From Solirubrobacterales bacterium (GTDB lineage Bacteria > Actinomycetota > Thermoleophilia > Solirubrobacterales > Solirubrobacteraceae): DNA of 64,000 bases. The DNA lies in NCBI GenBank assembly GCA_947474595.1, contig CANJIV010000001.1, forward strand, positions 1-64,000, read 5' to 3'. A program made the position numbers and the translations under genes. Below, one piece after another: positions 1-64,000 of the stretch; within the stretch, counting starts at the first letter, position 1; each line of letters begins with the position of its first letter. Under the pieces are notes generated by a model, which was not told where the DNA came from, ran no database searches, and was given only the letters and a program-made list of their open reading frames with translations.

Positions 1-234
1 GCCGGGGATGTAGACAGTCACCTCCATGCCGTTGGTAAGCCGGACGCGTGCGACCTTGCGCAGCGCTGAGTTCGGCTTCTTCGGTGTAGTGGTGTAAACG
101 CGTGTGCAAACGCCACGGCGCTGAGGGGCGGCCACCTTCTTCTTGCGACCCTTGCCTGACTTCAGGCCCGGGGTGGCTAGTTTCTTGGCGGGAGCCTTGC
201 GGCCCTTGCGAATGAGTTGGCTAGTAGTCGGCAT
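1..234 (-). CDS. rpsL: 30S ribosomal protein S12, 5' part (runs off window start)
   Basis: S12 of the 30S decoding centre. The first 78 codons are visible, from ATG at 234 to the window edge, including the conserved [20 protein letters not shown] block that carries the streptomycin-target lysines (here about residues 52-53). That block sits roughly eight residues later than in E. coli because the N-terminal segment has an extra Lys/Gly-rich stretch, a feature I associate with some deep actinobacteria. A TACCAT box ends 9 nt before the ATG, so any 5' UTR is very short. rpsL usually follows rpoC directly; here about 4.2 kb of unrelated genes lie between them. Identity is certain; the 3' end is outside the window. 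Confidence 0.97.
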
Positions 235-337
235 CGGTCGGCGATGGTAGCAGCGTTGGGCCCAAGACCCCGTCACGCCCTATTTGGGCGAGCGTTCAAA
301 CTGAGACGATGGAAGCCCTTTAGGGCGCCTGACGAAC

Positions 338-1462
338 TCATAAAAGCGACGCCAAAGCCTCCTGCGGAGACGTGTAATCGAGGCCTTGATCGCGTGCTAC
401 TGGCTCATATGTGATCTTGCCAGCGGCAATATTGAGCCCGGCCATAAACCCTGGGTCGCCAGCAAGTGCCTGCTGAATACCGATCGTTGCGAGCTTGAGC
501 ATGTAGGGCATCGTTGCGTTAGTCAGCGCATAGGTCGAGGTGATCGGCACGGCCCCTGGCATATTGGCAACGCAGTAATGGATAACCCCATCGATCTCAT
601 ATGTAGGGTCCGAATGAGTCGTCGGTCGGCTGGTCTCAAAGCAGCCACCCTGATCGATGCTGACGTCAACGAGTACTGCCCCCGGCTTCATCAGTGCTAG
701 CTGCTTACGTGTTATGACGTGTGGAGCGCGCGCCCCGTGCACCAAGACAGCTCCGATCACCATGTCGGCTTGGGGAAGCATCTGCTCGATTTCGAGCGTT
801 GATGCATAGCACGTCGAGGCAGCCCCATTGAGCTCGATCTCCAACGCACGCAGCCGGTCGATGTTGCGGTCAAAGACATAGGTCTCGGCCTGCATGCCGA
901 GGGCGATAATCGCGGCATTGGTGCCGACAACGCCACCGCCGATGACCAAGACCTTCCCGGCGGCAACACCAGGAACGCCCCCGAGCAAGATCCCGCGACC
1001 ACCCAAGGGCTTCTCCAACATAAACGCACCAGCCTGAGTGGCAATTTTGCCGGCCACCTCAGACATCGGCGCCAACAAGGGGAGCCTTCCATCTCTGTCT
1101 TCAACGGTCTCGTAGGCGATACACGTAGCGCCAGATTTCATCAGGCCCTGAGTCAAATCTGGGTCCGGGGCAAGGTGCAAATAGGTAAAGAGAATATGGC
1201 GAGGCTCTAGCAGCGCAACCTCCACAGGCTGAGGCTCCTTGACCTTGACAATCATGTCGGACTCAGCAAAAACCGACTCGGCATCGGGGAGTATTTGTGC
1301 CCCTTGGGAGATGTAATCAGCGTCCGCGATCGCAGACCCCAATCCCGCGCCCGCCTGCACGACAACTGAATGTCCAGCCTCGGCGAGCTCTCGTGCCCCA
1401 GCGGGGGTTAGAGCCACGCGATATTCGTCGGTCTTGATCTCGGTGGGAACGCCGACTTTCAT
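338..1462 (-). CDS. ald: Alanine dehydrogenase
   Basis: Predicted to catalyse NAD-dependent reversible deamination of L-alanine to pyruvate and ammonia in the cytosol. At 374 aa it is full length for the family. Visible residues match the known active site: Arg15, Lys75 (VKVKEPQP), His96 (YLHLAPD) and Asp270 (VDVSIDQGG). The Rossmann glycine motif GGGVVG is at 175-180 with an acidic residue, Asp198, ending beta-2 as expected for NAD. The ATG at 1462 is preceded by a GAGGT Shine-Dalgarno about 4 nt upstream. It is divergent from the alpha/beta hydrolase at 1578 and is codirectional with rpsL downstream, though a 100-nt gap with its own -10-like box separates them. Confidence 0.95.
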
Positions 1463-1565
1463 GACACCTCGATGTGAGTTGTGGGAATGGCTTAATAGAA
1501 AGCTTACGAACTCGCCATCAGCCTAGCGCCTAGAGCCGCGACCACGAATTGATGGCGCCACCGGC

Positions 1566-1571
1566 TAGCCT
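1566..1571 (+). promoter_or_regulatory. -10 box TAGCCT, leaderless start for the hydrolase
   Basis: TAGCCT fits TANNNT and ends 6 nt before the ATG at 1578, so transcription would begin at or next to the start codon. No Shine-Dalgarno is present. Confidence 0.6.
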
Positions 1572-1577
1572 GCCCTG

Positions 1578-2375
1578 ATGAAAGTTAACTACCACCGTGG
1601 CGGCAGCGGCGACGCACTGCTTCTGATTCACGGCATCGGAAGTCAGTGGCAAGTCTGGAGGCCGATCCTCGACTTACTCGAACGCGAGCGCGACGTGATC
1701 GCTGTCGATCTACCTGGCTTCGGAGAGTCGCCGCAGCTGCCAGCAGCACTCTTGCCCACTCCTATAGCCCTAGCTAACGAAATTAAGCGGCTACTCGATG
1801 ACCTTCAAATAACAAGACCGGCAATCGTCGGAAACTCTCTCGGAGGTGCAATCGCGCTTGAACTCGCCCGAGAAGGGCGGGCCAGCTCCGTCGTTGCCAT
1901 CTCCCCTTCAGGCTTCTGGACGCCGCGAGAAGCGCGCTACTGCCGCGGCGTCTTGCGAAGCTCGGCTGCGGTCGTCAAGGCTATCGACCCAGCGCTGCCT
2001 GCTCTGCTGGGGAACCCCTTGTCCCGCACGGTCATGCTCGGCCATCTGGTCGGCAAGCCGTGGCAGATCTCTAGCGATGGCGCACTCGGTGCCTGTCGCA
2101 ACCTCTCAAGCTCACCAGGCCTGCAATCAACTATCGCCTGCTCCCTTTCAGACGACACTCGCAGCACTGGCGCCGCGATTGCCGTTGATCTGACAATCGC
2201 TTGGGGGACGCGTGATCACCTCCTGCCAGGACGTCAAGCCTTAAGGGCGCAGCGCTGCATCGCGGGGTCCAAACTGATCTGGCTCCAGGGCTGCGGCCAC
2301 GTCCCGATGTGGGATGACCCAGAGTTAGTCGCACGGGTTGTGCTCGACGCCACACGGCGACCCGCGATCCAGTAA
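1578..2375 (+). CDS. Alpha/beta hydrolase fold protein
   Basis: Soluble 265-aa serine hydrolase of unknown substrate. The fold is shown by the oxyanion HG at 18-19, the nucleophile elbow GNSLGG with Ser87, an acid in WGTRDHLLP (Asp213) and the late histidine in GCGHVPMWDDPE (His241), so the triad looks complete. No signal peptide. It sits alone on the plus strand between two minus-strand genes, so it is probably monocistronic from the leaderless promoter at 1566. Esterase, lipase and C-C hydrolase activities are all possible; the sequence does not decide. Confidence 0.85.
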   Translation: MKVNYHRGGSGDALLLIHGIGSQWQVWRPILDLLERERDVIAVDLPGFGESPQLPAALLPTPIALANEIKRLLDDLQITRPAIVGNSLGGAIALELAREGRASSVVAISPSGFWTPREARYCRGVLRSSAAVVKAIDPALPALLGNPLSRTVMLGHLVGKPWQISSDGALGACRNLSSSPGLQSTIACSLSDDTRSTGAAIAVDLTIAWGTRDHLLPGRQALRAQRCIAGSKLIWLQGCGHVPMWDDPELVARVVLDATRRPAIQ

Positions 2376-2408
2376 CGCGCCAAACGTCGGTGCGGATATC
2401 AGAGAGAG

Positions 2409-2864
2409 CTAATTGGCCTCTGAGACAGTGCCATCAAATAGCCACTTACCGTCAACCTTGCTCATCCGCGTCGTGGCGGAGTTATCTGCTCCAGCCTGAA
2501 GGGTGGCGCTGTCGCCTGTGATCGTAATCTTGGAGACCTTGATCGCTCGCAAATCTTTTTTATCGGCGCTAGAGATAATCGACGCAATCTGTTTGATCGC
2601 CTCTTGGCATGTGTTGAAGTCGCCTCCTAGCGACTTGCTCTGAGCTATGACTTCTTGCTTGGCTCGCTCTGTAAATCGCTGGCAAGCCAGCTTCCCGTTG
2701 CCATCGGCGAAGGCCGTGGCGTAAGCGGAGACGGACTCGGTGATCTGCTGGCTGTCACTCTTGGAGTCAGAGCTGCCACAGCCAGCTACGGCAATCGAGC
2801 CAGCGAGTGCCGCCACCAGCGTGAGCCGTCCTACAAAGCTAAATCTAGGGATCAGAGTGGTCAT
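2409..2864 (-). CDS. Putative lipoprotein, DUF4878-like
   Basis: A 151-aa predicted lipoprotein. A short basic n-region and hydrophobic stretch are followed by a VAGC lipobox with the lipidated cysteine at about residue 29, then a Ser/Asp-rich linker and one small domain (about 45-151) ending in KVDGKWLFDG, a pattern of NTF2-like/DUF4878 lipoproteins. The start at 2864 is preferred over an in-frame ATG at 2897: the latter overlaps the upstream gene and breaks the signal peptide, while 2864 lies exactly 7 nt after a TAAGGT box. Function unknown. It follows the DMT permease on the same strand but likely has its own promoter. Confidence 0.75.
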   Translation of the reverse strand: MTTLIPRFSFVGRLTLVAALAGSIAVAGCGSSDSKSDSQQITESVSAYATAFADGNGKLACQRFTERAKQEVIAQSKSLGGDFNTCQEAIKQIASIISSADKKDLRAIKVSKITITGDSATLQAGADNSATTRMSKVDGKWLFDGTVSEAN

Positions 2865-2871
2865 CGACCGT

Positions 2872-2877
2872 ACCTTA
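2872..2877 (-). promoter_or_regulatory. -10 box TAAGGT, leaderless start for the lipoprotein
   Basis: On the minus strand TAAGGT ends 7 nt before the ATG at 2864. The box lies just outside the 3' end of the permease gene and decides between the two candidate starts. Confidence 0.55.
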
Positions 2878-2880
2878 CGC

Positions 2881-3744
2881 TCAGGCGTGGCTGGCACGCA
2901 CAGGAGCCGGCGCTAGGGCAGCAGCAACACATACCAGTACGAAGGCAAAGCACTGAACGACGATCCCGAGCGCATCTCCTGGAAGTGGATCGCCAAAGAC
3001 GATGATGCCGCCGGCGATACAAGAGACATTTGCGGCGGTAGCGGTGACGGCGATCACCGGGACCGCCTCTCCGTCCTGCAGTCCACGTGCAGATGCATAG
3101 AAAGCAGCGATCGAAGCTGCAACCGTCAAGAAGAGCCACGGGCTTAGGAGGGCGATCAGCCCGCCTGATCCGACTAGGCCGGTCAGAGCCTTAATCGTGA
3201 TGTCAGAGATGCCGAACAGCACGCCCGCCGCGGCGCCGAGCATCACGCCATGGTGTTTAGCCGAACCGCCCAGTCGCGGCCCAATAACAAGTAGCGCGCC
3301 AACGGCGATCAGTGCGCCTTCGAAAGCCAGCATGCCTGCGAGCGAGAACTCTGAGTCCGCACCGCTGTGGCGTGGCACAGTAATAGCCAGCATGATCAAG
3401 CCAGCACCAGTCAGCGCGACTCCTGCCCACTGGCGGCGACCAACGCTAAGCCCGAAGAACCGCTCGGCCATTACTGCAAGCAAGACCACGCCGCCGGATA
3501 GGACTACCTGCACGACTGACATCGGCGCTAGCGCGAGCGCGGCAACGTGAAATGTCCAAGCCACCACCGCAACGAGCATCCCGATGGCGAACCAGCGCGA
3601 GGCGAAGAGCGCCTTGGCCGAGGCGATCGGCTTGCGAATATCTACAGTGGGCGCAGCACAAGCACCTCGGTGCTTATAGAGAAAGCCCAAGTTGGTCGCG
3701 ACGGCGCAAAGTAGCGCCAGCAATATGCCAATGTAAATGGTCAT
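2881..3744 (-). CDS. DMT (EamA/NIPA-like) transporter
   Basis: Integral membrane protein of about 287 aa with roughly nine or ten hydrophobic segments covering nearly its whole length. The opening YIGILLALLCAVATNLGF and the internal repeat architecture match the drug/metabolite transporter superfamily, and the N-terminus recalls NIPA-type (DUF803) members. Substrate not predictable. An in-frame TTG at 3756 would add four residues; the ATG at 3744 is chosen because it opens directly into the first membrane helix. No strong Shine-Dalgarno is seen at either. Divergent from the HAD-like gene, with a 184-nt gap holding no other feature I recognise. Confidence 0.8.
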   Translation of the reverse strand: MTIYIGILLALLCAVATNLGFLYKHRGACAAPTVDIRKPIASAKALFASRWFAIGMLVAVVAWTFHVAALALAPMSVVQVVLSGGVVLLAVMAERFFGLSVGRRQWAGVALTGAGLIMLAITVPRHSGADSEFSLAGMLAFEGALIAVGALLVIGPRLGGSAKHHGVMLGAAAGVLFGISDITIKALTGLVGSGGLIALLSPWLFLTVAASIAAFYASARGLQDGEAVPVIAVTATAANVSCIAGGIIVFGDPLPGDALGIVVQCFAFVLVCVAAALAPAPVRASHA

Positions 3745-3928
3745 GGTTAAAGACAAAAAAGAACTGCTCAGCTGGCGTCAAGGTCGCCAAGCCTGCGGGT
3801 CGCCAGCGCTCAATACGCTGGTGCCACGATTAGGCAGGCTGTTCGACCGACACCTGTATTAATAACAAGATAGCGGCTATAAGACTCGCGCGTAACGTAA
3901 CGATTGTGACAAGGAACTCCCTGCAAAT

Positions 3929-4420
3929 ATGCATGATTGCCTGATTAAGCCGACGCTATACGTGGATGTTGACGGCGTTATCTCGCTGTGGGACTTTCCA
4001 CAGTTGGCGCGTCCGCGGGGTTCATTCATCACAGTTGACGGCATCGTCCACTACCTTTCGGGCGAAGCTGCCCGTCACCTGCGTAATCTCGCAAGATCCT
4101 TTGATCTGATCTGGTGCACTGGCTGGGAAGAGACGGCCAACGTCTACCTTCCTCAAGCACTCAAATTAGGCCGGTCGTTGCCATATCTCGTGCTAGAGCA
4201 CGGTGCAGGGCCGGCAAGTAAGCGGGCAGCAATCGACCTAGATCGCGCGCTCAACCGTCCATTCGCTTGGATCGACGACAACCATGACACCGCCTGCGCC
4301 GACTGGGCGATGACCCGCGGCGTCCCAACGCTCCTGGTCACGACCAACCACTCCACCGGCCTGACGCAGACTGAGGCCGACCTACTCAGCGACTGGGCAC
4401 AGACGATAGCCACGGGCTAG
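3929..4420 (+). CDS. HAD-like hydrolase domain protein
   Basis: A 163-aa cytosolic protein with the four HAD motifs: DVDGV at 13-17 (nucleophile Asp13, acid Asp15), Thr64 in WCTGWE, Lys98, and the acidic pair Asp116-Asp117 in WIDDNHD. No large cap domain, so it resembles the small HAD proteins annotated as Swiss-army-knife RNA-repair-like or secreted-phosphatase-like. Phosphatase activity is inference and the substrate is unknown. It is convergent with rpoC; the two genes share a palindromic terminator immediately after this stop codon. Confidence 0.75.
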   Translation: MHDCLIKPTLYVDVDGVISLWDFPQLARPRGSFITVDGIVHYLSGEAARHLRNLARSFDLIWCTGWEETANVYLPQALKLGRSLPYLVLEHGAGPASKRAAIDLDRALNRPFAWIDDNHDTACADWAMTRGVPTLLVTTNHSTGLTQTEADLLSDWAQTIATG

Positions 4421-4438
4421 TAGCAGCGCTACTAGCCC
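4414..4438. terminator. Bidirectional hairpin between HAD gene and rpoC
   Basis: Perfect 11-bp arms GGGCTAGTAGC and GCTACTAGCCC with an AGC loop. The hairpin contains the TAG stop of the plus-strand gene and lies 8 nt past the rpoC stop, so it can serve both convergent genes. There is no U-tract on either side. Confidence 0.65.
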
Positions 4439-4446
4439 TACGGCCG

Positions 4447-8550
<4,104 letters not shown>

Positions 8551-8640
8551 GGGATGGAGTTCCTTGGTTGGGACGGGTGCAGTGGCAGATGCGGCGAGGC
8601 CCGGCGCCTAAAAAGCGCTCGGGCCTACTGGGAGGTCGGA

Positions 8641-12180
<3,540 letters not shown>

Positions 12181-12251
12181 AGCAGAAGACTCCTCGAACG
12201 GTCGATGGGGCGGAGAGGGGCGTACGCACGCATGTAAATGCGCGACGCGAA

Positions 12252-12257
12252 AATATA
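12252..12257 (-). promoter_or_regulatory. Candidate rpoB -10 box TATATT
   Basis: On the minus strand TATATT lies about 72 nt before the proposed rpoB TTG start. A second -10-like TACAAT is at 12381-12386. The 259-nt gap between the S53 gene and rpoB holds these two boxes and nothing else I can name. No convincing -35 was seen for either. Confidence 0.4.
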
Positions 12258-12439
12258 GCACAGCAGGCTAACGCACCCATTTTCGGGCGATCAGTTCTCA
12301 CGGACCCCGCCCGCGACAACCGCGTATGTGGCGCGGTGCCAGTGTGGTGGGCGGCTACGACTATCGACTGACCTGGGGCTATTGTAGCGACACAACTAGC
12401 TTTTTGCCAGTGCGAATCACGGCGTGGTGGATTGGATAA

Positions 12440-14344
12440 CTACTGCAATCCTCGCAGCGCGCTCGAGAGCGCGGGAATGTTAACCGAGCCCCAACCGGAG
12501 GCTGCGTCAAAGTTGGGGGTAGCCGAGCAGCAGCCCAGCAAATCGTTGTCGCCGCCACTTTCAGGCCCAATCCATTCGCCGAGATCGTTATCGAGGCTCA
12601 AAATATCGCGGAAGATCGGCGCTTTGGACCCCTTCCTGGCCAGCCGATAGACCGAAGCGTTGATCCATCCAAGCTGTGCTTGGCCGGCGGACTGTGCCTG
12701 TTGGTTGGCAAGAATGACGCCAGCAGCTAGTAGCGGAGCGGAAGCACTGGTTCCACCGTGTGCCGACCAGCCACCGCTGGAGGGACCCTTGGGCATATAG
12801 ATCGCATAGCCAGGCATGTTGTCAGCGAGCATCGACAGATCGGGGACGATCCTGCGATTGCGGCTGGTAGTGACGCCAGGCCCTTTCTGCCACGAAGGCC
12901 TGGCAAACATCCTGCTGAATCCGCCGCCGCCAGCGCCGAGGTGGCGCTGCTCATTCCAGACCACCTCTTCAGCAATTTTATTGGTGGCGCTGAGGTTTAG
13001 ATTAGTGCCGCCAACACTCGTCACCCACGGAGAGCTGCCTGGATAGTCGACCGACAACAACACGCCAGTCGTGTTCGGATGGCCATTGATAAAGCAGTCG
13101 CTAGAGCCTGAGTCACCGCTAGCACTTAGAACAGTGACGCCCATCAAAACGGCAGTCCTCAAGGTGCGCTCCATCGTGCTACGCATGGCAACGCTCCAGT
13201 GCGACTCGCATCCGCCAATCGAAGATGAGATCACCGACGCGCGCGTCGCTGCTGGCCGACTCAGAGCTGCCGCAAAAAGCTTGACCACTGCATGCAATGC
13301 GGGACCCCCCTCATAGACCTGAATCTCGCTCAGCCCTGGGGCGGCGGCAGCTAGGACCTGTAGATCAAGCGTCGTTTCGCCACCTGGCGCAAGGTTTCGG
13401 CTGATACCAACGCGGGTAATCGGTGTGGCTGGTGCCGTGTAGCCGAAGCAACTAGCGGCGGCTAGAAGATCAGACCGGTTGAAACCGTCAATTTCAACAA
13501 CGGCTACGCGCTGACCAAGTCCAGTGATGCCCTGGCGGTGGAGGGTGCTGAAGCCGTAAGCAGTTAGATACTGATTCGGGGAAAACGAAGGCACGTAGTA
13601 CTTAGTACCGATCTGCTTGCCCGCCTTGATCGCGTCATCACAGCCCTGCTGGGTGCCGAGATTGCCGCGAGCAGAAGAGTAGTGGCGGCGCTCAGCGGCA
13701 TTGAAGGTCAGCGAACCGCGGCGAGTCAGCGGAGAGAGAGGCCCCTGACTCTCATTCGCCTTGGGCCTGGGCGACAGACTGTCAGCCGTATGTAGAACGG
13801 GCGCGCTGTCGAGCCCGATCACAGCGGTGACAGTGCCGCGAAGGTCTGCTGGCAAGCTCGGCGATGTTGCCGGGGCAACGAAACGCTCCCCCCCTTGCGC
13901 TTGATAGGCCGCGATTCGGGTCGAGAAGAGCTGCTGAGCCTGGGCGACGGTAACCGTCGCTTCGATCCAGAGGGCACCCAGTCCACTGCGAGAAGCTATG
14001 CCGCGACGAGCCAGATTGGCGATAACCGCCTTCTGGTCAGCGGCTGAGGCGCCGAAGCGTTGAGCTATCGCAGCGGGCTCAAGGTAGTGACGAAACAGCG
14101 GCGAACCAGGCGACCCTACAGCCGTCGCGTAGCGATCAAGGCCAGCATCGTCGACACGGAGAGCTAGTAAGAGGTCTAGGCGCTTGTTGGCTGAAGCTGC
14201 CCCGGCAGGCACCGCTCCAATCTCTGCGGCGGCACCCGCAAAGATCTCCGATCCGCTCGCTGGAGGGCTCGCGGCCAGCGCTGGGGAAACAAAAAGCATG
14301 GAGGCTGCGGCGGTGGCGACAAAAAGCGAAAGGCTTGGCTTCAA
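12440..14344 (-). CDS. S53 family (sedolisin/kumamolisin) peptidase precursor
   Basis: Secreted, likely acid-acting serine-carboxyl endopeptidase, about 634 aa. Order: signal peptide (SLFVATAAASMLFVSPALA), pro-kumamolisin activation domain (about 50-200), catalytic domain with the Glu/Asp pair in GGETTLDLQ, the oxyanion Asp in SASGDSG, nucleophile Ser in HGGTSASAP, and a C-terminal calcium site (FRDI, then FDAASGWGS). All catalytic residues are present. TTG at 14344 is chosen: GGAGAAGGA precedes it and it starts exactly at the signal peptide, whereas the ATG at 14389 adds 15 unlikely residues. It is codirectional with FGE upstream and rpoB downstream, so readthrough into rpoB is possible. Confidence 0.9.
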   Translation of the reverse strand: MKPSLSLFVATAAASMLFVSPALAASPPASGSEIFAGAAAEIGAVPAGAASANKRLDLLLALRVDDAGLDRYATAVGSPGSPLFRHYLEPAAIAQRFGASAADQKAVIANLARRGIASRSGLGALWIEATVTVAQAQQLFSTRIAAYQAQGGERFVAPATSPSLPADLRGTVTAVIGLDSAPVLHTADSLSPRPKANESQGPLSPLTRRGSLTFNAAERRHYSSARGNLGTQQGCDDAIKAGKQIGTKYYVPSFSPNQYLTAYGFSTLHRQGITGLGQRVAVVEIDGFNRSDLLAAASCFGYTAPATPITRVGISRNLAPGGETTLDLQVLAAAAPGLSEIQVYEGGPALHAVVKLFAAALSRPAATRASVISSSIGGCESHWSVAMRSTMERTLRTAVLMGVTVLSASGDSGSSDCFINGHPNTTGVLLSVDYPGSSPWVTSVGGTNLNLSATNKIAEEVVWNEQRHLGAGGGGFSRMFARPSWQKGPGVTTSRNRRIVPDLSMLADNMPGYAIYMPKGPSSGGWSAHGGTSASAPLLAAGVILANQQAQSAGQAQLGWINASVYRLARKGSKAPIFRDILSLDNDLGEWIGPESGGDNDLLGCCSATPNFDAASGWGSVNIPALSSALRGLQ

Positions 14345-14477
14345 GAGTCCTTCTCCATGGGTGTTTGGTGCCCCTGCGCGAAGTGGCAATTTTGGACGAT
14401 TTGGGAGAATACACGGACGCTTGGACCGCGAGCGCTAGTTGTGGCTACCGAACCAGTGCGCGACAGTCATGGTGAAC

Positions 14478-15350
14478 TCAGGCAGCTCGTACTACCCGGA
14501 AGCCAAGGTTTCCCGATGAACTTTCTGGAGTGTTCGAACTGCGTGCGTCGACCCTGTAGCGGCGACAGTAAGAATCGTGACAGAGGTACGAGCCGCCGCG
14601 CTGGACGCGGGGGGCCTCGGGGGGGGCTAGCGGTCCTTGGGGGTCTGACTTTGGGCTGACGGAGTAGTAGTCAGCGTTGTAGGCATCTGAGCACATCTCC
14701 CAAACGTTGCCGGTCATCTGGTAGAGGCCGAAATCGTTGGGCTCAAAAGAATCAACTGGAGCGGTCCCCGCAAAGCCGTCAGCGCAGGTATTTGATTCGA
14801 AAAACTCACCTTGGAAGACGTTCATGCGGTGCTCGCCGTCGGGCTCGAGCTGACTGCCCCAAGGAAATGCCATGCCCTTGAGTGCGCCGCGCGCCGCGTA
14901 CTCCCACTGCGCCTCTGTTGGCAGCTGCGCATCCACCCACTCACAGTATGCGCCGGCGTCGTTCCAGCTGACGTGGACAACAGGATGGTCGCCGCGATCG
15001 CTGATGTCGCTCTGTGGCCCCTCCGGGTGCCTCCAGTCAGCACCAAAGACTTGGCGCCACCACTGCGCACGCTGAACGGCGCGAGTGGCCTCGAAGTCCT
15101 CGGGCAAGAACATCGTAAAGACGAACGACCAGCCGAACTCTTCTGCTTGCGTACGGTGGCCCGTTGCCTGCACGAACTCTGCGAACTGGTCGTTGCTAAC
15201 CGTGTATGCAGTGATCGCGAATGGCCGCAGCTTCACCTTGTGAACAGGACCCTCCCCGTCGGGCTCATAGCCGTCCCCTCGGCCGTTGCCCATCAAGAAT
15301 TTGCCGCCGTCAAGTTCAACCCAGACCAGTTCGGATCCAAGCGGACTCAA
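14478..15350 (-). CDS. Formylglycine-generating enzyme (sulfatase-activating)
   Basis: SUMF1/EgtB-superfamily protein, 290 aa, one domain. The C-terminal signature RGGSYLCHDSYCRRYRVDAR carries both cysteines (Cys257 and Cys262) that bind copper and act in genuine FGEs, followed by SSNTPESS and NLGFR, which closely match the human enzyme; this argues against a generic SUMF1 domain. It would oxidise the cysteine of CxPxR in sulfatases to formylglycine before export. Three CSPAR sulfatases lie 5-12 kb away. The start is TTG at 15350 with AGGGA about 7 nt upstream. No signal peptide, consistent with a cytosolic enzyme acting before Tat export. Confidence 0.93.
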   Translation of the reverse strand: MSPLGSELVWVELDGGKFLMGNGRGDGYEPDGEGPVHKVKLRPFAITAYTVSNDQFAEFVQATGHRTQAEEFGWSFVFTMFLPEDFEATRAVQRAQWWRQVFGADWRHPEGPQSDISDRGDHPVVHVSWNDAGAYCEWVDAQLPTEAQWEYAARGALKGMAFPWGSQLEPDGEHRMNVFQGEFFESNTCADGFAGTAPVDSFEPNDFGLYQMTGNVWEMCSDAYNADYYSVSPKSDPQGPLAPPEAPRVQRGGSYLCHDSYCRRYRVDARSSNTPESSSGNLGFRVVRAA

Positions 15351-15497
15351 GAAGATCCCTGCTTACCAAAAGCGTTGGGTGGCGGACCGACGGTTAGGTG
15401 TGAGTGGATTGGCGTCGTATCCGAGCTAAGCATCAGAGCAAAGTTACACCTCTTCCCTGGCGACAGCGTCCGCCCCAAAAGCGTGCGCGCCAAAACA

Positions 15498-15529
15498 ACG
15501 ACGGCCCGGCAGTTATGCCGGGCCGTCGT
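15498..15529 (-). terminator. Intrinsic terminator of the rplJL operon
   Basis: Perfect 14-bp inverted repeat, arms ACGACGGCCCGGCA and TGCCGGGCCGTCGT around a 4-nt loop, followed on the minus strand by TGTTTTG. It lies 41 nt past the rplL stop. It explains why rpoB, further downstream here, needs its own promoter. The rest of the 219-nt gap (15351-15569) is the FGE leader. Confidence 0.9.
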
Positions 15530-15569
15530 CACAGTCTTGGAGAGTCTCTAATTATTGAGACTCAGAGTC

Positions 15570-15950
15570 TTACTTGACCTCGACTGACCCTCCGGCCTCC
15601 TCGAGCTCAGCCTTGAGCTTGTCGGCCTCATCCTTGTCGACGCCTTCCTTGATCGGCTTAGGAGCCTCGTCGACGAGAGCCTTGGCCTCCTTGAGGCCAA
15701 GTCCGGTTGCGGCACGCACAACCTTGATGACTTGGATCTTCTTGTCACCGGCTGCCGTCAACACGACGTCGAAGGCTGACTGCTCTTCTGATGCCTCAGC
15801 ATCCGAGCCGCCTGCGCCTCCGGCTGGGGCTGCAGCGGCGACCGCTGTGGCCGACACGCCGAACTCCTCCTCAAGCGCCTTGATGCGCTCTGCCAACTCA
15901 AGCACCGAAATGCCCTTTAGTTCTTCGATCCATTCCTGTGTAGTACTCAT
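15570..15950 (-). CDS. rplL: 50S ribosomal protein L7/L12
   Basis: Stalk protein of 126 aa. N-terminal dimerisation helices (about 1-35), an Ala/Gly-rich hinge, then the C-terminal domain with [24 protein letters not shown], which binds translation factors. Its ATG overlaps the rplJ stop as ATGA, and GGAGG sits 5 nt upstream, so translation is probably coupled to L10. A strong terminator follows. Confidence 0.98.
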
Positions 15951-16708
15951 ACGTCCTCCTTCGCCTCCGCGGCGTCTTCGGTAGCGGCCGCGGGGGCGTC
16001 CGCCTCGTTGTCAATATCTGAAGCTGCTTGCTGTTCATCGGGCTCTTGCGCCTCAGCGGCGGACTCGGCCTCTGCTGTGGGTTCTGCTGGCGCCTCAACT
16101 TCTGCTGGCGCCTCAACTTCTGCTGGCGCCTCAACTTCTGCTGGCGCCTCAACTTCTGCCTCTACGGCTTCGACGACCGGCGCCTTGCCGGTGACCAAGC
16201 CTTGATCGGCGATTGCCTGCAGCTGGATTGCCAGACCGCCGATCAACCCTGCGAGGCTTCGAACTAGACCAGTCAAAGGTGCTGCCACCATGCCGACGAG
16301 CTGTCCGTAGAGCACGTCTCGTGATGGAAGGCGCGAAATCGACTTAATCTGATCCGCGGTCAGGACAGCGCCGTCCATCACGCCGCCCTTGAACTCCATC
16401 AACGCATTGGCCCTAATGAAGTCAGCGATCGCCTTGGCGGCAGTCGCTGCGTCGCCGCGGACAAAAGTCAGCGCGGTTGGGCCGTTGAGTAGATCCCGTA
16501 GACCATCAACTTCGGCCTGTTGGGCCGCACGGTCTGTAAGTGTGTTCTTGACGATTCGAAACGTGGCGTCGGCATCCCGCAGCTTCCCACGTAACTCCGC
16601 CGCCTGAGGCACGGAGATCCCGCGGTAGTCAACAGCGAAGATCGCCTGGGACTCCTTCATTTCGGTAGCGATCTCGTCAATCACCACAGCTTTTTCTTCT
16701 TTGTTCAT
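15947..16708 (-). CDS. rplJ: 50S ribosomal protein L10 with repetitive acidic tail
   Basis: Stalk base protein that anchors L7/L12 dimers. Residues about 1-175 are a normal L10 ([19 protein letters not shown] near residue 30). The protein then continues to 253 aa, far beyond the usual 165-180, with a tail rich in Ala, Glu and Pro that includes four tandem APAEVE units encoded by an exact 18-bp DNA repeat. The tail follows the helix that normally binds L12, so it may alter stalk behaviour or simply be disordered. An L10 leader precedes the gene and probably mediates autoregulation. Confidence 0.97.
16083..16154 (-). repeat. Four tandem 18-bp repeats inside rplJ
   Basis: The plus-strand unit tctgctggcgcctcaact occurs four times back to back without a mismatch and encodes APAEVE on the minus strand. 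Exact conservation at DNA level suggests recent slippage expansion. Confidence 0.95.
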
Positions 16709-16864
16709 CAGTCCTCTCTTGGTGCCTTCACGGACAACGCCCGCGCTTCAGGCGGGCGTAGAAGGCAGCCGGAGAACCGGCCTGTCATCGATCGCTGCAC
16801 CTGTCCCGGACTTGTGGTGCTCGCACACCGGCCGGGGGTCTTGGGCATTGCTGTGGTTGACAGT
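16709..16864 (-). promoter_or_regulatory. L10 (rplJL) leader, ribosomal protein autoregulation
   Basis: The 156-nt gap between rplA and rplJ holds several hairpins when read on the minus strand: GCCGG-TTCT-CCGGC and an 8-bp stem ACGCCCGC/GCGGGCGT (plus-strand 16737-16759), preceded by a G/C-rich segment with GACCCCCGGCCGG. Position and layout match the L10 leader family, in which L10(L12)4 binds its own mRNA to repress rplJL. Identification is from position and stems, not from an alignment. Confidence 0.75.
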
Positions 16865-17608
16865 CTATGCCGCGGTCGCGGCCTCCTGCGGTGCGGTAGT
16901 GCCCTCGGGGGCGACGATGTCACGGGTGCGGGAAGTGTCTACCTTGACACCAGGGCCCATCGTCGAAGCCAAGGTAATCGACTTCATGTAGCGACCCTTG
17001 GCCGAAGATGGCTTAGCGCGAACGATCTCCTCGATCACCGCAGCATAGTTCTCCAACAAGGCTCGCTCCTCAAAACTTGTCTTACCAATAACAAGGTGGA
17101 CGATCGCGGTACGGTCAGTGCGGTACTCCACCTTGCCGGACTTGGACTCTTCCACGGCCTTGGCAACATCCATCGTTACTGTCCCTACCTTGGGGTTTGG
17201 CATCTTGCCTTGGGGGCCGAGTACACGACCGAGTCCACCGACGATTGGCATCATGTCGGGAGTCGCAATCGCGATGTCGAAATCGGTAAATCCCTCAAGC
17301 ACTCGCTTGGCGAGATCTTCGCCTCCGACGATGTCAGCTCCAGCCTCCTGCGCCTCTCGCGCCTTGTCACCTTGTGCGAAAACAGCAACCGTTACGTCTT
17401 TGCCGAGGCCATTTGGCAGCGCGATGGTCCCGCGCAGTTGCTCGTCGGCATGGCGGACATTGAGGCCCGTGCGGATGTGTAGCTCGACCGACTCATCAAA
17501 CTTCGAAGCCTTCAGTGCCTTGACGAGACTAATCGCTTCGGCCGGCTCATACTCATGCTCACGATCGACGCGTTGAAGCGCCTCGCGATAGTTCTTTCCG
17601 CGCGCCAT
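16865..17608 (-). CDS. rplA: 50S ribosomal protein L1
   Basis: L1 of 247 aa, binding 23S rRNA at the E-site stalk. Conserved stretches include MPNPKVGTVT and the C-terminal RYMKSITLASTMGPGVKVD. The start ATG overlaps the rplK stop by one base (TGATG), so the two are translated in tandem. The C-terminus carries a short extension after the usual end. Confidence 0.98.
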   Translation of the reverse strand: MARGKNYREALQRVDREHEYEPAEAISLVKALKASKFDESVELHIRTGLNVRHADEQLRGTIALPNGLGKDVTVAVFAQGDKAREAQEAGADIVGGEDLAKRVLEGFTDFDIAIATPDMMPIVGGLGRVLGPQGKMPNPKVGTVTMDVAKAVEESKSGKVEYRTDRTAIVHLVIGKTSFEERALLENYAAVIEEIVRAKPSSAKGRYMKSITLASTMGPGVKVDTSRTRDIVAPEGTTAPQEAATAA

Positions 17609-18030
17609 CAGACGACCTCCACACCCATTGAGCGAGCAGTGCCCGCGATGATTTTGGCTGCCTGATCGATGTCATGCGCGTTTAGATCGTCCAACTTCTT
17701 CTCGGCGATGTCACGGATCTGGGCCTTGGTCAGTTTGCCGACCTTATTGCGGTGCGGCTCACCCGACCCCTTCGCAATTCCCGCAGCCTGCTTGATTAGA
17801 ACGGCAGCTGGTGGCGTCTTGGTGATGAAAGTAAAGGAGCGATCCTCGTAGACAGTGATCACCACCGGGATGACGGTTCCGGCATCAGGTTGAGTCTGGG
17901 CATTAAACGCCTTGCAGAACTCCATGATGTTGATGCCATGCTGACCCAGCGCCGGACCAACCGGCGGAGCCGGACTAGCCTGGCCGCCAACGGCCTGCAA
18001 CTTGATAGTGGTGAGTATTTTCTTAGCCAT
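17608..18030 (-). CDS. rplK: 50S ribosomal protein L11
   Basis: L11 of 140 aa, full length, at the GTPase-associated centre. N-terminal [22 protein letters not shown] and C-terminal [15 protein letters not shown] are diagnostic. It lies 12 nt after nusG in the standard secE-nusG-rplK-rplA order. Confidence 0.99.
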
Positions 18031-18042
18031 GGTTTCTGCCGC

Positions 18043-18564
18043 CTAAATTTTCTTGACTTGGTCGAATCCAACTTCAACCGGAGTTTCACGACCAAAGATT
18101 GATACCAGCACCTTGAGCCTGGAGGCATCCTCGTTAATCTCAGAGATCTCGCCAGAGAAGTCTGAGAGAGGCCCGGAAACCACCTTAACCGACTCTCCAA
18201 TCGTGAACTGAGCGCGCGTGCGCGGACGCTCAGCTGTCTCACGGTGTAGCAGGCGATCGACCTCGGCCTGGGTCAAAGGCACGGGCTCATTTGAGGATCC
18301 GACGAAACCGGTTACACCAGGTGTGCCCTTGACGAGCGTCCAAGAATCGTCGGTCATCTCCATGTTCACGAGCACATAGCCAGGCATGGTCCGCTTCTCA
18401 ACGGTCACCTTCTGGTTGTCCTTCATCTCCGAGACCGACTCGGTCGGAACCATGACTTGGCGCACCGACCGCTTCTGGTTAAGGGAAACGATCCGGTGCT
18501 CAAGGTTCTGTTTGACCTTGTTCTCGTGCCCTGAATAGGTATTGATGACGTACCAGCGGAACAT
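18043..18564 (-). CDS. nusG: Transcription termination/antitermination protein NusG
   Basis: A 173-aa NusG. NGN domain about 1-110, beginning FRWYVINTYSGHENKV and including TMPGYVLV; the KOW domain follows from about 118 (GESVKVVSGPLSDFSGEI). It links RNA polymerase to Rho or ribosomal S10. Placed between secE and rplK as in most bacteria. Confidence 0.98.
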   Translation of the reverse strand: MFRWYVINTYSGHENKVKQNLEHRIVSLNQKRSVRQVMVPTESVSEMKDNQKVTVEKRTMPGYVLVNMEMTDDSWTLVKGTPGVTGFVGSSNEPVPLTQAEVDRLLHRETAERPRTRAQFTIGESVKVVSGPLSDFSGEISEINEDASRLKVLVSIFGRETPVEVGFDQVKKI

Positions 18565-18588
18565 GAAGAGACTCTTCGCTTTAGTGGG

Positions 18589-19071
18589 TTAGAGGATGGA
18601 GCTGACTAGGCGGGAAAAAAGGGCGTCCAAAAGGCCGAGGTATCCGCCGGCGATAATGACGAAGCCCAAGACCACACCCGTCGCTTGGGCGACTTGCTTG
18701 CGGTCAGGCCACTGTACGCGCTGAAGCTCGGACCAACATGCGCGCAAGAAGTGGGCGAATCGACGAGGGCCGCGCACCGGCCGTTCGCCGGCAACAAGCG
18801 TGGGGTCATGTGAGGGGATCTCATCGTCAAAGACCCGTCCCTTGGACTCATCGGTGGCCGCCAAGTCATCGCGCAGCGGCGATGGGATGTCCAAGGCGCC
18901 GATCTCAATCGAGAGCTTTGCCTCTTCGGCGACCCCTGACGCATCGGCCACAGGGTCAGGCGGCGTAGTCGTAGGGCCCTGATCAGCGGAGAGCGGGGCT
19001 TGGGTCGAGGCATGCTGAGGCTCGCGGCCTTGCCGCTTGTCCTGCTTTGCGCGTTTGCGATTTCGTGCCAT
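18589..19071 (-). CDS. secE: Preprotein translocase subunit SecE
   Basis: A 160-aa protein whose last 60 residues are a normal bacterial SecE: the amphipathic segment WSELQRVQWPDRKQV followed by one membrane helix (VVLGFVIIAGGYLGLLDALF). The first 100 residues are a hydrophilic, low-complexity cytosolic extension starting with a basic cluster (ARNRKRAKQDKRQGR), as is common in high-GC actinobacteria. Core component of SecYEG. Confidence 0.95.
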   Translation of the reverse strand: MARNRKRAKQDKRQGREPQHASTQAPLSADQGPTTTPPDPVADASGVAEEAKLSIEIGALDIPSPLRDDLAATDESKGRVFDDEIPSHDPTLVAGERPVRGPRRFAHFLRACWSELQRVQWPDRKQVAQATGVVLGFVIIAGGYLGLLDALFSRLVSSIL

Positions 19072-19087
19072 CTACCGGCCTGAACGC

Positions 19088-19252
19088 TCAGCGCGTCTCC
19101 TTGTGGCCCGTGTGCTTCTTGCACCAACGGCAGTATTTATTCATCTCGATACGATCGGGATTGTTGCGCTTACTTTTATTTGTTTGGTAGTTGCGTCGCT
19201 TGCAGTCCTCGCATGCGAGGGTCACAGCGATACGAACGTCTCCACGGGCCAT
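19088..19252 (-). CDS. rpmG: 50S ribosomal protein L33, zinc-ribbon type
   Basis: A 54-aa L33 beginning [17 protein letters not shown] and ending HKETR. Both CxxC pairs (Cys14/17 and Cys41/44) are present, so this is the zinc-binding (C+) form. GGGGAAA precedes the ATG by about 5 nt. It is the first gene of the rpmG-secE-nusG run; the gap to secE is 16 nt. The tRNA-Trp often found here is absent: the 172 nt upstream (19253-19424) contain no tRNA and no other feature I recognise. Confidence 0.97.
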
Positions 19253-19424
19253 GAATTTCCCCGGTTGATAAGTGGACGAGGGCGCGCAGGAGCGAGAGCG
19301 CTCCGACGCAAGGCAGTCAGATTAGCGCACCTGAGCCCGAGAGGTGTCGCGGGTTACTTGCGGCGCTGGTCGCAAGCTATTTTTGGTCTGACCGTGGCAG
19401 GCCTGACCCAGTAAATCTACGTGA

Positions 19425-20603
19425 CTAGTAGGGAGCTCCGACAGCGGCCGCCCATGCCGCATCGACGTGGAGTTGACCTTTGGCGTCTGTGCTCAAAAGG
19501 ACAACGGTTGCCGGTGAACGGTTGCCGTTGACGGGGTCGATCGTGACCGATCCCGTCACACCCTTCCAATCCTTGACCTGATCAAGCTTCGCCGTCAGCT
19601 TGGTCTTATCAAAGCCGCCAGCGTCCGAAACGCCTTGAGCGAGGAGATTGACCGAGTCATAGACATACGAACTCCAAGTTCCGGGGCCTTCCCCGAACTG
19701 CTTTTGGTAGGCAGCGTCGAAAGATCCGCCGCTTGGGAAGTCGCCTGGCGATGGGACGCCAACTACGGGGCAGTTTTGTGCGGCGGCCGTGCCGGCCGTG
19801 GTAACAAACCCTGGGTCGTCGGAGGCGTAGTCAGCGACACATTTGACCTGTGATGGGCTTGCATCCATCGCCTTGGCGATCAAGCCGCCTTCGGGGAAGT
19901 AGACGACCGAGTAGATCACGTCAGGGTTGGTGTCCTCAATCTTCTTAACAACGCTCGTGTAGTCCGACGCGCCTGGTTTTACTGCCTCATAAGCTGTGAT
20001 CTTGACACCCGCGGCCTCCAGCAATTTCTTCATCGAGGCACCGACTGTCGCTGTATAGCCCGGAGTTGGGTCGTAGGCGATCGCAACCGACTTAGCCTTG
20101 AGCCACTTCGTCAATGCCTCTGTTGCTACCGGCGCAATCTGATAGTCCATCGGCTGAAGCGTGAAGCCCATCCCGTTGGTTGAGCTATCGGAGGTCAGAC
20201 GAATCGGGACGAGCCCGGCTGCCAGATAGAGCGGCAGCGTCTTAGCTCCAACGCCGGAGTTGTATGGGCCGACCACACCATTTAGCCCCGCCTTGATTGC
20301 CTCCTCGACAGCAGGCACCCCGACCTTTGCATCAGCGCCGTCATCAATCGCGACAATCTCGACCTTCTTGCCGTTGATTCCACCCTTTGCGTTGAGAGCG
20401 GCGGCGGCGAGCTTGGCGCCGTTGAGCATCCCAACTCCGGTGACCTTCTGGTCTCCCGAAAGCGGCCCCTCCATCCCTATCCGCACCGTGTCTGATGCGG
20501 CAGCGGTAGTTGTTGTCGAGTCGGAGCTAGAACTCCCGCAGGCCGCTACGACGACAACTGCGAGAGCAAGCAGGGACGCTGAGATGACTTTCATTCTTTT
20601 CAC
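19425..20603 (-). CDS. Branched-chain amino-acid type ABC substrate-binding lipoprotein
   Basis: Periplasmic-binding-fold type I (LivJ/Peripla_BP_6) lipoprotein of 392 aa. Signal peptide with lipobox VAAC (Cys22), a Ser/Thr linker, then the two-lobed domain starting VRIGMEGPLSGDQKVTG and including AAAALNAKGGINGKKVEIV, a hallmark of the family. The GTG start at 20603 lies exactly 7 nt after a TATTGT box, indicating a leaderless transcript. No permease genes are adjacent; the liv-type transporter at 60.4-64 kb is a plausible partner. Ligand (amino acid, urea or amide) not predictable. Confidence 0.92.
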   Translation of the reverse strand: MKRMKVISASLLALAVVVVAACGSSSSDSTTTTAAASDTVRIGMEGPLSGDQKVTGVGMLNGAKLAAAALNAKGGINGKKVEIVAIDDGADAKVGVPAVEEAIKAGLNGVVGPYNSGVGAKTLPLYLAAGLVPIRLTSDSSTNGMGFTLQPMDYQIAPVATEALTKWLKAKSVAIAYDPTPGYTATVGASMKKLLEAAGVKITAYEAVKPGASDYTSVVKKIEDTNPDVIYSVVYFPEGGLIAKAMDASPSQVKCVADYASDDPGFVTTAGTAAAQNCPVVGVPSPGDFPSGGSFDAAYQKQFGEGPGTWSSYVYDSVNLLAQGVSDAGGFDKTKLTAKLDQVKDWKGVTGSVTIDPVNGNRSPATVVLLSTDAKGQLHVDAAWAAAVGAPY

Positions 20604-20610
20604 TGGTCAG

Positions 20611-20616
20611 ACAATA
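20611..20616 (-). promoter_or_regulatory. -10 box TATTGT, leaderless start for the binding protein
   Basis: On the minus strand TATTGT ends 7 nt before the GTG at 20603. No Shine-Dalgarno is present. Confidence 0.6.
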
Positions 20617-20744
20617 CGACAAGGGTAGGACCGCTTGGAAAAGCCAGCACCGAACTCGGGAGCCACTACTGCGAAATAGCTGCCGGCCAGCTTGTCTTCC
20701 AAACTTGCTTTTAACTACCTACGCTTGCCTCGCATTCAATCTGT

Positions 20745-20750
20745 TAGGTT
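20745..20750 (+). promoter_or_regulatory. -10 box TAGGTT, leaderless start for sulfatase 1
   Basis: TAGGTT ends 7 nt before the ATG at 20758. The identical hexamer precedes sulfatase 3, which supports the choice of 20758 over the ATG at 20692. Confidence 0.65.
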
Positions 20751-20757
20751 CCTATCC

Positions 20758-22893
20758 ATGACCATCAAAACAGATCTCACTCGCAACCAGTTCCTTAAAG
20801 GCGCAGCAGCTTCATCTCTGGCCGTAATGCTCGGATCTGGCGCCCAAGACGCCCTTGCCGCCGGCGGCGATGACGCTCACGCAGCGATCACCGGATTCAA
20901 GGGTAAGAACGTCGTGATGTTCATAACCGATCAGGAGCGCGAGCAGATGCACTTCCCGAAGGGATGGAGTGCAAAAAACCTCCCGGGGATGAACCGGCTG
21001 AGGAAAAACGGCATCCAATTTCATAATTCGTTTACTAACTCCTGCATGTGCTCGCCGGCCCGCGCCACACTGCTAACTGGCTTGATGCCGGCTCAACACT
21101 GTGTCCGCCACACGCTTGAGCCCAACATGCCGGCCGAGCAATACCCACAGGTAGAGCTAGATACCGAACTTAAGAACATCGCCTCCGTGATGGCTGCCGC
21201 TGGCTACGCGGTAATTTACAAAGGCAAGTTCCATCTCACCAAGCAAGCCGTGATCGATGGAGTAACGCAGCCGTGGGTGCCCGAAGATCTATCTAAGTAC
21301 GGCTTCGCGCGCTGGAATCCCAAGGACGCGGGCGGCAACCAGTTCCTATCCGAGGGCGGAGGCGACGCCTATGAAAACCTAAACGCAGACCCCTCGAGCA
21401 GCAACTATACGGGCGGCAACAACGACGACCGCTTCATGAACGAAGACGGCGACATGGCCCTCGGCCACGAGGGCGCGATCGCCTACATCAACTCAGCCGC
21501 TGCCCAGCAGCAGCCGTTCTTCATGATTATCTCGCTCGTCAACCCCCACGACGTTCTCTTCTACCCACAGAACTTTGAGAACGCGATGTATGCCGACTCC
21601 GACCTCCAAGGGACGATCGAGATCCCGGCGTCTGCCACCGACAGCTTTAAGACCAAGCCGCAGGCCCAGCAGGCTATCTTCCGCCTCTTTAACCTCTCCG
21701 GCAGGCTCAATAATAAGCTCCAGCAGCGTCGCTATTTGAACTTCTATGGCAACCTGATGAAGAAGTCTGATGGCTATCTCGTGGATACGCTCGATGCCCT
21801 CAAAGCTAAGGGGCTGCTTGACGACACGGTCATCATCCGCACCTCCGACCATGGCGAGATGGGTATTACCCACGGAGGAATGCGCCAGAAGTCCTTCGTC
21901 TTCTATGAGGACGTGCTCCGCGTGCCGCTGATCTACTCCAACCCAAAGCTCTTCCCCAAGCCGCGCCAAAGCGACGCATTGGTATCGCACGTTGACTTCC
22001 TGCCAACGATCGCAACCTTGTTCGGAGCGCCTAAATCAGCCCGCGCGAAGTGGCAGGGAGTCGACTACTCCAGCCTGATTGCCAACCCTAAGGCCAAGCC
22101 CGTTCAGGATTACATCGTCTTTACGTATGACGACTTCCAGTGCGGCCAGTCAACCCGCCCGTACACGCCCGAGCCTAACCACATGGCCAGCATCCGTGAG
22201 ACTCGTTGGAAGCTTGCACGCTACTACGACCCGCGTGGAGAGAAGGCGACCGAGTGGGAGATGTACGACCTCCACAGCGACCCCGACGAGCGCGACAATC
22301 TGACGGCTCCAAGCGCGAAGCGCACTCCGCAGCAGGAGCGCGAGTTCAAGCGTCTAAAGGCCAAGCTCGCAACTGTTGAACTTAAGCGCCTTGCGCCGAT
22401 GGTCGGCCGAAAGGTTCCGATCGACATGACCGCTTCGACAAAGCAAGCTAAGGGCAGCAAGACGTTTAAGTTCACCGATAAGGGCACCTGCACAGGCGTG
22501 CCTACCGGGAACGGCACGATCGTCGCTGATTGGGTGCTTAACCCGACCAAGAAGACAGGCGTCTCACACCTGACGATTGACTGCGGGGCAGGATCGATCT
22601 ATGGCGTTGCAAAAGTCAGTTATTCGATCGATCAAGCGACTTCAACCATCACGCTGACCGGCAAGCTCAATGTTCTTGGCGGCAGGGGCGACTTCCGTGG
22701 CCTTAAGGGCTCTGGACTTAACTTCCAAATGACCGACAATCTCCGCGGCACCAATGGCAAGATGACGATTACCGGCACTACGGCATACACCAACGATGGG
22801 GCCTACTCTGGCAACCTGGGCGCTGGCGGCAACGGCGGCAATGGCGGCGTTGGCGGCAACGGCGGCAATGGCGGCGCTGGCGGCGCGGCCTAG
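20758..22893 (+). CDS. Sulfatase 1, exported, glycine-rich tail
   Basis: Formylglycine-dependent sulfatase of 711 aa. Order: Tat-like signal (TRNQFLKGAAASSLAVML, then cleavage near DALA-AGG), alkaline-phosphatase-fold sulfatase domain about 48-560 with metal ligand Asp58 (FITDQER), the modified Cys98 in C-S-P-A-R, and TSDHGEMG; a small C-terminal beta-rich domain (about 565-685); then a GGNGG-type tail. The tail is encoded by two near-identical 27-bp units and is absent from the paralogues. The usual RR of the Tat motif is RN. The stop is a single UAG in frame with sulfatase 2. Substrate unknown; the DQ pair at the metal site also occurs in choline-sulfatase-like enzymes. Confidence 0.9.
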   Translation: MTIKTDLTRNQFLKGAAASSLAVMLGSGAQDALAAGGDDAHAAITGFKGKNVVMFITDQEREQMHFPKGWSAKNLPGMNRLRKNGIQFHNSFTNSCMCSPARATLLTGLMPAQHCVRHTLEPNMPAEQYPQVELDTELKNIASVMAAAGYAVIYKGKFHLTKQAVIDGVTQPWVPEDLSKYGFARWNPKDAGGNQFLSEGGGDAYENLNADPSSSNYTGGNNDDRFMNEDGDMALGHEGAIAYINSAAAQQQPFFMIISLVNPHDVLFYPQNFENAMYADSDLQGTIEIPASATDSFKTKPQAQQAIFRLFNLSGRLNNKLQQRRYLNFYGNLMKKSDGYLVDTLDALKAKGLLDDTVIIRTSDHGEMGITHGGMRQKSFVFYEDVLRVPLIYSNPKLFPKPRQSDALVSHVDFLPTIATLFGAPKSARAKWQGVDYSSLIANPKAKPVQDYIVFTYDDFQCGQSTRPYTPEPNHMASIRETRWKLARYYDPRGEKATEWEMYDLHSDPDERDNLTAPSAKRTPQQEREFKRLKAKLATVELKRLAPMVGRKVPIDMTASTKQAKGSKTFKFTDKGTCTGVPTGNGTIVADWVLNPTKKTGVSHLTIDCGAGSIYGVAKVSYSIDQATSTITLTGKLNVLGGRGDFRGLKGSGLNFQMTDNLRGTNGKMTITGTTAYTNDGAYSGNLGAGGNGGNGGVGGNGGNGGAGGAA
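22825..22878 (+). repeat. Two 27-bp direct repeats encoding a Gly/Asn-rich tail
   Basis: Units at 22825-22851 and 22852-22878 differ only near their last codon and encode GGNGGNGGV and GGNGGNGGA. They form the C-terminal tail of sulfatase 1, directly before its stop codon. Confidence 0.9.
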
Positions 22894-22905
22894 GGGCTCT
22901 TTTTC

Positions 22906-25005
22906 ATTACACCAAAGATCAATAGCGATTTTACGCGCGGCACATTTCTAAAAGGCGCGGCTGCCTCGTCTTTAGCCGTAATGCTTGGACCAGGCACTCG
23001 TGAGGCCCTTGCCGCTGGCGGCGATGAGGCCTCTGCGGCCGTCGCAGGGTTCAAGGGTAAGAACGTAGTTCTCTTCATGACCGACCAAGAGCGCGCGCTG
23101 CAGCACTTTCCCAAAGGCTGGGGCGCAAAGAACCTGCCTGCCCAGACCCAGCTAGCTAAGAATGGTCTGACATTCAGTAACTGCTTCACCAACGCAGCGA
23201 TGTGCTCACCTGCGCGCACGTCGATGATGACCGGCTTTATGCCAGCCCAACATCAAGTACGCCACACACTTGAGAGCAGCATGAATGACACCTTCGACAG
23301 CGAAGGCAACTTGGTCTACGAATACCCACAAGTGCCGCTTTCGACTGAGCTCAAGAGCATGGCTAGCGTGATGGCCGCCGCCGGCTATAACGTCGTCTGG
23401 AAGGGTAAGTTTCACATGACCAAACAGGCGGTGACTGCGCCCGCCACGCTACCGACATCCGGGCAGCGTCCGGTGGCCGGAACGGTGCAGGAGTGGACGC
23501 CGGCTGACGTCGGCGCCTACGGTCCGCTGCGCTGGAATCCAAAGGACGCGGGCGCCAACCAGTCACTTTCCGAGGGCGGAGGCGACGCCTTTGAAAACCA
23601 AGACGCAGACCACCCGCGCAACAACTATACGGGCGGCGACAACGATCAACGCTTCATGACCGATGCCGGCAGCGTGAGTGACGGTGATGAGGGCGTTATC
23701 TCATACATCACCTCGGTCGCCGCAACGCAGGCCCCCTTCTTCCTCGTCATCTCACTCGTCAACCCTCACGACGTGCTCTTCTACCCCAGATCCTTTAGCA
23801 ACAGCCTCTATCCCAGCGACACCCTAGAAGGCAGCATTGAACTGCCCAGCACGACCAATGAAAGCCTCAAGAGCAAGCCCAAGGCCCAACAGGCCTTCCA
23901 GAAGCTTCTACAGCTATCCGGATTGATCATCACGCGGTCCAAGCAGCGCAAATATGTGAACTTCTACGGAAATCTCATGCGTGAAGCCGATGGCTATCTC
24001 CAACAGACCCTCAATGCGCTCGAGCAGCAGGGCCTTCTCGACGACACCCTAATCATCCGCACAGCAGACCACGGCGAGATGGCGATGGCTCATGGCGGTG
24101 TGCGTGAAAAGAACTTCAACTTCTACGAAGAGACGATGAAGGTTCCCCTGATCTACTCCAACCCTAAGCTCTTTCCCAAGGCCCGCCGCAGTGACGCTCT
24201 GGTCTCACACATTGACCTTGTGCCGACGCTGGCCACCCTCTTCGGCACACCTAAGTCAGCTCGCGCCAAGTGGCAGGGCGTCGACTACTCACGACTACTG
24301 ACAGACCCCAAGGCCAAGGCGGTCCAGGACTACGTCATGTTCACCTACGACGACTACCAGTCAGGCCAGCCTAACGGCCCATACGTGACCGGGGCTAACC
24401 ACATCTCGAGCATCCGCGAGCTGCGCTGGAAGCTGGCCCGCTACTACGACCCGTTGGGCGTAGCTAAGACTGAGTATGAGATGTATGACCTCCATCGCGA
24501 TCCCAACGAATCCAGAAACCTCGCAGCCTCTAGCCACGGTCGCAGCGCGCTGGAAGAGCGCGAGTACAAGCGCCTTAAGAGAAAGCTGACACGAGTAGAA
24601 GCTACACGGCTTGGACCCATTCCAGGGACGGCTCAACCGATCCAAATGACTGCTCAAACAAGGCAAACCAAAGACAGCAAGACGTTTAAGTTCACCGATA
24701 AGGGCCGCTGTGTTGGAATGCCCACAGGGCGTGGCAATATCTTGATCGACTGGGTGCTTGATCCGGCCAAGAAGACGGGCGTCGGTCAGTTGACGATGAG
24801 TAGTGGCGCGGGCATTATCAAAGGAGTCGCTAGAGTCAAATTCGCAACTAGCGATAGACGGATAACGCTAACGGGAACGCTCAAAATTGTCGGCGGCACG
24901 GGTGATTTTCGGGGCATTAGTGGTAGCGGCATCAGCTTCATCGAGACCGATAATCTGCGCGGCACCGATGGGCAGATAACGATCACGGGCAACGCTACTT
25001 ATTAG
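22906..25005 (+). CDS. Sulfatase 2, exported; no conventional start codon
   Basis: Paralogue of sulfatases 1 and 3 with the same order: signal, catalytic domain with C-S-P-A-R (Cys about 100), TADHGEMA, and C-terminal beta-rich domain ending ITITGNATY. The signal region homologous to the paralogues (FTRGTFLKGAAASSLAV) is in frame from 22906, but between the sulfatase 1 stop (22891-22893) and that region there is no ATG, GTG or TTG. The best candidate is ATT at 22906 with AGGGG 9 nt upstream, overlapping the previous stop. ATG at 22981 is in frame but would delete the signal. Alternatives are UAG readthrough from sulfatase 1, a mutated start, or a sequencing error. Confidence 0.8.
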   Translation: MTPKINSDFTRGTFLKGAAASSLAVMLGPGTREALAAGGDEASAAVAGFKGKNVVLFMTDQERALQHFPKGWGAKNLPAQTQLAKNGLTFSNCFTNAAMCSPARTSMMTGFMPAQHQVRHTLESSMNDTFDSEGNLVYEYPQVPLSTELKSMASVMAAAGYNVVWKGKFHMTKQAVTAPATLPTSGQRPVAGTVQEWTPADVGAYGPLRWNPKDAGANQSLSEGGGDAFENQDADHPRNNYTGGDNDQRFMTDAGSVSDGDEGVISYITSVAATQAPFFLVISLVNPHDVLFYPRSFSNSLYPSDTLEGSIELPSTTNESLKSKPKAQQAFQKLLQLSGLIITRSKQRKYVNFYGNLMREADGYLQQTLNALEQQGLLDDTLIIRTADHGEMAMAHGGVREKNFNFYEETMKVPLIYSNPKLFPKARRSDALVSHIDLVPTLATLFGTPKSARAKWQGVDYSRLLTDPKAKAVQDYVMFTYDDYQSGQPNGPYVTGANHISSIRELRWKLARYYDPLGVAKTEYEMYDLHRDPNESRNLAASSHGRSALEEREYKRLKRKLTRVEATRLGPIPGTAQPIQMTAQTRQTKDSKTFKFTDKGRCVGMPTGRGNILIDWVLDPAKKTGVGQLTMSSGAGIIKGVARVKFATSDRRITLTGTLKIVGGTGDFRGISGSGISFIETDNLRGTDGQITITGNATY

Positions 25006-25040
25006 CAGCAGAAGCGGCTATGCACTAGCCCTTCGGCGGA

Positions 25041-25057
25041 ACCGGTGCCCGACCGGT
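25041..25057 (+). promoter_or_regulatory. ACCGGT-N5-ACCGGT operator-like element
   Basis: Two copies of the palindromic hexamer ACCGGT, 11 bp apart (one helical turn), overlap the expected -35 region of the sulfatase 3 promoter, whose -10 box is at 25069. The spacing suggests a dimeric repressor or activator site. I did not see it upstream of sulfatase 1. Confidence 0.5.
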
Positions 25058-25068
25058 AATGGGTGTGT

Positions 25069-25074
25069 TAGGTT
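25069..25074 (+). promoter_or_regulatory. -10 box TAGGTT, leaderless start for sulfatase 3
   Basis: TAGGTT ends 6 nt before the ATG at 25081, the same hexamer as at sulfatase 1. The hexamer before it shows no good -35, as expected for a regulated promoter. Confidence 0.6.
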
Positions 25075-25080
25075 GTCGTA

Positions 25081-27114
25081 ATGCCAACAGAAACCGGAAT
25101 TAACCGCAACCAATTTCTAAAAGGAGCGGCGGCCTCATCTCTGGCAGTAATGCTTGGATCGGGGGGGCGCGATGCACTCGCCGCAGGCGGGGACGAAGCG
25201 GCAGCTGCGGTAGCCGGTTTCAAAGGCAAGAACGTCGTTATGTTTATCACCGACCAAGAGCGGGGAATCCAGCACTTCCCGACAGGGTGGGCCGCCAAGA
25301 ACCTCCCCGGCCATCAGCGGCTGATTAAGAACGGCCTGGTCTTCGAGAACGCCTTTACTAACTCATGCATGTGCTCGCCGGCCCGCGCCTCGCTAATGAC
25401 CGGCTACATGCCTGCTCAGCATAGGGTTCGTCACTCGATTTCAAAGGACCTGCCAGAGACCAACTACCCCAATGTGTTGCTCTCCACCGAACTAAAGAAC
25501 ATCGCCTCAGTGATGTCTTCGGCTGGGTACACAGTGATCTGGAAGGGGAAGTGGCATCTGACCAAGGGCCAGATTGTGACCGACCCAACGACGGGCGAAG
25601 TAGTCGAGACTTTCGTCCCCGGAGACGTCGCAAAGTACGGCTTTGGCCGCTGGAATCCCAAGGACGCTGGGGCCAACGCCGATCTAGACCAAGGTGGAGG
25701 AGACGCCTTTGAGAACAATTTAGTCCCCTACACGGGCGGCGACAACGACGCGCGCTTCATGGATGACAACGGCGACGTTGCGGCCGGCAAAGAGGGCGCC
25801 CTTGCATACCTAGGCTCCGTGGCCGCAACTCAGCAGCCGTTTTTCATCGCAATTTCGCTAGTCAACCCCCACGACGTGATCCTTTATCCCGGGCAGTACG
25901 AAGACTCGCTATACGCCGATTCCACCCTAGACGGCGCCATTGGCCTACCAGCGACCGTCAACGAAAACTTAAAAAATAAGCCGCGAGCACAAGCTGCGTG
26001 GCAGCGCCTCACGAGTCTTGGATTAGGTGCCCTTAGGACCAACGCGGCTAAGCGCAAGTTTCTCAACTTCTACTCGAACCTTATGAAGGAGTCAGACGCC
26101 TACCTAGTCGAGGTCCTGGACCTACTAGAGGCCCAAGGCCTAATCGACGACACAGTGATCATCCGCACCTCCGACCACGGCGAAACCGGCATGGCTCACG
26201 GAACCTCCCGAGAGAAGTCATTTAATACCTATGAAGAGACGACGAAGATCCCTCTGATCTACTCGAACCCAAAGCTCTTTCCCAAGCCGCGTCGCACCGA
26301 GGCCTTGGTCTCCCACATCGACTTCTTGCCAACCATTGCAAGCCTGTTTGGAGCCCCAAGCGCGGCGCGCACCCAGTGGCAGGGCGTTGACTACTCGAAG
26401 GTGATCGCCAATCCCAAGGCGCCGGCGCCACAGGACTACGTCATGTTCACCTACGACGATTGGCAGTGCGGTGGCAGTAGCGGCCCCTACGTCCCGGAGC
26501 CTAATCACATCGCCAGCATCCGGGAGAAGCGCTGGAAGCTCGCGCGCTACTACGACCCGAGAGGTATAGAGAAGACCGAGTGGGAGATGTATGACCTGCA
26601 ACGCGACCCTAACGAGGCGATAAACCTCGCGGCCTCTGGCCGGCGACGTACGCCTCTCCAGGAGCGCGAATACAAGCGCATGAAGGCAAAGCTGGCTCGC
26701 GTCGAGAAGACGCGACTAGGGCCTATCCCTGGCACCAAGCAGGCAGTCTCGCTAACAGCGGCCACCAAGCAAACCAAAACCAGCAAGGCCCTTAAGTTGA
26801 CTGACATTGGCACGATAACTGGACTTCCAGTTGGTTCGGGCAGAGTCGTTATCGCGTGGGTACTCGATGCAGAGAAGTTGACCGGCGTTGGCAAGCTCAC
26901 GATCAGCTGTGGGTCGGGATTGATCAAGGGCCAGGCTACGGTCACAACGGTGACCGCAGGCGACACCATCACGCGCACCGGCAAGATCACGCTAACCGCG
27001 GGCACCGGTGATTTCCGGGGCATTAGAGGGAGCGGCCTCAGTTTCGTTGAGACCGACAATCTCGAAGGCACCAACGGGCAGATCACGATCACTGGCAACG
27101 CCACCTACCAGTAG
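25081..27114 (+). CDS. Sulfatase 3, exported
   Basis: Third tandem formylglycine sulfatase, 677 aa. Tat-like signal INRNQFLKGAAASSLAVML, again with only one arginine at the RR position; catalytic domain with FITDQER, C-S-P-A-R at Cys98, WKGKWHLTKG and TSDHGETG; C-terminal beta-rich domain from about 560 ending with GTGDFRGIRGSGLSF. Unlike sulfatase 2 it has its own promoter and ATG. It is convergent with the DsbA-like gene, with 10 nt between stops. The three enzymes differ most in loops after the active site, so they may take different sulfate esters. Confidence 0.92.
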   Translation: MPTETGINRNQFLKGAAASSLAVMLGSGGRDALAAGGDEAAAAVAGFKGKNVVMFITDQERGIQHFPTGWAAKNLPGHQRLIKNGLVFENAFTNSCMCSPARASLMTGYMPAQHRVRHSISKDLPETNYPNVLLSTELKNIASVMSSAGYTVIWKGKWHLTKGQIVTDPTTGEVVETFVPGDVAKYGFGRWNPKDAGANADLDQGGGDAFENNLVPYTGGDNDARFMDDNGDVAAGKEGALAYLGSVAATQQPFFIAISLVNPHDVILYPGQYEDSLYADSTLDGAIGLPATVNENLKNKPRAQAAWQRLTSLGLGALRTNAAKRKFLNFYSNLMKESDAYLVEVLDLLEAQGLIDDTVIIRTSDHGETGMAHGTSREKSFNTYEETTKIPLIYSNPKLFPKPRRTEALVSHIDFLPTIASLFGAPSAARTQWQGVDYSKVIANPKAPAPQDYVMFTYDDWQCGGSSGPYVPEPNHIASIREKRWKLARYYDPRGIEKTEWEMYDLQRDPNEAINLAASGRRRTPLQEREYKRMKAKLARVEKTRLGPIPGTKQAVSLTAATKQTKTSKALKLTDIGTITGLPVGSGRVVIAWVLDAEKLTGVGKLTISCGSGLIKGQATVTTVTAGDTITRTGKITLTAGTGDFRGIRGSGLSFVETDNLEGTNGQITITGNATYQ

Positions 27115-27124
27115 GCAGCGCAGA

Positions 27125-28000
27125 TCAGGCGGCGTGCCAGAGCGCGTCTTCGCCGAGCGGCTCGCGGATCACTTTGCCTGCGACGACCAGCTCTTCGAGT
27201 AGGACAACCGTGTCGGGAATGCTAGGTACCACAAGGGGAAGCGCCATGACGGCGGCAATCTCAGCGCTGGCTAGGGGCTGTGGAAAGCCGTTTATTACAT
27301 CGAGCACACTCGACGGGGGCTCGCGGCGTTCGAGCTTTGGGTCAAGGTTTGCGAGCACTACATCGTAGGCTTCGATCGGCTGGAAGCCGCCGGCCTCTAG
27401 CGATCTGCCATCTGGCGCAGTAAATACCAGCGATGGCGCGGTGTAGCGAACGGGCCCGTCGCTGGTGGCACTCTTTCCTTGCGCCTCGGTCGGTGTTCCG
27501 GCAGCCTGGCGCGAGCGCAAGCGCTGGCTTTCGTAGCGCTCGAGTACATCGTCGTCATCGAGGCAAGCGACCACGGCTGCGCCATCTATCCCTTCTATGA
27601 CATCCAAGGCGCGTGCGATCGCACTGTCATCGTCAAGTCGATCAGCCGTTGTGAACTGCAGGCGTTGTAGCGCCGCTAGTGCTGCATTGCCGAGCGTGTA
27701 ACTCTGCTCCGCTGCGAGCATCACGGCCCGGCAAGCCCGACTAGTACCCGATACACCGCTCTTGATCTGGTACCCACACGGCATCCCGAACCGTTCGGCA
27801 AAGACCCTGCGGGAGGCGACCACGCGCTCGGGCGTATAGCCGCGCCGCTCGTACTGCTCGGCGGTCTCTGTAAGGCCGATTACCACCAGCTCCCACTCCA
27901 GCTGATCTGCGAAGCGCCACTCAAGCGTGCGCAGCGCCGGGGCAGCCGAGTAAGCCCACGGACAGCCTGGGTCTGTGAAGTGAGTCACGGCGATTGACAT
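27125..28000 (-). CDS. DsbA-family thioredoxin-like protein (FrnE/HCCA isomerase-like)
   Basis: A 291-aa cytosolic protein with the DsbA thioredoxin fold: it opens THFTDPGCPWAYSAAPALRT, where C-P-W-A aligns with the CxxC position but has a single cysteine, as in 2-hydroxychromene-2-carboxylate isomerases and FrnE-like proteins. The C-terminal 60 residues look like a small winged-helix add-on. No signal peptide. The ATG has AGGAG about 6 nt upstream. Oxidoreductase or glutathione/mycothiol-dependent isomerase activity is possible; not resolvable here. Confidence 0.75.
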   Translation of the reverse strand: MSIAVTHFTDPGCPWAYSAAPALRTLEWRFADQLEWELVVIGLTETAEQYERRGYTPERVVASRRVFAERFGMPCGYQIKSGVSGTSRACRAVMLAAEQSYTLGNAALAALQRLQFTTADRLDDDSAIARALDVIEGIDGAAVVACLDDDDVLERYESQRLRSRQAAGTPTEAQGKSATSDGPVRYTAPSLVFTAPDGRSLEAGGFQPIEAYDVVLANLDPKLERREPPSSVLDVINGFPQPLASAEIAAVMALPLVVPSIPDTVVLLEELVVAGKVIREPLGEDALWHAA

Positions 28001-28022
28001 CAGAGACTCCTAGCCTAGCTGG

Positions 28023-28562
28023 TTAGTGCAGTGCCGCTTTCAGCGCGATGATTGTGGCACCAATGGCAACTGACACGCCTACGGCAAAGACGGTCTCGGT
28101 TCGCGTTGCACCGGCTCCACGCGACGCGTACCACGCCGTGACCGCCATCTCGAGCACGCAGATGTAGAGAGCAAGGTTGATCGTGTCTTGATCGGGAACC
28201 GCATCGAGAACACCCAGCAGCAGGACCACCACCGGCACCGCAATAACGCTTACCTTCGGCCATAGGTCTCTAGCTATCTCACGTACGTCGGCAATGGTCG
28301 GGCGGCGATGAAGCTGGCTCCACCTGCCAAGTAGCCGCGAATAGAGGTCGGCGATGAAGGTGGCCAGGCTCGTAAAGACAACAAACAGACAGACTGTTGC
28401 GGCACGATCACCCGAAGCTGCATCGGACGCTGCGATGACTGACGCAGCGAGAATCAGGCCGTATGTTGCGCTGGCCACATTGCGTGGATGGCGTGGACCT
28501 ACAGGCGATAGCCAGCTACCACGGGGAGGGTCGTCTGAGCTGAGATCTTTTGGCACTGGCAT
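28023..28562 (-). CDS. Four-helix membrane protein, unknown function
   Basis: A 179-aa protein with a polar N-terminal 25 residues and four predicted membrane helices (about 30-50, 58-78, 100-118 and 155-175), with a basic cytosolic loop (RLLGRWSQLHRRPT) between the second and third. I do not recognise a family. It is codirectional with the DsbA-like gene 22 nt downstream and may share its transcript. Confidence 0.65.
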   Translation of the reverse strand: MPVPKDLSSDDPPRGSWLSPVGPRHPRNVASATYGLILAASVIAASDAASGDRAATVCLFVVFTSLATFIADLYSRLLGRWSQLHRRPTIADVREIARDLWPKVSVIAVPVVVLLLGVLDAVPDQDTINLALYICVLEMAVTAWYASRGAGATRTETVFAVGVSVAIGATIIALKAALH

Positions 28563-28653
28563 TAGTGGTGGCTGAAATGAGAATACTCTGCCGAACTCGG
28601 TCGCGGTCAGTGGCTGCCCGCAGGATCAGTGCCCAGCGTGCGAGGATCTGAGT

Positions 28654-29052
28654 ATGGAATTTAATGGCTGGAACGTTGTTGTGTGGATCCACCTCTTGGC
28701 GATGGCTTTTTTTGTCGGCGGCCAACTCTTTGTCGGGTTGGCGGTCGTGCCGGTCTTTCGCGCCCAGGGAGGTAGTGAAGGTCCTGCTCGCGAGTGGATG
28801 ATTCCGATCGCTCGTCGCTTCGGCTGGGCATCGCTGGGCGCGATATCGCTATCGCTGATAACAGGAGCGGCACTCGCTTCGCATCTCCATCTGTGGAACG
28901 AGCATGCGATGCACCTAAAGCTGACGCTAGTGGCGATCGCAGTCGTGCTGGTCTGCATTCATGTCTTCATCACGAAGGGCGCCAACCGCCTACTCCAAGG
29001 GCTGATCTTGCTCGACTCAATAGCGATCGTGCTCGCAGCAACCGCGCTCTGA
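28654..29052 (+). CDS. Small membrane protein, CopD/DUF2269-like
   Basis: A 132-aa protein with four membrane helices. Histidines in the helices (WIHLLAMAFFVGGQLF near the N-terminus and HLHLWNEHAMHLKL) resemble CopD-like or cytochrome b561-like small membrane proteins. Metal or haem binding is inference. GAGG lies 8 nt before the ATG. Divergent from the minus-strand membrane gene; followed after 71 nt by the MFS gene. Confidence 0.6.
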   Translation: MEFNGWNVVVWIHLLAMAFFVGGQLFVGLAVVPVFRAQGGSEGPAREWMIPIARRFGWASLGAISLSLITGAALASHLHLWNEHAMHLKLTLVAIAVVLVCIHVFITKGANRLLQGLILLDSIAIVLAATAL

Positions 29053-29123
29053 ATCCCTTAGACAGATCTGGTGGCGCCATAAGGCGTTACTCTCTCTGAC
29101 CTCCTCCGAACAAGGCGGTCGTC

Positions 29124-30347
29124 ATGACAGTCAAGCCGCCTAACGCCACTCAACGCCTGCGCCCCAGCCTGCACCACCGCCCTGTCATCGCTGCCTTCCT
29201 ACGCATCTTCATCGCTGGCTTCGCAACGTTCTTGGCTGCTGGCTGCGTAATCCCAGTTCTGCCTCGCTACGTCACCGGTCCACTGAACTCAGGGCCGATC
29301 GCCGTTGGCATCGTGATCGGAGCATTTGCGATTAGTGCGATTGTCAGTCGCCCGTTGGCAGGCCGACTCGCCGACCGCTACGGGCGACGGTTGGTGATGG
29401 TGGTCGGGACGGTCGCGGCGTCATGTGCTGGTGCCTTGTACTTCTTGCCCCTCGATATCCCCGGCCTAATCTTCGCGCGCTTAGTGCTGGGGCTTGGAGA
29501 GGGGTTCGTCTTCACGGCCGGAATCGTGTGGACGGTGGACATAGCGCCTCAGTCTCGACGCGCCCAGGCGATCGGCCTATGGGGATTGGCGCTCTGGACG
29601 GCGATGAGCTTAGGGCCCCTGACCGGCGAGCTACTGCTCTCTACGATGGGCTACGCGGCGGTCTGGGCGTTTGCGGCCATCGTGCCCTTACTGGGGGCGG
29701 CTGTCGCGCTCACGATCCGCGACGATCATACCCCCGTCACCAACGCCCAAAAGCAGCCCTGGGTTCCGCGAGAAGCGCTGCGGCCCGGAGTTGGCCTTGC
29801 CTTGACTAGTATCGGCTGGTCGGCCCTCGCTGGCTTCGCGGTCCTCATGCTCCAAGGCCGAGGCGTGGGACACGGAGCGGCAGTCTTCACCGCCTTTGCC
29901 TCCTCGGTCGTGATTGCCCGACTCGTCTTAGGGCGCCTGCCCGATCGCATTGGAGCCGCCCGAACTGCAATAGGCGCCGGCTGTGTCGAGGCGGTCGGGC
30001 TCTGTGTGGTTGCGGTCGCCGGCTCTTGGCCCGTGGCTGTGGTGGGTGCCGTTGTAATGGGCTTGGGCTTCTCAGTTCTCTACCCGTCGCTGGCGCTGCT
30101 CGTGGTTGATAACGGCAGCATTGAGCGCCGTGGGGCAGCGCTTGGAGCCTTCTCGGCATTCTTCGATCTTGGGATTGGTGTTGGCGCACCACTGGCGGGA
30201 GTGGTCGCAGTTGCATTCGGATATACGGCCGTCTTCTGGCTTGCCGCAGCTGCCGCAGCTGGTGCCGCACTTCTAGCCGCAACGGCAACCAGACCGTCCT
30301 ACCGCTTGGGCGGCAGAGGGAAGAATCCACTAGTTCGCCGTACGTAG
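29124..30347 (+). CDS. MFS transporter
   Basis: Major facilitator of 407 aa, about 12 helices. The loop 2-3 motif A appears as GRLADRYGRRLVM and the helix 4-5 region as RLVLGLGEGFVFTAG. Hydrophobic-compound efflux is the usual role of such short MFS proteins, but the substrate is unknown. The 3' end overlaps the convergent DUF1295 gene by 49 nt. It lies 71 nt after the small CopD-like gene and may be cotranscribed. Confidence 0.88.
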   Translation: MTVKPPNATQRLRPSLHHRPVIAAFLRIFIAGFATFLAAGCVIPVLPRYVTGPLNSGPIAVGIVIGAFAISAIVSRPLAGRLADRYGRRLVMVVGTVAASCAGALYFLPLDIPGLIFARLVLGLGEGFVFTAGIVWTVDIAPQSRRAQAIGLWGLALWTAMSLGPLTGELLLSTMGYAAVWAFAAIVPLLGAAVALTIRDDHTPVTNAQKQPWVPREALRPGVGLALTSIGWSALAGFAVLMLQGRGVGHGAAVFTAFASSVVIARLVLGRLPDRIGAARTAIGAGCVEAVGLCVVAVAGSWPVAVVGAVVMGLGFSVLYPSLALLVVDNGSIERRGAALGAFSAFFDLGIGVGAPLAGVVAVAFGYTAVFWLAAAAAAGAALLAATATRPSYRLGGRGKNPLVRRT

Positions 30348-31078
30348 TCGTCATAGCCTGGGCGGCGCTGTCGAATCGACTGCTCAAGCAGCGGCTTGCC
30401 TGAAACACGTGAGAGCAAGATCATCATTACAACAGGGCCCACCAACGCCCACCAGGCGCCTGCGGCAATGCCGACGATGCCGATTCCCCACCACAGCAGG
30501 CAGTCCCCGAAGTAGTTGGGGTGGCGGGTGTATCGCCACAGTCCGGTATCCAAGACTCGACCGCTAGTAGCCCGATCGTTGCGAAAGCGTGTCAGTTGCA
30601 CGTCCGCGACCGCCTCAAAGCCAAGGCCCACTAAGAAAACTCCAACCCCCAACCAATCCAGCCAGAAAAGCTCGGCCGTCGCGGCGGGGAAGCCGGCTGC
30701 CTGGATCGGCATTGCGACTACCCAGACCAAAGAGGCCTGAGAGAGGAATACGAGATAGAGGCTCTGGATCGCAAAGGCCTCGCCGCGGCGCTCGCGCATC
30801 GCGCGATAGCGGGGGTCCTCCCCCTTGCCAAGGTTTCGCCGTGCTAGGTGGAGACCAAGACGTAGCCCCCATGCGGTAGCCAAAAGCGCCAAGAGCAGAC
30901 GGCGATCCTGATCGCCCTCCCCCACGGCGAACGTGACCCAGCCAACCACAGCGAACGCTGGGCCCCAGACGATGTCAACGATGGACGCGTCGCGCAGCCG
31001 CAGGCTGACAAGCCAGAGCGTTGCCAACAACAACGCTAGGCAACCGAAGTTGACTAGGAGCAGAAGCCCGGCGCTCAC
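30299..31078 (-). CDS. DUF1295 / steroid 5-alpha-reductase-like membrane protein
   Basis: A 259-aa polytopic membrane protein. The C-terminal GLWRYTRHPNYFGDCLLWWG is the NADPH-binding signature shared by DUF1295, isoprenylcysteine methyltransferases and steroid 5-alpha-reductases. DUF1295 genes are often found near CFA synthase genes in lipid-modification loci; a CFA synthase lies 7 kb away but not adjacent. GTG start at 31078. The 3' end overlaps the convergent MFS gene by 49 nt. Confidence 0.85.
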   Translation of the reverse strand: MSAGLLLLVNFGCLALLLATLWLVSLRLRDASIVDIVWGPAFAVVGWVTFAVGEGDQDRRLLLALLATAWGLRLGLHLARRNLGKGEDPRYRAMRERRGEAFAIQSLYLVFLSQASLVWVVAMPIQAAGFPAATAELFWLDWLGVGVFLVGLGFEAVADVQLTRFRNDRATSGRVLDTGLWRYTRHPNYFGDCLLWWGIGIVGIAAGAWWALVGPVVMMILLSRVSGKPLLEQSIRQRRPGYDDYVRRTSGFFPLPPKR

Positions 31079-31195
31079 CTCATCGTGTCCAAAATTGCCA
31101 CGACGTCTGCCTCGGTAGTGAGCGGATCCATCGCAGGTCGCTAGCGCGCATCGGCAAAATTATCCTCGGCAAGGAGCCCCGTCGCCTCGTCGTAG

Positions 31196-32593
31196 CTATG
31201 CATCCAGCGCCATGAAGGTGCCCGCATCTGCGAGCACTTCTGCCATCTTTTCGACGAGCTCATCAAGCATCGATTCGTCGCAGATCAATGGAGGAGCGAC
31301 CTGTAGAACCGAGTCACCACGATCGTCTGCTCGCGCAATCAATCCCGCCTCCAACAGCCGCCGGGGCAGGAAGCCCCGCAGCAGGCGCTCGCGTTGATCG
31401 GCATCAAAGCGCGTGTTCTGCTCGTCGGCTACTAACTCTGCTGCCCAAAAGAAACCGGCGCCGCGGATGTCTCCTACGATCGGCAGGTCACGTAGGGATT
31501 GAAGTCGTTGAGCGAGATAGGGCTCCATCTCTCGGACGTTCTCCAAGACCCCATCACGCTCGAAAATCTCAAGGCTCTGCAAGGCAATTGCAGCCGACAC
31601 CGGATGGCCGCCGAAGGTAATGCCATGCAGAAGAGTCTGTTTGTCGGCGTATAGGGGTTCAGCGACACGGTCTGAAACAACGACTGCGCCCATCGGAGCG
31701 TATGCCGAGGTGATCCCCTTGGCAGAAGTGATCAGATCGGGCACTACGTCAAAGCGCGTAGAGGCAAACAGCTCGCCGAGGCGACCGAAGCCAGCGATCA
31801 CCTCATCTGCACATAGCAGTACGCCGTAGCGGTCGGCAATCTCTCGTAGCCCGGGCCAGTATCCAGCCGGCGGGACGAGGCAGCCGCCGGCGTTCTGAAC
31901 TGGCTCGGCGATTATTAGTGCGACCGTCTCAGGGTCGGCGTCGACTATCGCCTGCTCGACCTCGCTAAGCAGACGGGCGCAGAATCTCGCCTCGTCATCA
32001 CCGTCAGGCGCGCGGAAGCTATTGGTATTAGAGACGTGGTGGGTCTCGATCGCAGGCGGGCCAAACGGGGCCTTCATATTCACTACTCCGGTAAAGGAGA
32101 GGGCGCCCAGAGTGACTCCGTGGTAGGCAATGTCGCGCGAGATCGCCTTGGTGCGCCCAGGCTCGCCATTAGCTAGATGAAATTGACGGGTGATCTTCCA
32201 AGCAGCCTCGACCGACTCCGATCCGCCGTTGGTGAAGAAGACCTTGTTGAGGTCGCCGGGCGCACGCTCGGCGAGTGCTTGGGCGAGCTTGATTGCGGCA
32301 GGATGGGCGGTTGCCCAGTTGGTGTTGAAGGCCAGAGTAGTCAGTTGCTCTGCCGCTGCCGCTGCCATCTCCTCGCCGTAGGAGTAGCCAAGCTGCGCGC
32401 AGAAGAGACTCGATAGCCCGTCGAGATAGCGCCGACCCTTGGTGTCAAAGACATATGGCCCCACACCACGCTCTAGGACCAAAAGCTCATTGGCATCTGG
32501 ACCAAAATTTCCGTTGCGCGTGAAATGCAGCAGCAGATGATCGTGCGCAGCCCGCTGCAGTATGTCGTGGTCCGTCGCTGTCTTAGTGTTCAT
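31196..32593 (-). CDS. Class III PLP-dependent aminotransferase
   Basis: Aspartate-aminotransferase-fold class III enzyme, 465 aa, cytosolic. Landmarks: LDGLSSLFCAQLGYS for the N-terminal cofactor region, VFFTNGGSESVEAAWK, LLCADEVIAGFGR, and the Schiff-base lysine in LITSAKGITSAYAPMG. This arrangement fits omega-amino acid:pyruvate or polyamine/beta-alanine aminotransferases. AGAGG precedes the ATG by 5 nt. A LysR gene lies directly upstream on the same strand and may control it. Confidence 0.9.
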   Translation of the reverse strand: MNTKTATDHDILQRAAHDHLLLHFTRNGNFGPDANELLVLERGVGPYVFDTKGRRYLDGLSSLFCAQLGYSYGEEMAAAAAEQLTTLAFNTNWATAHPAAIKLAQALAERAPGDLNKVFFTNGGSESVEAAWKITRQFHLANGEPGRTKAISRDIAYHGVTLGALSFTGVVNMKAPFGPPAIETHHVSNTNSFRAPDGDDEARFCARLLSEVEQAIVDADPETVALIIAEPVQNAGGCLVPPAGYWPGLREIADRYGVLLCADEVIAGFGRLGELFASTRFDVVPDLITSAKGITSAYAPMGAVVVSDRVAEPLYADKQTLLHGITFGGHPVSAAIALQSLEIFERDGVLENVREMEPYLAQRLQSLRDLPIVGDIRGAGFFWAAELVADEQNTRFDADQRERLLRGFLPRRLLEAGLIARADDRGDSVLQVAPPLICDESMLDELVEKMAEVLADAGTFMALDA

Positions 32594-32657
32594 CTCGACC
32601 TCTGAGAATCGATGGATAAGACGGTCTCCTATAACAGTATGGCGACTCTCGCCGCTC

Positions 32658-33533
32658 TTACATACTGCGCGCTAAGGCTAGAAATGCTTCTACCACCGGT
32701 GATTCATCGGTAGTCCTGTAAGCGACGGCGAAACCGACCTTGCGTGGCTTGGGTCGCAGTGGACGGTAGGTGACCCCGGTGCGGTTGAGTGCCATGAGGG
32801 AGGAAGGAACAAATGTGACCCCCAGCCCAGCCGCAACGAGACCGACGGCGGTCTGTAGCTCGGTCACCATCTGCACCACGCGTGGGACTACGCCAGCGTC
32901 AGCCAGCGTTCCTTGCGTGGCCTCATAAACCCCTGGCGCATCCTCAGGAGAGAAGCTCACGAACGCCTCCTGGGCGAGTGCGCGAACGTCGACTCGCGCG
33001 CTGTTGACTAAGCGATGGTCGGACGGCAACGCCACGACAAGCGGCTCCTCAAAGAGGGTCTCGACAGTAACCGCATCCGCGGCGATCGGTGGGCGTAGGA
33101 ATCCAATATCTATCTCGCTAGCGGCAAGAGCTAAGAGTTGGGCGCCCGGTGCCATCTCGCGCAGATGTACGCGTACTCCGGGGTTCTCTACCGCAAAGGA
33201 GCGCAGGAACTCTGGCACCTGCCCGTACATCGTCGAACCGACAAATCCAATTGCAAGATCTCCAAGATCTCCGCGATCGACACTGCGAGCTGTCGCAGCA
33301 GCATGCTCGACGGCGCCTAAGACATTGCGAGCCTCGGCAAGGAATGCGCGCCCTGACGGTGTGAGTGAGACGCCCCGGCGATCGCGGACCAACAGGGTTA
33401 CGCCGATCTCTCTCTCAAGTGCGCGAATCTGCTGACTTAGAGGAGGCTGAGACATATGCAACCGCTGTGCTGCTCGGCGAAAGTGCAGCTCCTCAGCGAC
33501 GGCAACAAAATATCTCAGGTGGCGTAGTTCCAT
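32658..33533 (-). CDS. LysR-family transcriptional regulator
   Basis: LTTR of 291 aa. The N-terminal winged helix starts MELRHLRYFVAVAEELHF and contains the recognition helix (AAQRLHMSQPPLSQQIRALE); the rest is the effector-binding domain, in the CbbR/BenM-like subgroup that often senses aromatic or organic acids. A TGTGAT-N11-ATCACA box directly upstream fits autoregulation. The 64-nt gap to the aminotransferase suggests that gene is a target; the effector is unknown. Confidence 0.9.
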   Translation of the reverse strand: MELRHLRYFVAVAEELHFRRAAQRLHMSQPPLSQQIRALEREIGVTLLVRDRRGVSLTPSGRAFLAEARNVLGAVEHAAATARSVDRGDLGDLAIGFVGSTMYGQVPEFLRSFAVENPGVRVHLREMAPGAQLLALAASEIDIGFLRPPIAADAVTVETLFEEPLVVALPSDHRLVNSARVDVRALAQEAFVSFSPEDAPGVYEATQGTLADAGVVPRVVQMVTELQTAVGLVAAGLGVTFVPSSLMALNRTGVTYRPLRPKPRKVGFAVAYRTTDESPVVEAFLALARSM

Positions 33534-33540
33534 ATCAGCG

Positions 33541-33563
33541 TGTGATCGGGATAACCTATCACA
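33541..33563. promoter_or_regulatory. LysR-type box TGTGAT-N11-ATCACA
   Basis: Perfect 6-bp arms separated by 11 bp, the T-N11-A architecture of LTTR sites, centred about 19 bp upstream of the LysR start codon. A second small inverted repeat, AGTAT-TTCG-ATACT, follows at 33568-33581 and abuts the -35 of the candidate sRNA promoter. Confidence 0.7.
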
Positions 33564-33580
33564 GATTAGTATTTCGATAC

Positions 33581-33609
33581 TTGTAAAGACAGGTCAGATG
33601 CCCTACCTT
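33581..33609 (+). promoter_or_regulatory. Promoter TTGTAA-N17-TACCTT
   Basis: A -35 of TTGTAA (33581-33586), 17-bp spacer and -10 of TACCTT (33604-33609), among the best matches to a sigma-A promoter in the window. The predicted transcription start at about 33616 coincides with the first base of the stem-loop series downstream. Confidence 0.65.
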
Positions 33610-33615
33610 TAATCC

Positions 33616-33720
33616 AGCGAGGTCACCTCCCTCGCAGCATCAATGATCCGCCCCCATACCCCGGCGGGTCATGTCTCTCTCCTCCCCGACAAAGACCGCT
33701 CCCCCGAGTGGTCTTTGTCA
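33616..33720 (+). ncRNA. Candidate C-rich-loop small RNA (6C-like)
   Basis: Three consecutive stem-loops: GCGAGG/CCTCGC (33617-33635, loop TCACCTC), GATCCGCC/GGCGGGTC (33645-33670, one G-U pair, loop CCCATACCCC), and GACAAAGACC/GGTCTTTGTC (33688-33719, an inner CTC/GAG pairing around CCCC). The linker before the third is TCTCTCTCCTCCCC. C-rich loops in actinobacterial RNAs are the hallmark of the 6C family, which base-pairs with G-rich ribosome binding sites. The RNA starts right after a good promoter. It may be independent, with the third hairpin as terminator despite lacking a U-tract, or be a leader of the DAHP synthase gene. Family assignment is tentative. Confidence 0.55.
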
Positions 33721-33782
33721 CATCTAGCCCCGTTCACCGTGGGCCCGCCGGAGGCGCGCAGTCCTATCGGCCCCGACACCGG

Positions 33783-33788
33783 TACGTT
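33783..33788 (+). promoter_or_regulatory. -10 box TACGTT, leaderless start for DAHP synthase
   Basis: TACGTT ends 7 nt before the ATG at 33796. The AGGAG that abuts the ATG has no spacer and cannot act as a normal Shine-Dalgarno on this start, which favours leaderless initiation. Confidence 0.55.
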
Positions 33789-33795
33789 TTAGGAG

Positions 33796-34863
33796 ATGCC
33801 CTCAACTCCAGACAGAGTCAGCGATCGGCGGATCGCGGATATTCAGCCGTTGCGTGCGCCCGCGCAGCTGCGTGACGAACTCGTGCTTTGCGACGAAGCT
33901 CAGGCTGCGGTCGTCGCTAGCCGCGACGCCGTTACGGCGGTACTCAACGGCACCGACGAGCGCCTACTGGTTGTAGTCGGACCTTGCTCGGTGCACGATC
34001 CCGTCGCTGCATCTGACTACGCTCATCGCCTAGTGGCGATGGCTTCGCAGTGTCGCGAGGAGCTGCTAATCGTGATGCGCGTCTACTTCGAGAAGCCCCG
34101 CACCACAGTGGGCTGGAAGGGCCTAATCAACGACCCGGGGCTCGATGGCAGCTTCGATGTCAACCGCGGCTTGCGTTTGGCTCGCAAGCTGCTGCTAGAC
34201 ATCCTTGAGATCGGGCTGCCTGTCGGCTGTGAATTCTTAGATCCAATAACCCCCCAATACATCTCTGACACGGTTAGCTGGGGCTCTATCGGTGCCCGCA
34301 CGGCTGAAAGCCAGGTCCACCGTCAGCTCTCCAGTGGCCTTTCGATGCCGATCGGCATTAAGAACTCCACCGGCGGCGACGTACAGGCCGCGGTTGACGC
34401 GGTCGCCGCCGCCGCAGAGAGCCATGTCTTCCCAGGCATCACGACCGAAGGGCAAGCCGCGATCTTCCAAACAACCGGCAATAGTGACTGCCATGTGATC
34501 TTGCGCGGCAGTGCGGCTGGTCCAAACTATGACGCTGCAAGCGTTACCGATGCGCTATCGCGGCTCAAGCGGGCCGGACTTGCGGGCCGGGTCATCATCG
34601 ATGCCAGCCATGGCAACAGCTCCAAGGACTACCTTCGCCAGCCGTTTGTTGCGGGCGAGATCGCCGATCGTCTGGCCGCCGGAGAGCGGGGCATCGTCGG
34701 CGTGATGCTTGAAAGCTTCCTTGTTGCCGGCCGCCAGAAGCTTGTGCTTGGGGACACCGATGGGCTCGTCTACGGCGCTAGTGTCACCGACGCATGCATT
34801 GACTGGGAGACGACGGTCTCGGTTCTCGAACGCCTCGCTGGCGCGATCAGCGCACGCCGATGA
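33796..34863 (+). CDS. 3-deoxy-7-phosphoheptulonate synthase, type I (AroFGH class)
   Basis: First enzyme of the shikimate pathway, condensing phosphoenolpyruvate with erythrose 4-phosphate. At 355 aa with VVVGPCSVHDP (metal Cys64), VYFEKPRTTVGWKGLINDP, IGARTAES and the late histidine/glutamate metal ligands (IDASHGNSSKD, GVMLES) it is the E. coli-like type I-alpha form, whereas many actinobacteria use the unrelated type II enzyme. Allosteric specificity cannot be read off. The 3' end overlaps the convergent FKBP gene by 17 nt. Confidence 0.95.
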   Translation: MPSTPDRVSDRRIADIQPLRAPAQLRDELVLCDEAQAAVVASRDAVTAVLNGTDERLLVVVGPCSVHDPVAASDYAHRLVAMASQCREELLIVMRVYFEKPRTTVGWKGLINDPGLDGSFDVNRGLRLARKLLLDILEIGLPVGCEFLDPITPQYISDTVSWGSIGARTAESQVHRQLSSGLSMPIGIKNSTGGDVQAAVDAVAAAAESHVFPGITTEGQAAIFQTTGNSDCHVILRGSAAGPNYDAASVTDALSRLKRAGLAGRVIIDASHGNSSKDYLRQPFVAGEIADRLAAGERGIVGVMLESFLVAGRQKLVLGDTDGLVYGASVTDACIDWETTVSVLERLAGAISARR

Positions 34864-35227
34864 GGTCCACGACGAAGACAAGTGTCTCGTCCGGACCGAT
34901 CGCAGCACCGGCGCCGCGCTTGCCGTAGGCAAGCATTGGTGGAATCGTGATGCGGCGACGCCCGCCGACCTTCATGCCAGCCACGCCTTGGTCCCATCCA
35001 GCGATCACCTGACCCTTACCCAGTCCGAACTGAAACGTGTCGCCGCGATCCCATGACGCGTCAAACTGCTTGCCCGTCGCCCACGAAACACCGACGTAAT
35101 GAACCTCAACGATCTTGCCAGTGACAGCCTCGTCGCCATCTCCGACTGTTAGGTCTTCAAGTTCGAGTTGATAAGAAGGCGGCTGATCGGCTGGGACTTC
35201 GACTTGAGGCTTCTCGGTGTTGGTCAT
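34847..35227 (-). CDS. FKBP-type peptidyl-prolyl isomerase
   Basis: Cytosolic 126-aa FKBP, a single domain after a 20-residue polar N-terminus. FK506-site residues are visible in VHYVGVSWATGKQFDASWDRG, GQVIAGWDQGVAGMKVGGRR and IPPMLAYGKRGAG. No signal peptide. The ATG at 35227 is exactly 7 nt after a TAGCGT box (leaderless). It overlaps the convergent DAHP synthase 3' end by 17 nt. Confidence 0.95.
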   Translation of the reverse strand: MTNTEKPQVEVPADQPPSYQLELEDLTVGDGDEAVTGKIVEVHYVGVSWATGKQFDASWDRGDTFQFGLGKGQVIAGWDQGVAGMKVGGRRRITIPPMLAYGKRGAGAAIGPDETLVFVVDLIGVR

Positions 35228-35234
35228 AAGTCAA

Positions 35235-35240
35235 ACGCTA
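35235..35240 (-). promoter_or_regulatory. -10 box TAGCGT, leaderless start for FKBP
   Basis: On the minus strand TAGCGT ends 7 nt before the ATG at 35227; no Shine-Dalgarno is present. Confidence 0.6.
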
Positions 35241-35295
35241 CCGATCCCGACGGTGTTTGGCCGACTGACTGCGAGGACGATCGTGATCCACGTCG

Positions 35296-36393
35296 TCACC
35301 GCGGCACGACTCGCGTGGCAGCAGCCTTCCATGTCGCTGCCACCGCTACTCCGGGCGCAAGGCCGAGGTCGACAACCGCTGCTGGCGTAACCTCGGCAAC
35401 CAGTGGCTGTCCAGCGCTCAGACCGACGCGTACTCGGCTGCCGATCTGCGTAACCGAATCGACAGTCGCCTCAATGTGGTTGCGCGCCGAGGTCATAGCC
35501 GCAGCGGACCCCCTTCCACCAGGCTCGAGCGAAATCTCCCACGGAAAGACGCTAACGGCGACAGGACCTGCCCCCTGATCGGTGCTCACTACGACCCCTC
35601 CTGCGTCTAGATCCACCGAGGTCAGACCGTCTGGACCGCATCGGGCGTATCCGCTCAAGACTACGGCCCCGGTCAGGTCTGCCACGAAGGAAGATGCAGG
35701 CCGGGCAGCCAAGTCACTCGCTAGGCCCTCTTGAATCACTCTCCCTGCATCGATCACAGCGACTCGGTCGGCAAGCAACGCGGCTTGGCCGAAGTCGTGT
35801 GTGACAAGCAACATCGGGATCTCGCTCTCGCGCAGCACTGCTGCTAGTTCGCGCGTCGCGCTAGCTCGGGTACGAGCGTCTAGTGCCGAAAGCGGTTCGT
35901 CTAGTAACAGCACCCGAGGTTGGAGTGCTAATGCGCGGGCGAGGCCGACTCGTTGACGCTCTCCACCCGACAGCGTCGCCGGTCGAGCATCGGCCAACGC
36001 TGCCATTCCAAAGCGATCGAGCAGCTCTAGGGCGCGACCACGGCGCTGAGAGCGCCGCATACGCTTCAACGGATAAGCGACGTTCTGCCAAGCGTTGAGG
36101 TGGCCGAACAGCGCGTAATCCTGGAAGACATAGCCACAGCCACGCAGCTCAGGGGCCACGCAGATATCAGAGTTACTGTCGAACCAGAGATCTTCACCAC
36201 AGGCCACTTGGCCGGTTTCGGGCGCTGTTAGCCCCGCCACTATCCTCAGAATCGTGGTCTTTCCAGCCCCCGATGGACCCGTCAGCGCGAGGCACTCACC
36301 GTCGGCCAGCTCCAGTGACACGTCGAGATCAAGCGACCCCAGTGACTTGGTGGCCCTAACTCTCAACACGACCAAGCGCCGCCTGGCCGCCAA
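35296..36393 (-). CDS. modC: Molybdate ABC transporter ATP-binding protein
   Basis: ATPase of the molybdate (possibly tungstate) importer, up to 365 aa. Walker A GPSGAGKTT, Q-loop FQDYALFGHL, signature LSGGERQRVGLARAL, Walker B LLLDEPLSALDA and switch histidine LLVTHD are present, followed by a C-terminal TOBE/Mop-like domain from about 295. The annotated ATG overlaps modB by 38 nt; an in-frame GTG at 36369 is an equally plausible start. Last gene of the regulator-modABC run. Confidence 0.9.
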   Translation of the reverse strand: MAARRRLVVLRVRATKSLGSLDLDVSLELADGECLALTGPSGAGKTTILRIVAGLTAPETGQVACGEDLWFDSNSDICVAPELRGCGYVFQDYALFGHLNAWQNVAYPLKRMRRSQRRGRALELLDRFGMAALADARPATLSGGERQRVGLARALALQPRVLLLDEPLSALDARTRASATRELAAVLRESEIPMLLVTHDFGQAALLADRVAVIDAGRVIQEGLASDLAARPASSFVADLTGAVVLSGYARCGPDGLTSVDLDAGGVVVSTDQGAGPVAVSVFPWEISLEPGGRGSAAAMTSARNHIEATVDSVTQIGSRVRVGLSAGQPLVAEVTPAAVVDLGLAPGVAVAATWKAAATRVVPR

Positions 36394-37165
36394 ACAGTTT
36401 TACGGTGAGCAGTAGCGCTCCCGAGATCGCGACTAGAACCGCCGAAAGCCCAAGCGCCGCAGTGAAGTTTGTGCCGAACTGTTCGTAGATGGCCAGCGGT
36501 GCAGTCTGGGTTATGCCGCGGAAGGAGCCGGCAAACATCAATGTTGCACCAAACTCGCCTAGCGCACGGCCCCAAGCCAATGCGAGGCCAGCGCCAAGGC
36601 CGGGCAGGGCCGCCGGGATCGCTATACGCAGAAAGCTACGAGCCTCCGAGGCGCCAAGCGTACGCGAGGCGTCCATCCAAGTGCGATCGACGGCGCCAAA
36701 GGCAGACTGCGCCTGGCGCACGTAGAAGGGCGCCGAGACGAAGGTCAGCGCGATGACCACTGCAGCGGTCTGGAGGACCAGCGTGATGCCAGCGTCCTGT
36801 AACGCTGGCCCAAGCAGGCCGTTTGGTCCCAGTGCTGCCAAAAGGGCGATACCAGCGACCGCGGGTGGCAGCACGAGGGGAAGTTCAACCACGGTGACCG
36901 CTAGGGCACGGCCACGAAAGTTGCGAGTTGCCAGCAGATAGGCAGCCGGGGTGCCGACCACGACGATGATCGCCACGGCGATCGAGCTGCACTCCAAGCT
37001 CAAGCGCAGCGCTTCAAGAGAACTTGGATCGCCAAGAGTTGAAAGTAGCTGTGCCGGGCCGCTGTCAACAAAGATCGCGACGATCGGCAGGAAGAGGAAG
37101 GTCAGCGTGACACTCAGCGCGAGGACCAAGAGGCATGCAAACCAACCATGTTTTCCCGAGCTCAT
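36356..37165 (-). CDS. modB: Molybdate ABC transporter permease
   Basis: Inner-membrane permease of 269 aa, about six helices. The cytoplasmic coupling (EAA) loop reads ALAWGRALGEFGATLMFAG, and the GSFRGITQTAPLAIYEQF segment is typical of ModB. Its ATG overlaps the modA stop by 4 nt (ATGA), indicating translational coupling. Confidence 0.95.
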   Translation of the reverse strand: MSSGKHGWFACLLVLALSVTLTFLFLPIVAIFVDSGPAQLLSTLGDPSSLEALRLSLECSSIAVAIIVVVGTPAAYLLATRNFRGRALAVTVVELPLVLPPAVAGIALLAALGPNGLLGPALQDAGITLVLQTAAVVIALTFVSAPFYVRQAQSAFGAVDRTWMDASRTLGASEARSFLRIAIPAALPGLGAGLALAWGRALGEFGATLMFAGSFRGITQTAPLAIYEQFGTNFTAALGLSAVLVAISGALLLTVKLFGGQAALGRVES

Positions 37166-37935
37166 CGTGCTCCCGCTGGCGGCGGTTCAAATCCGGCGCC
37201 AGCGAGCGCCCGCTGCCCACCTCCATCGAGCAGGCCGGCGACAAACGTCTCCGCTTGCTTGTGCTGCGCGCTGCCCTTGACGACCGCCACGCCATAGGCC
37301 ACATGGGGCTCTAGTGCCGGCGGCAGCTCGATCGCCTTGAGCCTGCCTCCCGACGCCTCGACATCTGTGATGTAGACAAACCCTGCGTCGACCGCTCCTT
37401 GACTTAGCTTGCCGACGATCCCCCCGACGTCTGGCTCGCGCGACCTGACGTTGTTGAGAATCGCTGCGCGCTGGACACTAGGAAGGCGCGACAGAACCTT
37501 CGCCGTGTAATCGCCGACAGGGACTCCCGCTGCGCCTATGGCGAGCGTGATGTCGCGAGCGCTCAGATCGGCCAGCGATTTAACTTTCATGGCGTCACGG
37601 CCAACGGCGATCACGAGGCGATTGCCGGCGAAGATGATCGGGCGTTCCACCAGCCCAGCCGCAAATAGCTCCTGCGGCAGTTCAGTGTTGGCCGCCGCGA
37701 AGATGTCGGGACGAACGCCTTGGCGAATCTGAGTCGCGAGAGCGTTAGAGCCAGCGAACTGAAGTTTGACCTCGCCATCACTGAACGCCTCGGCGTACTG
37801 CGTAAAAGCATCCTTAAGAGAGCTAGCGGCCGAAACTGTGAGCGACGACCCCTGATCTCCCTTGCCGACACCGCAGCCGACTAGCGTCAATGCAAGCAGT
37901 AGAGCGACGGCAGCTACTCGGCGCTCGGAGTTCAC
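37162..37935 (-). CDS. modA: Molybdate-binding lipoprotein
   Basis: Extracytoplasmic binding protein, 257 aa. Lipobox LVGC with lipidated Cys21; the mature domain begins LTVSAASSLKDAFTQYAEAF, the ModA oxyanion-binding signature (the Ser residues contact molybdate), and contains FAGNRLVIAVGRDA. It overlaps both neighbours by 4 nt, so regulator-modA-modB-modC is one translationally coupled operon. Confidence 0.95.
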   Translation of the reverse strand: MNSERRVAAVALLLALTLVGCGVGKGDQGSSLTVSAASSLKDAFTQYAEAFSDGEVKLQFAGSNALATQIRQGVRPDIFAAANTELPQELFAAGLVERPIIFAGNRLVIAVGRDAMKVKSLADLSARDITLAIGAAGVPVGDYTAKVLSRLPSVQRAAILNNVRSREPDVGGIVGKLSQGAVDAGFVYITDVEASGGRLKAIELPPALEPHVAYGVAVVKGSAQHKQAETFVAGLLDGGGQRALAGAGFEPPPAGAR

Positions 37936-38339
37936 CGATCACCACGTTCGATCATCACCGATGTCGCCTTGACTGCCGCAGCCACTCGTACTCCCGGCGC
38001 TAGGCCTAACTCTTCCACAGCGTCCCGCGTGACCGCTGCCGTGACGCGAAACGGCCCGGCCTGAATCTCGACCAGCGCCATCACTCCATCTACTTCAACT
38101 GAGGTGACAACACCAGGAAAGCGGTTACGAGCAGAAAGAGCGTCCCCCGCAACGTGGCGCCGGGGCCGATCGCTAAGACGCTCGACCTCGGCCAAAGGCA
38201 CACGGCGACGTCCGCGGTCATCGCGCGACGTCTTGATCTTGCCCGCGCGATCCCAGCGGCGCAACGTGTCTGCGCTTAGCCCTAGGGCGCGCGCTGCTTC
38301 TCCAACTGTGAGATCGTGCTCTGACATCTGCCTAAGCAT
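37932..38339 (-). CDS. MerR-type HTH plus TOBE/Mop regulator of the mod operon
   Basis: Up to 135 aa. N-terminal MerR/excisionase-like helix-turn-helix (LTVGEAARALGLSADTLRRWDRAGKI, in two halves), a short basic linker, then a C-terminal TOBE/Mop molybdate-binding domain (about 70-135). The pairing of a DNA-binding domain with a Mop domain is analogous to ModE and argues for molybdate-responsive control of modABC downstream. ATG at 38339 or 38327; the second has a weak AGG 4 nt upstream. Confidence 0.85.
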   Translation of the reverse strand: MLRQMSEHDLTVGEAARALGLSADTLRRWDRAGKIKTSRDDRGRRRVPLAEVERLSDRPRRHVAGDALSARNRFPGVVTSVEVDGVMALVEIQAGPFRVTAAVTRDAVEELGLAPGVRVAAAVKATSVMIERGDR

Positions 38340-38415
38340 TACATATGCAAGACAGGATTGTCAGGTTCCCGAATCAGTGCTCCGCGAGGGCCGTGGACGC
38401 ACGCGAAAGGCAAAT

Positions 38416-39678
38416 ATGGAACCCTCCTTCGCTATGCCACTTGCCAAAACTGAACCACTACGCCGCGAGATAGAGCGAACCCTTACCGATCGGCCGTTCA
38501 CGGTCCGCTTCTGGGACGGAACCGAGATCCCCGCAACGTCAACTCTCTCCGATGCCTCGAGCACCGCAAACGCGAGCGCCAACCTACTGCCGACCTTCAC
38601 CGTGCGCTCGCCACGCGCGCTTGCTTATATCTTGCGAGCACCAGGCCAACTCGGGCTTGGACGGGCCTACGTTTCAGGTGAGCTCGACGTCGATGACCTC
38701 GATGCGCTGCTGTTGGTGTTGTCAAACTGGAAGCCACCCCACCTCGACGCAGCGGCAAAGCGACGGCTAGCGCTCGCAGCCCTGCGCGCCACCGGATTAA
38801 CGCTGCCGCCGCCGCCTCCTCAAGCCGAGCTGCGGCCCCAAGGTCGGCGCCATACGGCCGAGCGCGACCGCCGTTCGGTGCGCCACCACTACGATCTACC
38901 GCCTGAGTTTTTTGCACTCTTCCTCGATAGGTCGATGACCTACAGCTGCTCGATCCTCTCGCGCGGGGCTAAGACCCTCGAGGAGGCGCAGGAGACCAAG
39001 CTCGAGCTCGTATGCACCAAGCTGGGCCTTCAAGCCGGCGAGCGGATCCTTGACGTTGGCTGCGGCTGGGGCTCGTTTGCCGTCCACGCTGCCAAACATC
39101 ACGGCGTTCACGTAACCGGAATCACACTCTCTCCGCCGCAAGCCGAGCGCGCTCGTCAACGAGCACACGAGGAAGGCGTTGCCGACTTGGTCGACATTCG
39201 CGTCATGGACTACCGCGATATTGCCGGTGAGCGCTACGACGCAATCTCCAGCATTGGGATGGTTGAACACGTAGGCAGCGCACAGATCGACGCTTACACG
39301 GCGAAACTAGCCAGCGTCTTGGGTCCGGGAGGGCGACTACTTAACCACGGCATCGCACGCCTACGACACGGCGAGCCTGAGGCTGGCCCGTTCTCTGACC
39401 GCTACGTCTTTCCCGACGCGGCACCGCTGCATCTCTCCCGCGTACAGCTCTCGCTCGAACGCGCTGGCTTCGTAACCGAACACATCGAGGGCTTTGGCGC
39501 AGACTACGCCGACACTTTGACTCACTGGATTGAGCGCCTCGATGCCAACCTTGAGCGCGCCACTGAATTGGCCGGAGAAGAGCGCCTGCGCGTTTGGCGG
39601 GTCTATCTGCGTGCGGCTCGTAACGGATTTCGCACCGGCTTTATGGGCCTCTACCAAGTGCAGTGCGTACGCACTTAA
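38416..39678 (+). CDS. Cyclopropane-fatty-acyl-phospholipid synthase family methyltransferase
   Basis: SAM-dependent lipid methyltransferase, 420 aa. The SAM site is ILDVGCGWGSFAVHAAKHHG with GITLSPPQ and the catalytic region SIGMVEHVG; an N-terminal lipid-binding domain of about 120 residues precedes it and HHYDLPPEFFALFLD marks the family. It adds a methylene or methyl group to unsaturated acyl chains of membrane lipids. The frame is open far upstream, but ATG 38416 has AAAGG 6 nt upstream and starts clear of the divergent regulator gene. Confidence 0.9.
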   Translation: MEPSFAMPLAKTEPLRREIERTLTDRPFTVRFWDGTEIPATSTLSDASSTANASANLLPTFTVRSPRALAYILRAPGQLGLGRAYVSGELDVDDLDALLLVLSNWKPPHLDAAAKRRLALAALRATGLTLPPPPPQAELRPQGRRHTAERDRRSVRHHYDLPPEFFALFLDRSMTYSCSILSRGAKTLEEAQETKLELVCTKLGLQAGERILDVGCGWGSFAVHAAKHHGVHVTGITLSPPQAERARQRAHEEGVADLVDIRVMDYRDIAGERYDAISSIGMVEHVGSAQIDAYTAKLASVLGPGGRLLNHGIARLRHGEPEAGPFSDRYVFPDAAPLHLSRVQLSLERAGFVTEHIEGFGADYADTLTHWIERLDANLERATELAGEERLRVWRVYLRAARNGFRTGFMGLYQVQCVRT

Positions 39679-39687
39679 ACGTCCGGG

Positions 39688-40533
39688 CTACTTAATCCGC
39701 ACAAAGACGTTGGGATCTGGGCCCCTGCGCTGTCCTACATCCAAGCCACCGATCGCCTCCATCTCGCCAACGCTGAGCTGAAAACCGAAGAGATCGAGAT
39801 TCTCTTCGATGCGCCTTTGGGTAACGGACTTAGGGATCACGACGTGCCCAAGCTGAAGATGCCAACGCAGGACAACCTGAGCGGCCGTTCTGCCGTGGGC
39901 CTCGCCGATCTCAGTGATCACTGGATCCTCAAGGACGTCTCCCTGCGCGAGAGGACTCCACGCCTCAGTGACGATCCCTAGTTCAGCGTGCGTACGCCGC
40001 AGCACGGGCTGCTGGAAGCGGGGATGGAGCTCGATCTGGTTGATCACGGGAGTCACGCCGGTCTCTTCAATAATCCGCGCGAGGTGACTTGGCTCAAAGT
40101 TCGATACACCGATCGCCCTTGCTAGCCCTTGCGCTTGGAGGTCGATCAAGGCCCGCCACGTCTCCAGGTAGAGATCCTTACTCGGGACTGGCCAATGAAT
40201 GAGGTAGAGGTCTACCTGCTCCATCTTGAGGCGATCGAGGCTCGCCCTGAGCGCCGCGGTCGCCTGCTCGTAACCATGGTCATCGTTGAAGCACTTAGTC
40301 GTAACAAAGACGTCGCTGCGATCAAGGCCACTGGCGCGGATTGCCTCGCCAACGCCGACCTCATTGCGGTAGATCGCGGCGGTATCGATGTGCCGATAGC
40401 CGGCCAGTAGCGCGCGGCCAACAACCTCGGCCGTCTCGGCAGGCGGCACCTGAAAGACACCAAACCCGATCTGGGGAATCTCGACTCCGTCGCGCAGAAG
40501 GATGTTGGGAATCTCAACTATGGGCGGCGTCAT
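39688..40533 (-). CDS. Aldo/keto reductase
   Basis: NADPH-dependent AKR of 281 aa, TIM barrel. The tetrad is visible: Asp and Tyr in DTAAIYRNE, Lys in FVTTKCF and His in YLIHWPVP; the C-terminal VIPKSVTQRRIEENLDLF binds NADPH. Close in type to the AKR5 2,5-diketo-gluconate reductase group. The longest frame would run through tRNA-Tyr, so the start is ATG 40533, where the protein opens IPNILLRDGVEIPQIGFG; a TATACT -10 box ends 11 nt upstream. Confidence 0.92.
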   Translation of the reverse strand: MTPPIVEIPNILLRDGVEIPQIGFGVFQVPPAETAEVVGRALLAGYRHIDTAAIYRNEVGVGEAIRASGLDRSDVFVTTKCFNDDHGYEQATAALRASLDRLKMEQVDLYLIHWPVPSKDLYLETWRALIDLQAQGLARAIGVSNFEPSHLARIIEETGVTPVINQIELHPRFQQPVLRRTHAELGIVTEAWSPLAQGDVLEDPVITEIGEAHGRTAAQVVLRWHLQLGHVVIPKSVTQRRIEENLDLFGFQLSVGEMEAIGGLDVGQRRGPDPNVFVRIK

Positions 40534-40544
40534 AACAACAAAGC

Positions 40545-40550
40545 AGTATA
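40545..40550 (-). promoter_or_regulatory. -10 box TATACT for the aldo/keto reductase
   Basis: On the minus strand TATACT ends 11 nt before the ATG at 40533, implying a leader of a few nucleotides. It lies between tRNA-Tyr and the reductase. Confidence 0.5.
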
Positions 40551-40569
40551 GGTAGCGCCTCGATGACGA

Positions 40570-40651
40570 TGGGGGGAGCAGGATTCGAACCTGCGAAGGC
40601 AGAGCCAACGGGTTTACAGCCCGTCCCCTTTGACCGCTCAGGAATCCCCCC
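40570..40651 (-). tRNA. tRNA-Tyr (GTA)
   Basis: Class II tRNA of 82 nt. Acceptor stem GGGGGGA/TCCCCCC, anticodon loop CTGTAAA with anticodon GTA in the stem ACGGG/CCCGT, long variable arm (GCTCTGCCTTCGC region), T arm GCAGG-TTCGAAT-CCTGC and discriminator A. CCA is not encoded. A TACTAT -10-like box lies about 24 nt upstream (40675-40680). Confidence 0.96.
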
Positions 40652-40817
40652 GTGCGCTGGCTTCGGCGTTGGCAATAGTAGCGACGAAGCGCCCCTCGGG
40701 TTAGTCCGGCGCGACGAGCCCTGTGATGAACATGCCTAAGAAGTAGTTGCCCAGCAGTCAAAGCTTGCAGATATGCGGCCGGCAGAGGCCCCAGGACACC
40801 ACGCTCTAGTAAGAAAC

Positions 40818-40847
40818 GCGGCGGACGGCCTCAGGGCCGCCCGCCGC
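40818..40847 (-). terminator. Intrinsic terminator after the sigma factor gene
   Basis: Stem of 7 bp (GCGGCGG/CCGCCGC), one A-C mismatch, then 5 bp (CGGCC/GGCCG) with a TCAG loop. On the minus strand it is followed by GTTTCTT. It begins 11 nt past the sigma factor stop. The rest of the 206-nt gap to tRNA-Tyr holds only the tRNA promoter region. Confidence 0.85.
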
Positions 40848-40857
40848 TACCCACGCC

Positions 40858-42003
40858 CTACGCTAGATCGCGTAGGCGCTGAGCCTCGGGCAGTGCCTCG
40901 AGCTTCTTGAGTGTGTGATTCTCGATCTGACGGATCCGCTCACGCGTCACGTTGAACGCGCGACCGACCTCCTCCAATGTTCTGGGCTGACCGCCACCGA
41001 GACCAAACCGCATCTCGATAACCTCGCGTTCGCGGGTCGGCAGCGCCGACAGTGCGCGTCGTACGTTCTCGCGCCGCAGGCTTTCGGAAGCCAACTCGAA
41101 AGGAGATTCGGCTGCCTTGTCCTCGATGAAGTCACCTAGCTCGGAGTCATCCTCCTCGCCGACCGGCTTCTCCAATGAGATCGCCTGCTGAGAGAGCCGC
41201 AGAATGTCGCGTACCTCCCGCGCCGTGCAATCTAATTCAACGGCGATGTCCTCTGCCGTTGGCTCACGGCCAAGGACCTGGATCAGCTGACGCTCAACGT
41301 GAACGACCTTGTTGAGCTTCTCGACCATGTGAACGGGGATCCGAATCGTGCGGCCTTTATCTGCGATCGCACGAGTAACAGCCTGGCGGATCCACCAAGT
41401 TGCATAGGTCGAGAACTTATAGCCACGCCGGTAGTCGAACTTTTCGACTGCGCGAATCAGTCCCAGTGAACCCTCTTGGATCAGGTCTAGAAATGTCAGA
41501 CCACGCCCGAGGTAAGACTTCGCAATCGAGACGACAAGGCGAAGGTTAGCCTCCACCATCTGCTGCTTGGCATCGATGTCACCTTTTTCAATGCGCTTAG
41601 CCAGCGCGACCTCTTGGTCTGCTGTCAGCAGCGCCACACGGCCCATCGCACGTAGATAAAGCCGTAGCGAATCCAGGCTTGGCTCTACCGTGAGATCGAT
41701 CTCGGGCTTCTTGCGCTGATCTGGATGCGCCTCGGCCGCGGGTCTCGACTGTGCCTCGACCCTGCCGTTTTCTGACGTTGCCGGACGGCCATCTGAGCCC
41801 ACCACATCGATCCCTTGATCTTCGAGATAGGCGTGTAACTCGACAACCTGTTCTTTGGTGACCTCGACCTCATCGAGGCATGTTGCGATCTGGTCGAAGG
41901 TCAGAAATCCTCGTTCTTGGCCTTCGGCGATCAGCGTCCGAAGCTCTTCGATCTCAGCGATCGGCGCCTCGTCTGCGAGCAGTAACTGCGGCTTTGTGCT
42001 CAA
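40858..42003 (-). CDS. sigA: Primary RNA polymerase sigma factor (RpoD/SigA)
   Basis: Housekeeping sigma-70, 381 aa. Region 1.1-like helical N-terminus (about 1-70), polar linker, region 1.2 ([17 protein letters not shown]), region 2 with the -10-recognition helix ([20 protein letters not shown]), region 3, and region 4.2 ([20 protein letters not shown]). Start is TTG at 42003 with AGGGGGAGG upstream, spacing 10. The leader contains a long-range complement to that Shine-Dalgarno. The regions 2.4 and 4.2 look standard, consistent with TANNNT -10 boxes across the window. Confidence 0.97.
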
Positions 42004-42180
42004 CTGAAACGAACCTCCCCCTAAAGCAGCATTTTTCAGATCGGCTCCCTCCCCGGGATCCGTCCCCTCTTACTGATGCGATGGCGATGTTCGCTCCCTC
42101 ATTGGAGAGCAGCCGCGACTAAGTCGCGATGTGGATCGAACCTGATTTCCCTCACACGGTGGCGGGGAGGTTCGTATACC
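42004..42180 (-). promoter_or_regulatory. Structured leader of the sigma factor gene with SD-sequestering complement
   Basis: Read on the minus strand: a 12-nt segment ACGAACCTCCCC (42175 to 42164) is perfectly complementary to GGGGAGGTTCGT (42020 to 42009), which contains the sigA Shine-Dalgarno. The same segment can instead pair with a nearby AGGTTCG (42143 to 42137). Between them lies a perfect palindrome, CGCGACTAAGTCGCG on the plus strand (42114-42128). Two tiny upstream frames exist, one being ATG-CTG-CTT-TAG, whose stop touches the Shine-Dalgarno. Transcription from beyond 42175 is assumed. No known riboswitch family is recognised. Confidence 0.55.
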
Positions 42181-42299
42181 GATCGCGGAGTAATAGCACA
42201 AATTCGCACTAAGTTTTAAGCAGGCTAAAACAGACCGGCAAAGAAGCGATTCTACAAACCTTATACGGCCAAGATTGAACTCAGGCCGTCTTAGGTGCG
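42181..42299. other. Divergent intergenic region sigA / folE2
   Basis: AT-richer stretch that must hold the sigA promoter(s) on the minus strand and the upstream part of the folE2 promoter on the plus strand (a TTGAAC at 42275-42280, 19 bp before the folE2 -10). No coding potential seen. A minus-strand TAGCCT near 42230 is one possible sigA -10. Confidence 0.4.
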
Positions 42300-42305
42300 T
42301 AATAT
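42300..42305 (+). promoter_or_regulatory. -10 box TAATAT, leaderless start for folE2
   Basis: TAATAT ends 7 nt before the ATG at 42313. It rules out the in-frame GTG at 42295, which lies upstream of the box. Confidence 0.7.
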
Positions 42306-42312
42306 TGAGACC

Positions 42313-43314
42313 ATGGATACATCAGCTACAGCCACGCTCTCATCCACAGACGTCCAAGCCCAGCAGCCGACACTCCACGTGAGCCTGTCGCGCGTTGGCG
42401 TGACCAACGTTGAGAAAGTCATCAGGATCCGTCAAAACGGCGTCGAGCAACTCTTCTACGCCAAACTCGACTGCTTCGTTGACCTCGGCCCCAAGCAGAA
42501 GGGCGCACACATGTCGCGCTTTGAGGAGGTTGTCAACACTGCAATCGGTGAAGTCATTCTTGGCGAGGCGACTTTCCGTGCCGAGACGCTCGCCCAGCAC
42601 ATAGCCGAGCTAGTGCGTGAGCGTCAAGGTGCCCGTCGCGCGGAGGTTAGATTGTCTGCTCGCTTCCCTGAGCACAAGCCGGCACCCATCTCTGGCATCT
42701 CAACACAGGAGATCTACACACTCTTTGGCACTGCGATCTCCTCAGAGGCTGGCACACGCCGCCTTATCGGAGTCCAAGCTCAGGGCATGACCGCCTGCCC
42801 ATGCGCCCAAGGGTTGGTCCAAGAGAGCTCTCGCGAACGGCTGCTGGCCGATGGATTTGATGAGGATGAGATCGCTCGCATCTTTGAGTCCGTGCCGGTT
42901 GCGACACATAACCAACGTGGACTAGGGACGCTCCACGTGGGAATGGACGAGCGCTGCGACGACGAAATCAACGCGACGACTCTGCTGGGAATCGTCGAGT
43001 CATCAATGTCATCAGAGATCTACGAACTGATGAAGCGCTCAGATGAGGGCTCGGTCGTTGAGAAGGCCCACATGCGCCCTCGCTTCGTCGAGGACTGTGT
43101 TCGCGAGATGGTCGGCGCGACGCTGGAGACCTTCAAGGGGATGGCAGATAAGACCTTCATCTTCTCCCGCCAAGAGAACCTCGAAACCATTCACCAGCAC
43201 AATGTCGTCGCCGAACGTTACGGACTGTTCGGCGAGCTACGCGGAGAGCTAAACCGCAACGAGCAGACGGCCCATCACACGTCGATGCGCCAGTGGCTTG
43301 ACGGCTCAGCCTAG
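42313..43314 (+). CDS. folE2: GTP cyclohydrolase, FolE2/MptA family
   Basis: COG1469-type GTP cyclohydrolase of 333 aa, the alternative to FolE for the first step of folate/pterin synthesis, releasing formate from GTP. The metal/catalytic cysteine region reads GMTACPCAQGLV, which looks nearer to archaeal MptA than to proteobacterial FolE2; the C-terminal half has EKAHMRPRFVEDCVREM and HNVVAERYGLF. Members of this family work with various divalent metals and replace zinc-dependent FolE under zinc limitation in some bacteria. No zinc-uptake (Zur) site was recognised upstream. Convergent with pgsA. Confidence 0.9.
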   Translation: MDTSATATLSSTDVQAQQPTLHVSLSRVGVTNVEKVIRIRQNGVEQLFYAKLDCFVDLGPKQKGAHMSRFEEVVNTAIGEVILGEATFRAETLAQHIAELVRERQGARRAEVRLSARFPEHKPAPISGISTQEIYTLFGTAISSEAGTRRLIGVQAQGMTACPCAQGLVQESSRERLLADGFDEDEIARIFESVPVATHNQRGLGTLHVGMDERCDDEINATTLLGIVESSMSSEIYELMKRSDEGSVVEKAHMRPRFVEDCVREMVGATLETFKGMADKTFIFSRQENLETIHQHNVVAERYGLFGELRGELNRNEQTAHHTSMRQWLDGSA

Positions 43315-43332
43315 CCCAACCGATCGGTAGCT

Positions 43333-43887
43333 TTAGGGGGTCGGCTCGACCCGCTCAGCCTCTTCCATCCGACGCCGGATGCCAAAGAAGTAGTCCACGC
43401 CAGAGGCGACCGTTATAGCCACCGTCGCATAGACGAGGGCGTCAACCCACACTGCGCCACTTGGAAACGCGATCAAGGCGAGAATTGCTGCGATCTGCAT
43501 ACACGTCTTGACCTTGCCAAACATTCCGGCGGCAACGATCACGCCCTGCTGTTGGGCGACCATCCGCATCGCCGTGACGGCAAACTCTCGCGCGATAATC
43601 ACCATCGCAACCCAAGCCGCTACCCGATTAAGCGATACCAAGGCGATCAGAGAAGCTGCGATCAGCAGCTTGTCGGCAAGAGGATCCATCAGTTTGCCAA
43701 AGGTTGTAATCGACGATCTCCGCCTGGCCAGCCAGCCGTCGAAAAAGTCGGTTAACGACGCTAGAACGAAGACGATCGCAGCGATCAGGTCTCCATCTGG
43801 GGTGTTAGCCAACAGAGCCACGACCAGTACCGGGACCAAGAGGACCCGAAGGACGGTCAGGATATTGGGGACGTTGACGGGAAACAC
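43333..43887 (-). CDS. pgsA: CDP-diacylglycerol--glycerol-3-phosphate 3-phosphatidyltransferase
   Basis: Membrane enzyme making phosphatidylglycerophosphate, 184 aa, about five helices. The CDP-alcohol phosphotransferase motif is intact: DFFDGWLARRRSSITTFGKL then MDPLADK, matching D-x2-DG-x2-AR-x8-G-x3-D-x3-D. GTG start at 43887, exactly 7 nt after TACTTT (leaderless). A related phosphatidylinositol phosphate synthase is not excluded by sequence alone. Confidence 0.9.
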   Translation of the reverse strand: MFPVNVPNILTVLRVLLVPVLVVALLANTPDGDLIAAIVFVLASLTDFFDGWLARRRSSITTFGKLMDPLADKLLIAASLIALVSLNRVAAWVAMVIIAREFAVTAMRMVAQQQGVIVAAGMFGKVKTCMQIAAILALIAFPSGAVWVDALVYATVAITVASGVDYFFGIRRRMEEAERVEPTP

Positions 43888-43894
43888 CGCCCAT

Positions 43895-43900
43895 AAAGTA
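43895..43900 (-). promoter_or_regulatory. -10 box TACTTT, leaderless start for pgsA
   Basis: On the minus strand TACTTT ends 7 nt before the GTG at 43887. Confidence 0.6.
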
Positions 43901-43963
43901 TCGCTGGCGAGCGCGGATAGGTGAGCCGCGGCTTGCAGCGGCGGTTCGCTTTGGGTCGTTTGC

Positions 43964-44728
43964 CTACGCTTTGAGGCGATGGCCGGTAGAAAACAGCCAC
44001 AGGCTCCAGCAGGCGGCTCCTGCGGCCAGCGCCGCAGTTACCCCAAGCGATAACGGCACGCTGACGTCACTGGTCCCTAGAAAGCCGTAGCGCACCGCAT
44101 TGACTAGGTAGAAGATCGGATTGAGGTGCGAGATCTGCTCCCACGGCGATGGCAGAAGATCCACCGAATAGAAAACTCCTCCGAGAAAGGTCAGCGGCAA
44201 GATCACGATGTTGGAGATAAAGGACTGGAAGTCAAAGGTCCGAGCGTAGACACCCACGACCGTCCCCAAAGAGCAGAAAAGGATCAGCGCTAAGACAACG
44301 GCTATTAGGAGGATGAATGGCTCGGCGACAGTAGTAGGGGTCACCAATACGGCCAACACAAGCAGCGCTGCCCCGATCGCAAGAGCACGCACGGCGCCAC
44401 CAACAGCCAACCCTAGGTTTACCTCCCACGGTCGCATCGGCGCAGCGAGGATGTCGTGTATGTAGCGGTCAAGGCGTGCCTGATAGACCGACGAGGAGTT
44501 ATTTGAATAGGCCGCTTGGATCATCGCCATAGTGATCAGGCCCGGCACGATGAAGGCCTCGTAGGAGACTCCATCGACCCTCTTTATCTGCCCACCAAGC
44601 GAGAGCCCAAAGACCAGAATGAAGAGGAAGGAGGCCATCACAGGGGCTGCGATCGTCTGCGTCCAGAGCTTGAGTACGCGGCGCACCTCGCGGCCGGCAA
44701 GTGCGATCAGGCCGGCGTGGCCGTTCAC
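43964..44728 (-). CDS. ABC-2 type transporter permease
   Basis: A 254-aa permease with six helices of the ABC-2/DrrB class. SNNSSSVYQARLDRYIHDIL and the ILPLTFLGGVFYSVDLLP segment are typical of daunorubicin-resistance-like exporters. Overlaps the upstream ATPase gene by 4 nt (ATGA), so both halves of one exporter are cotranslated. Substrate (drug, lipid or polysaccharide) unknown. Confidence 0.88.
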   Translation of the reverse strand: MNGHAGLIALAGREVRRVLKLWTQTIAAPVMASFLFILVFGLSLGGQIKRVDGVSYEAFIVPGLITMAMIQAAYSNNSSSVYQARLDRYIHDILAAPMRPWEVNLGLAVGGAVRALAIGAALLVLAVLVTPTTVAEPFILLIAVVLALILFCSLGTVVGVYARTFDFQSFISNIVILPLTFLGGVFYSVDLLPSPWEQISHLNPIFYLVNAVRYGFLGTSDVSVPLSLGVTAALAAGAACWSLWLFSTGHRLKA

Positions 44729-45462
44729 AGCGCCATCGCCTTAACGTAGACGTCTGCCAGCGAGTCGGCCCCGTAGGAGGCGCGCAGGCCCGCAGCGCTA
44801 TCACGCGCCAGCAGGCGACCGTCTCTGATCAGCGCGATGTCCTCGCAGAGCTCTTCCGCCTCCTCAAGGTAGTGCGTGGTCAAAACGATCGTGGTGCCAC
44901 CACGGTGGAGGCGACGGATGTAGCGCCAAAGCTCCATCCGCAGCTCAAAGTCAACGCCAGCGGTCGGCTCGTCGAGGATCACCATACGCGGCTCATGCAT
45001 CAACGCCCTTGCTAGCAGCAGGCGTCGCCGCATCCCACCGCTGAGCTTAGGGGCGGCGGTCTGCGCCTTGGAACTCAAGTCAAAGACCTCCATCATCTCC
45101 TTGGCCCGGATCCGCGCATCTGCGCGGCTCATCCCGTAGTAGCCACCGTGATAGATCAGCGTCTCTTCAACATTGAGGAAGCGATCAAGGTTGATGTCCT
45201 GCTCGGCCAAGCCGATCATTCTTCGTGCCTCCAGCGTGCTGTGGTGGTGGCCAAAGATCTCGATTTCACCCGCGGTCGTGCGGATTAGATTGCAGATCGC
45301 CGAGATCAGAGTCGTCTTTCCGGCACCGTTAGGTCCGAGCAGGCCGAAGAACTCTCCATCAGAGACCGTGAGGCTAAAGTCCTCCAACGCCAAGAACCCA
45401 TCGTCGTAGCGTTTAGTGAGGCCGCGCAGCTCAAGCGCCGGTGTCGATGTCGATGTCGTCAC
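44725..45462 (-). CDS. ABC-2 exporter ATP-binding protein (DrrA-like)
   Basis: ATPase of 245 aa: Walker A GPNGAGKTT, signature LSGGMRRRLLLARAL, Walker B MVILDEPTAGVD and switch LTTHYLEEAEEL. The frame is open further upstream but would overlap the divergent clpP. I choose GTG 45462 because it lies exactly 7 nt after a TACCCT box and the protein then opens shortly before ALELRGLTKRYDDG. Pairs with the permease downstream. Confidence 0.9.
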   Translation of the reverse strand: MTTSTSTPALELRGLTKRYDDGFLALEDFSLTVSDGEFFGLLGPNGAGKTTLISAICNLIRTTAGEIEIFGHHHSTLEARRMIGLAEQDINLDRFLNVEETLIYHGGYYGMSRADARIRAKEMMEVFDLSSKAQTAAPKLSGGMRRRLLLARALMHEPRMVILDEPTAGVDFELRMELWRYIRRLHRGGTTIVLTTHYLEEAEELCEDIALIRDGRLLARDSAAGLRASYGADSLADVYVKAMAL

Positions 45463-45469
45463 ACCGATG

Positions 45470-45475
45470 AGGGTA
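45470..45475 (-). promoter_or_regulatory. -10 box TACCCT, leaderless start for the ABC-2 ATPase
   Basis: On the minus strand TACCCT ends 7 nt before the GTG at 45462; divergent from the clpP promoter 46 bp away. Confidence 0.6.
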
Positions 45476-45521
45476 GCGGCCAACCAAAGTAGGGCGCAGG
45501 TTGCTCGGGGCAGCCGAGCAC

Positions 45522-45527
45522 TAGACT
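45522..45527 (+). promoter_or_regulatory. -10 box TAGACT, leaderless start for clpP
   Basis: TAGACT ends 7 nt before the ATG at 45535. TTGCTC lies 15 bp upstream as a possible -35. Confidence 0.6.
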
Positions 45528-45534
45528 TCGCGAC

Positions 45535-46116
45535 ATGCCAATGGTCCCCACAGTCGTTGAGCGCACCGCCCGGGGCGAGCGCGAGTACGACCTCTACTCC
45601 CGCCTGCTCAACGATCGCATCATCTTTCTTGGAACTGCGGTCACCGACCAGGTAGCAAATCTTGTCATCGCGCAGCTGCTGCATTTGGAGTCATCCGACC
45701 CCGACAAGGACATCTCGATCTACATAAACTCTCCAGGCGGAGATATCTATTCGGGATTAGCGATCTACGACACGATGCAGTTCATCAAGCCAGACGTTCA
45801 GACGATCTGCTTCGGTATCGCGATGTCGATGGGTTCGCTGCTGTTGACGGGCGGAGCCAAGGGCAAGCGCCTCGCCTTACCAAACTCGCGCATCTTGATC
45901 CACCAGCCGTCCTCAGGCTTTGAGGGCCAAGCGACCGATATTGAAATCCACGCTCGGGAGATCCTCTCGATCCGCAAGCGTGTCGATGAAATCTACGCCC
46001 AACACACCGGCCAGTCCGTCGAACAGGTCCACAAAGATATGGAACGTGACCGCTTCCTTAAGGCTGATGAGGCCGTCGAATACGGCCTGATCGACAAAGT
46101 CCTAACCGAGCACTAG
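45535..46116 (+). CDS. clpP: ATP-dependent Clp protease proteolytic subunit
   Basis: Serine peptidase of 193 aa forming the Clp barrel. Nucleophile Ser in [12 protein letters not shown], His in [13 protein letters not shown], and Asp in the late [13 protein letters not shown] region; [17 protein letters not shown] is conserved. The typical neighbours clpX, tig or a second clpP are absent here; other copies probably exist, since actinobacteria often have several ClpPs. Monocistronic by layout, convergent with the FAH-family gene. Confidence 0.97.
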
Positions 46117-46153
46117 CTACGAGGCCTCTGGCCTACCACAAACGGCACGGCGC

Positions 46154-46942
46154 TCAGCGCTCGATGCGGTGCTCGATCACGCCAAGGCTCTCGATCTCGC
46201 ACGTCACGACATCGCCGGTCTCTAGAAATCGGGGCGGATCCATCGCCATACCAACGCCGCTAGGGGTGCCGGTGAGAATGATGTCGCCTGGGTCTAAAGT
46301 GTTGGTCTCAGAGATAAAGGCGACCAGCGCGTCAACTCCGAATATCAAATCGTTGGTGCGTGAGTCTTGGCGCAGCTCCCCATTGACATGTGAAGTGATC
46401 CGCAGGTCCTCGGGATTGCCGATTTCGTCGGTCGTCGTCACCCAAGGGCCCCACGGGCAGAAGGTATCGGCCCCTTTTGCACGTGTCCACTGAGGCTCGC
46501 GGCGCTGAAGGTCTCGCGCACTGACGTCGTTAGCGACCGCGAATCCGCCTACTTTTGAATCTGCCCCGATGACAACAACCAACTCGACCTCGTAATCGAG
46601 GCGGCGTACCACGATTGGACACCGAACTGGGCCTCCGGGAGCCGTCGAGGCGTTGGGGGACTTAGTGAAGACGATCGGCTGCTGCGGTAGAGTCGCGCCG
46701 GTCTCGGCCGCGTGTGCTGCGTAGTTGAGGCCAATGCCATAAATCATGCCTGGGCGGGGGATTGGAGCCAGCAATGTGACGGCTGTGAGCGGCAGAGGCT
46801 CGCCGTCTGCCGGCGTGCGGTCGCCGAAAGCCAAGACGTCGCAGACCGTGCGGCCATCACTAAAGCCAACGACACTGTCACCGAGAATCTCTCCCGCGAC
46901 GGCAAAGTCCCCGCCGGGAGGCATGAAGGTTGCTAGACGCAC
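46154..46942 (-). CDS. Fumarylacetoacetate hydrolase family protein
   Basis: FAH-fold protein of about 262 aa. The metal-binding and catalytic region reads YGIGLNYAAHAAETG, then LDYEVELVVVIG (acidic metal ligands), NDVSARDLQRRE and ILTGTPSGVGM. Likely a 2-hydroxyhepta-dienedioate isomerase, acylpyruvase or oxaloacetate tautomerase-type enzyme of aromatic or organic-acid catabolism. The start GTG at 46942 lies 8 nt after a TAGAGT box and is preferred to the TTG at 46951, which abuts that box. Confidence 0.85.
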   Translation of the reverse strand: MRLATFMPPGGDFAVAGEILGDSVVGFSDGRTVCDVLAFGDRTPADGEPLPLTAVTLLAPIPRPGMIYGIGLNYAAHAAETGATLPQQPIVFTKSPNASTAPGGPVRCPIVVRRLDYEVELVVVIGADSKVGGFAVANDVSARDLQRREPQWTRAKGADTFCPWGPWVTTTDEIGNPEDLRITSHVNGELRQDSRTNDLIFGVDALVAFISETNTLDPGDIILTGTPSGVGMAMDPPRFLETGDVVTCEIESLGVIEHRIER

Positions 46943-46992
46943 TGAGGTCAACTCTAGCTGCAGTGTTAGGGAGCCGCCTGAAGCCGACCGTC

Positions 46993-46998
46993 TACACT
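46993..46998 (+). promoter_or_regulatory. -10 box TACACT, leaderless start for the desaturase
   Basis: TACACT ends 7 nt before GTG 47006 but only 1 nt before ATG 47000, so it argues for the GTG as the true start. Confidence 0.55.
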
Positions 46999-47005
46999 TA
47001 TGACA

Positions 47006-47932
47006 GTGACTCAGTCTCAGCGTAGAGCCAACTTGATTGCCGTCATCGCACCGTTCGTGATCTTCGTCGTTGCGACTGTTGTTTTCTGGGGCAGTTTTGT
47101 TGACGCGACCGACATCTTCGTCTTCGTATTGATGTACCTAATCGCGGGATTTGGGATCACGATCGGATACCACCGGCTGATGACTCACAGGGCATTCCAG
47201 TCCTATAAGACGATCGAATACCTCTTTGCCATAGCCGGCTCGATGGCCGTCCAAGGGCCAGTCATCGACTGGGTAGCAGACCACCGCAAGCACCACGCCC
47301 ACTCAGACGTCGAGGGCGATCCCCACTCCCCTCACGTCGACGCTGGCGACGGCTGGCTGGGCTCGCTAAGCGGCCTCTACCACGCCCACATGGGTTGGCT
47401 GTTCGTCAATAACGGCCAAGCTTGGCGGCGCAAGTATGCACCTGACCTGATGGAGGACAAGGGACTGCGCAAGATCAACAAGAACTTCCGCTGGATCGTT
47501 TTGCTTGGCATCTTCATGCCGTTCATCATTGGTCTGGCCATAACAGGAACCATTGAGGGGGCGCTAATGGCGGCACTGTGGGGCGGTCCGATCCGGATCT
47601 TCTTCCAACACCACGTCACTTGGTCGATCAACTCAATCTGCCACTTCTTTGGCCGTCGGCGCTTCGACGTCGACGACCACTCAACAAACGTATTCTGGCT
47701 CGCCTTGCCATCTCTGGGCGAATCTTGGCATCACAACCACCATGCCTTCCCGCGCTCGGCCGCTCATGGCCTTAAGTGGTGGGAGATAGACCTTTCGGCC
47801 CTGCTTATCAAGGCAATGCGCCTAACTGGCGTGGCATGGAATGTGACGCTGATTTCAGCCGACCGCCAGAAGGCGAAGCTGGCGGGACCAGCGATCGGTC
47901 TACGTGAAGATAAAGAGAAGCTTGCAGCCTAA
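47006..47932 (+). CDS. Acyl-CoA/acyl-lipid delta-9 type fatty-acid desaturase
   Basis: Membrane di-iron desaturase of 308 aa. Three histidine boxes are intact: HRLMTH, HRKHHAH and HNHHAF, with two pairs of membrane helices between. It introduces a double bond into saturated acyl chains and could supply substrate to the CFA synthase at 38.4 kb. GTG start chosen from the promoter spacing; starting at ATG 47000 would add two residues. Convergent with mobA. Confidence 0.92.
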   Translation: MTQSQRRANLIAVIAPFVIFVVATVVFWGSFVDATDIFVFVLMYLIAGFGITIGYHRLMTHRAFQSYKTIEYLFAIAGSMAVQGPVIDWVADHRKHHAHSDVEGDPHSPHVDAGDGWLGSLSGLYHAHMGWLFVNNGQAWRRKYAPDLMEDKGLRKINKNFRWIVLLGIFMPFIIGLAITGTIEGALMAALWGGPIRIFFQHHVTWSINSICHFFGRRRFDVDDHSTNVFWLALPSLGESWHHNHHAFPRSAAHGLKWWEIDLSALLIKAMRLTGVAWNVTLISADRQKAKLAGPAIGLREDKEKLAA

Positions 47933-47976
47933 TTGCGCCCGTAGATCAGACCCTGCGCCGGGCATCGCCTAGGCCG

Positions 47977-48612
47977 TCACAGAGAGCTTCGGCCGCCGAC
48001 GACGCGCACTGCCTCCCGATAGGCATCAGGATCGTTGAGATTGCGTAGCGAATCTAAATTTGGATCTACCGCCCGTAGCTGTTCCTCGTCGATGAAACGA
48101 GTTACGCACTGCTCAAGCAGATCCTTGACCCGGAGCCGATCGGCCTCTAATGATCGGCGGATCGCCGCCAGCGCTGTTAGTCGCCAAACTGCGGTTAACG
48201 GATAGCTCTGGCTCCCTACGATCGGTACCGCGATCTGATCTTGCACTCTCAGTGAGCGAAGTAGTAGCGACACCAGCTCTGGGTGCAACAAGGGGGCGTC
48301 TACGGTTGATACGAAGACGAGGTCGACCTCGTCTATAAGAGCTAGCATGCCCGCAGCGAGGCCTTCAAGAGGGCCACGGTCAGCGCAAGAGTCGCGAATG
48401 AGCCTGACGCCATCGGGGAGCCTGGGCAGCTCCTGATCGGGCGCGGCGGCTACGACTACAGGGCCGCCGACACTCGCGGCCAGAAGGGCGCTCACGTGGC
48501 AGACGAGCGGACGTCCTCCCCAGTCGAGTGTCGCCTTCGAGACGCCCATCCGCCGCGAGCTCCCGCCCGCAAGAACTACGGCGCCTACGCGATCGGGAGT
48601 GTCCGGAGTCAC
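47977..48612 (-). CDS. mobA: Molybdenum cofactor guanylyltransferase
   Basis: Nucleotidyltransferase of 211 aa that attaches GMP to molybdopterin (bis-MGD synthesis) or a related cytidylyltransferase. AVVLAGGSSRRMGVSKATLD is the NTP-binding signature and VSTVDAPLLHPEL the metal site. GTG start overlaps the fdhD stop by 4 nt (GTGA), tying it to the formate dehydrogenase operon, whose catalytic subunit needs bis-MGD. Confidence 0.9.
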   Translation of the reverse strand: MTPDTPDRVGAVVLAGGSSRRMGVSKATLDWGGRPLVCHVSALLAASVGGPVVVAAAPDQELPRLPDGVRLIRDSCADRGPLEGLAAGMLALIDEVDLVFVSTVDAPLLHPELVSLLLRSLRVQDQIAVPIVGSQSYPLTAVWRLTALAAIRRSLEADRLRVKDLLEQCVTRFIDEEQLRAVDPNLDSLRNLNDPDAYREAVRVVGGRSSL

Positions 48613-49391
48613 GCTAGGTCGCCATCGACGCGATCGGGACGGGTATAGATATTGATTCGCCCTGAACGAGCGAAGCCGCAGAGCGTGATGCCACGATCGC
48701 TGGCAAGGCTAATCGCCAGCGATGTCGCAGCGCCTACTCCGACCAAGATTGGTGCTCCTGCTACCGCTGCTTTTTGGACAAGCTCAAACGAGAGCCGCCC
48801 GCTGACGCACAACAGGCTGTTGTGGAGCGGAAGGTAGCCATCTGCTAAGGCACCGCCAATAACCTTGTCCATTGCATTGTGGCGGCCGACATCTTCGCGC
48901 GCTAGCAACAGCTCGCCACTCAGGTCAAAAAGGCCAGTGGCATGCATCCCGCCAGTGCGTTCAAACTCAGGCTGCTTGAGGCGGTCGGGCAGCGACGCTA
49001 ACAGGTCGCGGCTAACAACAGGCCCATCGGGAAGTGGTGCTGCGTGTACCGCGACTTCCTCTAGCGCCCCCTTGCCACAGACACCGCAGGACGAGGTTGT
49101 GTAGAAGCGCCTCTCCCCCACTTCTCTTAACAATGGCCCACCAACTTCGATGGTGTTGGCGGCGAGGTCGTTGGTTAGGCCAACTGGTGGATAGTGGTCA
49201 ATGAGTCCCTCTCCGTAGAGAAAGCCCACGGCGAGATCTTCATCGTGGCCAGGAGTACGCATCGTGACCGATAGGGCGCGTCCGTCCACGCGGATCTCTA
49301 GCGGTTCCTCGACTGCAACCCAATCATCAACCCCGTCGCGTCGAATCACAGCGTGCATACCGGCGATGCGCGGTGAAGAAAAGTCGCCCAT
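48609..49391 (-). CDS. fdhD: Formate dehydrogenase accessory sulfurtransferase FdhD
   Basis: Sulfurtransferase of 260 aa that passes sulfur from a cysteine desulfurase to the Mo-bis-MGD of formate dehydrogenase. The conserved loop TTSSCGVCGKGALEEV holds the two functional cysteines, and AREDVGRHNAMDKVIGGAL is diagnostic. It follows the catalytic subunit gene after 14 nt. Confidence 0.96.
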   Translation of the reverse strand: MGDFSSPRIAGMHAVIRRDGVDDWVAVEEPLEIRVDGRALSVTMRTPGHDEDLAVGFLYGEGLIDHYPPVGLTNDLAANTIEVGGPLLREVGERRFYTTSSCGVCGKGALEEVAVHAAPLPDGPVVSRDLLASLPDRLKQPEFERTGGMHATGLFDLSGELLLAREDVGRHNAMDKVIGGALADGYLPLHNSLLCVSGRLSFELVQKAAVAGAPILVGVGAATSLAISLASDRGITLCGFARSGRINIYTRPDRVDGDLA

Positions 49392-49405
49392 GGCGGGTCG
49401 TTGGG

Positions 49406-51520
49406 CTATCCGGAGCCAGTAGGGCGTGCAGCCACTGTGGCACGCCCTGGCCGGGCTTTGGCGCCACCGCGCACAACGCTGCTAACGGCCACGGCAATCA
49501 CCTTGTACTCAGGGCAGCCAGTGTCGAGATCAGCGGATGGCCCGACGAGGAGGTTGACTCTCACCTCTGGAAAGTGAAAGCCGGTAAAGACGTGGCCTGG
49601 CTCGATCCGATCGGTGATCCGGGCAGTTATCTCAATGCTCCCCTGACGGCCACGGACCTCGACCAATGCACCGTCGGCAATCCCATTGGCCTCTGCGTCG
49701 TCGGGATGCAGCTCAAGCCAGTCACTTGGCAACAGTTCGAGATTGCCCGTGCGTCTGGTCATTGTGCCCACGTTGTAGTGCTCCAACCTACGCCCGGTAA
49801 CCAGGATCAACGGAAAGTCTGCGTCGGCTTCATCGCCGGGCGGCTTGTAAGGCAGGGCGGCAAACTGAGCCTTCCCCCCTGGCAGCTCAAAGTGATCGGT
49901 GTAGAGAATCGGCGAGTCGCGTCCGTCAGGCGCAACGGGCCACTGCAGCCCACTGCGGCCAAGTCGTTCGTAGGTCACCCCAGCAAACTCTGGAGTCATC
50001 TCGGCGACCTCTTTCATCACGTCTTCGGCCGTCTCCCACGGAAGCTCGTGGCCCATCGCTGAGGAGACCATCTGGTAGATCTCGAGGTCAGTCTTGGCTG
50101 CTCCGGGAGGATCAGCAGCTGCAGTAACAAGCTGTATTCGCCTCTCTGCGTTTGTGAAGGTGCCAGATTTCTCAAGGAAGGCGGCGGCGGGGAGCACGAC
50201 GTCTGCAAACTTGGTGGTCTCGTTCTCAAATAACTCCTGAACTACGAGGAAGTCAAGGCTGTCTAGGGCGTTGGCGACGTGTGCAATGTTGGGGTCAGAG
50301 TGAGCGATGTCATAGCCGCAGATCCACATCGCCTTGACCTTCCCATCGATCGCTGCGTCGAGCATCTCCGGCATCTTGAGGCCTCGCTCACGACTCATGG
50401 TGACGCCCCATCGCTCCTCAAACATCTGGGCAGTCGCCTCGTCGCCAACCGAACGATAGGCGGTGAATGTATCTGGCAAGGCCCCCATGTCCGATGATCC
50501 TTGGACGTTGTTTTGCCCTCTCAGCGGCAACAGTGCACAGCCCACACGTCCGATCTTGCCCGTCATAAGCGCAAGGTTGCAGATCATCCTCACGGTGTCT
50601 GAGCCGTGGCGGTGCTCGGTCACGCCTAGCCCCCACGCAATCGAGGCTCGCTCTGCCTCACCATAGAGGTGCGCCGCTCGCTCGATGTCGGCCGCTGGCA
50701 CACCGGTAATGCGCTCTACCTCGTGGGGCGCGTAATTGGCGACTAAATCGGCCACAGCGTCAAAGCCCTCCGTGCGCTCAGCGATGAAAGCCAGATCGGT
50801 CAAGCGATCGCGAATCATCACATGCGCAAGGCCGTTGACAAAAGCGACGTTAGTACCCGGACGTGGACCGCAGTGCAGAACGCCGTAGTCGGCGAGTTCT
50901 ATCTCACGCGGGTCAACGGTGATTAGTTTCGTTCCGTTTAGTGCAGCCTGCTTCATTCGCGCGCCGACCACTGGGTGGGCATCCGTTGGGTTGGCGCCAA
51001 TGATTAAGAGCACCTCGGCAGCTTCGATGTCGTTAAAGGAGCCAGTAGCGCCCGAGAGCCCGAGAGCTTTGCGAAACCCGAAAGAGGTCGGTGTGTGACA
51101 GACCCGTGAGCAGCAATCAATGTTGTGAGTACCGATACCAGCACGAAACACCCGCTGCATCGCGTAGCACTCCTCGTTGGTCGCGCGCGCTGACGCTAGG
51201 CCCGCTATCGCGTCCGCCCCGTAATCGGAGCGGATCCGTCCGAACTCGGCGCCAATGCGACCAATCGCCTCCTCCCACGTTGCGCTGCGAAGGGTTCCAC
51301 CCTCTCTGATTAGCGGAGTCGTTAGCCGCTCGCGTGAATGAGAGAACTGGTGGGCGAAGCGACCTTTTAGGCAGGCATGGCCCTTGTTAGCCGGCCCATC
51401 TGTAGCCGGACTGATTGAGACGATTCGCGCTCCCCGTGAGTGGGCTTCTAACTTACAGCCGACTCCGCAGTAGCCACACGTCGTCGTGGCTGTCGCATCG
51501 AAACGTTGGTCGGCAGTCAT
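49406..51520 (-). CDS. fdsA: Formate dehydrogenase catalytic (Mo-bis-MGD) subunit
   Basis: Molybdopterin oxidoreductase of 704 aa, oxidising formate to CO2 (possibly reversible). N-terminal [4Fe-4S] ligands Cys15, Cys18, Cys22 and Cys50 (CGYCGVGC, then GHACLKG); the Mo ligand is Cys141 followed by His142 in SRVCHTPTSFG, the Cys-type FDH signature rather than selenocysteine. C-terminal MGD-binding domain from about 590 (GRRLEHYNVGTMTRRTGNL). The start ATG 51520 has GGGGAG upstream; a longer frame from 51637 overlaps the iron-sulfur subunit. Unlike canonical FdsA it lacks the N-terminal NuoG-like module, which is a separate gene. Confidence 0.93.
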   Translation of the reverse strand: MTADQRFDATATTTCGYCGVGCKLEAHSRGARIVSISPATDGPANKGHACLKGRFAHQFSHSRERLTTPLIREGGTLRSATWEEAIGRIGAEFGRIRSDYGADAIAGLASARATNEECYAMQRVFRAGIGTHNIDCCSRVCHTPTSFGFRKALGLSGATGSFNDIEAAEVLLIIGANPTDAHPVVGARMKQAALNGTKLITVDPREIELADYGVLHCGPRPGTNVAFVNGLAHVMIRDRLTDLAFIAERTEGFDAVADLVANYAPHEVERITGVPAADIERAAHLYGEAERASIAWGLGVTEHRHGSDTVRMICNLALMTGKIGRVGCALLPLRGQNNVQGSSDMGALPDTFTAYRSVGDEATAQMFEERWGVTMSRERGLKMPEMLDAAIDGKVKAMWICGYDIAHSDPNIAHVANALDSLDFLVVQELFENETTKFADVVLPAAAFLEKSGTFTNAERRIQLVTAAADPPGAAKTDLEIYQMVSSAMGHELPWETAEDVMKEVAEMTPEFAGVTYERLGRSGLQWPVAPDGRDSPILYTDHFELPGGKAQFAALPYKPPGDEADADFPLILVTGRRLEHYNVGTMTRRTGNLELLPSDWLELHPDDAEANGIADGALVEVRGRQGSIEITARITDRIEPGHVFTGFHFPEVRVNLLVGPSADLDTGCPEYKVIAVAVSSVVRGGAKARPGRATVAARPTGSG

Positions 51521-51524
51521 CGGC

Positions 51525-52169
51525 CTACTCCCCTTGTCCAGCTTGGTCGGCGATGTCGAAGAGGAAGCTTTCGGTAATTGCGTCCGTTGGGCACGTATCG
51601 GCGCATGCGCCACAAGATACACACGTTGATGCGGCAAAGCCAGAGTTTAATCCAGCAGCGATCGTGGAGTTAAATCCGCGCCCAGTGGCGGTCAGCGCGA
51701 AGGCGCCTTGCACCTCGTCGCAGACCCGCACGCAGCGCCCACAGGAGATGCAAAGTTCTCGCTGCAAGACCAAGTAGGGGTGGCTGACATCGTGGTCTAC
51801 GGGGTGAGTGGCGCCCGTCCAGCGGGGCTGGCCAATACCCAACTGCTCGGCGACTTGGGCCAACTCAGTGTGAGGTGCTGGAGGCGAGGGTAGCTCGGAG
51901 AGCACAAGCTCGACAACGTTGGCAGCGATTCGGTTGGCGCGTTCATCACGGGTGGAAATCTTCATCCCCTCCCGACAAGGAGTAGCGCAAGAGGCCACCG
52001 GCGCCTTTGCTCCTTCAATCGCCACCAAGCAGACCCGACAGGCGCCAAAGGCAGCCGTGCGATCATCGAAGCAGAGCGTCGCAACTGTGCGTCCGGCGAG
52101 GCGCGTCGCTATCAACGCCGTCGCCCCTGGCTCGACCTCGACCGACTCACCGTCGACGAAGACTTCCAT
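51525..52169 (-). CDS. Iron-sulfur electron-transfer subunit (NuoG/HoxU-like N-module)
   Basis: A 214-aa ferredoxin-type protein. Plant-type [2Fe-2S] domain (about 1-75) with cysteines in CFDDRTAAFGACRVC and ASCATPC; then two [4Fe-4S] motifs, CISCGRCVRVC and CVSCGACADTCP, in the last 75 residues. This is the module normally fused to the N-terminus of FdsA or NuoG; here it is free-standing and would pass electrons from the catalytic subunit to the flavoprotein. It starts 3 nt after the preceding gene and ends 4 nt before fdsA. Confidence 0.9.
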   Translation of the reverse strand: MEVFVDGESVEVEPGATALIATRLAGRTVATLCFDDRTAAFGACRVCLVAIEGAKAPVASCATPCREGMKISTRDERANRIAANVVELVLSELPSPPAPHTELAQVAEQLGIGQPRWTGATHPVDHDVSHPYLVLQRELCISCGRCVRVCDEVQGAFALTATGRGFNSTIAAGLNSGFAASTCVSCGACADTCPTDAITESFLFDIADQAGQGE

Positions 52170-52172
52170 CTC

Positions 52173-53825
52173 TCAGACTCCCAACTCTTGCGGCCAGTGC
52201 GCAATTAGGGAACGGATCGGCGCTGGCATGGCAGCGCCGTGGGCACAGAGACTTGCAACCTCTAGCGTTTCAAGCAGCTCTTCGAGGCGATCGCGATCTA
52301 GGTCTCCGGGCGCCTGAACCATCTCAAGCCCACGTTGAAGACCGATACGACAAGGAAAGCACTTGCCGCAGCTCTCACGTGCCCCGAAATCCAGGAGGTG
52401 GCACGCAAGTTCACGCATGTTGGTGCGCTCGTCAAAGGCGACGATGCCGCCGTGGCCGACCATGCAACCCTCAGCGGCTAACTCATCGAAGTCCAGAAGC
52501 GTGTCGAGCCGATCGCCCGGGAGTATGCCACCCAGCGGCCCGCCGATCTGGAGCGCCTTAATCTCGTGACCGTCTTTGAGCCCGCCTCCCAGCCCGTGGC
52601 AGATCTCAGTCAGAGTGGTGGCGAAGCGAACCTCAAATACGCCGGGGTTGACGAACCGCTCGTTTAGGCAGATTAGTTTTGTGCCGGGGGTTGCGCCCGG
52701 ACTTAAGCCAGCGTAGGCCTGTGCGCCGTGCTCGGCAATAAACGGCGCGTTACAAAGGGTCTCGACGTTGTTAATGACCGTTGGAAGCTCGTGATACCCC
52801 TTCTCTGCGGGGAAAGGTGGACGAACTGAGACGGTTGCGCGAAGGCCTTGGAGCGAGTTGAGCAGTGCCGTCTCCTCTCCAGCTAGGTAGGAGCCAGCGC
52901 CCTCCTCTACTGTGATCTGGAAGTCGAATCCGCTGGCGTAAATGTCGTCGCCGAGATCGCCGCGCTCGTGAGCGCGCGCGATTGCCTCGCGCAACGCCGG
53001 TGCCGACCGTGGATACTCAGACCGCGCATAGATCAAGCCGTGTGTGGCGCCGACCGCATATCCCGCGAGCGCGACGCCCTCTATCAAGAGGTCGGGATTG
53101 CGCTCCATTAGATACTTGTCGATATAGGAGCCAGGATCGCCCTCATCACCATTGACGACGATGAACTTCTGATCGCCAGGCGAGTTGCGAGCGAACTCCC
53201 ACTTCACCCCAGCCGGGAAACCAGCCCCACCCCGGCCGCGTAGATTTGCTTCCTTAACCTCAGCTAGGTAGGAATCTGGCGTCATCTCGGCGAGGGCGCG
53301 GCGCAGGCCGTTAAAGGTTCCCGCAGCGGTCAGCACTGGCCGATCTAAGACGCTACTCCAGTCGGGCTCGAAGGCTTCGGTGGCGCTACCGTTTAGCAGG
53401 CGCTGCAGCGCACCAAGGCCAGCGTCAACAGTGTCGCCGTCGCGGTATGCCGGGGCCGAGTGACACATGCCAAGACAGACCGCCTCGCCAAGCGACAGCG
53501 TCGCGTCTGGGGAGCGTTGGCCGACCCTTAGCCCTAGCCCCTCTTCTAGTTCGAGGATCTGCGCGTCAAAGCGGGCCGCCCAGCAGGCGGTGCCGGTACA
53601 GGCGCGCAAATGGCGATCACCGCGCACCTGCGTGAAGTCGTCGTAATAAGTTGAGATGCCGTAAACGGTGGCCTCTGGCAGGCCCGACCTAGCAGCGGCG
53701 GCTCGCCTGTCATCGTCTGTGATCTCACCGTGGTCTTCGATGGCCTGCTTTAACGAGGCTAGGGCGCTAGGGGGACCCTCGCCGCTTTCACTGCGAAGCA
53801 GCATCTCTATTAGGTTGTGTGACAT
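52173..53825 (-). CDS. NAD-reducing flavoprotein, NuoE-NuoF fusion (FdsG-FdsB)
   Basis: A 550-aa fusion. Residues about 1-150 are the NuoE/FdsG thioredoxin-fold [2Fe-2S] domain (CTGTAC and CLGMC). Residues about 150-550 are NuoF/FdsB: FMN/NADH motif LRGRGGAGFPAGVKWEF, GAGSYLAGEETALLNSLQG, and the C-terminal [4Fe-4S] ligands ESCGKCFPC with a later LCAHG. It makes the complex a soluble NAD-dependent formate dehydrogenase. First gene of the operon; a -10-like TATGCT lies at 53874-53879 on the minus strand. Confidence 0.92.
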   Translation of the reverse strand: MSHNLIEMLLRSESGEGPPSALASLKQAIEDHGEITDDDRRAAAARSGLPEATVYGISTYYDDFTQVRGDRHLRACTGTACWAARFDAQILELEEGLGLRVGQRSPDATLSLGEAVCLGMCHSAPAYRDGDTVDAGLGALQRLLNGSATEAFEPDWSSVLDRPVLTAAGTFNGLRRALAEMTPDSYLAEVKEANLRGRGGAGFPAGVKWEFARNSPGDQKFIVVNGDEGDPGSYIDKYLMERNPDLLIEGVALAGYAVGATHGLIYARSEYPRSAPALREAIARAHERGDLGDDIYASGFDFQITVEEGAGSYLAGEETALLNSLQGLRATVSVRPPFPAEKGYHELPTVINNVETLCNAPFIAEHGAQAYAGLSPGATPGTKLICLNERFVNPGVFEVRFATTLTEICHGLGGGLKDGHEIKALQIGGPLGGILPGDRLDTLLDFDELAAEGCMVGHGGIVAFDERTNMRELACHLLDFGARESCGKCFPCRIGLQRGLEMVQAPGDLDRDRLEELLETLEVASLCAHGAAMPAPIRSLIAHWPQELGV

Positions 53826-53901
53826 CTCTTACTGTGACTCCCGACCGGCTCTGTGTGTTTGGCTGGGGCCCACAGCATAAGTTTAGCCCCGACTGACGGG
53901 G

Positions 53902-53907
53902 TAGGAT
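53902..53907 (+). promoter_or_regulatory. -10 box TAGGAT, leaderless start for the antiporter
   Basis: TAGGAT ends 7 nt before the ATG at 53915; divergent from the formate dehydrogenase promoter region. Confidence 0.6.
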
Positions 53908-53914
53908 CACGTCA

Positions 53915-55168
53915 ATGATCGACGACGTTGTCCTGACCCTCAGTGTGATCCTTGGCGCAGGACTCGTCGCTCGCTTCGTCGCAGATCTACTGCGTATTCC
54001 CGAGATGCTCGTGATGATTGCCGTAGGAGCGCTGCTTGGGCCTGCGGTGATCGATGCCATTGATGTTCCGCTCGACGCGCTGGGGGCACAGTTGGTCTTC
54101 ACTCTCGGGGTCTCGATAATCCTCTTCTACGGTGGACTGAACCTCTCTCTTCGCGTGCTGCGCCAGACTGCGGTATCACTTGGCATGCTGGCGGTCCCAG
54201 GGGTGATCATCACAGCCTTGATCGTCTCCGTTACAACCCACTTTGCCTTTGGCTTCTCGTGGACTGAATCAATGCTTCTCGGAGCGGTGCTAGCGCCCAC
54301 CGACCCAGCGATCCTAATCCCCTTATTTACAGCTTCGCGGGTGAAGGCCAAGGTCGCACAGACCGTCATCGCCGAGTCGGCCTTCAACGATCCTGTCAGC
54401 GCAGTTTTGGCACTGACACTTGCGGGAATCCTCTTGGGGGGTGGCGATGCGTCGACTAGGCCGGTCTTAGAGTTCATCCTCAACCTCGCAATCAGCACAG
54501 GTGTCGGCGTCGTGGCTGGCTTCTTACTCGCGGCGACAATCTCAAGCCACCGCGCTGGAATCTGGCGGGAGTCGCCGGTGATCGCCGTCACTGCAGTGGT
54601 ATCGATCTCTTACTTCTCGCTGGACTCGGCTGGCGCAAGTGGCTATCTCGGCGCATTCATCGCTGGTCTAATCGTCGGCAATATGGAGATGTTCGGCCTA
54701 GCTATGCACTCCCACCACAAGCGAGAGATGAAAGAGTTCGTCCACAACCTGGCGGAGATCATCACCCTTTTTATCTTCGTTATTTTGGGCATCAACCTGC
54801 CCTTCGCGGAGATAGCAGATGAAATCCTTCCGGCAGTCGCCGTACTGGCTACCCTGCTGCTCATCGCACGCCCCGTAGCGATCTTCTTATGCACCACCTT
54901 TGACCGGCGTGCACAGTGGTCACGCGGCGAGCAACTCTTTCTCTGTTGGACGCGCGAGACCGGCGTAGTTCCCGTCGCGTTGGTAGGCATCTTGGCGGGG
55001 ATGGGTACGCCCGATAGCCCTATCTTCCTAGCCGTTGTCACCCTAGCGATCGTAATAACACTGACCGTCCAGGCGTTGCCAGCACCATGGCTAGCCAAAC
55101 GACTTGGAATCCTAGAAGACGACAGCCAGCCTTCCGAGGGCCTCGATCTATCGGCCGCCGTAAAATAA
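53915..55168 (+). CDS. Cation:proton antiporter, CPA1/NhaP-like
   Basis: Inner-membrane antiporter of 417 aa, about 12 helices. The ion-binding segments are visible as LGAVLAPTDPAIL and IAESAFNDPVSAVLALTLAG; the N-D pair in the second is the electroneutral CPA1 type. Na+ or K+ for H+ exchange is inferred from the family. No cytosolic TrkA domain. Convergent with the small membrane protein at 55240. Confidence 0.9.
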   Translation: MIDDVVLTLSVILGAGLVARFVADLLRIPEMLVMIAVGALLGPAVIDAIDVPLDALGAQLVFTLGVSIILFYGGLNLSLRVLRQTAVSLGMLAVPGVIITALIVSVTTHFAFGFSWTESMLLGAVLAPTDPAILIPLFTASRVKAKVAQTVIAESAFNDPVSAVLALTLAGILLGGGDASTRPVLEFILNLAISTGVGVVAGFLLAATISSHRAGIWRESPVIAVTAVVSISYFSLDSAGASGYLGAFIAGLIVGNMEMFGLAMHSHHKREMKEFVHNLAEIITLFIFVILGINLPFAEIADEILPAVAVLATLLLIARPVAIFLCTTFDRRAQWSRGEQLFLCWTRETGVVPVALVGILAGMGTPDSPIFLAVVTLAIVITLTVQALPAPWLAKRLGILEDDSQPSEGLDLSAAVK

Positions 55169-55239
55169 GCTGTCCGGTGCTCGGATTCAAGCTCGGTCAG
55201 ACTCCATCTTTTGCCTCCCAGCTGCTTGAAGCTAAAGCG

Positions 55240-55626
55240 CTAACGCTTGCGCAGCACGACGAAATACCAAAGCACCGCTAGAGCCGCAAAACCAACCGCC
55301 CAGATGATGAAGGGTCTCAGTGGCTCCCCGCTCGAATGGCAGTTAATCGCCGTAGCCCCACAGACGTGCGCAGTCTCAGTGATCGCCCAGAAGAGCATCA
55401 CCGCGCTCCACGCCCCCAGCGCACGAGTCGCCCGATGAGCAGCGACGATTGGGCGGGGTAGCGCCATCCAGACGGTCAGCACCAGCAGGAGCAAGGCGCC
55501 CATCAGATCGGCGGGGCCGGTCCCGGGGGAGTTGCCGACGTTACGTAAGACGACTAGGGCGCCGACCGCCACGACCAGCCCTGCCCCCAATGCCAAGATC
55601 CATTCACGACGCTGATAGCTACCCAT
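55240..55626 (-). CDS. Four-helix membrane protein, unknown
   Basis: A 128-aa protein from ATG 55626 with four hydrophobic helices and a periplasmic loop holding two cysteines (HVCGATAINCHSS), which could form a disulfide. I do not recognise the family. Longer in-frame starts exist up to 55758 but the added residues are Arg/Pro-rich and unlike coding sequence. The ATG overlaps the stop of a possible 60-aa upstream frame. Confidence 0.6.
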   Translation of the reverse strand: MGSYQRREWILALGAGLVVAVGALVVLRNVGNSPGTGPADLMGALLLLVLTVWMALPRPIVAAHRATRALGAWSAVMLFWAITETAHVCGATAINCHSSGEPLRPFIIWAVGFAALAVLWYFVVLRKR

Positions 55627-55801
55627 CAGCAAGGTCCGCGCATGTCCGATGCTGCGGCGTCGGCGCCGATTGAACCGGGCAACTGAGCCAACTGATCTTG
55701 GCTGGACTCTGGGCGGCTGCCAACTGCGGCACAGCGGTCGGCACGCAGATAGCACCAACCGGCGCTACCAAGGGAGCCGCGAAGCGACGGAGATCGAGCA
55801 T
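55619..55801 (-). CDS. Possible 60-aa leader ORF coupled to the membrane protein
   Basis: ATG 55801 to TAG 55619, the stop overlapping the next start (ATGGGTAG). A TAAGGT box ends 9 nt before the ATG. The product has a weakly hydrophobic middle and three cysteines but no recognised domain. It may be a real small secreted peptide, a leader ORF for translational coupling, or chance. Confidence 0.35.
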   Translation of the reverse strand: MLDLRRFAAPLVAPVGAICVPTAVPQLAAAQSPAKISWLSCPVQSAPTPQHRTCADLADG

Positions 55802-55850
55802 TGACCGCCCACCTTACCGCCTGCTGATGGCGTAGGGCGCCAAATCACTG

Positions 55851-55884
55851 TGAGCATGCGCGCACCACCTTGCGCGCATGCTCA
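55851..55884 (-). terminator. Strong hairpin after the SDR gene
   Basis: Perfect 14-bp arms TGAGCATGCGCGCA and TGCGCGCATGCTCA with a 6-nt loop, 35 nt past the SDR stop. The following minus-strand sequence has only a short T run (GATTTGG). Apart from this and the possible small ORF, the 293 nt between the SDR and the membrane gene show nothing else. Confidence 0.65.
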
Positions 55885-55919
55885 AAAGCGCCCCACCGTT
55901 GGAGCGAAACAGTTAGTGG

Positions 55920-56681
55920 TTAGTAGTTGCGACCGTTGGTCGACCAGCCGCCATCGACGGACTCGGTCTGACCGGTCGAGAAGTTGCCGTCATCAGAGAA
56001 GAAGTAGGCCATCTTGCCGGCAATCTCTGCGGGACGACCCAAACGCTTAAGCATGTGCGAGTTCTCATTCTGCACGAGCATCTCTGGGGTGATGTCCTTG
56101 AGAATCGGTGTATCGATCGTCCCAGGGCAGATCGCATTGATCAGGATATTGTCGGGGGCATAGTTCAACGCAGCCTGCTGCGTGAGTCCGATTACGCCAG
56201 CCTTAGCAGCAGAGTAAGAGGCAAGATTCTCTAGCCCTTTGAGTGCAGCAAGACTTGAGATATTGACGATCTTGCCACCGCCGTTGCCCTGCATGTGAGG
56301 GATAACTGCCTGCATCCCAAGCCAGACGCCGCGTAGATCTGTGTCAATCACGTAGTCCCAGCCCTCATCGGTGAGACCGACGACGCTATCTTCGGACTTC
56401 ATGTTCACAACGCCTGCAATGTTTCCTAGCCAGTCAACCTTGCCGTACTTGTCGATCGCCTCTTTGACGGTCCGGTTCCAATCCTCGCGCTTGCGCACGT
56501 CCATCTGGACTTGATGGACCTCGCCACCGTTTGCACGGATTCCATCTGTGGTGGTGGAATCATCTTGGATGTCGGCTACAACTACGCTGGCACCTTCCTC
56601 AGACATGCGTCGTGCGCACGCCTGCCCAATTCCTTGCACGCCACCGCTGATGATCGCAACCTTGCCGTCAAATCGTCCCAT
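55920..56681 (-). CDS. Short-chain dehydrogenase/reductase
   Basis: Classical SDR of 253 aa: nucleotide-binding GGVQGIGQACARR with an Asp ending beta-2 (VVADIQDD, suggesting NAD rather than NADP), NIAGVV, catalytic Ser in NISSLAAL, and YSAAK with catalytic Tyr and Lys. The C-terminal SVDGGWSTNGRN is typical. Substrate alcohol or ketone unknown. AGGGAGG lies 9 nt before the ATG. Downstream of, and codirectional with, a PucR-type regulator running the same way. Confidence 0.92.
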   Translation of the reverse strand: MGRFDGKVAIISGGVQGIGQACARRMSEEGASVVVADIQDDSTTTDGIRANGGEVHQVQMDVRKREDWNRTVKEAIDKYGKVDWLGNIAGVVNMKSEDSVVGLTDEGWDYVIDTDLRGVWLGMQAVIPHMQGNGGGKIVNISSLAALKGLENLASYSAAKAGVIGLTQQAALNYAPDNILINAICPGTIDTPILKDITPEMLVQNENSHMLKRLGRPAEIAGKMAYFFSDDGNFSTGQTESVDGGWSTNGRNY

Positions 56682-56760
56682 GTTCCAGCGCCTCCCTAGT
56701 GAGTTAATACAGAGAAGGCAACCCTACGATTTGCGCCAACGGGGCCGTGCTTGGTGCTCC

Positions 56761-58785
56761 CTACTCTTTGGCGGATGCCACAACGCCAACATCTACCGTA
56801 GTCGCCAGCCTGTCCTCTAGTCCCAAAATGAGGAACGCAAGCTGTACGTCTAACTGAGCACTACCATCGGCGACAATGTCTAGTCCCGTGAGGCGCTCAA
56901 TTCGCGAAAAGCGGTAACGGATGGTGTTCTCATGGACGCCGAGTGCTGTCGCCGCGCGGCGCACACTTCGTGAATTATCAAAGAAGGCCTGGAGCGTGAC
57001 GAAGAGGTCACGGATTCCCTCATCGTCTTTGTCTAAGAGCGCCCCGAGTGTGTCGCGTACGAAACGATCGGCCTCTTTACGCTCGGCCGTGGCCAACAGC
57101 AACCGGCCCGCGCCTAGCTCCTCTACGGCCAGCACATGAATGCGTCCGGCTGCACCAAAGGTCGATATCCCGCGGCCGATCTGTCGTGTCTGGTCGTGGG
57201 CGCTTTGGTAGTCACTGGCACTTAGACAGACGGTCGAAATTGCTGCAGCGACCGTAGCGTCTGGCATGGCTTGGGCTAATACTTCCTTCATGATCACCGT
57301 CAGGCTCGCCGTAGCCGCACCCTTAACTCCCGCATCAGGGCTCTCGACTATTACTGCGATCCCTTGATCTATATCGGCAGCGACGAAGCGGAGGCTCGGA
57401 GCGACCTTAGAGAAAGCGTCATCGAGTCGCTCGCGTGAAATCTCAACTCGAGCTCCGCGTTCGAGCGCCGAAAGCAAGATCAGGTGGTGCGGTTCACTTA
57501 GAGCAATGCCGTGATAGTCAGCGCGACGAGCCAGAGAGGCCTCCCCGTCTGATCCGTAAAGCAGGTCGCGCACTAAAGCTTCGGCGGCATGCACATCGGC
57601 CTCAGCAGCCCTACGCTTGCCGCTTAATTCAAGCGCGATGATTGTGGCGATTCGGCGTGCAACGATCGCATCCTGCGCGCCGAAGCGACTTCGATGCTCG
57701 CGCAGGATCACGTACCCCCAATCATCACCGCCAACCTTGACCAGAGCCGCCATGCAGCGCTGATGGAGTCCTGCGGTTGGGATCGAAGGGATGATCCCAG
57801 GCCTACGCGCAGTCAACTTACCCAACGCTTCCTGCGCGACCGGATCGCGCAGCACGGCAGGGTCAAGAGCGAGCGAGCCAGCCGAACCATCAGCCACCGT
57901 TCCGTGGGCCAGTAGCCGGCAGTCGGCATCGTGGATCGAGCATGGCTTGCCTGTGAGCTCAGTGATCGCCGCGGCGATTTGGCTGAGGTTGGCTCCCTCA
58001 AGCACAAGGTTGGTAAGTCGATCCTCCAGTGCGGCAGCGCGCTGTAACAGTGCGTTTTGGTGAGCCGCCGTGCTAATGCTCGACCGCAGGTCTGTGGTCA
58101 GCTGAGCCTGAGCGATTGCGATCGCGGCGAGATTGGCAAATGCTTGGGCGAGTTCCTGCTGACCAACGGTGTAGTCGTGATGGAGGTCTTGGTTATCTAG
58201 GAACAGCACCCCGATGACATCGCCGCCCAGCAGCATCGGCACGCCCAGCATCGTGCTGACTTTCCACGCCCGCATCGCCGCACGCACCGGGCGGGGGTCA
58301 GACTGCGCGTTCTCAATCAAGACAGGCTTTTGCGTCTTGATGATTTCGTTAGTGAAGCCATCGGCATCTACTCCGACAGTCAAGCGCTTGATCTTGTCGT
58401 CACCCTCCTCTCGAGGATGCCCTACCTGCCCGCGATAGATACCCGTCGTACGGTCCTTGAGGTAGACACTGCAACGCTTGATGCCAAGCAGTCCGCAGAT
58501 GCGGTCTGCGATCAGGTGCAGGAGCTCGTCAAGGTTGCCGTCCTCGTTTACTGTGATCGCGTGGGCGACTTCGCTGAAGGCAGCGACGACGTCGGGGTAG
58601 CCTGCAAAGTCAACGCTGGAAAGTTTTGCTTTTCGGGTGCCAGCTGCCTTACCAGGCGTCGCCTTTATGGTCACTTGGACACCGCCTGCGTGTCGGCTGT
58701 ATTGCTCGCCGAACTGAGATGTTGCTCCACGTACTCTTCCTCCTAATTGGGGCGAACCAGCGATGCCCACGGTAACCTTTCTCAT
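56761..58785 (-). CDS. GAF plus PucR/CdaR-type transcriptional regulator
   Basis: A 674-aa cytosolic regulator. GAF-type sensor domain about 60-220 (LLHLIADRICGLLGIKRCSV, VLIENAQSDPRPV, MLGVPMLLGGDVIGVLFLDN); a middle region with a second small-ligand-like domain; and a C-terminal PucR HTH (SVRRAATALGVHENTIRYRF). Such regulators commonly act on adjacent catabolic genes; the SDR lies 79 nt downstream. The start is uncertain: ATG 58785, or a GTG 15 nt later that has AGAAAGG upstream. Confidence 0.85.
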   Translation of the reverse strand: MRKVTVGIAGSPQLGGRVRGATSQFGEQYSRHAGGVQVTIKATPGKAAGTRKAKLSSVDFAGYPDVVAAFSEVAHAITVNEDGNLDELLHLIADRICGLLGIKRCSVYLKDRTTGIYRGQVGHPREEGDDKIKRLTVGVDADGFTNEIIKTQKPVLIENAQSDPRPVRAAMRAWKVSTMLGVPMLLGGDVIGVLFLDNQDLHHDYTVGQQELAQAFANLAAIAIAQAQLTTDLRSSISTAAHQNALLQRAAALEDRLTNLVLEGANLSQIAAAITELTGKPCSIHDADCRLLAHGTVADGSAGSLALDPAVLRDPVAQEALGKLTARRPGIIPSIPTAGLHQRCMAALVKVGGDDWGYVILREHRSRFGAQDAIVARRIATIIALELSGKRRAAEADVHAAEALVRDLLYGSDGEASLARRADYHGIALSEPHHLILLSALERGARVEISRERLDDAFSKVAPSLRFVAADIDQGIAVIVESPDAGVKGAATASLTVIMKEVLAQAMPDATVAAAISTVCLSASDYQSAHDQTRQIGRGISTFGAAGRIHVLAVEELGAGRLLLATAERKEADRFVRDTLGALLDKDDEGIRDLFVTLQAFFDNSRSVRRAATALGVHENTIRYRFSRIERLTGLDIVADGSAQLDVQLAFLILGLEDRLATTVDVGVVASAKE

Positions 58786-58829
58786 CTAGGCGACCACGCC
58801 CACTTCGCTAACTACCTAGCAGCCTACGG

Positions 58830-58851
58830 CTCCAACTAATGATCGTTGGAG
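58830..58851. repeat. Inverted repeat CTCCAAC-N8-GTTGGAG
   Basis: Perfect 7-bp arms in the 198-nt gap between the MFS exporter and the PucR-type regulator. It could be a weak terminator for the MFS gene or an operator for the regulator. Nothing else is recognised in this gap. Confidence 0.45.
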
Positions 58852-58983
58852 TTCTCCACAAGCGATACCGTCGCCGCAGACTACCGATTAGCAGCCAGCC
58901 GCGCTTCGTACGAGTGCCACCAACCCTAAGTGGCAGCTTGTGATGTCGACACCTAAAGAGACTCGGCGCGGCTGTGCCCCAGC

Positions 58984-60414
58984 CTAATCGGCGTTGTGGC
59001 TGGGAATATCCCGTGGGATACACAGCGCAATGACTACCGCCACGGCCGCGATCGCGGCCGATAAGAAAAACGCGTTTACGTAGGCTTGTTCGGTCGGCAG
59101 AGAGCTGCCAGTGATCGCGCCAGCGTCGAGGACGGCGGTAACCACCGTCGTGCCAAACGCTGCGCCAACCAGGCGCATGACTGTATTGATGCCACTCGCA
59201 ATACCAACTTCTTCTTTTGGTACGGCCGTGATTACCAGCATCGACATACCAGCTAGTGAGAGCGCAATCCCGATGCCGAGTACCGTAACGCCGCCGAGCA
59301 GCTGAACCGCTGAACCATGGTCGAGCGCTAGTAGAACAAACGCAACCAGCACCGTTGTGATCCCAATCAGAAACACAGACCGAAAACCAATCCGCCTTCC
59401 AAGTGCACCAACTACTGGTGTGGCAACGAAAATCATCCCAACCATCGGTAACGTGACAAGACAGGAATCTGTCAGCGAAAGACCTAGTCCGTAGCCGGTA
59501 TCTGTCGACGTCTGGGCGAGCCGTGGGACCAGAACATAGGCGCTAAACATTGCGATACCGCTGACCAGGCTAGCCAGATTGGTCGCGAGCACAGTGCGGC
59601 TGCGCATGACGCGCATGTTGATCAGCGCATCGGTGACCCGCAGCTGGACCGCGACGAAGACGACTAATACGACAGCGCCGCCAATCAAACAGACGAGCGT
59701 CGCCGGCGAGGTCCAGCCCCAGAGATTTCCCTTTGAAAATCCCAGCAGTACCCCGGCTAGCCCGAGTGAAAGTAGGGCTGCTCCGGCCCAGTCGATCGCT
59801 TTGCGCTCACGCGCAGGAGACGGCGGGACGATTGTCCAGCTTGCCAGCGCGCCCGGCAGTGCCATCACGAGTAGGCCCCAAAATATCCACGACAGATCGC
59901 CGTTGTCGATGATGATTCCTGCCAACAACAAGCCGGCCGCTGCGCCGCCGCCGAACATGCCCGAGACCAGCGCTACCCCGAACCCGCGGCGCTCAGGCGG
60001 AAACTCATCGTGAATAATCCCAAACGCCAGTGGGAACGCACCGCCTGCGACCCCCTGCAATACACGTCCGGCAATAAGCACCTCAACCGATGGCGCGACC
60101 GCGCAGACGACCGAACCAAGGCTGAAGATAAGCATTACCCAGCCCAGGACACGTCCTTTGCCAAGTACATCGCCCAACTTGCCTGCCAGCGGCGCACAGA
60201 CAGAAGCCGAGATTAGATAGGCCGTCACAGTCCACGAAGCCGTCGCCGCCGTCGCCCCAAAAGACCGGGAGATCTCCGGCAGCGCGGCGATCACCGTAGT
60301 TTGGGCTACCGAGAAGCAGAGCGCGGCGACCAGCAGAACGCTGAGCAGCGGCCCAAAAGACCGTGCTTTGTCTGAAGTGACCACGCCCCCCGTCACAGCG
60401 GGGGCCAGTGCCAT
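58984..60414 (-). CDS. MFS exporter, DHA2/EmrB-like
   Basis: Major facilitator of 476 aa with about 14 predicted helices. Markers: SWTVTAYLISASVCAPLAGKLGDVLGKG (motif A, quoted in part as GKLGDVLGKGR) and the helix-5 motif region ALVSGMFGGGAAAGLLLAGI. The 14-helix DHA2 group usually exports drugs or lipophilic compounds. It starts 3 nt after livF on the same strand, so it may belong to the liv operon; a functional link to amino-acid transport is not obvious. Confidence 0.88.
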   Translation of the reverse strand: MALAPAVTGGVVTSDKARSFGPLLSVLLVAALCFSVAQTTVIAALPEISRSFGATAATASWTVTAYLISASVCAPLAGKLGDVLGKGRVLGWVMLIFSLGSVVCAVAPSVEVLIAGRVLQGVAGGAFPLAFGIIHDEFPPERRGFGVALVSGMFGGGAAAGLLLAGIIIDNGDLSWIFWGLLVMALPGALASWTIVPPSPARERKAIDWAGAALLSLGLAGVLLGFSKGNLWGWTSPATLVCLIGGAVVLVVFVAVQLRVTDALINMRVMRSRTVLATNLASLVSGIAMFSAYVLVPRLAQTSTDTGYGLGLSLTDSCLVTLPMVGMIFVATPVVGALGRRIGFRSVFLIGITTVLVAFVLLALDHGSAVQLLGGVTVLGIGIALSLAGMSMLVITAVPKEEVGIASGINTVMRLVGAAFGTTVVTAVLDAGAITGSSLPTEQAYVNAFFLSAAIAAVAVVIALCIPRDIPSHNAD

Positions 60415-60417
60415 CGT

Positions 60418-61191
60418 TTAGACGGTCGGTACTTGTGGATCCGGAGGCGTCTGAGCACCGCCGGCATCAAGCCCGAGATATGCCTTGCGTACCCGTGGGT
60501 CCTTGGCGATCTCGTCTGCGGGACCCTCCATCGAAACACGCCCGCGCTCGAGCACGTAGGCGCGATCAGCCATCTGGAGAGTGAGTAGAACATTCTGCTC
60601 AACAATCAAGATAGTGACACCGGATGCGCGCAGCTTTTCAAGCGTCTCAAAGGTCTCTTTGATGATCAGCGGAGCCAGCCCCAAAGACGGTTCATCGAGC
60701 ATTAGCACGCTAGGACGCGCCATCAAGGCACGGCCAAGGGCAACCATCTGACGCTGGCCGCCGCTCAGGCTGGAAGCCTTTTGGCCAAGGCGCTCCTTAA
60801 GGATCGGGAAGAGCTCGAAAACGCGCTCGAGATCTTCTTGGCGGTTGGACTTCGGTTGGGTATAGCCGCCAAGAAAGAGGTTCTCTCTGACGGTCATCGA
60901 GTCAAAGAGTTGACGGCCTTCGGGAACTAGGACCACCTGGCGGCGGGTAATTGATTCAGGCGAGTTTCCCGTGATATCAACGCCGTGAGCTTCGATCGCT
61001 CCTGATGTCGGGCGCAACAGGCCCATGATCGTCTTAAGCAGTGTGCTCTTTCCAGCTCCATTAGCGCCAAGGATCGCAACAATCTCGCCTTCGGCGATAT
61101 CGACCGAGACGTCTCGTAAGACTGTCACGACGCCGTAGCCGCTAGTTACTCCCTTAATGCTTAGCGATGGAGTTCCATTGGAGCTGCTCAT
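60418..61191 (-). CDS. livF: Branched-chain amino-acid ABC transporter ATPase LivF
   Basis: ATPase of 257 aa. Walker A GANGAGKST, signature LSGGQRQMVALGRAL, Walker B VLMLDEPSLGLAP and switch residue ILIVEQNV (Gln instead of Asp/His region as usual in LivF). The SPESITRRQVVLVPEGRQLF segment is diagnostic of LivF. Its ATG overlaps the stop of the fused LivHMG gene by 4 nt. Confidence 0.93.
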   Translation of the reverse strand: MSSSNGTPSLSIKGVTSGYGVVTVLRDVSVDIAEGEIVAILGANGAGKSTLLKTIMGLLRPTSGAIEAHGVDITGNSPESITRRQVVLVPEGRQLFDSMTVRENLFLGGYTQPKSNRQEDLERVFELFPILKERLGQKASSLSGGQRQMVALGRALMARPSVLMLDEPSLGLAPLIIKETFETLEKLRASGVTILIVEQNVLLTLQMADRAYVLERGRVSMEGPADEIAKDPRVRKAYLGLDAGGAQTPPDPQVPTV

Positions 61192-64000
61192 ACTGGCACC
61201 ACCCCAAGATATGCGTCGATAACGGTCTGGTCATTGCCGACTTCGCTTGGCGATCCCTCTGAGATCTTCCTGCCACTTTCAAGAACAACGATGTGGTCGG
61301 CGATAGACATCACCATCCCCATGTCGTGCTCAACGAGCAGCACCGCAATGCCAGCGTTTGCGATTTCACGGATTGTGATTGCTAGGGCCCTAGTCTCGGC
61401 CCCATCGAGGCCGGCAGCCGGCTCGTCAAGGAGCATCACCGTCGGCTCAGTTGCCAACGCTCTGGCAAGCTCTGCAATCCGCTGCTTGCCGGTCGTGAGA
61501 GAGACGGCGAGGGTGTCGGCGTCGTCTTCAAGCCCTAGATAGGCAAGCCACGCGAGCGCCTGCTCACGTGCTTCGACTTCGTCACGGCGAGCGCGCGGAG
61601 TGCGTAGGGCTGCGCCTGTAAGCCAGGCGCGACTGCCGTATCGGTCTCGCGCCAACATCACCGTCTCGAGAACCGTCATTCCGTCAAAAAGACGCGGCGT
61701 CTGGAAGGTTCGAGCTAGGCCGAGTTGGGCAATATCCTTGGAACGAAGTCCTACGACTGGCCGACCCATGACCCCGACCGCCCCATCGCTTGGCAATAGG
61801 GTTCCTGCGAGCATGTTAATAACGGTTGTCTTACCAGCGCCGTTGGGGCCGATCAGCGCTGTGATGTACCCCGGACGTAACGAGAACGAGAGGTCGCTGA
61901 CCGCAGCCAAGCTGCCGAAACGCTTTGTAAGTCCTTCGACTACTACCAGAGCTGTCTCCGAGCGCAGAGGCTCCGCCGACTGCGTCGCGCTCTTTCCTCG
62001 CAGAGGCGGCGATCCAGCCTCGGCGATGTGGGGTTCGAGATCGGCGCTTACCCCAACAGAGGATTCGCCACCGTCACCGCCTTCTCCGCGGCCACGTTGC
62101 AAACGATCCCCAATCAACCGTGGTATCGACACAAGGCCCTTTTTAAATACAAGCACGAAGAGAACCAAGAGCAGGCCTGAGAATACAACCTCCCACATTG
62201 AGGCATCTCCGCCTAGTCCGGTTGCGATGTTCTGGCGAATCAAGTACTGCAGGGCGCCGACTACAACGGCACCGACCGCCCCTCCAAATGGAGATATTAC
62301 GCCACCGACTACGACGAATGTGACAAGGTCGATGGTGAGCTTAACTCCCCAGCTATCTGGGGAAGCGTACTGAAGGTAGTAGGTCCACAACACGCCTGCC
62401 ACGCCAGCCATGGCCGCGCTGAGCACAAAGACTTTGAGCTTTAGGCGCCAAGCGTTTAGTCCGATGCTCTCAGCGGCCTCTTGGTCGATACCAATCGCTC
62501 GCAGATCTCTACCCATTCGGGACTTCCAGACGTTACGCGCGATTAACAACATAACTGCCAAGATTCCCAAACTGAGTAGGAAAAAGTCCTTTGGCTCCTC
62601 AATCGTCAATCCGAAGATTTCAAACGGCGAAACCCCTTGGACGCCTTGGTTGCCGTGTGTCAGATCCTTCTGGCGCGCCACAAAAACGAGCGCAATCACG
62701 AGTATCGCCAACGTTGCCAGGGCTAGATTGAGCCCTTCTAAGCGCAGCGTCAACCAACCGATCGCAAAGCCAACCGCTACGGAGAGTGCGACCGCCACCA
62801 GCAGGGCTGCAAATGGGTTCCAGCCGTGGTCGGCGGTAAGGATCGCCGCGGTATATCCACTGATTAGGACGAAAACTGCCTGGCCGAGGCTGAACTGATT
62901 GGTTAGCCCCATTACCAGCCCTAGGCCAGTTGCTGCCATCGCTGCTAGCAAGATGAAGACCGCGGCGTCAAGCATGCCAATGTCGTCGGTAAGCATCGGG
63001 AAGAAAGCGGCCAGCACCAAAAGGATTGCCGGCAGCATCATCATGAAAGTCGGGCGTCTGTGCATCAGCGCCTTAAGGCGTCCGCCGACATGGATCGACG
63101 ATCCGTCGTGGCCGATAGATTTCGTTCGCACGTAGTCCTCGACCGCGTGAACTCGGGCCTTGATCTGCTCGCGCAACTCAGGCGCGTCTTCTGACCCAGC
63201 ACTAGAGGCACGGCGGCCCTTAATGGCGCGCGAGATCGTGCCGTCTTCACCAAAGTAATCGCGCACCAAAAGGTAGACGATCAGAGTGCCGTAGACGATC
63301 GCTTGGCGGTAGTCAGAAGATATAAGGCCTGCTGATACTGACTCCACCACGCCGAGTGCGAGTCCAGCTAGGACCGCCTTTACGGGGCTATCAAAGCCCG
63401 CCAAGGCCGCCGCAATGAAGCCGATAAGTCCAACTGTGACGCCACTGTCCCACTTAACGAGCGTGGTGGATACCGAGACCGTGGCAATCAGTCCGCAGAG
63501 GGCTCCGGCAATCGCAAACGATGCCATCGAGGTCGTCCCGATCCGGATGCCAGTCAGGCGAGCGGCAACTGGGTTAATCGCACTTGCCCGCATCGCACGG
63601 CCGATGTTGGTCTTTGTGAAAAGGAGCGTAATCAGCACCAAAGCAACCGCCGTGGATAGATAAATCCACTTGACTTCGTTAGCGAGACTTGCTCCTAGAA
63701 ACTTAAAGAGGCCAGCCTCAAACGGTGGTGCACTGCGTACGTCCTCTTGCCAAATAAGCAACACGGCACCTCGAATGACAACACCAACACCAAGGCTGGC
63801 GATCACAAGGCCCAGTGCGCCGACCTTGCCCCGCACAGGCGCTACGGTAAGACGTTCCTGCACAACTGCGATCGCTGCGACGCCTACGACGGCTACCACT
63901 GCGGCTAACCAAATTGGCCAAGAATCAGCCAACGTGACTGCTGTGATCATTCCGCCGAGCATCACGTACTCACCGGTAGCGAAGTTAAATACTCCGGTCA
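61188..64000 (-). CDS. LivH-LivM-LivG fusion, branched-chain amino-acid ABC transporter (5' end outside window)
   Basis: At least 937 codons in one frame, open to the window edge. In order: LivH permease (visible from GVFNFATGEYVMLGG, the usual early LivH motif, to about 250), a charged cytosolic linker (about 250-310), LivM permease (about 310-630, with GLTNQFSLGQAVF), a second linker, and a LivG ATPase (Walker A GPNGAGKTT, LTTGKQRIAELARAL, VMLLDEPAAGLDG, VLLVEHDMGM). Normally these are three proteins. The fusion supplies both permeases and one ATPase; LivF is separate. Ligand could be leucine-type amino acids, amides or urea. The binding lipoprotein at 19.4 kb is a candidate partner. Confidence 0.9.
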   Translation of the reverse strand, partial: TGVFNFATGEYVMLGGMITAVTLADSWPIWLAAVVAVVGVAAIAVVQERLTVAPVRGKVGALGLVIASLGVGVVIRGAVLLIWQEDVRSAPPFEAGLFKFLGASLANEVKWIYLSTAVALVLITLLFTKTNIGRAMRASAINPVAARLTGIRIGTTSMASFAIAGALCGLIATVSVSTTLVKWDSGVTVGLIGFIAAALAGFDSPVKAVLAGLALGVVESVSAGLISSDYRQAIVYGTLIVYLLVRDYFGEDGTISRAIKGRRASSAGSEDAPELREQIKARVHAVEDYVRTKSIGHDGSSIHVGGRLKALMHRRPTFMMMLPAILLVLAAFFPMLTDDIGMLDAAVFILLAAMAATGLGLVMGLTNQFSLGQAVFVLISGYTAAILTADHGWNPFAALLVAVALSVAVGFAIGWLTLRLEGLNLALATLAILVIALVFVARQKDLTHGNQGVQGVSPFEIFGLTIEEPKDFFLLSLGILAVMLLIARNVWKSRMGRDLRAIGIDQEAAESIGLNAWRLKLKVFVLSAAMAGVAGVLWTYYLQYASPDSWGVKLTIDLVTFVVVGGVISPFGGAVGAVVVGALQYLIRQNIATGLGGDASMWEVVFSGLLLVLFVLVFKKGLVSIPRLIGDRLQRGRGEGGDGGESSVGVSADLEPHIAEAGSPPLRGKSATQSAEPLRSETALVVVEGLTKRFGSLAAVSDLSFSLRPGYITALIGPNGAGKTTVINMLAGTLLPSDGAVGVMGRPVVGLRSKDIAQLGLARTFQTPRLFDGMTVLETVMLARDRYGSRAWLTGAALRTPRARRDEVEAREQALAWLAYLGLEDDADTLAVSLTTGKQRIAELARALATEPTVMLLDEPAAGLDGAETRALAITIREIANAGIAVLLVEHDMGMVMSIADHIVVLESGRKISEGSPSEVGNDQTVIDAYLGVVPV

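What the first reader, a model, noticed from the sequence alone, without database searches (positions are those of the whole stretch)
22880..22985. Sulfatase 2 has no ATG/GTG/TTG for its signal peptide and is in frame with sulfatase 1 across one UAG
20758-25005 is one open frame broken only by UAG at 22891. The sequence after it, GLFFITPKINSDFTRGTFLK, is homologous to the paralogues' signal peptides from the TRxxFLKG part on, but contains no standard start. ATT at 22906 has AGGGG 9 nt upstream, a possible AUU start (rare, as in infC). The alternative is readthrough giving a double-sulfatase protein joined by the GGNGG-rich tail that only sulfatase 1 has, which would make a natural linker. Either is unusual.
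Basis: partly seen in the sequence, partly recalled or inferred. Interest (0 to 1): 0.72.

Follow-up and report, generated by a model that had tools for sequence, protein, structure and literature searches.

The report
Sulfatase gene missing its normal start
In one freshwater actinobacterium, the middle gene of three side-by-side secreted sulfatases has lost the promoter box and start codon that its relatives keep, yet the rest of the gene is intact, so it is probably read weakly from an unusual AUU start (or was silenced very recently) and is probably not fused to its neighbour by reading through a stop.

Summary
In detail: 20758-25005 is one frame broken only by TAG at 22891-22893, and no ATG/GTG/TTG lies between that stop and the S2 signal peptide. 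Readthrough is unlikely: the genome has RF1, uses TAG as its commonest stop, has no suppressor tRNA, and no relative has the two-gene frame. New finding: S1, S3 and all five relatives whose 5' end is held carry a TAnnnT box 6-7 nt before an ATG/GTG, the signature of leaderless mRNAs. S2 alone has neither; the S1 stop lies roughly where the box would be expected (TAGGGG against TAGGTT). S2 is nevertheless the orthologue of the single sulfatase of a sister genus (74% identity, dN/dS about 0.13), with no stop or frameshift in 699 codons. Best explanation: S2 lost its own leaderless start when the junction with S1 was remodelled, and is now translated weakly from an S1-S2 message at a non-AUG codon, most likely AUU 22906, 12 nt after the UAG. 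Recent silencing (within about 1-2% neutral divergence) or a consensus error cannot be excluded; one of six relatives carries an internal stop. If real, it is one more case of a known rarity.

The parts
20745..20750 (+). TAGGTT, -10-type box (TGT-TAGGTT) 7 nt before the S1 ATG: leaderless-type promoter/start
   Evidence: TANNNT is 10-fold enriched at 6-7 nt before ATG in this genome
20758..22893 (+). sulfatase 1 (S1), 711 aa, ATG start, TAG stop
   Evidence: PF00884 E 2.3e-40
22789..22890 (+). S1-only C-terminal tail (TNDGAYSGNLGAGGNGGNGG...GGAA), Gly-rich repeat that runs up to the TAG
   Evidence: alignment: S2, S3 and relatives end at ..TGNATY(Q)
22891..22893 (+). TAG stop of S1; first three bases of TAGGGG, which resembles the -10 box TAGGTT of S1 and S3 (homology suggested, not proven)
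22892..22896 (+). AGGGG, possible Shine-Dalgarno, 9 nt before ATT 22906; -5.6 kcal/mol with anti-SD, matched by 28% of random sites
22906..22908 (+). ATT, most likely start codon of S2 if it is translated with its signal peptide
   Evidence: alignment to the family start ambiguous between ATT and CCA 22912
22918..22920 (+). ATC, second near-cognate candidate, no Shine-Dalgarno at a usable distance (-0.2 kcal/mol)
22906..25005 (+). sulfatase 2 (S2), 699 codons from the ATT, intact; catalytic CSPAR motif kept
22930..23016 (+). Tat-like signal peptide of S2 (DFTRGTFLKGAAASSLAVMLGPGTREALAA), homologous to those of S1, S3 and relatives
22981..22983 (+). first canonical in-frame ATG of S2; would give a 674-aa protein without a signal peptide; no TANNNT, no SD (-1.5 kcal/mol)
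25069..25074 (+). TAGGTT -10-type box 6 nt before the S3 ATG
25081..27114 (+). sulfatase 3 (S3), 677 aa, normal ATG
14478..15350 (-). formylglycine-generating enzyme, the only one in the genome; would activate the CxPxR cysteine of the sulfatases
   Evidence: PF03781 E 5.5e-76, single hit in the genome

Best explanation
S1-S2-S3 is a tandem array of secreted S1-family sulfatases whose members were originally each expressed from their own leaderless promoter (TANNNT box 6-7 nt before ATG/GTG). In this lineage the S1-S2 junction was remodelled: the S1 frame now runs through a Gly-rich tail to a TAG that sits roughly where the S2 -10 box would be, and S2 no longer has a TANNNT box or an ATG/GTG/TTG. 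The S2 coding sequence has stayed intact under purifying selection, so most likely it is still made, at a low level, from an S1-S2 bicistronic mRNA, by initiation at a near-cognate codon (AUU 22906, 12 nt after the UAG, with AGGGG as a weak Shine-Dalgarno), helped by ribosomes terminating on S1. Shown: loss of both elements, intact and conserved frame, normal starts in relatives. Inferred: bicistronic mRNA, initiation at AUU, coupling.
For: No canonical start. S1, S3 and 5/5 relatives have TANNNT ending 6-7 nt before the start, S2 has none; motif density is 0.003 per position. Leaderless boxes are enriched before ATG genome-wide. S2 is the orthologue of the sister-genus gene (support 100/100, ordinary branch length), dN/dS about 0.13 against them. 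If S2 were silent, its intact frame would allow only about 1-2% neutral divergence since then, against dS of 1.2 or more to the nearest relatives. S1-S2 intergenic distance is 12 nt to the AUU, a range in which reinitiation is reduced but measurable (PMC10666635). The AUU is in an unpaired stretch of the predicted mRNA fold. Natural AUU/AUC/GUC starts are known in infC, sigR and cvfC1 and give roughly 10% of AUG where measured (PMC5472188, PMC13009471).
Against: No relative has the AUU. The SD is weak (28% of random sites are as good). Alignment places the ancestral start at ATT or at CCA 22912 depending on gap costs. No RNA or protein data. One of six relatives (L040) has an internal TGA, so fresh mutations or consensus errors do occur in this family.
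Confidence: 0.43

Rival explanations
1. S2 was silenced recently: promoter box and start codon are gone and the gene is no longer made; S1 and S3 cover its function, and the frame has not yet had time to decay.
For: Both expression signals of the family are absent at S2 only; two paralogues remain; one relative's single copy has an internal stop (L040).
Against: 699 codons without a stop or frameshift; if silent, less than about 1-2% neutral divergence has passed; no sign of relaxed selection or a long branch. Several junction changes (box, start, inserted bases, tail) rather than one point mutation suggest a longer time with a working gene.
Confidence: 0.25
2. The junction is wrong in the assembly: a miscalled base in the start codon, or a one-base length error in the G4 or T5 run between the S1 tail and S2, hides a normal start or an upstream out-of-frame ATG overlapping the end of S1.
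For: The sequence is a draft genome of 14 contigs; the junction has a low-complexity GC-rich repeat, a G4 and a T5 run; ATGs at 22841 and 22868 lie in another frame.
Against: All three 2-kb frames are otherwise clean. A single base call would not restore a TANNNT box, and an upstream start would give an N-terminus unlike any relative.
Confidence: 0.17
3. S2 starts at ATG 22981 and is now a cytoplasmic, signal-less sulfatase.
For: First canonical in-frame start; it is what a gene caller would choose.
Against: Neither SD (-1.5 kcal/mol) nor TANNNT precedes it; it lies inside the conserved hydrophobic core of the signal peptide; the residues before it (TRGTFLKGAAASSLAV) are conserved with S1 and S3 although synonymous sites are saturated.
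Confidence: 0.09
4. UAG is read through, giving a two-sulfatase fusion joined by the Gly-rich tail.
For: The two genes are in frame across a single UAG and S1 alone has a flexible tail; low basal leakage of any stop is expected.
Against: RF1 present; TAG ends 127 of 313 sampled genes and also S2 and S3; no tRNA with anticodon CUA among 45; no unusual RNA structure (z 0.31); no relative has the frame; the fusion would hold a conserved signal peptide in its middle.
Confidence: 0.03

Closest known systems
Non-AUG-started bacterial genes: infC (AUU in E. coli, AUC in Streptomyces), E. coli pcnB (AUU), Streptomyces sigR (GUC), S. aureus cvfC1 (AUU) and ccpN (AUA)
   Same: Coding sequence without ATG/GTG/TTG at its homologous start, near-cognate codon with a purine-rich stretch at 5-11 nt; low expression expected
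   Different: Those starts are conserved across relatives or experimentally shown, mostly in regulators held at low dose, with strong or extended SD. Here the codon is unique to one genome, the SD is weak, and the product is a secreted enzyme in a tandem array
Leaderless genes with a TANNNT -10 box at the start (M. tuberculosis and other Actinobacteria, PMC3898074)
   Same: S1, S3 and the relatives' genes have exactly this layout
   Different: S2 has lost it; the S1 stop codon lies at about the place of the box
Translational coupling by termination-reinitiation (PMC6728339, PMC10666635)
   Same: Stop and proposed start are 12 nt apart on one strand
   Different: Typical pairs overlap by 4 or 1 nt and use AUG
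Secreted FGE-dependent S1-family sulfatases (Pfam PF00884)
   Same: Domain, CSPAR motif, FGE gene nearby
   Different: Extra C-terminal all-beta domain of about 90 aa found in this freshwater clade; 540-aa relatives in the order lack it

Membership tests
Gene with a natural non-AUG start (infC/pcnB/sigR kind) | No ATG/GTG/TTG usable at the homologous 5' end | tested here: met
Gene with a natural non-AUG start (infC/pcnB/sigR kind) | Near-cognate codon at SD distance with a convincing SD | tested here: inconclusive
   AGGGG 9 nt before ATT, -5.6 kcal/mol, but 28% of random sites equal
Gene with a natural non-AUG start (infC/pcnB/sigR kind) | Non-canonical codon conserved in relatives | tested here: not met
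   five of five relatives with a complete 5' end use ATG or GTG; no second genome of the genus is held
Gene with a natural non-AUG start (infC/pcnB/sigR kind) | Initiation shown by N-terminal peptide or ribosome profiling; IF3 sensitivity | not testable with these tools
   no expression data
Programmed stop-codon readthrough | Decoding tRNA or reassigned/rare stop | tested here: not met
   no CUA tRNA, RF1 present, TAG commonest stop
Programmed stop-codon readthrough | Stop and downstream frame conserved in relatives | tested here: not met
   tandem in-frame pair found only in this genome among 232 genomes of the order
Programmed stop-codon readthrough | Stimulatory RNA structure | tested here: not met
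   z 0.31
Leaderless gene | TANNNT 6-9 nt before ATG/GTG | tested here: not met
   S2 has none; S1, S3 and five relatives do
Pseudogene | Expression signals lost | tested here: met
   no TANNNT, no canonical start
Pseudogene | Frame decay or relaxed selection | tested here: not met
   no stop or frameshift in 699 codons, dN/dS about 0.13, ordinary branch
Sulfatase family PF00884, FGE-dependent type | Sulfatase domain and CxPxR | tested here: met
   PF00884 E 2.6e-41; CSPAR in all three

The most novel reading that the evidence does not exclude
S2 uses an AUU start coupled to termination on S1, keeping a secreted enzyme at a fixed low ratio to its neighbour under IF3 control: a natural non-AUG start acquired recently by a gene that was leaderless in its relatives, i.e. 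a caught switch from leaderless to coupled, non-AUG initiation.
Probability: 0.22. Interest if true: 0.5.

Novelty: new member of a known kind. Interest (0 to 1): 0.33.

Why it matters
If the AUU start is real, gene callers will truncate S2 at ATG 22981 and mispredict a secreted sulfatase as cytoplasmic, and the locus shows how a gene can change from leaderless to coupled, non-AUG initiation while its protein stays under selection. If it is a fresh silencing, it is an ordinary case of redundancy after tandem duplication. Either way the double-sulfatase fusion should not be carried forward.

Tried and rejected
Suppressor tRNA / reassigned UAG: all 45 tRNAs typed, none CUA, RF1 found, TAG the commonest stop. 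Recoding structure: none. Source of the S1 Gly-rich tail elsewhere in the genome: only weak low-complexity matches, best E 9e-6. Exact ancestral start position: alignments with different gap costs disagree. Other genomes of the genus or tandem arrays in the order: none. Structure of the C-terminal domain: low-confidence model (pLDDT 68) and no fold match at E 0.001. infC of this genome as an internal example of a non-AUG start: looked at only in passing, not resolved.

Full report
Observation. The frame 20758-25005 is open except for TAG at 22891-22893. Between that stop and the conserved TRGTFLKGAAASS... of S2 there is no ATG, GTG or TTG in frame; the first is ATG 22981, inside the signal peptide. 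The near-cognate codons are ATT 22906, AAG 22915, ATC 22918 and ACG 22933. AGGGG lies 9 nt before the ATT.

The array. S1 (20758-22893), S2 (to 25005) and S3 (25081-27114) are full-length sulfatases (PF00884, E 1e-38 or better; SGSH_C), about 63% identical to each other, with CSPAR active-site motifs. The genome's only formylglycine-generating enzyme is 5 kb upstream at 14478-15350. Outside this genome the closest genes, 72-75% identical to S2, are single genes in freshwater Solirubrobacterales drafts of a sister genus (L039-L044), next to the same DsbA-like gene that follows S3 here. In a tree S2 groups with them (100/100) while S1 and S3 branch outside, so S2 is the orthologue and the duplications are older than the split. 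The tandem array itself was found in no other genome of the order (232 searched). Local stretches with near-identical third positions between S1 and S2 (19 of 21 matching codons around codon 210-240; 31 identical bases at 22455/24675) suggest gene conversion within the array.

The missing piece: leaderless starts. Lined up at their start codons, S1 (tgtTAGGTTcctatccATG), S3 (tgtTAGGTTgtcgtaATG) and all five relatives with a complete 5' end (TACCGT, TACCGT, TAAAGT, TAAGGT, TACGGT, each 6 nt before ATG or GTG) carry a TANNNT box ending 6-7 nt before the start; the motif occurs at 0.003 per position. In a 461-kb sample of the genome TANNNT is about tenfold enriched at 6-7 nt before candidate ATGs, alongside an ordinary SD signal at 7-11 nt. 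This is the layout of leaderless mRNAs in Actinobacteria (PMC3898074). S2 has no TANNNT anywhere near its 5' end. At about the expected place it reads ccTAGGGGctctttttcATT, and the TAG of TAGGGG is the stop of S1. I infer, without proof, that this is the decayed box; alignments of the few tens of bases do not fix whether the old start is now ATT 22906 or CCA 22912. So S2 has lost both signals, and the S1 frame has grown through a Gly-rich repeat, absent from all other members, to end there.

Readthrough. RF1 is present above cut-off. TAG ends 127 of 313 sampled long genes, more than TGA or TAA. All 45 tRNA genes were typed and none has a CUA anticodon. The RNA around the stop folds no better than shuffled sequence. 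No relative has the in-frame pair. A fusion would place a conserved signal peptide in the middle of the protein. I reject it as a designed product; ordinary leakage cannot be excluded.

Is S2 alive? Its frame has 699 codons without a stop or frameshift, dN/dS against the relatives is about 0.13 (relatives among themselves about 0.15), and its branch is not long. Simulated neutral decay leaves S2 intact with probability 0.13-0.23 at 1% divergence and 0.01-0.06 at 2% (with assumed indel rates). Either S2 is still made or it fell silent very recently relative to its divergence from the nearest relatives (dS 1.2-1.6). One of the six relatives (L040) carries a single internal TGA in an otherwise intact copy, a reminder that fresh mutations or consensus errors do occur in this family.

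Most likely mechanism. S2 has no promoter box of its own and sits 12 nt behind S1, so the simplest route is an S1-S2 message and initiation at a near-cognate codon helped by terminating ribosomes. AUU 22906 is the only near-cognate codon with an SD-like stretch at a normal distance (AGGGG, 9 nt, -5.6 kcal/mol; 28% of random sites are as good) and it lies in an unpaired stretch. Reinitiation at 13-14 nt is reduced but measurable in model systems (PMC10666635). Natural AUU/AUC/GUC starts exist (infC, sigR: PMC5472188; cvfC1 AUU at about 10% of AUG: PMC13009471). The bicistronic message, the AUU and the coupling are inferred.

Verdict. A real and slightly unusual junction, best read as the loss of a leaderless start with probable weak non-AUG initiation; recent silencing and a draft-sequence error remain open. 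At best a new member of a known, rare kind.

Noticed in passing
14478-15350 (-): Formylglycine-generating enzyme (PF03781, E 5.5e-76), the only one in the genome, 5 kb from the sulfatase array and next to ribosomal protein and nusG/secE genes.
   Followed up: yes
20758-27114 and L039-L044, L010, L054: Outgroup sulfatases have a twin-arginine signal (NRRQLLQ, TRRQLLKG), whereas the freshwater clade and this array have a single arginine (TRGQLLKG, TRNQFLKG, TRGTFLKG): possible loss of the second Tat arginine across a whole clade.
   Followed up: partly
24664-25002 (and the C-termini of S1 and S3): A C-terminal domain of about 90-110 aa with no Pfam family at cut-off (Dirigent at E 0.076), predicted all-beta at low confidence, no significant fold match; the 540-aa sulfatases elsewhere in the order lack it.
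   Followed up: partly
20758-25005: Gene-conversion-like tracts between S1 and S2 (31 identical bases at 22455/24675; codons 210-240 with 19/21 third positions equal) in genes otherwise saturated at synonymous sites.
   Followed up: partly
L040:3587-3589: The relative's single sulfatase has an in-frame TGA at a conserved Trp codon (R*NPKDAG) in an otherwise intact frame: fresh mutation or draft error.
   Followed up: no
L104 (infC, G000:C2:18117-18620, - strand): infC of this genome has no ATG near its start; GTG or a non-canonical codon are possible, as in Streptomyces.
   Followed up: no
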